From a virus, in IMG/VR virus record IMGVR_UViG_3300027801_001331, positions 1 to 34,332 of that record: a stretch of 34,332 bases of DNA. One strand, written 5' to 3'. Below are positions 1-34,332 of this stretch, piece after piece (within the stretch, counting starts at the first letter, position 1; each line of letters opens with the position of its first letter). Made by a program: the position numbers and the translations under genes. Below the pieces are notes generated by a model. That model saw nothing but the letters and a program-made list of their open reading frames with translations, was not told where the DNA came from and ran no database searches.

Positions 1-2
1 TG

Positions 3-617
3 ATAAATGACCACGACCTAAACAAAAGATTAATGGAACTGTTTGCAGAAACAGAAGAAGTAGAAGAAGCTCCAGCACAGGAATCTTATTCACCTGGTGA
101 TGAGTACGAAGAAGGCATGGTAAGCAATTGTTGTGGCGCTCCTATTATTGGCGTTGTCGACGGCACCGGCAGATGTAGTGAATGTAAAGAAATGGCATCA
201 GCTGAAGTTGAAACAGATGAAGCAATTGAAATAGAACCAGAAACAAGTGAAGCGCCATGTGGAATGGAGCCAGAACTTGAACTTGCTCCAGATACAGAAC
301 AAACTGGTGGTTCAGTTACATTTAGACAAGAAAAGAACACTGATAAAGGTTCAGTAAGCATAGAAGCAAGTGCTGACGATATGCAAGAACTAGCAAAAGT
401 ATTAAAACTTGCAGGAATAACACTTCCGCAAGGTATAAACCCAGAACAACCAGAACAACCAGAAGCAGAAGTTGAAGTAGACGCTGATGACGGTAGTCAC
501 CCAACTATGAACTTCCCACATACAAACGTTGATGCTAATATGTCCACCGACAAAGCAGTATTAACTAGTGTTATTAGAGATAAACTTAGAGATTATCTTA
601 AAAACAGCCGTTCCTAG
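3..617 (+). CDS. Zinc-ribbon-containing acidic protein (5' partial)
   Basis: The reading frame is open to the left edge. The first in-frame ATG at 33 has no Shine-Dalgarno, so the true start probably lies upstream. From that ATG there are 194 residues. The protein is very acidic, with long Glu/Pro-rich stretches around a small four-cysteine knuckle (SNCCGAP, then GRCSEC about 12 residues later) that looks like a zinc ribbon. The C-terminus (from about residue 170) is more basic and probably helical. It ends 35 bp before the large terminase. That is the position of the small terminase (gp16) in T4, but I see no gp16-like sequence and do not assign that role. Function unknown; similar short zinc-knuckle proteins occur in marine T4-like phages from memory. 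Confidence 0.7.
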   Translation: MNDHDLNKRLMELFAETEEVEEAPAQESYSPGDEYEEGMVSNCCGAPIIGVVDGTGRCSECKEMASAEVETDEAIEIEPETSEAPCGMEPELELAPDTEQTGGSVTFRQEKNTDKGSVSIEASADDMQELAKVLKLAGITLPQGINPEQPEQPEAEVEVDADDGSHPTMNFPHTNVDANMSTDKAVLTSVIRDKLRDYLKNSRS

Positions 618-638
618 TAAACAATCCCTCAAAACTCA

Positions 639-646
639 CATAAATA
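639..646 (+). promoter_or_regulatory. Late-type promoter (CATAAATA) before terminase
   Basis: CATAAATA resembles the T4 late promoter element TATAAATA, with no -35 box. It ends only 6 nt before the terminase ATG at 653. If transcription starts at the usual distance the mRNA begins at or next to the start codon. Confidence 0.55.
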
Positions 647-652
647 CTTACT

Positions 653-2248
653 ATGCCTAAAGGAACAGTAAACACCGAGCTGGTTAAACCAGCATATCAA
701 AAACTACAGTATGACCAAGAGATGCTCAGAGAGTTTCAATTGTGTTGTGACCCGGTTGACGGGGCATTATACTTCATGGAAAAATTTGTTAAGATTCAGC
801 ATCCTACTAAGGGCGGAATTGACTTTGTTCCGTTTGATTACCAGAAAGATTTAATAGCAAACTACAACAAATTTAGATATAGTATTAACATGCTGGGCAG
901 ACAGATGGGTAAAACTACTGTAGCGGCGGCATACTTATTATGGTTTGCTATGTTTAAGCCAGATAGCACGATACTTGTAGCGGCCCACAAAGCGGCAGGC
1001 TCACAAGAAATTATGCAACGTATTAGATATGCATACGAAGGTATTCCAGATCATATTAGAGCCGGAGTTTCAGAATATAACAAGACTAGTTTAACATTTG
1101 ACAATGGATCACGTATAGTAAGTAGTACAACTACCGAGAATACTGGTCGTGGTATGTCGTTAACACTAGTTTACTTAGATGAGTTTGCATTTGTTCCACC
1201 TAGAATAGCCGCAGAATTTTGGACAGCATTGTCTCCCACATTAAGTACGGGCGGTAAGTGTATTATGACCTCAACACCTAACAGTGATGAAGACACTTTC
1301 GCTAGTATTTGGAATCAAGCAACTAAAACTGTCGACGAATACGGTAATCCAAGTGTCACCGGGGTTAACGGCTTTAAAGGTTACATGGCAAAGTGGGATC
1401 AACATCCAGATAGAACGGCAGAGTGGGCAGATGAAGAACGCAGTAGAATTGGTGAAGAGAGATTTAGACGAGAACATGAATGTGAATTTATTATTTACAA
1501 TGAAACACTCATTGACCCTTTAAAACTTGCCACTATGCATGCCACAGACGCCCTGTACAAGATGGGACAAGTACGTTGGTATAAGAGGCCCAGTGCAGAT
1601 AAGATGTATGTAGTGAGTTTAGACCCAAGTGCAGGTACCGGAGGCGACAATGCCGCACTACAAGTAATAGAACTACCTAGCATGAATCAAGTTGCAGAAT
1701 GGTGTCATAACAAAACTCCTATTGAGGGGCAAGTTAGGACTATGATGGAAATTCTAGAAGAAATACAAAACTATGGTGCTAAAGAAATTTACTGGTCTGT
1801 TGAAAACAATAGTATTGGTGAAGCGGCACTAGTTGTAATTAGAGATACCGGTGAAGAAGCTTTCCCTGGAACGTTCTTACATGATCCTGTTAAAGTACAA
1901 GGGCGTAAAGGACGTAAAGGATTCCACACTAGCAGTAAAACAAAAATTGAAGGCTGTATCCAAATTAAACGATACATAGAACAAGATAAGTTAGGTATAT
2001 GTAGTAAAGCATTAATTGGAGAGCTAAAAACATTTGTAGCAAGAGGCAATAGCTTTGCTGGACAACCAGGTGAGAGTGATGATTTGGTTATGGCTATGGT
2101 TGTCGCTTGTAGAATGGTTTCATATATTGCTACATTTGAAGATGATGTTTTCACTGTAGTAAATTCTACAATAGGAATAGAAAAATCAGATAGAGATTCC
2201 GGCCCATATGATGAATATGATGAGCCTATGCCAATTGGATTCTTGTAA
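653..2248 (+). CDS. Terminase large subunit (gp17-like DNA packaging motor/nuclease)
   Basis: ATPase and headful nuclease that pumps DNA into the prohead at the portal. 531 residues, somewhat shorter than T4 gp17. The N-terminal ATPase domain has a Walker A at 82-89 (GRQMGKTT), Walker B with catalytic Glu at 171-178 (TLVYLDEF) and a coupling motif TSTPN at 206-210. The C-terminal RNase H-like nuclease has Asp324 (SLDPS), Glu384 (WSVEN) and Asp476/477 (ESDD), matching the T4 acidic triad. The start at 653 has no clear Shine-Dalgarno but sits right behind a late-type promoter. Its stop overlaps the next start (TAATG), so the sulfotransferase is translationally coupled. The large subunit assignment is secure; no small subunit is recognised here. 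Confidence 0.97.
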   Translation: MPKGTVNTELVKPAYQKLQYDQEMLREFQLCCDPVDGALYFMEKFVKIQHPTKGGIDFVPFDYQKDLIANYNKFRYSINMLGRQMGKTTVAAAYLLWFAMFKPDSTILVAAHKAAGSQEIMQRIRYAYEGIPDHIRAGVSEYNKTSLTFDNGSRIVSSTTTENTGRGMSLTLVYLDEFAFVPPRIAAEFWTALSPTLSTGGKCIMTSTPNSDEDTFASIWNQATKTVDEYGNPSVTGVNGFKGYMAKWDQHPDRTAEWADEERSRIGEERFRREHECEFIIYNETLIDPLKLATMHATDALYKMGQVRWYKRPSADKMYVVSLDPSAGTGGDNAALQVIELPSMNQVAEWCHNKTPIEGQVRTMMEILEEIQNYGAKEIYWSVENNSIGEAALVVIRDTGEEAFPGTFLHDPVKVQGRKGRKGFHTSSKTKIEGCIQIKRYIEQDKLGICSKALIGELKTFVARGNSFAGQPGESDDLVMAMVVACRMVSYIATFEDDVFTVVNSTIGIEKSDRDSGPYDEYDEPMPIGFL

Positions 2249-3048
2249 TGTCTAAAGAATTATTGTTGTGTGTCGGGCCAGCTCGAACAGGCACTACATG
2301 GCTTTGGGAAAACTTAAAAAAAACGCATAATTCATACGATTTAAAAGAAACATACATATGGTGTGAAAAGCCATTCCCCGATTTTCCATTACGATATAAA
2401 GGCAAGCCTTTTGAAAAAACATTAAATGAATACTACACTACTATAGAACAATCTGAAAAACCTTGGATGGACTTTTCATTAGGATGGTACCAACCTCAGC
2501 GAAGTGTATTGCCTATCAATGAATTAAACAAGCGTTTTGACTTAACTGTTTACTTGTGGATTAGAGACCCATACGAAACATGGATTAGTATGATTAACCA
2601 TACTAGTTGGTGGACACATGTTAGAACTACAATGGGCGAAGTGTTTGATAGAGAAGCAAAATTATTTAATACGCCACAAGGTGTTGACATACTTAAACGT
2701 AAAGTACAGCAACATGCAACTAGAAAAATAGAGACAGCTGATAAATTAATGTATGCACAGAACAAATATAGCGATATAATACCAAGTTGGCAAGACACAG
2801 GTGTTAACTTAGTACTACTAGACTTTAACAAAATAGGCGATTCAGCGTACTTTAATCGTAAATTAGGCATAGAGTGTGAATGGGACCACACAACACGTTA
2901 TGCTATGGGAGGATTAGATTATGCAGAGCAAAAAAAGAATGTTATAGTTACAGATGAAACCGTTGACCCGGGCGTAAGAGACATGATTAAAGAAATGTAT
3001 AAAAACGATTATGAATACTTAAACGACATAAAAGATAAATACAAGTAG
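2248..3048 (+). CDS. PAPS-dependent sulfotransferase-like protein
   Basis: 266 residues with both PAPS-binding signatures of the sulfotransferase family: a 5'-phosphosulfate loop at residues 10-20 (GPARTGTTWLW) and a 3'-phosphate-binding segment at 106-114 (RDPYETWIS), with the spacing usual for the fold. The expected reaction is transfer of sulfate from PAPS to a hydroxyl or amine of a sugar, lipid or protein; the acceptor cannot be read from sequence. The start codon overlaps the terminase stop by one base, so it is made with the late packaging genes. That favours modification of a virion component or the cell surface late in infection (inference). No signal peptide or membrane segment, so probably cytoplasmic. 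Confidence 0.8.
   Translation: MSKELLLCVGPARTGTTWLWENLKKTHNSYDLKETYIWCEKPFPDFPLRYKGKPFEKTLNEYYTTIEQSEKPWMDFSLGWYQPQRSVLPINELNKRFDLTVYLWIRDPYETWISMINHTSWWTHVRTTMGEVFDREAKLFNTPQGVDILKRKVQQHATRKIETADKLMYAQNKYSDIIPSWQDTGVNLVLLDFNKIGDSAYFNRKLGIECEWDHTTRYAMGGLDYAEQKKNVIVTDETVDPGVRDMIKEMYKNDYEYLNDIKDKYK
3034..3041 (+). promoter_or_regulatory. Late-type promoter (GATAAATA) before the 427-aa gene
   Basis: GATAAATA at the end of the sulfotransferase gene, 19 nt before the ATG at 3061, with a purine-rich ribosome site (AGGAGA, about 3047-3052) between. The context matches the other late-type elements in this window. Confidence 0.5.
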
Positions 3049-3060
3049 GAGATATATTAA

Positions 3061-4344
3061 ATGGCGATTTCAGTTAAAACAGTAGCAGACAAAGTATTCA
3101 ACTTATTAAAAGGATATGGTTTTGCTGTTGACACTTACGATAAAGAAGGCGTTACAGTAGGCGATCCTGCAGATGCAGTACGTTTTTACGTTGAAGATCC
3201 AGACTTACTAGTTACACTTAATGTACCTCAAGAAGAAATTAAGTTTAGTGTTAGTGCAAATACAGAAGAAACTGACATTTTACGACAGCAACTCAAACAG
3301 TTATCCCAAAGTTACTTGATGAACTTAGACTTCAGAGTATTTGGGAAAACACTTAAACCAATAAGCGATGCAATAAGTGTTGCAAAAGCATCTAAAGAGA
3401 CAGGTATGGAATCAGTAACAGAAGCAAATTTAGGACCGGTAAGCGGTTCAGTAAAAACTAGTTATCAACCACTAGACAACGTTAAGATTATTGTTAAGCA
3501 CAGTAAAGACGTTAATGAAGAAGTACGTGGTTCGAGAAGCAGAAACATTAATAAGATTTTTATTCAAGCGAACGAAGAACGTCATTTGTTCCCAAGTAAA
3601 AACTTACATGGTGCAAGAGCAATGGCTAGGCACATACACAATGGTGGCACAATGCACGACACAGTCGCTGAAAGCATTATTGGAATGTGTAAAGACTTTG
3701 GTTCTATCAAAGAGTTTGTTGGGTATGTTACTAAGAAAGGGTTGGTTAATGAGACCAATGGCGAGTATGTCTCACTTGCTAAAGAACATATTGAAAACAT
3801 TAGAACTACATTTAAGAAACTTAGCGGTGTAAAAACTTATGCAAATGCTGTTGAAAGTTTAGCAGAATTTAATAACGTTGAAATAGTTAATGAAGTAAAC
3901 TTAGAAGATCACTTCACTGAAACACATTTTGACGAAAAAGTAGGAAATGCACATAATACATTAAGTAGATTAGTTAATAAGCAGTCCGCTTTTGAAAGTT
4001 ACATAATGGATACTATCCAAACTGAAGCATTTAAGAATGCTAAAACACTTATGCAAGAAAGTGATGTAATGCAGTTTGATACACCTAATGCACAATTAGG
4101 ATATAGAGTATCACAACTAGGGCAATCTGCAACTAGCGAGAAGTTAGGCGGATACTTAAATGGTATAGGTAGCAAGTTATCTGGAGGAGGCAATATGTCT
4201 CAGTTTGAATACAGAGCGGTTAAGGCATCATTGCTTTCAGCACAGAATTCAGCACCAGTTATGGCAGAAAGTACAGACGATTTAGGTAAGTATGAATCCT
4301 TCCTAGACACGTTTACTAGTACTGATAAGCCTTTTGCTCAATAA
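3061..4344 (+). CDS. Conserved marine T4-like phage protein, probable late/virion protein
   Basis: 427 residues, no recognised enzymatic motif, no signal peptide or membrane segment. The first 80 residues look like a small alpha/beta domain. The middle has a conserved-looking stretch around residues 158-200 (RSRNINKIFI, then a basic GARAMARHIHNGG segment) that I recall from unnamed cyanophage proteins. The C-terminal third is helical and ends in a Ser/Thr-rich tail. It has a good ribosome site (AGGAGA), a late-type promoter just upstream, and lies between packaging genes and gp32. A virion or assembly role is inference from the promoter class; a DNA-associated role is also possible. Confidence 0.8.
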   Translation: MAISVKTVADKVFNLLKGYGFAVDTYDKEGVTVGDPADAVRFYVEDPDLLVTLNVPQEEIKFSVSANTEETDILRQQLKQLSQSYLMNLDFRVFGKTLKPISDAISVAKASKETGMESVTEANLGPVSGSVKTSYQPLDNVKIIVKHSKDVNEEVRGSRSRNINKIFIQANEERHLFPSKNLHGARAMARHIHNGGTMHDTVAESIIGMCKDFGSIKEFVGYVTKKGLVNETNGEYVSLAKEHIENIRTTFKKLSGVKTYANAVESLAEFNNVEIVNEVNLEDHFTETHFDEKVGNAHNTLSRLVNKQSAFESYIMDTIQTEAFKNAKTLMQESDVMQFDTPNAQLGYRVSQLGQSATSEKLGGYLNGIGSKLSGGGNMSQFEYRAVKASLLSAQNSAPVMAESTDDLGKYESFLDTFTSTDKPFAQ

Positions 4345-4369
4345 AAAGACGGTTTAAAGTGCCGTAAGG

Positions 4370-4377
4370 CATAAATA
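4370..4377 (+). promoter_or_regulatory. Late-type promoter-like element (CATAAATA) far upstream of gp32
   Basis: CATAAATA in the 168-bp gap between the 427-aa gene and gp32, 135 nt before the gp32 ATG. It could add late gp32 transcription to the sigma70-like promoter at 4423-4451. A small GCC-GTAA-GGC hairpin precedes it (about 4361-4370). Confidence 0.35.
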
Positions 4378-4401
4378 CTATTACAATAAAGACAACGATT
4401 G

Positions 4402-4415
4402 CTATCACGTGATAG
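4402..4415 (+). promoter_or_regulatory. Perfect 14-bp palindrome upstream of the gp32 promoter
   Basis: CTATCACGTGATAG is its own reverse complement and ends 7 nt before the -35 box of the gp32 promoter. This is the position of a typical operator or activator site. No regulator is identified. Confidence 0.45.
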
Positions 4416-4422
4416 AAAAAGG

Positions 4423-4451
4423 TTGACAACATGGCAAAGATATATTATAAT
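4423..4451 (+). promoter_or_regulatory. Sigma70-type promoter for gp32/uvsX
   Basis: TTGACA at 4423-4428, 17-nt spacer, TATAAT at 4446-4451: both hexamers are consensus. The flank AAAAAGG before the -35 box recurs in the promoters at 7833, 8661 and 8747, so these form one phage promoter family. It leaves a leader of about 55 nt before gp32. Confidence 0.85.
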
Positions 4452-4462
4452 AACCCAAGTTA

Positions 4463-4484
4463 GGACACAAACACAGAAGTCCTG
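4463..4484 (+). promoter_or_regulatory. Possible hairpin in the gp32 mRNA leader
   Basis: AGGAC and GTCCT can pair across a 12-nt A-rich loop in the gp32 leader, upstream of the ribosome site (GGAGAAA). T4 gp32 represses its own translation by binding a structured leader. This weak 5-bp stem with an unpaired A-rich loop is a candidate counterpart but is not proof. Confidence 0.3.
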
Positions 4485-4512
4485 ACACACATGGCACATA
4501 TGGAGAAATAAC

Positions 4513-5547
4513 ATGGCATCTTTACAAGAAATTAGAGCTAAACTGGCCTCTATGGAATCTAATTCCAAACCAAACAGTTCATCAAACGGCGGCGACAACG
4601 CCATTTACCCCCACTGGAATATCGACGAGAACACTAGTACAACACTAAGGTTTTTGCCTGATAGCGATCCCGACAACACTTTTTTCTGGGTAGAAAGACA
4701 AATGATTCGTCTTACTTTCCCTGGAGTAAAAGGTGGAGACATGAAACCAGTAACAGTACAAGTACCTTGTGCAGAAATGTACGGCGACACTTGTCCAGTA
4801 TTAACTGAAGTACGTCCTTGGTTTAAGGATGCATCTTTAGAAGACCTAGGTCGTAAATATTGGAAAAAACGTAGTTACATCTTTAACGGATTTGTAACTG
4901 AAAATCCACTAAGCGAAACAGCACCTGAAAATCCAGTAAGGCGTTTTGTAATCTCACCACAAATCTTTAACATTATTAAATCAGCACTAATGGACCCAGA
5001 TATGGAAAACATTCCAACTGACTATACTGCTGGAACAGATTTTAGAGTTACTAAAACAACTAAAGGACAGTATGCTGATTACAGTACTTCAAAATGGGCT
5101 CGTAAAGAGCGTGGCTTGGATGAAACTGAACTAGCGGCGATTGACGCAAATGGCTTATTTACACTTTCAGACTTTTTACCTAAAAGACCTGGACAAGACG
5201 AACTTAACGCAATTAGCGAAATGTTCCAAGCATCGGTTGACGGTGAGTTGTATGATCCAGAGCGTTGGGCAATGTTCTACAAGCCTTATGGCGTAGAAAC
5301 ACCTAAGTCAGCAACACAACCTACTACAGCACCTGTGCAAACAGCGGCACCGGTAGCGGCTCCAGTAGCGGCTCCAGTTGCAGAAGCGACAGCAGACATT
5401 CCGTTTGATGTTACGCCAACAGCGGCACCAGTAGTAGCAACTGCACCAGCACCAGTGGCACCAGTTGCTCCGGCGGCTCCTGCGGCAGAAAGTGATGCAA
5501 AACCTAGTGCAGATGACATTCTGAACATGATTAGAAACCGTTCTTAA
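4513..5547 (+). CDS. Single-stranded DNA-binding protein gp32
   Basis: Coats ssDNA at replication forks and recombination intermediates and interacts with UvsX/UvsY and the helicase-loading machinery. 344 residues. Residues 1-20 form the basic/helical cooperativity arm. The core (about 30-250) contains gp32 hallmarks: HWNIDEN, FFWVERQ, the CAEMYGDTC loop, KYWKKRSYIFNGF and YADYSTSKWARKE. A long Ala/Pro/Val linker (about 265-325) leads to a short tail (SDAKPSADDIL). T4 gp32 binds zinc through one His and three Cys. Here only Cys86 and Cys94 are evident in that loop and the third Cys position is Leu, so zinc binding may be lost or altered. Followed closely by uvsX, as expected for a recombination operon. 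Confidence 0.93.
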   Translation: MASLQEIRAKLASMESNSKPNSSSNGGDNAIYPHWNIDENTSTTLRFLPDSDPDNTFFWVERQMIRLTFPGVKGGDMKPVTVQVPCAEMYGDTCPVLTEVRPWFKDASLEDLGRKYWKKRSYIFNGFVTENPLSETAPENPVRRFVISPQIFNIIKSALMDPDMENIPTDYTAGTDFRVTKTTKGQYADYSTSKWARKERGLDETELAAIDANGLFTLSDFLPKRPGQDELNAISEMFQASVDGELYDPERWAMFYKPYGVETPKSATQPTTAPVQTAAPVAAPVAAPVAEATADIPFDVTPTAAPVVATAPAPVAPVAPAAPAAESDAKPSADDILNMIRNRS

Positions 5548-5557
5548 GGAGTACAAC

Positions 5558-6676
5558 ATGCAGAAACCATTTGACTTAACAAAGTTCCGAACAGGAATCA
5601 CGAAAAGTATCGCTGGCATCAGTGCTGGCTTTCATGATCCACAGGATTGGATATCAACTGGTAACTACACTCTTAACTACCTAATTAGTGGGGACTTCCA
5701 AAAGGGAGTTCCTCTAGGTAAAGTAAGTGTATTTGCAGGAGAGTCTGGTTCAGGTAAATCGTTTATCTGTTCAGGTAACTTAGTGCGTAATGCACAACAA
5801 CAAGGCTGTCAAGTAGTATTATTTGATAGTGAGAATGCACTAGATGAAGATTGGCTACAAGCATTAGGCGTTGATACAACACCTGAGAAATTATTGAAGA
5901 TTGGCGTCTCAATGATTGATGATGTAGCAAAAACAATTAGTGACTTTGTAAAAGACTATAAGTCTAACTATGGTGACCTACCATATGCAGAGCAACCTAA
6001 ATTACTATTCGTAGTGGATAGTTTAGGAATGTTGCTTACACCTACCGATGTTGCACAGTTTGAAAAAGGCGACATGAAAGGTGATATGGGTAGAAAGCCT
6101 AAGGCATTAACAGCCCTAGTTAGAAATACAGTTAACCAACTAGCACCACATCCAATCGGACTTGTTGCAACTAACCATACATACGCATCGCAAGATATGT
6201 TTGACCCTGATGATAAGATATCAGGTGGACAAGGATTTGTATATGCTTCAAGTATTGTAGTAGCAATGAAGAAGTTGAAACTTAAAGAAGACGAAGACGG
6301 AAATAAAGTATCGACAGTACAAGGTATTAGAGCGGCATGTAAAGTAGTGAAAACACGTTACAGCAAACCGTTTGAAAGTGTACAGATTAAAATTCCGTAT
6401 GAATCAGGCATGAATCCTTACTCAGGTATTTTAGAATTACTTGAGCAAAAAGGAATCGTTGTAAAAACTGGTAATAAACTAGAATATACATCACCTGTTA
6501 CAGGCGAAGTTATTAAAGAGTTTAGAAAGCAGTGGACTGAAGAGAGACTTCAAATAGTAATGGATGAATGGAATCAAATACCTGATGCAAACTATCATGA
6601 TGATTTTAGTGATTTAGTTGACGATGAGACTTTAGTAGATGAACCTACTGTAGAGGAGTTGGCAAATGAATCCTGA
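5558..6676 (+). CDS. uvsX: UvsX recombinase (RecA-like)
   Basis: Forms filaments on gp32-covered ssDNA and drives strand exchange for recombination-dependent replication and repair. 372 residues, close to T4 UvsX (about 390). Walker A is at 61-68 (GESGSGKS), the RecA-type DSENALDE segment at 90-97 and Walker B at 149-155 (LLFVVDS). A DNA-binding-loop region rich in Lys/Gly follows around 165-180. The tail is acidic, as usual for UvsX. A strong ribosome site (AAGGAG) precedes ATG 5558. It sits 10 bp after gp32, and its last 11 bp overlap the next small gene. Confidence 0.95.
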   Translation: MQKPFDLTKFRTGITKSIAGISAGFHDPQDWISTGNYTLNYLISGDFQKGVPLGKVSVFAGESGSGKSFICSGNLVRNAQQQGCQVVLFDSENALDEDWLQALGVDTTPEKLLKIGVSMIDDVAKTISDFVKDYKSNYGDLPYAEQPKLLFVVDSLGMLLTPTDVAQFEKGDMKGDMGRKPKALTALVRNTVNQLAPHPIGLVATNHTYASQDMFDPDDKISGGQGFVYASSIVVAMKKLKLKEDEDGNKVSTVQGIRAACKVVKTRYSKPFESVQIKIPYESGMNPYSGILELLEQKGIVVKTGNKLEYTSPVTGEVIKEFRKQWTEERLQIVMDEWNQIPDANYHDDFSDLVDDETLVDEPTVEELANES

Positions 6677-6896
6677 TTTAGATTTTCTAGTAGAAATTTG
6701 GGACGGTATGAAAAATTACATTACCAAGAAAGACAGGCTACAGGCGGCAGAACAAATCATTACTATTTTTGATGAGAATGCCGACCTTGCTGATATTCAA
6801 GCAAATATCAACATGTTTGACTCGGCTATGAAAAATGCAATTATTGGGCATTTTGGTCTAGACGAAGATGAAGATGACGCAGACTGGGAAGAATAG
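6666..6896 (+). CDS. Small acidic protein of unknown function
   Basis: 76 residues, strongly acidic, with an Asp/Glu-rich C-terminus (DEDEDDADWEE). The rest is predicted helical, with no cysteine cluster or membrane segment. The start overlaps the end of uvsX by 11 bp and the next start follows 2 bp after its stop, so it is embedded in the recombination operon and probably translated by coupling. A GAGG ribosome site lies in the uvsX end. The acidic tail could mimic DNA or bind a recombination protein (inference). Not recognised as a named family. Confidence 0.75.
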   Translation: MNPDLDFLVEIWDGMKNYITKKDRLQAAEQIITIFDENADLADIQANINMFDSAMKNAIIGHFGLDEDEDDADWEE

Positions 6897-6898
6897 AC

Positions 6899-7360
6899 AT
6901 GGCAGGGTGGTTTAATTCAGTTGTCGAGGATCTAAGCAAAATTGTAGGATCCATAGACTATTTTGAGAAAGAACTCCAAGAAGCAAAATACGAATGTACC
7001 ATTAAAGGGAGCCTCGAGAAATTGAGTGCCTCCCTCCCTGGTATTACTGAGCATCGCTTTAATCAGTTACAAGAGATTGAAGCAATTCTCGAACACTTAA
7101 ATATAGAACTTCGTAGAGAACGTTCTAAAGTATTCCGCAAGTACTTTGAAAGTTATAACAGAACACTTACTAGTAGAGATGCTGAAAAGTTTGTTGATGG
7201 TGAGGAAAGTGTAATTAACTTACAGCACCTTTGCAACCAATACAGTCTTTTACGCAATAAGTACCTAGGCATTATGAAAGGCTTAGATACAAAGCAATGG
7301 CAAATCGGACATATTACACGGTTAAGAACTGCTGGTATGGAAGATATTTCAATAGGTTAG
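6899..7360 (+). CDS. UvsY-like recombination mediator (tentative)
   Basis: 153 residues, almost wholly helical and charged, in the operon gp32-uvsX-small acidic-this gene. T4 UvsY (137 aa) loads UvsX on gp32-coated ssDNA as a helical oligomer. The C-terminal part here (LRNKYLGIMKGLDTKQWQIG, then HITRLRTAG) resembles the UvsY C-terminus in pattern: hydrophobic helix, GF/I-x-I-x-x-I, Arg, and a final Gly. The N-terminal half contains long amphipathic helices. Size, charge pattern and gene neighbours support the call, but sequence identity is low, so another helical recombination accessory is possible. Confidence 0.55.
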   Translation: MAGWFNSVVEDLSKIVGSIDYFEKELQEAKYECTIKGSLEKLSASLPGITEHRFNQLQEIEAILEHLNIELRRERSKVFRKYFESYNRTLTSRDAEKFVDGEESVINLQHLCNQYSLLRNKYLGIMKGLDTKQWQIGHITRLRTAGMEDISIG

Positions 7361-7364
7361 CGAA

Positions 7365-7826
7365 ATGCAAGATGCTGGATGTAGGAACCAGGATATGATC
7401 CACGTCCAAGTTATAGGACAAATCAGAAACAAACAATTAATAGAACGAGTCAGTGAATTATTACTCGAGAATATTATCACTACAAAATTAAGACGCCCAA
7501 TAGATATTACAGTCAATATATTAACCGTTTGCGATGAACAAGCTGGCGGCTATTGTTGGGGCGATAGATCAACAGTTGAAATAGAAATAGCTAGAACGTC
7601 AAACGAACATAATTACTCACGTGAAAAAATGCTAACTAATTTAACACACGAATTAATCCATGCAAAACAGTTTATAATGGGAGAGATTACTCCTACTATG
7701 AACATGTGGAAACAGCAGGAAATAAATCGTGCTAAAGTTCCTTACAGTCATCAACCCTGGGAGCGAGAAGCATATCGTTGGGAAAAACGTTTATATGAAA
7801 ATTACTTCCAAAAATTAAGGGTATAA
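7365..7826 (+). CDS. HExxH zinc metallopeptidase-like protein (SprT-like)
   Basis: 153 residues from ATG 7365. A second ATG at 7395 (residue 11) has the better ribosome site (TAGGA at 7382-7386) and gives a natural start MIHVQVIG. The zinc-peptidase motif HELIH lies at residues 95-99, in THELIHAKQ, with downstream glutamates in PWEREAYRWE (133-140) as possible third ligand. This arrangement is seen in small SprT-like or minigluzincin proteins. A SprT-like role would be cleavage of proteins crosslinked to DNA, which fits the recombination operon, but no zinc ribbon is present. Substrate unknown. It is the last gene before a new promoter. Confidence 0.7.
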   Translation: MQDAGCRNQDMIHVQVIGQIRNKQLIERVSELLLENIITTKLRRPIDITVNILTVCDEQAGGYCWGDRSTVEIEIARTSNEHNYSREKMLTNLTHELIHAKQFIMGEITPTMNMWKQQEINRAKVPYSHQPWEREAYRWEKRLYENYFQKLRV

Positions 7827-7832
7827 AAAAGG

Positions 7833-7861
7833 TTGACATAAGGTACCCTTTTTAGTATAAT
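7833..7861 (+). promoter_or_regulatory. Sigma70-type promoter before the 64-aa ORF and exonuclease
   Basis: TTGACA at 7833-7838, 17-nt spacer, TATAAT at 7856-7861, with the shared AAAAAAGG flank upstream and TTTAG just before the -10. Leader of about 25 nt to ATG 7893. Confidence 0.85.
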
Positions 7862-7892
7862 AGTTAGTACAAAGCAAAACTAGGTGCATAAT

Positions 7893-8087
7893 ATGAGTAA
7901 TGAAAAAGTAACTATCCAGACTGAATCGGGATTTGAGTTTAAATATGACAGGGAATTAAGTTACCTGCAAAACTACCAAAAGTGGCGTGTTCTTAATCAA
8001 CAAGAACGTAGTGCGTATAATGAGACACATTTGTCCGCTGAAGAAGCCGAGCAATCATTTTCACAACAATATGGAAACTTTAAATAA
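7893..8087 (+). CDS. Small hypothetical protein
   Basis: 64 residues from ATG 7893, which has a ribosome site TAGGTG at 7881-7886. An upstream in-frame GTG at 7884 overlaps that site and is unlikely to be the start. The protein begins MSNEKVTIQ, has a Tyr/Gln-rich middle (YLQNYQKW) and is hydrophilic, with no membrane segment or metal motif. It is the first gene after a consensus promoter. Its stop is immediately followed by the exonuclease ATG, so the two are coupled. Function unknown. Confidence 0.7.
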   Translation: MSNEKVTIQTESGFEFKYDRELSYLQNYQKWRVLNQQERSAYNETHLSAEEAEQSFSQQYGNFK

Positions 8088-8636
8088 ATGACAACTCATG
8101 CAATGATTGATATTGAAACATTGGCTACTAAGCCTAATGCTGTAGTATTAACTGTTGGCGGAGTTAAGTTTAATCCGTATAGTGCAGAAGAGCCACATAC
8201 CCCATTTAGTGTAAGATTAGACATCGATGAACAAACTGCTAAAGGCAGAGTTATTGATCCTAATACTATTGACTGGTGGGGAAAGCAAGATAAAGCAATC
8301 CAGGCTGAAGCGTTCTCAGATGAGGACAGAGTTTCAGTAACGGACTTTATTGCAGACCTTAACAAATGGCTAAATGGCACTGAACTTAAATGGGCTCAAG
8401 GATCTAGGTTTGATTATGGTATCCTTGAAGACCTAATTGAGAATAGTTTTGAACAACACAAAAATTGGTTCTTTTGGCAAGAAGCTGATAGTAGAACACT
8501 AGGACAACTGGTTCCAAAGGATCTGCGTAAAGACGATTCGGGCAATCAAAAAGACCTTCACTCAGCACTCGCTGACGCATACAACCAAGCAAAAGCAGTA
8601 CAGAAAGCATATTTGCACTTAAATATCACTGAATAA
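8088..8636 (+). CDS. DEDDh 3'-5' exonuclease (T4 DexA-like)
   Basis: 182 residues. The DnaQ-fold exonuclease motifs are present: Exo I with Asp8 and Glu10 (MIDIETL), Exo II with Asp109 (GSRFDYGIL), and Exo III with His158 and Asp163 (LHSALADA), giving the DEDDh set. The segment DPNTIDWWGKQ near residue 57 matches the Trp-containing linker of T4 DexA (TIEYW). DexA degrades ssDNA 3' to 5'; T4 DexA is 227 aa, so this is a shorter form. It directly follows the small ORF under the 7833 promoter. A role in DNA degradation or recombination end processing is inferred; a proofreading or RNA exonuclease is an alternative. Confidence 0.85.
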   Translation: MTTHAMIDIETLATKPNAVVLTVGGVKFNPYSAEEPHTPFSVRLDIDEQTAKGRVIDPNTIDWWGKQDKAIQAEAFSDEDRVSVTDFIADLNKWLNGTELKWAQGSRFDYGILEDLIENSFEQHKNWFFWQEADSRTLGQLVPKDLRKDDSGNQKDLHSALADAYNQAKAVQKAYLHLNITE

Positions 8637-8660
8637 TTTACCACTATTTGTGGTAAAAGG

Positions 8661-8689
8661 TTGACATCACCCCTAAAAGGTAGTATAAT
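8661..8689 (+). promoter_or_regulatory. Sigma70-type promoter P1 (tandem) upstream of the AAA+ ATPase
   Basis: TTGACA 8661-8666, 17-nt spacer, TATAAT 8684-8689, with the TAAAAGG flank before the -35. It lies in a 180-bp noncoding gap. A ribosome-site-like purine run (GGAAAGGAAG) follows at about 8711-8720 without a downstream ATG, which looks like the remnant of a lost small gene. Confidence 0.85.
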
Positions 8690-8746
8690 ATATACTTATT
8701 AGACAATAAAGGAAAGGAAGAAAAAGCCAATAAAAGCGGTAAAAGG

Positions 8747-8775
8747 TTGACATTGGTCCTAGAATTTAGTATAAT
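8747..8775 (+). promoter_or_regulatory. Sigma70-type promoter P2 (tandem) upstream of the AAA+ ATPase
   Basis: TTGACA 8747-8752, 17-nt spacer, TATAAT 8770-8775, flanked by the same TAAAAGG and TTTAG motifs as the other family members. It probably arose by duplication together with P1. Confidence 0.85.
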
Positions 8776-8784
8776 ATACATAAG

Positions 8785-8805
8785 TTAATAAGAAGGGCTT
8801 ATTAA
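8785..8805 (+). promoter_or_regulatory. Perfect 8-bp hairpin with an AAGGG loop before the AAA+ ATPase
   Basis: TTAATAAG and CTTATTAA pair perfectly around the loop AAGGG. The loop is the best Shine-Dalgarno-like sequence upstream of ATG 8817 but is about 19 nt away, too far if unfolded. It may be a translation-control hairpin, or initiation may instead use a later ATG (8826 or 8835) after CGGGG. Confidence 0.4.
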
Positions 8806-8816
8806 TAATAATCATA

Positions 8817-9884
8817 ATGTCGGGGATGACTAATATGACAAACATGAAGAAAAATAAACTAAACTATGTAAAGATTAAGGCTGGTACTTACCGTAAAAAC
8901 GATATCGTTGATACAGTATTTCCGATTATTAAGCCACTTAACATAGGTAAGAAAGGTGCGTTTATTACTGTAGACGGTAGTGAAGTAATGGGAGACCTGT
9001 TCGCTAGTATTAGAGTACTTATAGAAGATCCAACACAGGATCTAGAATATGTAACTCCTAGCGTTTATGCAGAGCAACCAAAAATTGACCTGAAGCCTAA
9101 GAAAGAAGAGAATGACGAAGAAGCTATTGAGCGTATCAGAGAACGTTTTGATATCCTTGATAGAATGACACATGCTGTAGCAGAAGGTACAGTACGTGGT
9201 ATGATTGTTAGTGGTCCTCCAGGAGTTGGTAAATCTTATGGTGTAGAAACTGTACTAGAAGATTACGATATGCTTACTGAGGTTGCTGGCAAGCCTGCAA
9301 GAACTGAAGTTGTAAAAGGTTCAGTTACCCCAATTGGTTTATTCCAAACACTATATAACAATTCAGAAGCAGGTAACATACTTGTATTTGATGACTGTGA
9401 TAGTGTGTTGTTTGATGAAGTATGTTTGAACATGCTTAAAGCAACTTTGGACTCAGGTAAGAAAAGAACTATTACTTGGAAGTCAGAATCACAAGCACTT
9501 CGTAGAGAAGGTATCCCAGATAGATTTGAATTCAAAGGTGGTTGTATCTTTATTACTAACGTAGACTTTGAAAACGTTCGTTCTAAAAAGATTAAGGATC
9601 ACTTAGCGGCACTTATGTCAAGATGTCACTACTTGGATCTTACAATGAACTCTATTAGAGATAAGTTCCTTAGGATTAACCAGATTGTTAAAGATGGTAT
9701 GCTTGAAGAATACAAGTTTGGTGTAGATGGTGACCAAGAAATAATTAACTTTATGACCACTAACCAAGAAGCTCTTAGAGAGATATCGTTGAGAATGGTT
9801 TTGAAGATATCGGATCTTAGAAAAATGGATCCTGCTAATTGGGAAAAACTTGCAAGAACTACTTGCATGAAAGGAACAATTTAA
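8817..9884 (+). CDS. AAA+ ATPase, MoxR/DnaC-like, replication-associated
   Basis: 355 residues from ATG 8817; ATGs at 8826 and 8835 are also possible, the latter with a GGGG-containing site upstream. The AAA+ core has Walker A at 133-140 (GPPGVGKS), Walker B at 188-195 (ILVFDDCD), sensor 1 (IFITN, 244-248) and a possible arginine finger at SR 268-269. Residues 1-110 form a separate N-terminal domain. It is not gp44 (no clamp-loader SRC signature) and not gp41. Similar ATPases are common in marine T4-like phages without established function. Strong tandem promoters and location among replication genes suggest an early, abundant product that remodels a host or phage complex. Followed by a two-hairpin terminator-like region. 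Confidence 0.85.
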   Translation: MSGMTNMTNMKKNKLNYVKIKAGTYRKNDIVDTVFPIIKPLNIGKKGAFITVDGSEVMGDLFASIRVLIEDPTQDLEYVTPSVYAEQPKIDLKPKKEENDEEAIERIRERFDILDRMTHAVAEGTVRGMIVSGPPGVGKSYGVETVLEDYDMLTEVAGKPARTEVVKGSVTPIGLFQTLYNNSEAGNILVFDDCDSVLFDEVCLNMLKATLDSGKKRTITWKSESQALRREGIPDRFEFKGGCIFITNVDFENVRSKKIKDHLAALMSRCHYLDLTMNSIRDKFLRINQIVKDGMLEEYKFGVDGDQEIINFMTTNQEALREISLRMVLKISDLRKMDPANWEKLARTTCMKGTI

Positions 9885-9909
9885 TAAGAAAAGAACTAAC
9901 AGTTCCCCC

Positions 9910-9946
9910 GGTGCTCGATTGTTAGTCATCCCCTAAATGGAGCACC
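9910..9946 (+). terminator. 7-bp hairpin after the AAA+ ATPase
   Basis: GGTGCTC (9910-9916) pairs with GAGCACC (9940-9946) around a 23-nt loop. It directly precedes a stronger GC-rich hairpin. Together they form a structured 3' end rather than a classic single terminator. Confidence 0.4.
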
Positions 9947-9948
9947 AC

Positions 9949-9973
9949 GAAGCCCGGATCCCCTCCGGGCTTC
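9949..9973 (+). terminator. Strong GC-rich hairpin, probable transcription end after the AAA+ ATPase
   Basis: GAAGCCCGGA and TCCGGGCTTC form a perfect 10-bp stem with loop TCCCC. The downstream sequence is only moderately T-rich (ACCTTATGTG), so termination may be partial, or the stem may protect the mRNA 3' end. It separates the replication block from the TonB receptor gene. Confidence 0.7.
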
Positions 9974-10004
9974 ACCTTATGTGTAATTAAGTACTAGAAA
10001 TTAC

Positions 10005-10032
10005 TTGACTTTGGCACAGTAAAGTGTATAAT
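10005..10032 (+). promoter_or_regulatory. Sigma70-type promoter for the TonB-dependent receptor
   Basis: TTGACT 10005-10010, 16-nt spacer, TATAAT 10027-10032. It lacks the AAAAGG flank of the replication promoters. Leader of about 40 nt with a strong AAAGGAG ribosome site before ATG 10081. Confidence 0.75.
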
Positions 10033-10080
10033 TACTTATTGTTGAAAGACAAAAATAATAACATTTAAAAAAGGAGAAGT

Positions 10081-11745
10081 ATGAACAAGATGTTTACTTT
10101 TGCCGCCATAATGCTATTTGCATTCCAGGCCCAGGCAGAGAATATAGAAGAAGTCGTAGTATATGCCCAAGAGGTTAAAACTACAAAAGCAAGTCCATTA
10201 ACAAGTACAACTTTATTTGAGGCAATAATGCCTGAGAAGACTTGGATGGCAGGTGGTTACGGAGCAAGTGCAATGTTCAGAGAACGTGGTGCTCAATCTG
10301 TGCATACTACAGTATATAAAAATGGCGTTCCAGCAAACAACCCGGGCAGTGGTTGGTACGATTTTGGACACGACATTACTAGTGGCGAAACAGTAAAAGT
10401 TATTAGTGGTGCAAACGGAGTTATGTATGGTTCAGGCAGTATAGCTGGAACAGTACTAATTCAAGACACTATTGATACTAGTGTAACTGCAAGACTCGGT
10501 TCAGACCGTCAGCAGTATATTAGTGTTGCCCCTACAAGCTGGTTCCAGTATTCAGACTTTAGCATAGAGCAACAAGCAAGGAATGATAACACTGAAACAG
10601 ACAAGTACAAAAACACGAGTGCTAAAATTATAGCAGATGCAGGAGACTTTAAGTTTATAGTTAATGCAGTAGATTATGCTTACGATTATGACAACTGTTA
10701 TACACCGGCGTTCTCTCAATCAAACGATTGTTTACAAGACGGTCAAAAAGTTACGGTTAGTGTGAGGAACGAATACTTTACACTAGGAAGAACAGAAGAG
10801 AAAGCAGAATATTTTACTGAAGGTGTGAGTACATATCAAAACGAAAGCAGTAGAGATTATTTCAGAATAGGCGACACTACAAATTTGTCGACACTACTTG
10901 AAGTAACATATGGTGTAGATGGTAGCAAAGAACAACACAATGAACATAGCGATGATAACTATGGCGTGTTTGTGAGTATTGATGCACAGTTTATTCTAGA
11001 CTACAACTTTGGAATTAGATATGGCAACGATGACCAGAATGCATTACGTTTTGGAATAGCTAAAGACCAATTCTATCTTAACGTAGGTACTAGTTTTAGA
11101 AAGGCTAACTTGTACGAGCTTTACGGTGACAGTTATGTAGATGCTAATGAAAGTTTAATGCCAGAAGAAGGAACAGGCTATGAGATTGGTTTTGGTGCTT
11201 TAAGTTTATTTAGATATGACTTTGAAGAATCAATTGAGTATACTCCTGGCTATAGTACTATAATGCCTATTGCAAATGCGACTGATGTAGTTGACGATGT
11301 TATAGAAATGGAACCGACTAGTAGTACTAGTATATGGACTAATGCAAAGTATTACAATGCAGGCAGTTACTCTACACAGGGTGTTAGATTCTCTAATAAC
11401 TTTGGCCCAGTAAGTGTTATGATAAAATATAATGATTCGGACAAGCCACGTGTGGCACAGTATGTCACAGTTATAACATATAAAAAGATGTGGAAAGAAG
11501 TAGCATACAAAGTAAGGTATGTAGGATCGTTTGACAGGACACCTGGTATGTATGATATACTTCCAGCTGGACAAGAATATTTAGACGACCTTAAGAAGCT
11601 AAACTTTTATGCAGTAAAAAAACTTCCTAATAACACCACAGTTTCTTTCACAGCATTAAACTTAACAAACGAACAAGCAGAGGTTCTTCCTTATTATAAT
11701 AATAAAGGCAGAGAATTTAACTTGACAATTCAGTACAACTGGTAG
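10081..11745 (+). CDS. Phage-encoded TonB-dependent outer-membrane receptor
   Basis: 554 residues. Residues 1-19 are a Sec signal peptide (hydrophobic FAAIMLFAF, cleavage AQA|E). A TonB-box-like segment follows (EEVVVYA, 23-29). The plug domain (about 35-135) has the family landmarks in order: FRERG (66-70), KNGVP (80-84), VKVISG (105-110) and YGSGSIAG (116-123). The rest is rich in alternating aromatic/polar beta strands, and the final residue is Trp after FNLTIQYN, the usual signal for barrel insertion by BAM. At 554 aa it is shorter than most such receptors (600-900). Such proteins take up iron-siderophores, cobalamin or sugars; the substrate is not readable. It has its own promoter and strong ribosome site, so it is expressed separately. 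A nutrient-uptake gene, a decoy for other phages, or a receptor-altering protein are all possible. Confidence 0.85.
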   Translation: MNKMFTFAAIMLFAFQAQAENIEEVVVYAQEVKTTKASPLTSTTLFEAIMPEKTWMAGGYGASAMFRERGAQSVHTTVYKNGVPANNPGSGWYDFGHDITSGETVKVISGANGVMYGSGSIAGTVLIQDTIDTSVTARLGSDRQQYISVAPTSWFQYSDFSIEQQARNDNTETDKYKNTSAKIIADAGDFKFIVNAVDYAYDYDNCYTPAFSQSNDCLQDGQKVTVSVRNEYFTLGRTEEKAEYFTEGVSTYQNESSRDYFRIGDTTNLSTLLEVTYGVDGSKEQHNEHSDDNYGVFVSIDAQFILDYNFGIRYGNDDQNALRFGIAKDQFYLNVGTSFRKANLYELYGDSYVDANESLMPEEGTGYEIGFGALSLFRYDFEESIEYTPGYSTIMPIANATDVVDDVIEMEPTSSTSIWTNAKYYNAGSYSTQGVRFSNNFGPVSVMIKYNDSDKPRVAQYVTVITYKKMWKEVAYKVRYVGSFDRTPGMYDILPAGQEYLDDLKKLNFYAVKKLPNNTTVSFTALNLTNEQAEVLPYYNNKGREFNLTIQYNW

Positions 11746-11751
11746 TATAAT
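11722..11751 (+). promoter_or_regulatory. Sigma70-type promoter for uvsW inside the receptor 3' end
   Basis: TTGACA 11722-11727, 18-nt spacer, TATAAT 11746-11751. The -35 and spacer lie in the last codons of the TonB receptor. The -10 ends 5 nt before the uvsW ATG, predicting a leaderless or near-leaderless mRNA. Confidence 0.75.
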
Positions 11752-11756
11752 AACTT

Positions 11757-13214
11757 ATGCCTAAATGTGTTCTAGAGATTCGCGACGAAGTTAACGTAAA
11801 GTTTGCAGGATTAGATCCAGCAACAAGACGTAAGATTTCAGATGCGGCAAAATATTTTTTACCTTACGCCTACCACATGCCAGCTTATAAACTTGGCAGG
11901 TGGGATGGGTGTGTTAGGTATTGTGATATTGGCGGTAGAACATATATGAACTTATTGGATAGATTATTACCCATAGTTCAAGACTGCGGATACAGTGTTG
12001 AAGTAGATGACCAGAGGAACAAATGGCAATTTGCATTTGAGCCTATAACAGAGTTAAGATATGAAAACACTACGTGGCCCAAAGGTCATCCAGCAGAAGG
12101 CTCGCCTGTAATACTAAGGGATTATCAAGTAGAAGTTATTAATAACTTTTTACAGAATCCACAGAGTTTACAGCAAGTGGCTACAGGCGCCGGTAAGACG
12201 CTCATAACAGCCGCCTTAAGCGATATGTGTGAGCCATATGGGCGTAGTATAGTTATTGTTCCTAATAAGGACTTAGTAGTACAAACAGAAAGAGACTATA
12301 AGAATTTAGGTCTTGATGTGGGAGTACTATTTGGTGATAGGAAACAGTATGACAAAACTCATACTATTTGTACATGGCAGAGTTTAGCAGTATTAGAAAA
12401 GAAAAGTAAAAAGTTTGAAGCAGACTTTCCTATAGACCAGTTCTTAGATGGAGTAGTTTGTATTATGGTAGATGAAGTACACAAGGCAAAAGCTGATGTA
12501 CTTCAGAAACTATTAGGAGGAGTGTTTGCTAATGTTCCAATCCGTTGGGGATTAACAGGCACAATACCACAAGATGAACACGAAGCAGTTGGGTGTACTT
12601 GTTGCTTAGGGCCAGTTACTGGAAGTTTAAGTAGTAAAGAGTTACAAGACAGAGGCGTCCTAGCAGACCTGGATATTAACGTTCTACAGATGCAAGACGG
12701 TGTGCAAGGGTTTACTGGATATGCACAAGAATTAAAATGGCTAGTAACAGACCCTAAACGTATAGACCACTTGTCGTCGATTATTAATGGATTAGCCGAT
12801 AACGGCAATACATTAGTTCTAATTGACAGACTTGCAACAGGCGAAATGTTTAAAGAAAGAAATCCTGAATGGGCGTTTATATCAGGTGCAATGAAAGTGA
12901 AAGACAGGCAAGAAGAATATGCTGAAGTATCCGATATGGATAATAAAGTAATTGTAGCAACTTACGGAGTTGCCGCAGTTGGAATTAACATACCTAGAAT
13001 CTTTAATCTTGTAATGGTAGAACCAGGCAAGAGTTTTGTTAGGGTAATTCAGAGTATTGGCAGAGGAATCCGTAAAGCAGAAGACAAGGACTATTTACAG
13101 GTAATTGATGTAACTAGTAATTTAAAATATAGTAAACGTCATTTGACAAAAAGGAAAGCCTTTTATAAAGAGCAATCTTTCAAATTTCAAGTTACCAAAG
13201 TGGAGTATAAATGA
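11757..13214 (+). CDS. uvsW: UvsW-like SF2 DNA/RNA helicase
   Basis: ATP-dependent helicase that unwinds R-loops and branched recombination intermediates and helps switch T4 from origin to recombination-dependent replication. 485 residues (T4 UvsW about 500). The N-terminal 100 residues match the UvsW accessory domain. The helicase core has motif Q/RDYQ at 121-124, Walker A ATGAGKT (142-148), DEVH box (239-242), motif III LTGTIP (266-271), and motif VI QSIGRGIRK near residue 440. No ribosome site precedes ATG 11757; the promoter -10 is 5 nt upstream. The stop overlaps the next gene (start 13211). Confidence 0.93.
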   Translation: MPKCVLEIRDEVNVKFAGLDPATRRKISDAAKYFLPYAYHMPAYKLGRWDGCVRYCDIGGRTYMNLLDRLLPIVQDCGYSVEVDDQRNKWQFAFEPITELRYENTTWPKGHPAEGSPVILRDYQVEVINNFLQNPQSLQQVATGAGKTLITAALSDMCEPYGRSIVIVPNKDLVVQTERDYKNLGLDVGVLFGDRKQYDKTHTICTWQSLAVLEKKSKKFEADFPIDQFLDGVVCIMVDEVHKAKADVLQKLLGGVFANVPIRWGLTGTIPQDEHEAVGCTCCLGPVTGSLSSKELQDRGVLADLDINVLQMQDGVQGFTGYAQELKWLVTDPKRIDHLSSIINGLADNGNTLVLIDRLATGEMFKERNPEWAFISGAMKVKDRQEEYAEVSDMDNKVIVATYGVAAVGINIPRIFNLVMVEPGKSFVRVIQSIGRGIRKAEDKDYLQVIDVTSNLKYSKRHLTKRKAFYKEQSFKFQVTKVEYK

Positions 13215-13714
13215 AAATATTAACAGTTGAGAATACCGTATTTGAAATAGACCAAGTTCCGGATCAGATAGATGATGTCCGGTTTGCCATATTTGATACT
13301 ACAGATCCGACGTTTATGGATTACTATTTCCTACCCCTCATATTCCTAGAGAGTTTTTATGCTCCAGCAATATGTTTACAAATCGGCGAACACAATATTC
13401 AAATGCCGATGGATTGGAGTATAGCAATCACAGATGAAGATTTAACTGGCGTGGAAGTTATTCCATTAACTAGTTTAAACAATAGGGGTTTTTTAACAGT
13501 GGCATTAAACCCACTAAGCGGATCACTATTGTCAGCAGAAGAAATTAAAATTACAAATATCTTTCAAGATGTTAAGTGGTTCTTTCCGAAGCTAAAAAAT
13601 GGACACATGTTAATTGTACCTCTAGAAGATGGGCACAATCCTAAGTGTGTCATGTTTGTTAAAGAAGCAAATAAAATACCACATGAAATAGATATTGGTC
13701 AGTTAATTGACTAG
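13211..13714 (+). CDS. Conserved hypothetical protein
   Basis: 167 residues; the start overlaps the uvsW stop (ATGA), so translation is coupled. Predicted mixed alpha/beta, mildly acidic, with a hydrophobic aromatic stretch around residues 38-55 (FMDYYFLPLIFLESFYA) that looks like a buried core rather than a membrane helix. The second half has WFFPKLKNGHMLIVPLED. No catalytic motif was seen. Located between uvsW and an acidic protein. I do not recognise the family; association with DNA metabolism rests only on its neighbours. Confidence 0.75.
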   Translation: MKILTVENTVFEIDQVPDQIDDVRFAIFDTTDPTFMDYYFLPLIFLESFYAPAICLQIGEHNIQMPMDWSIAITDEDLTGVEVIPLTSLNNRGFLTVALNPLSGSLLSAEEIKITNIFQDVKWFFPKLKNGHMLIVPLEDGHNPKCVMFVKEANKIPHEIDIGQLID

Positions 13715-13723
13715 GAGGCTCAA

Positions 13724-14476
13724 ATGAGTTTAGATAAAGATATAGAAAAAATGACGCAGAAACTGAAAGGTAAAAAAAGGCGTTTTAGAATTGAAGCAGG
13801 ATACCGAGGCGGCGAAGTAACTATTGGCACAGTTAGTACAGGCTTTGTGGATCAATTTATAAAACCAGAAGACGGCGATGGCGACTTGATAGATTACGTT
13901 ACCAGTTTTGACTGGGATGAAGTAGACGAGTCAATACCAGTACCATATAAAGACTTTGAATCGTGGACAGAAACAACTGATATTGAACACTTAAATGGCG
14001 CATACGCTGACGGGCAGTGGAGTTACGAAGAAGTTCCTGCAGATGGTAGCGACGATTATGCGTATGAAACTGTAATTGATTTTGATGCTTATCATTTGTA
14101 TGGCAGAGAAGCATATATGGATGATAAGAAGCCAGAAGACATGACCAATTATAAACCAGTGTTACAATTTCACAGTGGTGAGAAAGGTGGATTTGGTTCT
14201 TGGTTTGTTGAGGTAATTGGCGAAGATTTTAACCCTAAGAAAGTAGCATTCAGTTCTGTTGAATCTGATGTAGCTGAAATAGTCGATGACATGTGGTATG
14301 ACAAAGAATTAATTGACAAAGATTATGATAATTGTGATACCACTGGTAAAGGGTACTATGCAAGTGTAGGTTACATGAATATGAAATGGCATGACTCGGA
14401 TGAAAAATACACTGAAGAGTATTTTACAGAAAATGAAATTTGGGAATGTTACGAGGATGAACTGGTAGATGAGTAG
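13724..14476 (+). CDS. Acidic hypothetical protein, possible DNA mimic or host-takeover factor
   Basis: 250 residues with an extreme excess of Asp/Glu over Lys/Arg and many Tyr/Trp. The first 22 residues are basic (KLKGKKRRFRIE); the rest is acidic throughout. Repeated D/E-x-Y patterns recur in the second half, and the protein ends with ECYEDELVDE. A good ribosome site (AGGAGG) lies before ATG 13724. Its end overlaps the apt start by 8 bp. High acidity with spaced aromatics is typical of DNA-mimic proteins, but this is inference from composition only, and no family is recognised. Confidence 0.75.
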   Translation: MSLDKDIEKMTQKLKGKKRRFRIEAGYRGGEVTIGTVSTGFVDQFIKPEDGDGDLIDYVTSFDWDEVDESIPVPYKDFESWTETTDIEHLNGAYADGQWSYEEVPADGSDDYAYETVIDFDAYHLYGREAYMDDKKPEDMTNYKPVLQFHSGEKGGFGSWFVEVIGEDFNPKKVAFSSVESDVAEIVDDMWYDKELIDKDYDNCDTTGKGYYASVGYMNMKWHDSDEKYTEEYFTENEIWECYEDELVDE

Positions 14477-15023
14477 TTATAATATTAATTTAAAAGATAA
14501 TATTAGAACAGTTTCGGGATTTCCAAAAGCAGGCATTGAATTTAGAGATATTACAAGTCTGCTAGAAAACCCGGAAGCATTTAACAAGTCGCTGTTAGAG
14601 TTAACTTCTCTCACAATGAATTTTAAGGCAACTAAACTTATTGGCATTGAAAGTAGAGGGTTTGTATTTGGTGCGCCTATTGCCAGAGATTTAGACTTGC
14701 CTTTTATAATGGCTCGTAAGCCTGGTAAGTTGCCCGGTAAGATATATAGGAAAGATTACGAACTAGAATACGGTACTGCAAGTTTAAACATACAATGCAG
14801 TACAGACATGGTTCCACACGACAACGTAGTAATTATAGACGACTTAATTGCTACAGGCGGCACAGCAATAGCGTGTGCCGACATTGTACATGAACATTTT
14901 GCTGTACCAAAAGAAAATATTTTAATTTTAGCACTAATAAACTTGCCCACACTTAAAGGAAGTGCTATAATAGAACAACATGGATACAGCGTAAACACAC
15001 TAATCGAATTTGAAGGTGAATAA
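14469..15023 (+). CDS. apt: Adenine phosphoribosyltransferase
   Basis: Converts adenine + PRPP to AMP + PPi (purine salvage, cytoplasm). 184 residues, normal APT length. The PRPP-binding signature is at 120-133 (VVIIDDLIATGGTA). The APT N-terminal block FPKAGIEFRDIT (18-29) and the IGIESRGFVFGAP segment (58-70) are also present. The start overlaps the preceding gene and the end overlaps an MTA/SAH nucleosidase, the enzyme that releases adenine. The pair would turn methylthioadenosine or S-adenosylhomocysteine adenine into AMP. A phage-encoded salvage step supplying nucleotides is the likely role. Confidence 0.92.
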   Translation: MSSYNINLKDNIRTVSGFPKAGIEFRDITSLLENPEAFNKSLLELTSLTMNFKATKLIGIESRGFVFGAPIARDLDLPFIMARKPGKLPGKIYRKDYELEYGTASLNIQCSTDMVPHDNVVIIDDLIATGGTAIACADIVHEHFAVPKENILILALINLPTLKGSAIIEQHGYSVNTLIEFEGE

Positions 15024-15567
15024 TATCAAAGATATAATTTTAATAGCATTGGAGCAAGAAGCTCCTGCGATGGCTACATGGGAAAACGTTTTCTTTACTG
15101 GAGTAGGTAAAGTTAATGCAAGTATGACAGCGGCAAAGTTAGTAGAAAGATACAAGCCACAACGTGTATGGAACTTTGGAACAGCCGGAGGTATTAACTT
15201 ACACGAACCGGGAATACATAAAGTTGGAGTAGTTGTCCAACGTGATATGAAATGTACACAAATGGGTATACCATTAGGCGAGACACCTTTCGAACCAAAC
15301 AGCAGAGCAATACTTATCGGTGAAGGCATCTCTTGTAGTACTGGAGATGATTTTGTTACAGATCCTAAATTAGAAATACCTACGGACATAGTTGAAATGG
15401 AAGCCTATGCAATTGCAAAGGTTTGTAAAAATGAAGCAGTGGATTTTCACTGTTATAAATACATCAGCGATACTGCAGACGAAGATGCCGGATCTACATG
15501 GGCTGAAAATATTGCTAATGGCGAGGAACACTTTATAAAAATATACAAGGATTATCATGGCGGCTAA
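15010..15567 (+). CDS. MTA/SAH nucleosidase-like (MTAN/Pfs family)
   Basis: Hydrolyses 5'-methylthioadenosine and S-adenosylhomocysteine to adenine plus the thioribose product. 185 residues from a TTG at 15010; GTG 15016 is an alternative, and no ATG is available near the domain start. Compared with E. coli MTAN (232 aa) it is shortened but keeps the key residues: the general-acid-region Glu17 (ALEQEAP), the ribose-binding Met130-Glu131 (VEMEAYA) and the catalytic Asp154 (YISDTAD). The glycine-rich FGTAGG block (56-61) is also kept. It overlaps apt by 14 bp, so adenine release and capture are co-translated. Its end overlaps the next gene by 11 bp. Confidence 0.82.
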   Translation: MKVNNIKDIILIALEQEAPAMATWENVFFTGVGKVNASMTAAKLVERYKPQRVWNFGTAGGINLHEPGIHKVGVVVQRDMKCTQMGIPLGETPFEPNSRAILIGEGISCSTGDDFVTDPKLEIPTDIVEMEAYAIAKVCKNEAVDFHCYKYISDTADEDAGSTWAENIANGEEHFIKIYKDYHGG

Positions 15568-16030
15568 GAAGAAAGCACCAGCTATACCACTATCTGAAGT
15601 TATGAGAGCGATTGACATAAAGGATCGTGGATGGTATACTAGACTTGATGCAGAAAAGAAAAAGGCATTTAGTGCCTGGATGATGATGCGTTATGCTAGT
15701 TGTGTTAGAGGCCCAAAGTCAGCTGACTACTTGTATATGGTCAACGAATGTATTAATAATAGATTTAGTGAAGTTAGTAAACACCCAGAATTGCAATGGC
15801 TGTTATTTACTGTAGCTGGTTGCGGCAAAACACAAAATCATGAATACATTAAACCGCCGAACACTAGAAAAAAGAAAAACAAAGTGTTCACAGCGATATC
15901 AGAATTACTGCCACATTTAAAGCATGATGAGTTGGAGTTATTATTAAGTATAAACACTAAAGACGAACTCAAGCAATATGTTAAAGATGCCGGAGTACTT
16001 GATAAAGAGATAAAAGAGATATTTAAATAA
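15557..16030 (+). CDS. Clamp-loader small subunit-like protein (gp62-like, tentative)
   Basis: 157 residues starting with a basic leader (AAKKKAP). The pattern FSAWMMMRYASC, then YMVNECIN, then HPELQWLL, a basic RKKKNK stretch and a helical tail resembles the diverged gp62 subunits I remember from marine T4-like phages. gp62 joins four gp44 ATPases to load the gp45 sliding clamp. gp44 and gp45 are not in this window, so neighbour support is limited. The short GCGKT string (residues 88-92) is not a P-loop: there is no upstream GxxxxG spacing and no Walker B. The stop overlaps the next start by one base. Alternative: an unrelated helical replication accessory. Confidence 0.5.
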   Translation: MAAKKKAPAIPLSEVMRAIDIKDRGWYTRLDAEKKKAFSAWMMMRYASCVRGPKSADYLYMVNECINNRFSEVSKHPELQWLLFTVAGCGKTQNHEYIKPPNTRKKKNKVFTAISELLPHLKHDELELLLSINTKDELKQYVKDAGVLDKEIKEIFK

Positions 16031-16698
16031 TGGAATGTAAGTGGTGCAAAAAATCATTTAAGTCAGAGACTACTCTGGCAGTTCATATGTGTGTAAAGAA
16101 ACGTAGATATGCAGACAAGGATATGAGCCACATACGATTAAGCCACCGTGCATTCCAAATGTTTTATGATTTAAATACTAGTGCTAAACTTCCTAAGACA
16201 ATGGAAGACTTTATAGTAAGTCCTTATTACGAATCGTTTGTTAAGTTTGGCAGAGCATGTCAAGTGAACGAATGGCTACATCCAGAACAATTTACAGAAT
16301 GGTTGATTAAGACAGGCGTAAAATTAAAGTTATGGATATCTGATGCACAGTACGATAAGTTTTTAAAAGAATATGTAAAAAAAGAACCTGGTCTAAAAGC
16401 ATTAGAGCGAACTGTAATTTACATGTCTAAGTGGGGAGAAGAACATAACGAACCATGGCAAACATACTTTGTAAATGTATCTCCTAGCAGAGCAGTATAC
16501 GATATACGTTCAGGCAAAGTAAGTCCTTGGGTGTTGTATTTAAGTGACACAGGCGGAACATTGCTAGAACGTTTTAATGATGAACAAGTAAAAATGATAC
16601 AAGATAATATAGATCCTCCGTTTTGGATGAAACTATTTAAAAATAACAAAGATGAAGTGGCAGAGATTAAAGAAACATGCGTGAGAGCAAATCTATGA
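16030..16698 (+). CDS. C2H2-type zinc-finger protein, unknown function
   Basis: 222 residues. The N-terminus carries a zinc-finger-like motif: Cys3-x2-Cys6 (CKWCKKSF), then His19 and a nearby Cys21 (TLAVHMCVKKRR), a compact C2HC/C2H2 knuckle followed by basic residues. This suggests nucleic acid or protein binding. The rest (about 40-222) is helical and aromatic-rich (PYYESFVKFGRACQ, WLHPEQFTEWL) with no catalytic motif. The start overlaps the previous stop by one base; the end overlaps the next ATG (ATGA). Similar proteins occur in marine T4-like phages from memory, without known function. A transcription or replication factor is possible. Confidence 0.75.
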   Translation: MECKWCKKSFKSETTLAVHMCVKKRRYADKDMSHIRLSHRAFQMFYDLNTSAKLPKTMEDFIVSPYYESFVKFGRACQVNEWLHPEQFTEWLIKTGVKLKLWISDAQYDKFLKEYVKKEPGLKALERTVIYMSKWGEEHNEPWQTYFVNVSPSRAVYDIRSGKVSPWVLYLSDTGGTLLERFNDEQVKMIQDNIDPPFWMKLFKNNKDEVAEIKETCVRANL

Positions 16699-17540
16699 GG
16701 AAAAAAAATAAGCTAATGGTCAGTGGAGCAAGTTATTCCGGCGCTAATTGGAACGAACCACATTGGGCAGACATTATTGCAGAACAAGGCGACTTTAAAA
16801 AAGTAGAATTTGAAGGCATTAATTGGAGTGATTGGGAAGCCGGTGCATTTGTTACTATTGGTAGATTATTAAACGATAGAAAAATATCCCATTTAATTTA
16901 TACTGGTACATTTACATTTGTAGAGCAATTACAACAAGAAAACCTACCTGATAAGAAGAGTTTATTTGACCTAAATGAAAAGATAATGATAGACATGGCT
17001 AGAACTCCAGCATTTTTATCTAAACTTGGAATACTGTTTAGCAATTTCCTGCCTACTAAGTCCAAAGATCCGGCTGGCAGAAGACTTGGTAATCAGGAAT
17101 GGGTAGCACATAGAGGAGTTGTTAATGCTGAAATACCTAAAGTATCTACAAAATTTAACATAGACAAATTTGGTCAAGTGTTTGTAGGGTTAGAGGATAA
17201 AGAGTTTTATACTACTCCTCAATATAAACGATATTTAAGAGCATTATCTAGTATAGCATTTGTTAAAGTGATATGTGACCAATTAGGGGTCAAAGTAATA
17301 TTGTTGCCCTTCCCCTTCACAGGCGATTTAACTTCCAGCACATTAACAAGGCTACCAGACTTTTCGTTAATGGATACTTGGGATATTATTCCAGAATCAT
17401 TTGGCTCTATTGAAAACTGGAGAAAATTATCATCGGAACGAGGCTGGATACCTTTAGCTTCGCACTTCGATGAATGGGGTCATACCCAAGTAGCAGAAGC
17501 ATTTTTAAACAACGATAACAATAAGGAATTTTTAAAATAA
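16695..17540 (+). CDS. SGNH/GDSL hydrolase-like protein (paralog 1)
   Basis: 281 residues from ATG 16695, which overlaps the previous stop as ATGA; an in-frame ATG at 16677 is less likely. The N-terminus VSGASYSGANW corresponds to the nucleophile block (Ser in GxS), and the C-terminus HFDEWGHTQVAEAFL to the Asp/His-x-x-Gly-His block of SGNH esterases. The middle is diverged compared with the two SGNH paralogs at 21269 and 22033. SGNH enzymes remove acyl groups from glycans, lipids or peptidoglycan; the target here is unknown. No signal peptide. Its stop overlaps thyX by one base, placing it in the nucleotide-metabolism run. Confidence 0.65.
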   Translation: MRKKNKLMVSGASYSGANWNEPHWADIIAEQGDFKKVEFEGINWSDWEAGAFVTIGRLLNDRKISHLIYTGTFTFVEQLQQENLPDKKSLFDLNEKIMIDMARTPAFLSKLGILFSNFLPTKSKDPAGRRLGNQEWVAHRGVVNAEIPKVSTKFNIDKFGQVFVGLEDKEFYTTPQYKRYLRALSSIAFVKVICDQLGVKVILLPFPFTGDLTSSTLTRLPDFSLMDTWDIIPESFGSIENWRKLSSERGWIPLASHFDEWGHTQVAEAFLNNDNNKEFLK

Positions 17541-18244
17541 TGAAAGCAAAAATAATTAGTTATAGTCAATCACCTGCAGTAGTTACACCGACTATAGGAG
17601 ATGATACAGGAGACACAAGCCTTTTAGGATTAGTGGCGTATTGTGCCAGAGTAAGTAACCCTGAAAATCAAAACAACACAGCAACAAATGAAAAACTTGT
17701 GAAGTATCTAATGAAACACAAACATTGGTCACCACTTGAAATGGTAAGTGTTTGCATGGAAGTAGAAACAACCAGAGACATAGCACGACAACTGTTACGT
17801 CATAGAAGTTTTAGTTTCCAGGAGTTTAGTCAACGTTATGCAGACCCTACAAAAGATTTAGCCTTCGAGATTAGACAAGCAAGATTACAAGATCCTGTTA
17901 ACAGGCAAAACAGTATTGAACTTGATTCTGAGATGGATGGACATGCAGTACTTCAAGGTGAATGGAAAAACAAGCAACAACGAGTTATAGACGCTTCACT
18001 AGACGCATATAACTGGGCTGTAAGCAAAGGTATTGCTAAAGAGCAGGCAAGAGCAGTACTTCCAGAAGGAAACACACTAAGCAGACTGTATGTGAATGGC
18101 ACACTTCGTAGTTGGATTCACTATATTGAATTACGTGGCGCTAATGGAACACAATTAGAGCATATGGAATTAGCTCATGCAGTTGCTAAAGTTATTACAA
18201 AAGTATTTCCGATGGCAGAAGAATTTTCTGGAAAAGAAATATGA
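17540..18244 (+). CDS. thyX: Flavin-dependent thymidylate synthase ThyX
   Basis: Makes dTMP from dUMP using methylene-tetrahydrofolate, with FAD and NADPH as reductant. 234 residues, standard length. The ThyX signature RHRxxSxxxxSxR is exact at residues 87-99 (RHRSFSFQEFSQR). The C-terminal catalytic region includes ARAVLPEG and LRSWIHYIELR, both typical of the family (Ser/Arg for dUMP binding). ThyX is common in marine phages in place of ThyA and supplies dTMP for an AT-rich genome. Its end overlaps a small membrane protein gene as ATGA. Confidence 0.97.
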   Translation: MKAKIISYSQSPAVVTPTIGDDTGDTSLLGLVAYCARVSNPENQNNTATNEKLVKYLMKHKHWSPLEMVSVCMEVETTRDIARQLLRHRSFSFQEFSQRYADPTKDLAFEIRQARLQDPVNRQNSIELDSEMDGHAVLQGEWKNKQQRVIDASLDAYNWAVSKGIAKEQARAVLPEGNTLSRLYVNGTLRSWIHYIELRGANGTQLEHMELAHAVAKVITKVFPMAEEFSGKEI

Positions 18245-18420
18245 ATAAGTATTGGAGTGTTTGGGCAAAAAGTTTAGGCGAGAAAGTCGGCGAAACAGAT
18301 GCCCAAGCAAATACCGTAGCAGGAATTAGAACAGTATGGTGGTTGACTCATATGGTAACATGTGTTAGTATAGTACTAAATGCAATAGCCAACCATGGTT
18401 GGGGTTTGATTGGATTATGA
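18241..18420 (+). CDS. Small conserved membrane protein (59 aa)
   Basis: ATG 18241 overlaps the thyX stop (ATGA) and the stop TGA 18418-18420 overlaps the next ATG, so this 59-residue ORF fills the gap exactly and is almost certainly real. The N-terminus MNKYWSVWAKSLGEKVGE is followed by one hydrophobic segment from about residue 34 to 58 (WLTHMVTCVSIVLNAIA, ending NHGWGLIGL). One transmembrane helix with a charged N-terminus is predicted. Short proteins with the WAKSLG start and IRT before the helix are familiar from marine T4-like phages (memory, no search). Function unknown. Confidence 0.8.
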   Translation: MNKYWSVWAKSLGEKVGETDAQANTVAGIRTVWWLTHMVTCVSIVLNAIANHGWGLIGL

Positions 18421-18989
18421 AAATAGATTTTGACGTAGACATTGATATGGCTGATAGAGATAAGTTACTACAACTTATTGAACATACACCAGCGAGTATC
18501 AAACGTGGAATAGAATTTGAAAAGCATAACACTGGCGTGTATGTGCAACCTATTCCTATGTTTCCGTTAAAAGGCTTTAGTACAATAGACCACAAAGAAG
18601 CGGAAGAAGTTGGTTACTTTAAATTAGATGTGTTGAACAATCACATTTACAATGGCGTTAAAAGTGAACAACACCTAGATAAACTTTTAGCAACAGAGCC
18701 TATGTGGGAGTTGTTTGAGCATAAAGAAATAGTTGACCAACTGTTTCATATTAGCAAACATCATGACATTGTTAAACAACACTTACCTAATAGTGTAGAA
18801 GACTTAGCAATGATACTTGCACTTATAAGACCAGGCAAACGACATTTGGTTGGTAATACTTGGGAAGTTATTTCAAACGAAGTATGGGAACAAACTGATG
18901 GTTACTTCTTTAAAAGAAGTCATGCAATTGGTTATGCCACAGCTATTATTGTGCAGTTAAATTTAATTTTAGAGCAATTAGGTAAGTAA
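18417..18989 (+). CDS. Miniature DNA polymerase III alpha (C-family)-like protein
   Basis: 190 residues from ATG 18417, which overlaps the previous stop as ATGA. Four blocks occur in the same order as in the palm/fingers of bacterial DnaE: DFDVDIDMADRD (4-15, cf. DFDVDFCMEKRD with the D401/D403 metal ligands), KHNTGVYVQPIP (36-47, cf. MHAGGVVIAP), VGYFKLDVL (65-73, cf. AGLVKFDFLGL with D555), and a FHISKHHDIV...SVEDLAMILALIRPG stretch (110-140, cf. FQLES...FEDMIALVALFRPG). The C-terminus FKRSHAIGYA (165-174) matches FNKSHSAAYA. All three catalytic-type Asp positions (6, 8, 71) are kept. It lacks PHP, thumb, beta-binding and OB domains and is about one sixth of DnaE. Function unknown: reduced polymerase, competitor or nucleotide-binding relic. 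Confidence 0.75.
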   Translation: MKIDFDVDIDMADRDKLLQLIEHTPASIKRGIEFEKHNTGVYVQPIPMFPLKGFSTIDHKEAEEVGYFKLDVLNNHIYNGVKSEQHLDKLLATEPMWELFEHKEIVDQLFHISKHHDIVKQHLPNSVEDLAMILALIRPGKRHLVGNTWEVISNEVWEQTDGYFFKRSHAIGYATAIIVQLNLILEQLGK

Positions 18990-18997
18990 CGTCTTAT

Positions 18998-19375
18998 TTA
19001 GGTCTGGTCAGTTTTTCTAACTAACTGAATACTTCTTCTTTTAATCCGCTTTTTAAGTATGTTCTGCATACTAGTTACAGGTCCAAATAATATTTCAGTT
19101 TCTTTTAAAATAAACGTACTAACACAGTGCCTAAAATCTTGCATTTCATGGAACAGAAATACATCGATTGGTAACATCCTGTTAGATTCCCACCACCATA
19201 AGTCTCCACAATCCATCATGATTTTCTTTTCGCCACTGTTACGACATTTGTCGATATCGTAAAAACTTATAATCTGGTTGTCCTTATTTTGTACAATGCC
19301 GACATAGTCTTTGCCATTGTACGCCATTCCAGTTAAAAAAGGGAATTTCTCTTGTAGGTTAGTCTCATTAGTCAT
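18998..19375 (-). CDS. Conserved marine T4-like phage protein on the opposite strand
   Basis: The only convincing minus-strand gene in the window. 125 residues from ATG (19375-19373); a TTG 3 bp further upstream is less likely. The protein has FLTGMAYNGKDYVGIVQN (13-30), then a conserved-looking LWWWESNRMLPID core (59-71) and a basic C-terminus (KKRIKRRSIQLVRK). I recall the WWWESNRMIP-type core from unnamed cyanophage proteins. No enzyme motif or membrane helix. A perfect TATAAATA late element lies 6 nt upstream of its ATG, so it is a late gene with a probably leaderless mRNA. It is convergent with the Pol III-like gene (8 bp between stops) and divergent from the gene at 19430. Confidence 0.8.
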   Translation of the reverse strand: MTNETNLQEKFPFLTGMAYNGKDYVGIVQNKDNQIISFYDIDKCRNSGEKKIMMDCGDLWWWESNRMLPIDVFLFHEMQDFRHCVSTFILKETEILFGPVTSMQNILKKRIKRRSIQLVRKTDQT

Positions 19376-19381
19376 CAAAAG

Positions 19382-19389
19382 TATTTATA
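19382..19389 (-). promoter_or_regulatory. Perfect T4-type late promoter (TATAAATA) on the minus strand
   Basis: On the minus strand the sequence reads TATAAATA, identical to the T4 late consensus, 6 nt before the ATG of the minus-strand gene. It is back to back with a plus-strand late element at 19399. Confidence 0.6.
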
Positions 19390-19398
19390 GTACAAATG

Positions 19399-19406
19399 GA
19401 TAAATA
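19399..19406 (+). promoter_or_regulatory. Late-type promoter (GATAAATA) before the 275-aa gene
   Basis: GATAAATA 23 nt upstream of ATG 19430, forming a divergent pair with the minus-strand late promoter 9 nt away. The ribosome site for 19430 is weak (GGA at 19419-19421). Confidence 0.55.
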
Positions 19407-19429
19407 CATAACAAACATGGAATTAAATA

Positions 19430-20257
19430 ATGTCCTTTAACGGTAGTCATACAATATATAATTTAGGAAACCAGTCGTTAGACTTAGTTTTAACGACAGA
19501 AGGCATAAAAACGGATAACAGACCTATGAATCAAAATAAATTAACAGTCCACAAAGGGTTTAATAATAAGTTGAGTTTCTTTGTAAGAAACAGAGATAGA
19601 GCTTTGCAAAACATTAGCACTAAGGCCCTATATGCAACAATCATGAACCCAAATACCAAACGTAGAATAATGCTCAAGCAACTTACATTGGTAAACAGCG
19701 GTACTACTGGAGAAGCAACACTTGATTTAGTCCCATCCGATTTAAGAAACATTGGAGCCGGACTTTACACAATTGCTATTACAGAATCTGCAGATAATGG
19801 TGCATCAGAGTATCCTTTATATGCAAACCAAAATGACCGAATTGTAACTGACTTGGAAGTAAAGAGCTCCTTGGAGTACGAACCAATTCCCACACAAGAA
19901 ACTACTACATTTACACAAACTGCAAATACTGATTTAGGCGATGCCGCCAATACGTTTGTTACTAGTGCAATGTACGGAAATATGGACAACGATCAAAACG
20001 GAAGCCATACATGTGCATTTTATCTAACAGGCTTTACTGGAAATATCCACGTACAAGCAAGTGCATTAGCAACCACACCTAGTGAAACAGATTGGTATGA
20101 TGTAAATGTGCAAGGAGACATTGGCTCTCCAGCTATGCCATACACTACAGCGTTCACTGGAGTGGATCCTTTCAACTTCAAAATTAACACTAATTGGATT
20201 AGAGTTAAATATCACCCAACAGCAGGCACAATAGATAAATTTCAACTAAGAAATTAA
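19430..20257 (+). CDS. Probable virion protein (tail/baseplate-type, BppU-like N-terminus)
   Basis: 275 residues, no signal peptide or membrane helix, rich in Thr/Asn/Ser and predicted all-beta. Residues 10-115 (YNLGNQSLDLVL through DLRNIGAGLYTIAI) resemble the N-terminal beta-sandwich of BppU-type baseplate and upper-fiber proteins: an input-description-like domain followed by polar beta strands. The second half (about 150-275) is another Thr/Gly-rich beta region with repeated aromatic/proline turns (TDWYDVNVQGDIG). Preceded by a late-type promoter, consistent with a virion gene, though it lies between replication genes. Exact virion location is inference; a decoration or fiber protein is an alternative. 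Confidence 0.65.
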   Translation: MSFNGSHTIYNLGNQSLDLVLTTEGIKTDNRPMNQNKLTVHKGFNNKLSFFVRNRDRALQNISTKALYATIMNPNTKRRIMLKQLTLVNSGTTGEATLDLVPSDLRNIGAGLYTIAITESADNGASEYPLYANQNDRIVTDLEVKSSLEYEPIPTQETTTFTQTANTDLGDAANTFVTSAMYGNMDNDQNGSHTCAFYLTGFTGNIHVQASALATTPSETDWYDVNVQGDIGSPAMPYTTAFTGVDPFNFKINTNWIRVKYHPTAGTIDKFQLRN

Positions 20258-20286
20258 TTGACTTCTTCGCATTAAGCTGTTATAAT
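20258..20286 (+). promoter_or_regulatory. Sigma70-type promoter for primase
   Basis: TTGACT 20258-20263, 17-nt spacer, TATAAT 20281-20286. The -35 begins at the stop codon region of the upstream gene. The -10 ends 8 nt before the primase ATG, so the predicted leader is at most a few nucleotides. Confidence 0.75.
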
Positions 20287-20294
20287 AACTGAAT

Positions 20295-21272
20295 ATGCAT
20301 CATCATGAACTAGTAGACCAAGTACATCGATTACTTATGGACAATTTGCCGTTAAACTCTGGCAAAACTCCTAGTGGTTGGATAACGTTTGATTGTCCTT
20401 TATGTAGCGACAAGCGAAAACGTGCAGGAGTAATTCAAAGTAATGCTAAGATAAGTTATCACTGTTTTAACTGTAGTTTTACAACTGGCTGGGCACCTAG
20501 TCCAAAGTTAGGTCATAAGTACAGGCAATTATGTGAGACATTAGGTGTGTCTAATAAGGACATACATAAAGTTGTTTTAGACTTAATGAAGTATTCCGAA
20601 GAATTAGAGATAGAAGACAGCACAGAATATGTTTATACAGCGGCTAGTTTCGTAACACATCAATTACCAGAAGAAACTACACTAGTAGAACACATGGAAG
20701 ATGGTCACCCAATTAAAGAATATGCACGACAACGAGGATTGCTAGGCAATTTCCCTTTAATGCATATTAACACCAGTCTATACAAAAAACGTTTAGTTGT
20801 TCCGTTTATGTATAACAACGAATTAGTAGGTTGGACGGGCAGACACATTAGCCCACCTAACAAAGAAACTGCAAAATATTTATTAAATGTACAACCAGGC
20901 TATGTGTTTAACATAGACAGATATGTAGACAGTGATAGAGACTTTGTTATAGTAGTAGAAGGCGTATTTGATGCAATACTTATAGACGGTATAAGTGTTT
21001 TAGGTAATAGTGTAACACCTGAACAAGCACATTTAATTTCTAAACTTAATAAACGTGTTATACTATGCCCTGATAGAGATAGTGCAGGTAAAGACTTAAT
21101 AGCAACCGCAGTAGAATTAGGATGGGAAGTAAGTTTTCCTAAATGGTCGTCTGAATGCAAAGATGTTGCTGATGCAGTAAACAAATATGGCAGGTTATTA
21201 ACAATGAAAAGCATTACAGATAATGCAGTTAGTAACGAACTTAAAATACAAGTACAGGCAAAAATGCTATGA
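20295..21272 (+). CDS. DNA primase (gp61-like)
   Basis: Synthesises RNA primers for lagging-strand replication with helicase gp41. 325 residues (T4 gp61 342). The N-terminal zinc ribbon has Cys34/Cys37 (CPLC) and Cys57/Cys60 (CFNC). A catalytic TOPRIM domain follows with Glu222 (VVEGVFDA) and the DxD pair Asp260/Asp262 (CPDRDSAG). A basic RHISPP segment (183-188) lies in the RNA-polymerase domain. No ribosome site precedes ATG 20295. The stop overlaps the SGNH gene (start 21269). Primase and helicase are separated here by two SGNH genes. Confidence 0.93.
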   Translation: MHHHELVDQVHRLLMDNLPLNSGKTPSGWITFDCPLCSDKRKRAGVIQSNAKISYHCFNCSFTTGWAPSPKLGHKYRQLCETLGVSNKDIHKVVLDLMKYSEELEIEDSTEYVYTAASFVTHQLPEETTLVEHMEDGHPIKEYARQRGLLGNFPLMHINTSLYKKRLVVPFMYNNELVGWTGRHISPPNKETAKYLLNVQPGYVFNIDRYVDSDRDFVIVVEGVFDAILIDGISVLGNSVTPEQAHLISKLNKRVILCPDRDSAGKDLIATAVELGWEVSFPKWSSECKDVADAVNKYGRLLTMKSITDNAVSNELKIQVQAKML

Positions 21273-22036
21273 CAACATTATTTGTAAATGGATGTAGTTT
21301 TACAGCAGGCAATGGCGAAGTACATACGCCTGATGGCAAACTGGCACCTGCACTAGACTATGTTTGGGCAAACCAACTGCCAGAATTTGATTCCGTTACT
21401 AATTTAGCAATATGCGGCGGAAGTAACGATAGAATTCTTCGCACCACAATAGAATATTTTAATTCTCATAATGCTACCGACCATGTTGTAGTTATACAAT
21501 GGACTAGTCCTTTGCGGTTTGAACGCTATATACCTTCATGTAAAGCATTTGCTGGCTTCTGCAATGCTGTAGGGACGGCTGAAGCACGTTTTAGCTTACA
21601 TATGGATAATGCCAAGCATTTAGAACACCTACAAAATAACGGTATGTATGACAGACTAAATGATGCGGCTTCACAGTTGTTAATGTATGGCAAAAGTATC
21701 AACGATTATCAAATAAACTTTTATAAGAAAGTTATTATAATGCAACAATACTTAGATAGTAAAATGATACCATATATTTTTACATCTATGTCGTTTGCTA
21801 ATCATTTAAAGCCTGGACAGCCATATGCAGGGCCAGACCAAATAGAAAATACTCCCACACAGTATGAAGTACATTTAAAAAATAATATAAACACTGATAA
21901 ATGGACAGAAAGTCCGTTAACAAGTTATCAACAAAGCAATTATGTTAGTGCTCAGGATAAACATCCTAATGAAGCTGGACATAAACTTATAAGTAATGAA
22001 ATTTATAAAGAACTACAACAGAGGAATTATGTATGA
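21269..22036 (+). CDS. SGNH/GDSL hydrolase-like protein (paralog 2)
   Basis: 255 residues; ATG 21269 overlaps the primase stop (ATGA). Block I is at residues 5-13 (VNGCSFTAG; Ser is the likely nucleophile). Block II is NLAICGGSNDRI (46-57), with Gly/Asn for the oxyanion hole, followed by VVVIQWTSP. The final block is DKHPNEAGHKL near residue 230, giving the Asp-x-x-His pair. The order and spacing fit SGNH esterases or acetyltransferase-like enzymes. Its closest relative here is the adjacent 22033 gene, which shares nearly identical blocks, so they are tandem duplicates. No signal peptide; substrate unknown, with a sugar or cell-wall modification role possible. Confidence 0.75.
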   Translation: MTTLFVNGCSFTAGNGEVHTPDGKLAPALDYVWANQLPEFDSVTNLAICGGSNDRILRTTIEYFNSHNATDHVVVIQWTSPLRFERYIPSCKAFAGFCNAVGTAEARFSLHMDNAKHLEHLQNNGMYDRLNDAASQLLMYGKSINDYQINFYKKVIIMQQYLDSKMIPYIFTSMSFANHLKPGQPYAGPDQIENTPTQYEVHLKNNINTDKWTESPLTSYQQSNYVSAQDKHPNEAGHKLISNEIYKELQQRNYV

Positions 22037-22755
22037 ATAATTTGCTTGTGAATGGATGTAGTTTTACAGCAGGCTCTGGTAACACCGGAGGAGACGAGCA
22101 TATATCTAGGATAGTGTGGTCAAATCATTTAGAAGACAAATTCGATACTGTAGTTAATCTTGCAAACGGCGGCAAAGGTAATGACAGAATAGTACGAACT
22201 ACATTAGACTATTGTAACAATAATGATATGACAGACTATGTTGCAATTATACAATGGTCGTCACCGTTTAGAACAGAATACTGGAACCCTGAAGATAATG
22301 AGTGGATAAATGTAGTTGTAAACAACGGTATTCAAGGAAACTGGACACTAGATATTTCGAGTAACCCAAACACAGCAAGAAAGCAATTGCAAACACTTTC
22401 ATACGACAACGAAATGAAGTGGTTGAATTCATTTAATGATTACGATATAGCATATTATAATAATGTGTTAGTGTTACAAAACTTTTTTGAAGATAAGCAA
22501 ATACCTTATATGTTTACTAGCATGTCTAACTTAGAACATCCGTTTATGGAAAGAAATATATATGATACCCTGCCTTCAACACCCGAAATAAATTTAAAAA
22601 AATTGATAGATAAGAGTAAATGGGCAGAAGTATCGTTATCAGAATATGCTGACAACAACCCTATTAGCCAAGAAGATCAGCATCCAAACCTAAAAGGTAA
22701 TAAATTAATAGCACAGGCTTTATATAAGGAGCTCATGGAAAAATATGGAAGATAA
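22033..22755 (+). CDS. SGNH/GDSL hydrolase-like protein (paralog 3)
   Basis: 240 residues; the start overlaps the stop of paralog 2 (ATGA at 22033). Blocks: VNGCSFTAGSG (6-16), NLANGGKGNDRIVRTT (about 46-61), VAIIQWSSPFRTEYW, and DQHPNLKGNKL near 222. It aligns along its length with 21269-22036 and keeps the same catalytic-type Ser, Gly, Asn, Asp and His positions, so both copies may be active. The two differ mainly in the middle, suggesting different substrates or partners. It overlaps the gp41 start by 11 bp, tying both SGNH genes into the primase-helicase operon, which is unusual for a surface-modifying enzyme. Confidence 0.75.
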   Translation: MNNLLVNGCSFTAGSGNTGGDEHISRIVWSNHLEDKFDTVVNLANGGKGNDRIVRTTLDYCNNNDMTDYVAIIQWSSPFRTEYWNPEDNEWINVVVNNGIQGNWTLDISSNPNTARKQLQTLSYDNEMKWLNSFNDYDIAYYNNVLVLQNFFEDKQIPYMFTSMSNLEHPFMERNIYDTLPSTPEINLKKLIDKSKWAEVSLSEYADNNPISQEDQHPNLKGNKLIAQALYKELMEKYGR

Positions 22756-24124
22756 TAACTACACACCCGAAATACAAGAACTATTTTTAAGGTTTATTGT
22801 TAGTGACCCCGAATTATTTGTAAGGGTAAACACTATTGTACGCCCTTATATGTTTGATAAGAAGTTTCAAAAGGCAATAACATTTGTCCAAGAGCATACA
22901 ACTGAATATAATGCAATACCTACTATTGACCAAATAGAAGCGACAACTGGTTTATTACTAGAGCGTGTCGAAGGCATTAGTGATAACCATACAGACTGGT
23001 TTCTTGATAGTTTAGAAAGATTTTGTAGACACAAAGCACTAGAAAAAGCAATCTTGGATAGCACGGACTTATTAGAAACAGGTGATTATGGTGCAGTAGA
23101 GAATAAAATTAAAGAAGCAACACAGGTTAGTCTTGTAAAAGACTTAGGGCTCGAATATTTTGAAAATCCTAAAGAACGATTAGAATGGATTAGAGCACAA
23201 AGTGGCGCAACAAGTAGTGGCTGGAAGATGTTTGACCAAAAGTTATATGGTGGCATGAACAGAGGCGAGATAACAATCTTTGCTGGAGGCTCTGGTGCAG
23301 GTAAAAGTTTGTTCTTGCAGAACTTAGGTGTTAACTGGGCATTAGCAGGACTTAATGTTGTATACATTAGTTTAGAGCTTAGTGAACAACTTATTAGTAT
23401 GCGTTTAGATGCAATGGTCAGTGAACATAGTACTAGAGACATTATGCGTAATATAGATGATGTTGATTTAAAAGTAAGAATGAAAGGTAAAAGTGCAGGC
23501 AAGTTCCGTATTAAACAAATGTCCAGTGGTATTAATGCAAACGACATTAGAGCATACGTTAGAGAGTATGAAATTAATCATGATGTTAAAGTAGACTGTT
23601 TACTTGTAGATTATTTAGACTTGATGAGTCCTATTAGTACAAAAATTAGTGCTAACGACCAGTTTATTAAAGACAAATATGTATCTGAAGAATTGCGTAA
23701 CATTGCAATGGAAAGAAATATACTATTTGCAACAGCATCTCAGTTAAACAGAGGAGCAGTAGAAGAAATTGAATTTGACCACAGTCATATTGCTGGTGGT
23801 ATTAGTAAAATCCAAACAGCAGATAATGTTGTAGGTATATTTACTAGTAATGCTATGCGAGAACGTGGTAGATATCAAATACAGTTTATGAAAACACGTT
23901 CTAGTGCAGGAGTAGGCAGTAAAGTAGATTTAAAGTTTAATCCAGACACTTTGAGAGTTACAGATTTAGATGAAGATGACGATGATGCACTAACAGTAAC
24001 CACAAATAGCTTAGTTAATCAGCTAAAAAGAACTAATACTATTAAAACAGACGAGACAGAAGCATCCAGTACGGTTAACGCGGCATTAAACATTAGAGAG
24101 TTCATGAAGAAAAATGATGTCTAA
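22745..24124 (+). CDS. Replicative DNA helicase (gp41/DnaB-like)
   Basis: Hexameric 5'-3' helicase that unwinds DNA ahead of the fork and recruits primase. 459 residues (T4 gp41 475). The N-terminal helical domain (about 1-125) is followed by the RecA-type ATPase: Walker A GGSGAGKS (181-188), the catalytic Glu in SLELSE (209-214), Walker B LLVDYLDL (286-293) and an arginine-rich finger region (MRERGRYQIQF, MKTRSS) near 375-395. The C-terminal tail has an acidic stretch (DEDDDD). The start lies within the end of the preceding SGNH gene. The stop is followed by a late-type promoter, marking the border to the virion block. Confidence 0.93.
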   Translation: MEDNNYTPEIQELFLRFIVSDPELFVRVNTIVRPYMFDKKFQKAITFVQEHTTEYNAIPTIDQIEATTGLLLERVEGISDNHTDWFLDSLERFCRHKALEKAILDSTDLLETGDYGAVENKIKEATQVSLVKDLGLEYFENPKERLEWIRAQSGATSSGWKMFDQKLYGGMNRGEITIFAGGSGAGKSLFLQNLGVNWALAGLNVVYISLELSEQLISMRLDAMVSEHSTRDIMRNIDDVDLKVRMKGKSAGKFRIKQMSSGINANDIRAYVREYEINHDVKVDCLLVDYLDLMSPISTKISANDQFIKDKYVSEELRNIAMERNILFATASQLNRGAVEEIEFDHSHIAGGISKIQTADNVVGIFTSNAMRERGRYQIQFMKTRSSAGVGSKVDLKFNPDTLRVTDLDEDDDDALTVTTNSLVNQLKRTNTIKTDETEASSTVNAALNIREFMKKNDV

Positions 24125-24126
24125 AT

Positions 24127-24134
24127 GATAAATA
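24127..24134 (+). promoter_or_regulatory. Late-type promoter (GATAAATA) at the start of the late block
   Basis: GATAAATA immediately after gp41, 22 nt before ATG 24157. The short leader has only a weak ribosome site (CGAGAAA). Confidence 0.5.
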
Positions 24135-24156
24135 TGACTATAACGAGAAATAATTT

Positions 24157-24405
24157 ATGAAAAAGTCAAGAAGTATATTAGAAGAATTGAACTCTATTAG
24201 CACAGATAGAAATAAGCACCACGTTTTGGAAAACAGAGTGGAGCACCTAGTTTCTAGTGCGGCTAACATTAAAGCGATATTATATTCTTTATACGAAGAA
24301 GATGTTGCATTGGATTTAGAACGTAGACTTATCAATAGCATTAAAAGTGGCGATCCTAAAAAATTCTCTCGAGGCATAAACAAAGCCATAAAAGAATCTA
24401 AATAA
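24157..24405 (+). CDS. Small conserved hypothetical protein
   Basis: 82 residues, helical and charged (basic and acidic mixed), no membrane segment or cysteine cluster. Sequence landmarks are SRSILEELNSISTDRN (4-19) and a C-terminal GDPKKFSRGINKAIK stretch (65-79). A similar small protein with STDRNKH and GDP-R-K-F segments is familiar from marine T4-like phages (memory, no search). It opens the late block behind a late-type promoter and is followed after 10 bp by the Pro/Ala-rich protein. Function unknown. Confidence 0.75.
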   Translation: MKKSRSILEELNSISTDRNKHHVLENRVEHLVSSAANIKAILYSLYEEDVALDLERRLINSIKSGDPKKFSRGINKAIKESK

Positions 24406-24415
24406 GAGAACTTGT

Positions 24416-25798
24416 ATGAAACTCGATGAACTAACTAATGCAGAAATGGTACCAGGCGGAGTAAAAGATCGTTTAGCAAAGAAAAAAGCGGCGGCAGGAA
24501 CGGCACCAGTACAACCTACAGCAGAACCTACAGCAGAACCTACAGGGCCTACAGGCGCTCCAGCTGGAACCGTTGTTTCCCAAGCAAACGGCGAATTTTA
24601 TACTAAGTCTGCAGAAGGTACTTGGGCACAGTCCGATGAAAAAGGAACATTAACTGGTAGACCAGCAGAAGGACCTGACAGCTCAATGGCATTAGAATTA
24701 GAAAAGCAGTCAGCTCAGGCAGGCGTACAACAGCCAACAGCGGCTCCAGTACAGCCAACTGCTACAGCAACACCAACTGCTACAGCAACACCAACACCAA
24801 CTGCTACAGCAAAACCAATTGCAAAAGGTAAATTACTTAAAGCATCAGACGGCTTTGTATACGAGTGGCAAGGCGCCCAATGGGTAAATCAAAGAAATGG
24901 CAGAATGGCAACACAGGAACTAGGAGCAGAACTTACAAAGAAAGCACAGCCAGTACAAGCAACACCAACAGCGGCTCCAGTACAGCCAACTGCTACAGCA
25001 ACACCAACAGCGGCTCCAGTTGCCCCACAAAAACCAGTTGGCGGAGTTGTACCACAAGCACCATCAACAGCAGGTATGAGCAGAAGCGGAGCACCACAGG
25101 CAGAAATTGATCCTAAAACAGGAGTTGTTGCCGCACCAGAGCCAGAAACCTATATGGATAAGATTAAACGTGGAGCTCAAGCAGTAGGCGATAAAATTAC
25201 TACAGCGGCAGGCGGATCATTAGCAAGTAAAACAAGACAAAATCCTAATGCAACACGTGGTCAAAAAATTGGCGCAACAGTTGGAGCAGGAATTGGACGA
25301 GCAATGTCAGGTGGAGCAAAAGCTATAGGCCAAATGATGAAAAAGAAAGGCGGACAAGCACCAGCACCAGCACAAGCACAAGCACAACCTAAAGCATTAA
25401 TGCCAATTCCCGGACCTACTACTGCAGAAATAAAAAGTTTACAAAAAAGAACACTAGGTGGCGACTTAGAAGCTGGCAAACAATTAGTTGCAAAATTAAG
25501 TCAATTAAAGACCGGCGGATATGATGCTGATAACTTTATACAAGCCGCCGCACCAGTATTAAAGAAAGGCGGACTACCGCAATCAGATCCACAAGCATAT
25601 ACACATTTTACTAAACTTGCTAGAAGTATGAGAGCAGAAGCATACGAGCATGTTTGTAAGATATTAGAACATGCTGGAATTAGTTGGGCTGACTTAGGAT
25701 ATGAAGTATTACTTTCAGAATCAGTTACATCTCATGTAATGTTGATAGAAACAAAAGACATACAACTGTACAACCTCAAACGATTATCAGGAATTTAA
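24416..25798 (+). CDS. Pro/Ala/Thr-rich late protein with capsid-targeting-like N-terminus
   Basis: 460 residues. The N-terminus MKLDELT fits the tag shared by four other late proteins. Two similar modules follow: about 60-90 (GEFYTKSAEGTWAQS) and about 142-165 (GFVYEWQGAQWVNQRNGRMA). They are linked by low-complexity Pro/Ala/Thr/Gln repeats (TATATPTA type) that are also repeated at DNA level. A basic Gly/Lys/Ala-rich centre (about 240-330) precedes a helical C-terminal domain (AYEHVCKILEHAGISWADLG onward). Ribosome site is weak (GAGAA). No enzyme motif. A virion, probably internal or flexible linker-bearing, protein is inferred from its tag and neighbours. Stop followed 1 bp later by the next start. 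Confidence 0.75.
   Translation: MKLDELTNAEMVPGGVKDRLAKKKAAAGTAPVQPTAEPTAEPTGPTGAPAGTVVSQANGEFYTKSAEGTWAQSDEKGTLTGRPAEGPDSSMALELEKQSAQAGVQQPTAAPVQPTATATPTATATPTPTATAKPIAKGKLLKASDGFVYEWQGAQWVNQRNGRMATQELGAELTKKAQPVQATPTAAPVQPTATATPTAAPVAPQKPVGGVVPQAPSTAGMSRSGAPQAEIDPKTGVVAAPEPETYMDKIKRGAQAVGDKITTAAGGSLASKTRQNPNATRGQKIGATVGAGIGRAMSGGAKAIGQMMKKKGGQAPAPAQAQAQPKALMPIPGPTTAEIKSLQKRTLGGDLEAGKQLVAKLSQLKTGGYDADNFIQAAAPVLKKGGLPQSDPQAYTHFTKLARSMRAEAYEHVCKILEHAGISWADLGYEVLLSESVTSHVMLIETKDIQLYNLKRLSGI
24734..24777 (+). repeat. 44-bp direct repeat, copy 1 (in coding sequence)
   Basis: Identical to 24964-25007 by eye; encodes the Pro/Thr/Ala/Gln linker of the 460-aa late protein. Shorter ACAGCAACACCAAC units repeat between the copies, so this is a slippage-prone region. 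Confidence 0.8.
24964..25007 (+). repeat. 44-bp direct repeat, copy 2 (in coding sequence)
   Basis: Second copy of the repeat at 24734-24777. The copies flank one Trp-containing module and could mediate its loss or gain by recombination. Confidence 0.8.
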
Positions 25799-25799
25799 A

Positions 25800-27077
25800 A
25801 TGAAATTTAACGAGATATCTAAGCCTCTTGTTACACAACTAATTACTGAAAGTATGCTACTAGAAGGCAAGGAAGGAAAGAATACCCACTTAGAGCATTT
25901 AGAAGATAATATTTTTAATAAAGGTTATCCCGGAGCCAAAGAAGCAGTAGATTATTTGTATAGTTTACATGCTATGCTTGATGGCAAATCACAACAAGCG
26001 GTAAGTATGACAACTAAATGGGACGGTGCTCCAGCCATTATTGCTGGTAAAGATCCAGCAACTGGTAAGTTTTTTGTAGGCACTAAAGGCGTATTTGCAA
26101 AGATTCCTAAAATGAATTTTACCACCAACGATATCAAGTTAAACCATCCTGGACAAGACGACTTACAAAATAAATTACAATTAGCATTAGTTAAATTAAG
26201 TAAACTGACTTGGAATACAGTTGCACAAGGAGATTTTCTTTTTGCAAAAGATACATTAAGCGAAAAAGAAATTGACGGCGAAAGTTATTTAATTTTTAAA
26301 CCCAACACATTAGTATATGCTGTACCGGCTCAGAGCGAGTTGTCTATGAAAATATTACAGAGTGATATAGGCATTGTTTGGCATACAGAATATGTAGGCG
26401 GCCCAACACTAGCAGACACTCAAGCAAAGTTTGGATTTGATAGTAGTGTATTAGGACAAGCACCAGGTGTTTGGCACAGAGATGCAATTATTAAAGACCT
26501 TAGTGGCACAGTTACATTTACTGCTGGTGAAAGTGCAGACATTATGTCAGCTATTGCTACAGCAGACCAGTACTTAAAAACTGTAGACCAAGACACATTT
26601 GCTTGGTTAGGACAAGGCACAGACTTAGTAGGCAAAGAGTTCCTACAGCAATTAAAAGCACATGCAAACATGCAAGTAAGACAAGGACATTTTGATGAGC
26701 CTACTAAATTTGCACAAGGGTTTGTGCAAAAGTATATAGATTACATGACAAAAGAAATAGCCAAAGTTAAAACACAAAAAAGTATTGATGCTAAAACAGA
26801 AAAAATGGTAGCAGGTGTTAAATTTATTAGAGAACACTTACAAAGTATTGTATCAGTGTATGACTTATATTTAAAACTTATCGAAGCAAAAATTAAAATA
26901 GTTAAGAAGCTAGAACAAATCCGTGTAATGAATACATTTGTGCCAACAGAAGATGGGTATGAAGTAACAGGCGAAGAAGGCTTTGTTGCAGTTGACAGAA
27001 TGGGTAATGCACTTAAACTAGTAGATAGATTAGAGTTTAGTAGACTTAACTTTGGATCAGGGAAGCCGGCAGGATAA
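25800..27077 (+). CDS. Conserved late protein with ligase/nucleotidyltransferase-like KWDG motif
   Basis: 425 residues. The N-terminus MKFNEIS with a prohead-protease-type site LITE|S at 14-18 looks like a capsid-targeting sequence; LLE|G at 20-23 is a second candidate. Then comes HLEHLEDNIFNKG and a striking TTKWDGAPAI at 71-80, the KxDG signature of ATP-dependent ligases and capping enzymes. FFVGTKGVF (91-99), QGDFLFAKD (143-151) and YLIFKPNTLVYAVP (163-176) follow, which could be the later nucleotide-binding motifs. I recall cyanophage homologs with the same KWDGAPAI core and N-termini of the MKTF type. The C-terminal half is helical and Lys-rich. Ligase activity is inference; other roles inside the head are possible. 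Confidence 0.75.
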   Translation: MKFNEISKPLVTQLITESMLLEGKEGKNTHLEHLEDNIFNKGYPGAKEAVDYLYSLHAMLDGKSQQAVSMTTKWDGAPAIIAGKDPATGKFFVGTKGVFAKIPKMNFTTNDIKLNHPGQDDLQNKLQLALVKLSKLTWNTVAQGDFLFAKDTLSEKEIDGESYLIFKPNTLVYAVPAQSELSMKILQSDIGIVWHTEYVGGPTLADTQAKFGFDSSVLGQAPGVWHRDAIIKDLSGTVTFTAGESADIMSAIATADQYLKTVDQDTFAWLGQGTDLVGKEFLQQLKAHANMQVRQGHFDEPTKFAQGFVQKYIDYMTKEIAKVKTQKSIDAKTEKMVAGVKFIREHLQSIVSVYDLYLKLIEAKIKIVKKLEQIRVMNTFVPTEDGYEVTGEEGFVAVDRMGNALKLVDRLEFSRLNFGSGKPAG

Positions 27078-27838
27078 TGGACTTACAACTAGTAAATCAA
27101 GAGTTAGCAGAAAGTAAATTATACAGAACTACATCAGGTTTTAAAAGTCTTACAGGCAGAGATATTGCAGATTTATTTTATTTGCAAACACTAAGTCTTA
27201 TAATGATGTATCAAGATAACAAGCAACAGGACTATGCGTTAGTGTATGCAAGAAAAACATGCCAGTATGGCCCTTATGCAGTTTTTAGAACTGCGGCAAC
27301 TGACTTGTATATGTTGGGTTTTGCTATTAACAACCCTGACTACCAAAGTTTAAAGTTTAAAAGCAAAGATGTAAGTTTTTTAAATTCTTTACAATTCCAA
27401 AATAGAAAGCACTATGCTTTTATGCAACGTGTACAACGACAAGGTATTAGCAAAAGTGATATTACTACAACTCTTTTTAGATTCGAATCACAATTACAGA
27501 TTAAAAATCCTATACTTAAACAGATAAGAAGATTAATCATATCTTGGCCCAGTTTAAAGTTCTCACAACGCCAACTAGTTGTAAGTAAAATAATACAGTT
27601 GATGCGACTCAAGGGCAGAGGCAGTGAACTATTCACTCAAGTAAGTTCAATGAGCTCTAGGAAGGAACTTAAACCTGTACCAAAGGCACAAGGAATCAAA
27701 CGAGCGGCGGCTACGGCAGTTGGCGCTTATGCAGGAAGTAAAATCTTGCCAAAAGTTTCAAGTAAAATATCTTCGGTCTCAGGAGCTGGCATCGGCGCAA
27801 TTGCAGGGTACTGGGCAAGTGGCAGAAAAAAGGCATAA
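27077..27838 (+). CDS. Late protein with C-terminal glycine-zipper segment
   Basis: 253 residues; ATG 27077 overlaps the preceding stop by one base. The N-terminus MDLQLVNQELAE|S contains a possible prohead-protease site (LAE|S, 10-13), although it departs from the shared MK/MR start. The middle (about 20-190) is helical and basic. The C-terminus (about 208-250) has small residues in glycine-zipper spacing (AVGAYAGSK, then GAGIGAIAGYWASG), typical of membrane-inserting or membrane-perturbing segments, ending in GRKKA. It could be an injected or membrane-associated internal virion protein (inference). No known enzyme motif. Confidence 0.75.
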   Translation: MDLQLVNQELAESKLYRTTSGFKSLTGRDIADLFYLQTLSLIMMYQDNKQQDYALVYARKTCQYGPYAVFRTAATDLYMLGFAINNPDYQSLKFKSKDVSFLNSLQFQNRKHYAFMQRVQRQGISKSDITTTLFRFESQLQIKNPILKQIRRLIISWPSLKFSQRQLVVSKIIQLMRLKGRGSELFTQVSSMSSRKELKPVPKAQGIKRAAATAVGAYAGSKILPKVSSKISSVSGAGIGAIAGYWASGRKKA

Positions 27839-27839
27839 G

Positions 27840-27847
27840 GATAAATA
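27840..27847 (+). promoter_or_regulatory. Late-type promoter (GATAAATA), near-leaderless
   Basis: GATAAATA ends 5 nt before ATG 27853. The gap has no ribosome site, so the predicted transcript would begin about at the start codon. Confidence 0.55.
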
Positions 27848-27852
27848 GTTGT

Positions 27853-28395
27853 ATGAGAATCAGTGAAATTGAAACATCAGGCCCAACGTTACAGCAAGTA
27901 CACCTAGATTGGAAACGAGTTGACCGTAGTGGAATAAGGTCAGAGGAAGTATGGAATAAAGCAGTAGAATTTGCAGGCGGCGGCGCTGATCCAGTACAAG
28001 CACATGCCCAGGCACTGTCGGCTGTTAATAGTAGTACAGATCGCAAACAAGATAATGCGGCGGCTCAACGACAAGCTGATAGAATAAACAAGCCTTTTGT
28101 CGGAGTACCAATGAAGCCAAAAGGATCTAGCACACCAGCCCCAACCGATGGTACTAGAACTAGGGGTGGACAAATAGGTAACCAAAATGCTTATAGAGGC
28201 GGCCCACAAACAAAAGCACCAACTGGCCCAGGCAAGAACATTATTCAAACGATGAAAAACAAGTGGGACGATTTTAACAAAGCTGATGGTTTAGCAGGCA
28301 AATCTGCCGCTAAAGGCAGTATGTTAGCAAAAGGTGCCAGCAACATTGCTAAAAAGATAGTGGCAATGGGCGACAAGGCTAGAACAAAGGGATAG
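27853..28395 (+). CDS. Hypothetical late protein with capsid-targeting-like N-terminus
   Basis: 180 residues, basic, rich in Gly/Ala/Lys/Gln and largely disordered. The N-terminus MRISEIETSG fits the shared late-protein tag M-[KR]-[FIL]-x-[ED]-[ILV]. A short helical domain (about 12-60, with HLDWKRVD and EVWNKAVEFAGGGADPVQAH) is followed by a low-complexity Pro/Thr/Gly/Arg segment and a Lys/Ala-rich tail (ASNIAKKIVAMGDKARTKG). No catalytic motif. Basic composition would suit an internal head protein packaged with DNA (inference). Its promoter lies 5 nt before the ATG. Confidence 0.7.
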   Translation: MRISEIETSGPTLQQVHLDWKRVDRSGIRSEEVWNKAVEFAGGGADPVQAHAQALSAVNSSTDRKQDNAAAQRQADRINKPFVGVPMKPKGSSTPAPTDGTRTRGGQIGNQNAYRGGPQTKAPTGPGKNIIQTMKNKWDDFNKADGLAGKSAAKGSMLAKGASNIAKKIVAMGDKARTKG

Positions 28396-28450
28396 AACAA
28401 CGTAAAACCCTATTTAACTACGATAAACACTCTCATAATCTTCCATTTTG

Positions 28451-28458
28451 CATAAATA
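28451..28458 (+). promoter_or_regulatory. Late-type promoter (CATAAATA) before the 122-aa gene
   Basis: CATAAATA 33 nt before ATG 28492, with a strong TAGGAGA ribosome site between. This is a normal-length leader, in contrast to the leaderless cases. Confidence 0.6.
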
Positions 28459-28491
28459 AACGTAACATTAACAAATTCTAGGAGAATTAAC

Positions 28492-28860
28492 ATGGCACAA
28501 ACTCAAAACACCGGAGCCGCAGTAGCACCAGGACATTTTAATGGCCTAACACTAGCAGGTATCCAAGTAGATTTCGCAGTAGACGTTTCAGCTAAATTGG
28601 CTGTAGGCGGAGCATTAGACGTATTTTTAAAAGCAGTCGGTAACGAAGGCTTAACACCAACAGCAATCGGAACAGTAGACGCAACAGGCGGAGCTGGACA
28701 AGGACTTAAAGTTCTTTTCGAAGGCGAGCATGGATCAGACAAGTATGACGGAACTAACAGTGAGACCTTAGCGGCTCATTTGGAAGACGTTGTACAGGCT
28801 CTTACAGACGTCGATGGCGTTGTCTGGGCAAACGTAGCAATTGCGGCATTTGATCTTTAA
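28492..28860 (+). CDS. Small probable virion protein 1 (monocistronic)
   Basis: 122 residues, Gly/Ala/Val-rich, no Cys, Trp only once, predicted mostly beta with an acidic second half. It has its own late promoter, a strong ribosome site and a perfect terminator after it, so it is expressed as a separate, probably abundant, mRNA. It resembles the next two small genes in design rather than in obvious sequence: short, Gly/Ala/Thr/Val-rich, no signal peptide. Decoration, head-surface or tail-tube-like roles are plausible; sequence alone does not decide. No family recognised. Confidence 0.75.
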   Translation: MAQTQNTGAAVAPGHFNGLTLAGIQVDFAVDVSAKLAVGGALDVFLKAVGNEGLTPTAIGTVDATGGAGQGLKVLFEGEHGSDKYDGTNSETLAAHLEDVVQALTDVDGVVWANVAIAAFDL

Positions 28861-28882
28861 GATTAAATAACCAAATATTAAG

Positions 28883-28910
28883 AAAGCACCACACGTTGGT
28901 GCTTTTTTTT
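28883..28910 (+). terminator. Rho-independent terminator after the 122-aa gene
   Basis: AAAGCACCA (28883-28891) pairs with TGGTGCTTT (28897-28905) around loop CACGT, and a run of eight T follows from 28903. Textbook intrinsic terminator. Confidence 0.9.
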
Positions 28911-28920
28911 GGCTAAATTA

Positions 28921-28928
28921 GATAAATA
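28921..28928 (+). promoter_or_regulatory. Late-type promoter (GATAAATA) before the 109-aa gene
   Basis: GATAAATA just after the terminator, leaving a leader of about 75 nt, the longest late leader in the window, which contains a folded element at 28943-28988. Confidence 0.55.
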
Positions 28929-28942
28929 AAAGTAACCAGAAT

Positions 28943-28988
28943 ACATATCTACTTTAATTTGGTAGTGGTACAAAGACCACAGATATGT
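28943..28988 (+). promoter_or_regulatory. Nested hairpin in the late leader of the 109-aa gene
   Basis: ACATATCT (28943-28950) pairs with AGATATGT (28981-28988). Inside it GTGGT (28965-28969) pairs with ACCAC (28976-28980) around loop ACAAAG, and the two 3' arms are contiguous, giving a stacked stem with a 14-nt bulge on the 5' side. It lies upstream of the TTAGGAG ribosome site. It may stabilise the mRNA or control translation. Confidence 0.5.
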
Positions 28989-29011
28989 AAATTAATTTTA
29001 GGAGTCATATT

Positions 29012-29341
29012 ATGGCATTAGTAAGAGTAGCAGGTGCAGTAGCAGAAGACCAATTTTTAGTTGGAACACTGTCATACTTCATCATCGACGAAGTAGATGG
29101 AACAGATGACATTAGCTCGTTTGGTTTCACAGCAGGCGCGGCAAACAAAGGTGAGCTAGTAATTTCAGCTTTATCAACAATTTGCACACCAGTAATCATT
29201 AACAGCATTTCAGCAACAGTAATGCACGTTGCAGTAGAAGGATCACCAACAGCGGCTAGAGTTTTAGCGGCAGTTCAGCCAGTACTTACTGGATCAGGTT
29301 CAAACGCAACAGCAACAGCAGGAACGTTTACAGTAGCATAA
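29012..29341 (+). CDS. Small probable virion protein 2 (monocistronic)
   Basis: 109 residues, Ala/Val/Thr/Gly-rich, no charged clusters, predicted beta-rich. It begins MALVRVAGAVAED and ends in a Ser/Ala/Thr stretch (TGSGSNATATAGTFTVA). A strong ribosome site (TTAGGAG) lies 7 nt upstream, with its own late promoter, a structured leader and a terminator, implying high expression late in infection. Composition suits a small structural or decoration protein. No homologous family recognised; the relationship to proteins 1 and 3 is by layout only. Confidence 0.75.
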   Translation: MALVRVAGAVAEDQFLVGTLSYFIIDEVDGTDDISSFGFTAGAANKGELVISALSTICTPVIINSISATVMHVAVEGSPTAARVLAAVQPVLTGSGSNATATAGTFTVA

Positions 29342-29349
29342 GCTATTGA

Positions 29350-29395
29350 TTAGGAAATCCTAACTACCTTAGGTTCGTGACAACGGAAGGCGTCA
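29350..29395 (+). promoter_or_regulatory. Structured 3' untranslated region after the 109-aa gene
   Basis: Between the stop and the terminator are two further small stems: TAGGA/TCCTA with loop AA near 29350-29361, and GTGAC/GTCAC spanning about 29376-29395. Extra stems before a terminator often protect a stable late mRNA. Confidence 0.35.
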
Positions 29396-29403
29396 CATTT
29401 AAG

Positions 29404-29430
29404 AAGCACACTTAGGTGTGCTTTTTTTTG
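29404..29430 (+). terminator. Rho-independent terminator after the 109-aa gene
   Basis: AAGCACAC (29404-29411) pairs with GTGTGCTT (29416-29423) around loop TTAG, followed by a run of eight T. Strong intrinsic terminator. Confidence 0.9.
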
Positions 29431-29464
29431 ATTTTAATTTCTGCATAGTAAAAACTGATAAAGT

Positions 29465-29472
29465 GATAAATA
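29465..29472 (+). promoter_or_regulatory. Late-type promoter (GATAAATA) before the 135-aa gene
   Basis: GATAAATA 29 nt before ATG 29502, with a strong CAGGAGA ribosome site between. Confidence 0.6.
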
Positions 29473-29501
29473 GTTGTAAGAAGAATACACAGGAGACATA
29501 C

Positions 29502-29906
29502 ATGAGTTTAATAAGAGGTGGGGCAATGGGCTCCGTAGAAGCACTAACAGGTAATATAGAATTTTTTACTTTGTTTACTTCGATTGACATAACTGTAACC
29601 GGTGATTACGACGATAACACTCAAAAAGATTTTGAAAGTGTTGTACAAGTAATAGGATTAAGGGCAATGCCTGTAGTAATGAATAATCCTGTAGCACTTA
29701 ATGGAGTTGGTACGAACTTATTACAAACTTATGGAGCACCAACTATGACCGGTGCCGGCTGGATATTTAAGTTTGCTACAGAAGTGCCACAAGCACACAC
29801 TGTGACAACTTTAGTTGATGAACTTAATGGCATAGTGCTTAACGGCGGAACGTTAGATACAACGAACACTATTAATATGGAGTTCACAAAACAGGATTTA
29901 TTATAA
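29502..29906 (+). CDS. Small probable virion protein 3
   Basis: 135 residues from ATG 29502, supported by AGGAGA 6 nt upstream and the late promoter. The frame is open further upstream to 29418, but that would start inside the terminator. Beta-rich, with SLIRGGAMGSVEALTGNIEF at the start, a central VIGLRAMPVVMNNPV block and a Thr/Asn-rich end. No Cys. Unlike proteins 1 and 2 it has no terminator directly after it; a membrane protein gene starts 1 bp after its stop, so these form the start of a longer late transcript. Structural role inferred from position and promoter. Confidence 0.75.
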   Translation: MSLIRGGAMGSVEALTGNIEFFTLFTSIDITVTGDYDDNTQKDFESVVQVIGLRAMPVVMNNPVALNGVGTNLLQTYGAPTMTGAGWIFKFATEVPQAHTVTTLVDELNGIVLNGGTLDTTNTINMEFTKQDLL

Positions 29907-29907
29907 A

Positions 29908-30162
29908 ATGGCTAAGAAACTAGACCCAAATGAATTACCAGAAATACAAGTATATGCTGATAAAGAAAACTTAGAAGCTCATATTATTGCAGATATGCTT
30001 AGAATAGAAAGTATTACTACAGAACTCAGAGAGTTTAAAGTAGATACTAAAGAAAGATTAAACAAAATTGAAAATTGGGTACTTGCTATTGTTGGTACCA
30101 CATTTACAACACTAGTCACTATTGTTATTGCAATAGGCGTCACACTAGCGGGTGGCCAATGA
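29908..30162 (+). CDS. Small membrane protein, XhlA/holin-like
   Basis: 84 residues. Residues 1-55 are charged and likely coiled coil (LEAHIIADMLRIESITTEL, KERLNKIENW). One hydrophobic helix follows at about 57-80 (VLAIVGTTFTTLVTIVIAIG) with a tiny Gly-rich tail. A coiled coil followed by one C-terminal transmembrane helix of this size is the layout of XhlA-type haemolysin/holin accessories, and it is expressed late. It could instead be a membrane anchor for a virion protein. No endolysin is seen nearby, so the lysis role is uncertain. It starts 1 bp after the preceding stop; its stop overlaps the next ATG (ATGA). Confidence 0.65.
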   Translation: MAKKLDPNELPEIQVYADKENLEAHIIADMLRIESITTELREFKVDTKERLNKIENWVLAIVGTTFTTLVTIVIAIGVTLAGGQ

Positions 30163-30455
30163 GAATAGAAGAAATTACAGAAGAAACAATTATCGAAGCC
30201 AGAATGGTTTGGCGCAAGATGGGTAATAAGGTTAAACGTGCTGTAAGATGTACTAGTGGCAGACGCAAAGGTAGAGTGGTATCTAATGCGGCTCAATGTC
30301 ATAAGCCAGTAGATATTAAAAAACGTATGGTATTAAGACGAACTAAAGCCAAGATGGGTGCTAGGATGTCTAGAAAATCACAAAGGTCAAAAAGAATGAA
30401 TCCAGCTAGTAGAAGGTTGAAAACATTAAATAAATCAAGTAATAGAAGAAGGTAA
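30159..30455 (+). CDS. Highly basic internal-head-type protein with capsid-targeting-like N-terminus
   Basis: 98 residues from ATG 30159, overlapping the previous stop as ATGA. The N-terminus MRIEEITEETIIE|A fits the shared tag and contains a prohead-protease-type site (IIE|A, 11-14). The mature part is extremely basic: KVKRAVRCTSGRRKGRVVS (29-47), then KKRMVLRRTKAKMGARMSRK and RRR at the end. Such charge implies DNA binding. I recall similar RKGRVVSNPAQC-type proteins in marine T4-like phages. An internal head protein packaged with and bound to the genome is the best reading, comparable in logic to T4 IP proteins; a DNA-condensing protein is an alternative. Confidence 0.75.
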   Translation: MRIEEITEETIIEARMVWRKMGNKVKRAVRCTSGRRKGRVVSNAAQCHKPVDIKKRMVLRRTKAKMGARMSRKSQRSKRMNPASRRLKTLNKSSNRRR

Positions 30456-30456
30456 T

Positions 30457-33400
30457 ATGAAGTTTACTGATGTAAGAACTTTAAAGCATGTCCTTAAGGA
30501 ATACGGATTACAGTCTGGTGCACCAACTCCTGTTGGGCAACAAACTACAGGCGCAGTTGCTAAGGCAACAGCGGCACCTACTAAAGCACCTAAACAAGAT
30601 TTAGGTAGCCCAACGGTAACACAAGGGTTAGATATTCCTAAAATAGGCGAGCCTGAAGCAGATATAAATACCCCACAACCAACCTTAATGAAAGCAAAAG
30701 ATTTTGAAGACGGCGCTGAATATTTAGATGACAAAGGCGAAGTTGCAGGCAAAGTTGTAAGTAAAGTCGGTAAAGGACCAGCACTTAAAAAACTAGTTGT
30801 ACAAGATCCTAAAGGCGAGTACACACTAATAGATCCTGATGAGGAATTAACAGTAGCACCAATCACAGAAGCCAAAGGTGGCAAGTACAGTAAAAAAGTC
30901 CATAAAAATGCTTTACGAAAAACATCTAAAAGCAAAAACAGTATCTCATCAGTTAAACAAAAAATTAAAAAACTTGCACGAAAAGTACAGATGCAAGAGC
31001 AAGGCACTGAGCAGTTATTTGAACTAAACTTTAACACTAAAGAAATAATTGAATCAGCATTAGATTCCCCTATTAAATGCGGATTCGAAGCTGAAACAGT
31101 ATGGGAAAGCTACAGCAACAATGATAATAATTATGGCGAAGAAGTCGATGACATGTCTTGGAGCGATATCGAAGACAGAATTTTTGATGAGTATGGCAGA
31201 AGTTACTTAGACGACATCAACGAAGCATACCGTAATTGGATCTTAGAAGACAAAATATACGAGTACGAAGGCGACCTTGTACAAGAGTTAGTTAACGAAC
31301 GTAAAGAAGATGAAGCATACATAGAAGAATTTATTGATTCGAGTGGTGGCCCAACTGAATATGCTGTTGAGAGACGAAAAGAAGATTTAAAAGATAGCGA
31401 CCCAGCAGAATACGAATCCAGGATAGAAGATGGGTGGGAATACATTAACTGGCTACGAGAAATTGTCGAAGAAGAAATGGAAGACGAATTCATTGAATGG
31501 TTAGAACAAGACATCCGAGATAACGGCGAAATATTTGATGCCGCTATGGAAGCCGCAGAGGAAGACCTGTCTATACCAGATTGGGTAAGTGATACCTATG
31601 GTAGCATGAGTGAGATGTTAGGCGAGTACGAAGTTTACCTCGATAATAATACCGAAGGCGGCTTAGACGGCGTTGGAGACGAACTACGAAATTGGGCAGA
31701 GAATAACAGTCAGTCAAGTAATATCGAAGTAGGCGAATATCATTCCGGTGGTATTAACAACGACTATTGGCGAGTAGAAGACGACAGCAGTATCGATGGC
31801 GATGGCGCAGGTGCAGAGATTATATCACCAGTGTATCAGACACCGAGAATAATGCTTGAAGAAATAAAATCATTGTTTGAGTCTTTAGCAACAAATGATG
31901 TAGAAACAAATAGGTCAACTGGCTTACATGTTACTATGAGCTTGGATCCTACACAAACAGATATGACAGCATCAGCTGAAGTTAACAAAGTTAAACTTGC
32001 TGTGCTATTAGGTGACAAATATTTAGCAAGTACTTTCGGTAGGGAAAACAATAGTTATGCTAAATCACAATATGAACGATTAGAGAAGAAAGCGGTTGAA
32101 CTTAAAGCAGATCCTACCAGTACAAAAACAATAGAAGCAATTGAACAAATATTAGAATCTGCAATAAGCAGTGACAAGTTTAGTTCAATTAATTTTAAAA
32201 ATCAAAGTGATAACCAATCAGGCTACAATCTTATAGAATTTAGAATTGCAGGTGGACATGATTACCACACGGATATGCCAAAAATTGTTAAGTCAGTTGT
32301 GCGTTATGCAGAAACACTTAGAGCAGGTTATACAGATGAACATCGTGCAGATTATGTAAAAGCATTGTTCAAGTTAATCAACAACGTTGGGAAAATTAGT
32401 ACAGACCTCGAAGATAGAGTTAAGGGTAGATATGAAGAATTAGATCACCCTGTTGTTGATGTGTTAAAAGGTTTCTTTGCCAAAGATCATTACATGGAAA
32501 GTGTAGGAACATTAGCTCGAGCATTTAAGAACTTAAACGACTACAAAGAAAATATGGAACCAGATGCTGATGCAAAATGGGAACAGCGAGTAGCTCAATG
32601 GGAAAAACAGACTGGCGAGACACACGAACGATTAAAAGAAGCACCTACTCCACGTGAAGCCGCAGTAGGCATAATGAAGCCTCAAAAAAGCCCACCGAGT
32701 GTAAATGCACCTAAATATTTAAGCGAAGCCCAAAACATGTTTACAGCCGCAGTTGCACAGGCAGGCTATGACTTAAACCAAAATCTCAATAGAGAACAAG
32801 TTAATGCCAAAGCAATTGGTGTGCTAAGAAAAACACTACCAGAATTTGAATTAACATACGAAACACTTTCTGATAAAGTAAATAGAAATTATAGTCAAAT
32901 TGAATTTGGACGTGGCAGTGTAGATGAAGAAACAAAATTTAGCAGAGTTAAAAATGGTGTAGATAGATTATTCAAGAAAGATATAATCGCGGCACCAGAG
33001 TTTTTATCAGAATTACAAGTTGAAAAAATTATATCAGGTATCTGGAATGCAATAAACACCGAAGAAGGCAACTCTTCAAAGGATAAAGCATTGGTAGCCG
33101 CTGTTGTAAACGCTTCAAATAACACAGTAGACAGTGATGTCGAACGTGTACTTGGTTACACAGACACTAATAAACCTCAAGACTATATTAATTTAAAACG
33201 CCTTATTTCAGGTGGTAGAGGTGACTGGTTTACAGTTGGTAACACTATACAAGGCAACGACTACGATACATTAATAAAAGAATTAAAAAAATATCCTGCT
33301 TGGGAACATCCAGTTCCAAGAGAGCATGATGCAAGAACCACAGGATCGGACAACACTTACGCACATGCATCTGCCCGCAAAATGTTGGACAAATTACAAA

Positions 33401-34332
33401 GTCGTATGAATGCATTAAGTAACCTACGCAACACTGATCCAGAATTATATATTAACAGTTTGAAACAAATGTTCAACAGTTCAAAACAGTTATTGAAGCA
33501 GGTTAAAAAAACAACAGCCGGTGATACATACACCTTCTCAATGACTGATCGAGAGCATGATAGAATTGTTGAGATTATATCAAGTATAGAAGCACAAAAC
33601 TATGTGCCTGATCCGTTTAGCGACCAACCAGCAATAGCAGTTTTCTCTCATATTAAGTCTTGGTTAGAAGACCAGTTAACTACACATAGTTATGGTAAGG
33701 AACTCGATCCCGGCGATACAAAAGCAAAATTTAAGGCAAGAACAAACGCAGTTGCAAAATGGTTAAGTGCGTTAGATACTATATCACAAAAATTAGGATT
33801 TGACAGCCAGAAAGGTGCTATAGATAATAAACTGAACCAAGTGCAAAAAGGCAAGGACTTCCAGATAGCCACACATGGTGAGTACAAAGCATCAATCACA
33901 GTGTTCAACTATGGCGGTGATGTTTGGGCCAGAAACAGTCTTAATGCTATAATAAACAATACCGATAATATGGACGACTGGAGTGTACAATATTTACAAG
34001 ATTTTTATAGCTCATTCAATTTTAACAGCAGTATGTTTAGAAGTGGCGACAGTAGATTATTAATTATACCACATGCACATTACTTTATAGCCCTTGAAGC
34101 CAGTGAGCATAAACCAGATGGGTCGTTCAGAGATAGCAAAGCAGAGGACATACTTAGAAAGTTTAGAAATGTTTATGGAATCTCATTCCAAGATTTAGCC
34201 AGCGAGTACACAAAGGTCCATATTAGGAAGCTGAAGCAGATGGGTGTACAAGTTATAGAGAAAGGCGATGGCAGAGAAGGATTACCACCTTACAACTTCG
34301 CACCATTGTTACCCAGAGCAGAAATTAACGCT
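30457..34332 (+). CDS. Very large late protein with amidoligase-like domain (3' partial)
   Basis: ATG 30457 has a good ribosome site (AGAAGG) and follows the basic protein by 1 bp. I read every codon to the window end: 1292 codons with no stop, so the gene continues to the right. The N-terminus MKFTDVRTLKHVLKE|Y fits the shared tag with a possible cleavage site (LKE|Y, 13-16). Residues about 75-205 form a basic region. A putative amidoligase (ATP-dependent carboxylate-amine ligase of glutamine-synthetase fold) begins near 207: CGFEAETVW (208-216), AEIISPVYQ (453-461), STGLHVTMS (487-495) and LIEFRIAGG (592-600). Between the first two blocks lies a very acidic 230-residue insertion. The C-terminal part is helical and unassigned. 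Family members are thought to make amide or peptide bonds; the substrate is unknown. Confidence 0.85.
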   Translation, partial: MKFTDVRTLKHVLKEYGLQSGAPTPVGQQTTGAVAKATAAPTKAPKQDLGSPTVTQGLDIPKIGEPEADINTPQPTLMKAKDFEDGAEYLDDKGEVAGKVVSKVGKGPALKKLVVQDPKGEYTLIDPDEELTVAPITEAKGGKYSKKVHKNALRKTSKSKNSISSVKQKIKKLARKVQMQEQGTEQLFELNFNTKEIIESALDSPIKCGFEAETVWESYSNNDNNYGEEVDDMSWSDIEDRIFDEYGRSYLDDINEAYRNWILEDKIYEYEGDLVQELVNERKEDEAYIEEFIDSSGGPTEYAVERRKEDLKDSDPAEYESRIEDGWEYINWLREIVEEEMEDEFIEWLEQDIRDNGEIFDAAMEAAEEDLSIPDWVSDTYGSMSEMLGEYEVYLDNNTEGGLDGVGDELRNWAENNSQSSNIEVGEYHSGGINNDYWRVEDDSSIDGDGAGAEIISPVYQTPRIMLEEIKSLFESLATNDVETNRSTGLHVTMSLDPTQTDMTASAEVNKVKLAVLLGDKYLASTFGRENNSYAKSQYERLEKKAVELKADPTSTKTIEAIEQILESAISSDKFSSINFKNQSDNQSGYNLIEFRIAGGHDYHTDMPKIVKSVVRYAETLRAGYTDEHRADYVKALFKLINNVGKISTDLEDRVKGRYEELDHPVVDVLKGFFAKDHYMESVGTLARAFKNLNDYKENMEPDADAKWEQRVAQWEKQTGETHERLKEAPTPREAAVGIMKPQKSPPSVNAPKYLSEAQNMFTAAVAQAGYDLNQNLNREQVNAKAIGVLRKTLPEFELTYETLSDKVNRNYSQIEFGRGSVDEETKFSRVKNGVDRLFKKDIIAAPEFLSELQVEKIISGIWNAINTEEGNSSKDKALVAAVVNASNNTVDSDVERVLGYTDTNKPQDYINLKRLISGGRGDWFTVGNTIQGNDYDTLIKELKKYPAWEHPVPREHDARTTGSDNTYAHASARKMLDKLQSRMNALSNLRNTDPELYINSLKQMFNSSKQLLKQVKKTTAGDTYTFSMTDREHDRIVEIISSIEAQNYVPDPFSDQPAIAVFSHIKSWLEDQLTTHSYGKELDPGDTKAKFKARTNAVAKWLSALDTISQKLGFDSQKGAIDNKLNQVQKGKDFQIATHGEYKASITVFNYGGDVWARNSLNAIINNTDNMDDWSVQYLQDFYSSFNFNSSMFRSGDSRLLIIPHAHYFIALEASEHKPDGSFRDSKAEDILRKFRNVYGISFQDLASEYTKVHIRKLKQMGVQVIEKGDGREGLPPYNFAPLLPRAEINA

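What the first reader, a model, noticed from the sequence alone, without database searches (positions are those of the whole stretch)
25800..27077. KWDG nucleotidyltransferase-like motif in a probable internal head protein
TTKWDGAPAI fits the lysine-adenylation motif KxDG of DNA/RNA ligases, and downstream blocks GDFLFAKD and IFKPNTLVY fall at plausible distances for motifs III/IV. With a capsid-targeting-type N-terminus it could be a virion-packaged ligase or capping-type enzyme acting on the entering genome. I recall homologs with the same core in cyanophages but no assigned activity.
Basis: partly seen in the sequence, partly recalled or inferred. Interest (0 to 1): 0.5.

Follow-up and report, generated by a model that had tools for sequence, protein, structure and literature searches.

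The report
Capsid-targeted RNA-ligase-like phage protein
This virus gene, shared by most T4-like viruses of ocean cyanobacteria but never given a function, looks like an enzyme that joins broken nucleic acid ends, most likely RNA, and in this virus it appears to be packed inside the particle for delivery into the host.

Summary
ORF 25800-27077 (425 aa) is Pfam DUF6267 / phrog_455, both of unknown function. Two AlphaFold2 models (pLDDT 90) align best with RNA ligases: 48 of 50 and 50 of 50 listed structural alignments are nucleic-acid ligases. Sequence profiles do not find known ligases. There is no OB domain or motif VI, against a capping enzyme or classical DNA ligase. In the window's clade, 36 of 36 distinct N-termini carry an [IL]xE prohead-protease-type site. 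The usual partner gene, a HIGH-type nucleotidyltransferase, carries a T4 IPIII-like capsid tag in S-SM1 and was detected in S-SM1 virions (PMC3037559). Fourteen of 17 DUF6267-bearing phage records lack every Pfam ligase family tested. Best reading: an unrecognised, RNA-ligase-like covalent nucleotidyltransferase, head-packaged in this lineage. Activity, substrate and packaging are inferred, not shown.

The parts
25800..27077 (+). DUF6267 / phrog_455 protein, 425 aa
   Evidence: Pfam PF19782 E 9.8e-101, phrog_455 E 4.9e-94
25800..25865 (+). capsid-targeting-type N-terminus (residues 1-22) with candidate prohead-protease sites after ITE (E17) and LLE (E22)
   Evidence: clade conservation 36 of 36; L/I-X-E specificity of T4 gp21 from passages of PMC9026906
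25887..25907 (+). HLEHLED element (residues 30-36), H30, H33 and E35 invariant in A6
26016..26027 (+). motif I K73-W-D-G
26076..26096 (+). VGTKGVF, K96 invariant; position like motif Ia of RNA ligases
   Evidence: compared with T4 Rnl1/Rnl2
26226..26243 (+). motif III QGDFLF, D145 in a beta strand (Glu in phage S-T4)
26301..26318 (+).
26382..26393 (+). HTEY block, H195/T196/Y198
26523..26921 (+). helical insert between motifs III and IV (residues 242-374); shorter in ~300-aa family members
   Evidence: AF2 secondary structure
26976..26987 (+). true motif IV E393-G-F-V
   Evidence: 267 of 267 rows with a residue
27012..27029 (+). motif V LKLVDR (K406, R410)
   Evidence: K406 265 of 265 rows with a residue
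27036..27053 (+). FSRLNF C-terminal signature; no domain follows
22745..24124 (+). DnaB/gp41-type helicase upstream (a gp41-type helicase also lies upstream in cyanophages)

Best explanation
The protein is a covalent nucleotidyltransferase of the nucleic-acid ligase superfamily, closest in fold to RNA ligases (Naegleria Rnl, T4 Rnl2/Rnl1, REL1, Trl1), in a minimal form: no C-terminal or OB domain, and a helical insert between motifs III and IV. Lys73 attacks ATP to form Lys-AMP, and AMP is passed to a 5'-phosphate end that is then joined to a 3'-OH. RNA ends (for example tRNA cut by host anticodon nucleases) are the most likely substrate. In this phage lineage the protein enters the prohead through its N-terminal targeting peptide, is trimmed by the prohead protease after LITE (or LLE), and is ejected with the DNA so that it can act before phage genes are expressed. 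Shown by computation: conserved active-site motifs, predicted fold, conserved targeting-type N-terminus. Inferred: adenylylation, sealing, RNA as substrate, packaging, timing. My step odds: fold and Lys chemistry 0.85; seals nucleic acid 0.6; RNA rather than DNA 0.65 given sealing; packaged in this lineage 0.65. The confidence below is for a ligase-type enzyme acting on nucleic acid ends, with RNA favoured, not for every step jointly.
For: Motifs I, III, IV and V invariant in order, each at a strand or adjoining loop in the AF2 model. VIA-align of the 425-aa model: ranks 1-12 Naegleria RNA ligase Z 8.1-8.9, then TbREL1, T4 Rnl2, T4 Rnl1; 48 of 50 rows are ligases. The short-form model: 50 of 50 rows ligases, best Z 9.1 over 175 residues; Foldseek lists ligases in 42 of 50 rows. 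The best hhalign segment against T4-type Rnl1 is motif IV-V, P 0.02 and 0.036. T4 Rnl1 EGYVAVMKDGSHFKIK resembles EGFVAVDRMGNALKLV. Targeting N-terminus: 36 of 36 in clade; strict IPIII layout in 27 of 241 family N-termini, and at the first Met of 40 of 1714 neighbour ORFs against 1 of 7633 internal Met; T4 IPII and IPIII serve as positive controls. The neighbour gene T4-GC190 has the tag in S-SM1 and was detected in S-SM1 virions.
Against: No sequence method links it to a known ligase: Pfam, PDB phmmer and profile search, hhalign against Rnl2. Foldseek alone gives no PDB match at E<=0.001 for either model, and VIA Z of 7-9 is close to the range its note calls typical for models without a clear match. 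Most cyanophage homologues examined and the short forms lack the targeting peptide. No virion proteome read here names DUF6267. RNA-repair-type neighbours are absent in all 41 informative loci of the window's own clade.
Confidence: 0.5

Rival explanations
1. It is the phage's replacement DNA ligase: it seals nicks in replicating or entering phage DNA, doing in cyanophages what gp30 does in T4.
For: 14 of 17 DUF6267-bearing records have no match to PF01068, PF01653, PF09414 or PF09511, while T4 has PF01068, PF09414 and PF09511 and no DUF6267. The gene sits beside gp41, uvsX and gp43 in cyanophages.
Against: The closest folds are RNA ligases, DNA ligases come lower. No OB domain or motif VI. The 340-kb contig bearing a close relative (G005), DLP6 and the Vibrio phage carry a DNA ligase as well. 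A packaged replicative ligase would be unexpected.
Confidence: 0.2
2. It makes Lys-AMP or Lys-NMP but is not a polynucleotide ligase: it nucleotidylates a protein, metabolite or RNA 5' end together with the HIGH-type nucleotidyltransferase (an NMNAT-like, possibly NAD-related, pathway).
For: The HIGH-type gene lies close by in 53 of 124 informative loci and is in the same ORF in 4 of 317; a 591-aa S-PM2 protein named for its cytidyltransferase-like domain is the best BFVD match; the phrog_455 profile spans both parts.
Against: The HIGH-type gene is absent from all 41 informative loci of the window's clade. No capping, AMPylation or NAD family matched P0001.
Confidence: 0.17
3. A head or scaffold-associated protein that keeps a degenerate nucleotidyltransferase fold without catalysis.
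For: Conserved targeting-type N-terminus; location among possibly structural or internal head genes.
Against: All catalytic positions are invariant over hundreds of sequences down to about 25% identity, and many homologues have no targeting peptide.
Confidence: 0.07

Closest known systems
RNA ligases of the covalent nucleotidyltransferase superfamily (Naegleria gruberi Rnl, T4 Rnl1 and Rnl2, TbREL1, fungal Trl1)
   Same: Motifs I, III, IV, V in order; predicted nucleotidyltransferase core; no OB domain needed (recalled); similar motif IV-V string to T4 Rnl1
   Different: No detectable sequence-profile membership; no C-terminal domain after motif V; large helical insert between III and IV; HxxHxED element before motif I
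T4 internal head proteins with capsid-targeting sequences (IPI-IPIII, Alt)
   Same: N-terminal peptide with an L/I-x-E site; strict ten-residue IPIII layout in 27 of 241 family N-termini
   Different: The window's own peptide is a longer variant (MKFNEISKPLVTQLITE); packaging not observed; most cyanophage members examined lack it
Pfam DUF6267 / phrog_455 / T4-GC71
   Same: Member by profile; records of Syn1, S-SSM5, S-PM2, P-SSM2, P-HM1 and S-SM1 label it T4-GC71
   Different: The family has no assigned function; this work proposes one

Membership tests
covalent nucleotidyltransferase (ligase/capping) superfamily | motif I KxDG with invariant Lys | tested here: met
covalent nucleotidyltransferase (ligase/capping) superfamily | acidic residue of motif III on a strand | tested here: met
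   D145 276 of 277, E in the other; strand 141-149
covalent nucleotidyltransferase (ligase/capping) superfamily | motif IV EGxV and motif V hKh | tested here: met
   E393/G394 267 of 267, K406 265 of 265
covalent nucleotidyltransferase (ligase/capping) superfamily | nucleotidyltransferase core fold | tested here: met
   predicted models only; Foldseek E above 0.001
covalent nucleotidyltransferase (ligase/capping) superfamily | lysyl-nucleotidylate formation | not testable with these tools
   needs assay
ATP-dependent DNA ligase / mRNA capping enzyme | C-terminal OB domain with motif VI | tested here: not met
   the protein ends 33 residues after the motif IV Glu; no Pfam ligase match
Rnl1 (PF09511) or Rnl2 (PF09414) family | profile match | tested here: not met
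   hhalign (Rnl2; Rnl1, only motif IV-V, P 0.02-0.04)
Rnl1 or Rnl2 family | family-specific C-terminal domain after motif V | tested here: not met
   33 residues from motif IV Glu to the end against 131 (T4 Rnl2) and 148 (T4 Rnl1)
T4-type internal head proteins | N-terminal targeting peptide with L/I-x-E site | tested here: met
   36 of 36 in the window's clade
T4-type internal head proteins | strict ten-residue IPIII layout in the window protein itself | tested here: not met
   the strict pattern fits 27 of 241 relatives, not the window's MKFNEISKPLVTQLITES
T4-type internal head proteins | presence in the virion | not testable with these tools
   needs proteomics
DUF6267 | profile match above cut-off | tested here: met
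   338 bits, cut-off 27

The most novel reading that the evidence does not exclude
Phages of this group carry a ready-made nucleic-acid repair kit inside the capsid. DUF6267 is its ligase, the HIGH-type nucleotidyltransferase is its usual partner and, in some lineages, a P-loop kinase, a HAD phosphatase and a Pol-beta nucleotidyltransferase, several with capsid-targeting N-termini, complete it. It is injected with the genome to undo host defence cuts (tRNA, or DNA) before any phage gene is expressed.
Probability: 0.22. Interest if true: 0.85.

Novelty: new variant of a known kind. Interest (0 to 1): 0.62.

Why it matters
By organism name, DUF6267 matches 371 'Synechococcus' and 61 'Cyanophage' phage records against 377 and 61 for the T4-type terminase, so it is close to a core gene of T4-like cyanophages, among the commonest marine viruses, and has no function. 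A ligase assignment would explain how phages with no recognised ligase join nucleic acid ends, or would reveal pre-packaged repair of host-inflicted cuts. It also gives a cheap test: one purified protein, labelled ATP and one Lys mutant.

Tried and rejected
KxDG as evidence alone: rejected, chance-level. PDB sequence searches: phmmer 0 hits; profile 16 hits up to E 10, none a ligase. hhalign to T4-type Rnl2: nothing. Foldseek in PDB with the 425-aa model: best row unrelated, E 0.054; ligases in 5 of 50 rows. Plasmids: no match. Bacterial/archaeal contigs: 39 loci, mostly marine MAG contigs, read as phage contigs from their titles only, not checked. PADLOC: no match for P0001. tRNA genes in the window: none.

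Rnl2 protein against 15 viral records: none, uninformative without a positive control, so repeated with Pfam families and T4 as control. My loose targeting regexp also fires on T4 gp30 ligase and misses Alt, gp67, gp68, gp22, gp23 and IPI, so I rely on the strict layout and the clade count. The K73 counts lean towards K because the scans used a KxDG pattern as one of two; and one search are the correctives. For one search I used 17 named phage homologues, 8 fetched as diverse members and 9 as distant or informative ones, out of 468-469 records. S-PM2 (L360) is split in its record and is not counted for motifs IV-V.

S-CREM2 virion protein ORF160 (894 bp) has the right size for a short DUF6267, but I did not map it. 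Virion tables in supplements were not readable. Papers that use the names DUF6267, PF19782, phrog_455, T4-GC71 or IPR046234: none; this covers only the held open-access library.

Papers seen: PMC3037559 (passages, section 26), PMC10665884 (passages, section 18), PMC9602691, PMC9964418, PMC9503650, PMC9026906 (passages), PMC7824862 (passages, section 21); others only as search listings.

Full report
Observation. KxDG occurs five times in the window's 10,697 residues and in 20% of shuffles of this protein, so the motif alone means little.

Family. The protein is Pfam DUF6267 (338 bits) and phrog_455. tblastn finds it in 468 of 50,697 phage records, nearly all cyanophages, plus Methylophilales, Pelagibacter, Stenotrophomonas, Vibrio and Pseudoalteromonas phages. 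Two length classes exist: about 400 aa, and about 300 aa with a shorter helical part.

Active site. In seven diverse members (27-39% identity to the window protein) the invariant residues include K73 D75 G76, K96, D145, H195, E393 G394, K406 and R410. Over 277 aligned rows: K73/D75/G76 276 of 276 with a residue; D145 276 with one Glu; E393/G394 267 of 267; K406 265 of 265. The peptide patterns behind the later scans favour conserved motifs, so I checked separately. Forty-five rows that have a residue there but do not match the KxDG pattern still have K, D and G (one further row is a gap). So do 17 of 17 named phage homologues fetched through tblastn, one with Glu in place of D145. E393-G394 and K406 fit motifs IV and V: T4 Rnl1 reads EGYVAVMKDGSHFKIK, this protein EGFVAVDRMGNALKLV.

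Fold. AF2 on 129 aligned family members gave pLDDT 90.3, pTM 0.87; a ~300-aa member with 46 sequences gave 90.7, 0.86. VIA-align lists ligases in 48 of 50 rows for the first (best Naegleria RNA ligase, Z 8.9, 182 residues, rmsd 3.7) and 50 of 50 for the second (Z 9.1, 175 residues, rmsd 3.5). Foldseek on the short model lists ligases in 42 of 50 rows, but none below E 0.001; on the long model 5 of 50, best row unrelated. In BFVD the top row is a 591-aa S-PM2 protein named cytidyltransferase-like (TMq 0.85), and an Agrobacterium phage RNA ligase appears at E 5e-4. Sequence-level searches for ligases failed; against T4-type Rnl1 the best segment is exactly motif IV-V, P 0.02 and 0.036. So the superfamily assignment rests on motif order, invariance and predicted fold together, none of which is enough alone.

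What is missing. The protein ends 33 residues after the motif IV Glu; T4 Rnl2, Rnl1 and gp30 have 131, 148 and 144. It has no OB domain, hence no motif VI, which speaks against a capping enzyme or a classical DNA ligase. It is not a member of the Rnl1 or Rnl2 families by profile.

Capsid targeting. In passages of PMC9026906: T4 gp21 cleaves after L/I-X-E, the first ten residues of IPIII suffice for targeting, and many internal proteins are ejected into the host. T4 IPII and IPIII start MKTYQEFIAEA. All 36 distinct N-termini of the window's clade have an [IL]xE site in residues 9-26, against 14% in shuffles. Across the family 27 of 241 distinct N-termini have the strict IPIII layout M..[FY]..[FY][LI].E and 109 have no or a very short extension; among distinct + strand neighbour ORFs, 40 of 1714 have it at the first Met, against 1 of 7633 internal Met. 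The adjacent HIGH-type gene T4-GC190 starts MKKFSAFLNEA in S-SM1, and GC190 was detected in S-SM1 virions (PMC3037559 section 26); a cytidylyltransferase is listed in S-CREM2 virions too. The authors of that and a similar study warn that highly expressed proteins may simply remain with CsCl-purified virions. The S-SM1 DUF6267 itself has no such peptide. Packaging of DUF6267 is therefore likely in lineages with the peptide and unproven everywhere.

Context. In cyanophages the gene follows gp43, uvsX, gp41 and mazG and directly precedes or overlaps the HIGH-type gene (mazG and the HIGH-type gene also). Of 124 loci with at least 2.5 kb on both sides (of 317), 53 have the HIGH-type gene, 15 a P-loop kinase of AAA_33 type, 15 a Pol-beta nucleotidyltransferase, 5 a HAD protein and 7 an adenylate-kinase-like protein; 23 have at least one of the last four, all long forms; 4 of 317 have the HIGH-type part in the same ORF. 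None of these occurs in the 41 informative loci of the window's own clade, so this context supports the family-level idea, not the window's case.

Ligase inventory. T4 has DNA ligase, Rnl2 and Rnl1 by Pfam and no DUF6267. Of 17 records with DUF6267, PF01068 is found in 3 (DLP6, Vibrio phage 2.275, and the 340-kb contig that bears a 72% relative of the window protein), PF09414 and PF09511 in 1 (the Vibrio phage), PF01653 in 0. Fourteen of 17 therefore have no recognised ligase; three of the 17 are IMG/VR contigs whose completeness is not given. This keeps a DNA-ligase role open as the main rival.

Verdict. A new, structurally reduced variant of the RNA-ligase-like covalent nucleotidyltransferases, probably head-packaged in this lineage. 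Catalysis, substrate and packaging need the bench.

Noticed in passing
L099:6210-8558, L112:2874-5429 and relatives: Large ORFs near DUF6267 fuse a Pol-beta-type nucleotidyltransferase to the HIGH-type nucleotidyltransferase (Pfam PF01909 and PF01467), some with capsid-targeting-like N-termini.
   Followed up: partly
L092:3818-4537, L099:5543-6220, L139:6529-7212: P-loop kinases (AAA_33/polynucleotide-kinase-like) with capsid-targeting-like N-termini next to DUF6267.
   Followed up: partly
window 30159-30455: Small, extremely basic ORF starting MRIEEITEETIIEARMVW, conserved in the clade (19 ORFs in cluster 1); candidate packaged DNA-binding protein.
   Followed up: no
window 30457-34332: ORF of at least 1292 aa open at the window end, capsid-targeting-like start (MKFTDVRTLKHVLKE), no Pfam or PHROG match.
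   Followed up: no
window 10081-11745: 554-aa ORF with a signal-peptide-like start that reads by eye like an outer-membrane barrel receptor, odd inside a phage replication/packaging region; untested.
   Followed up: no
window 653-2248: Large terminase is closest to PA5oct-group Pseudomonas phages (57% identity), so the window is a divergent T4-type lineage.
   Followed up: partly
L360:7866-9645 (S-PM2, AJ630128): DUF6267 and its neighbour are split in this record, and the PF19782 match continues from S-PM2p138 into S-PM2p139, while BFVD holds a 591-aa S-PM2 protein covering DUF6267: likely one fused gene.
   Followed up: partly
L348: A DUF6267 homologue in a 188-kb contig of the Nonlabens xiamenensis isolate assembly, possibly a co-sequenced phage.
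   Followed up: no
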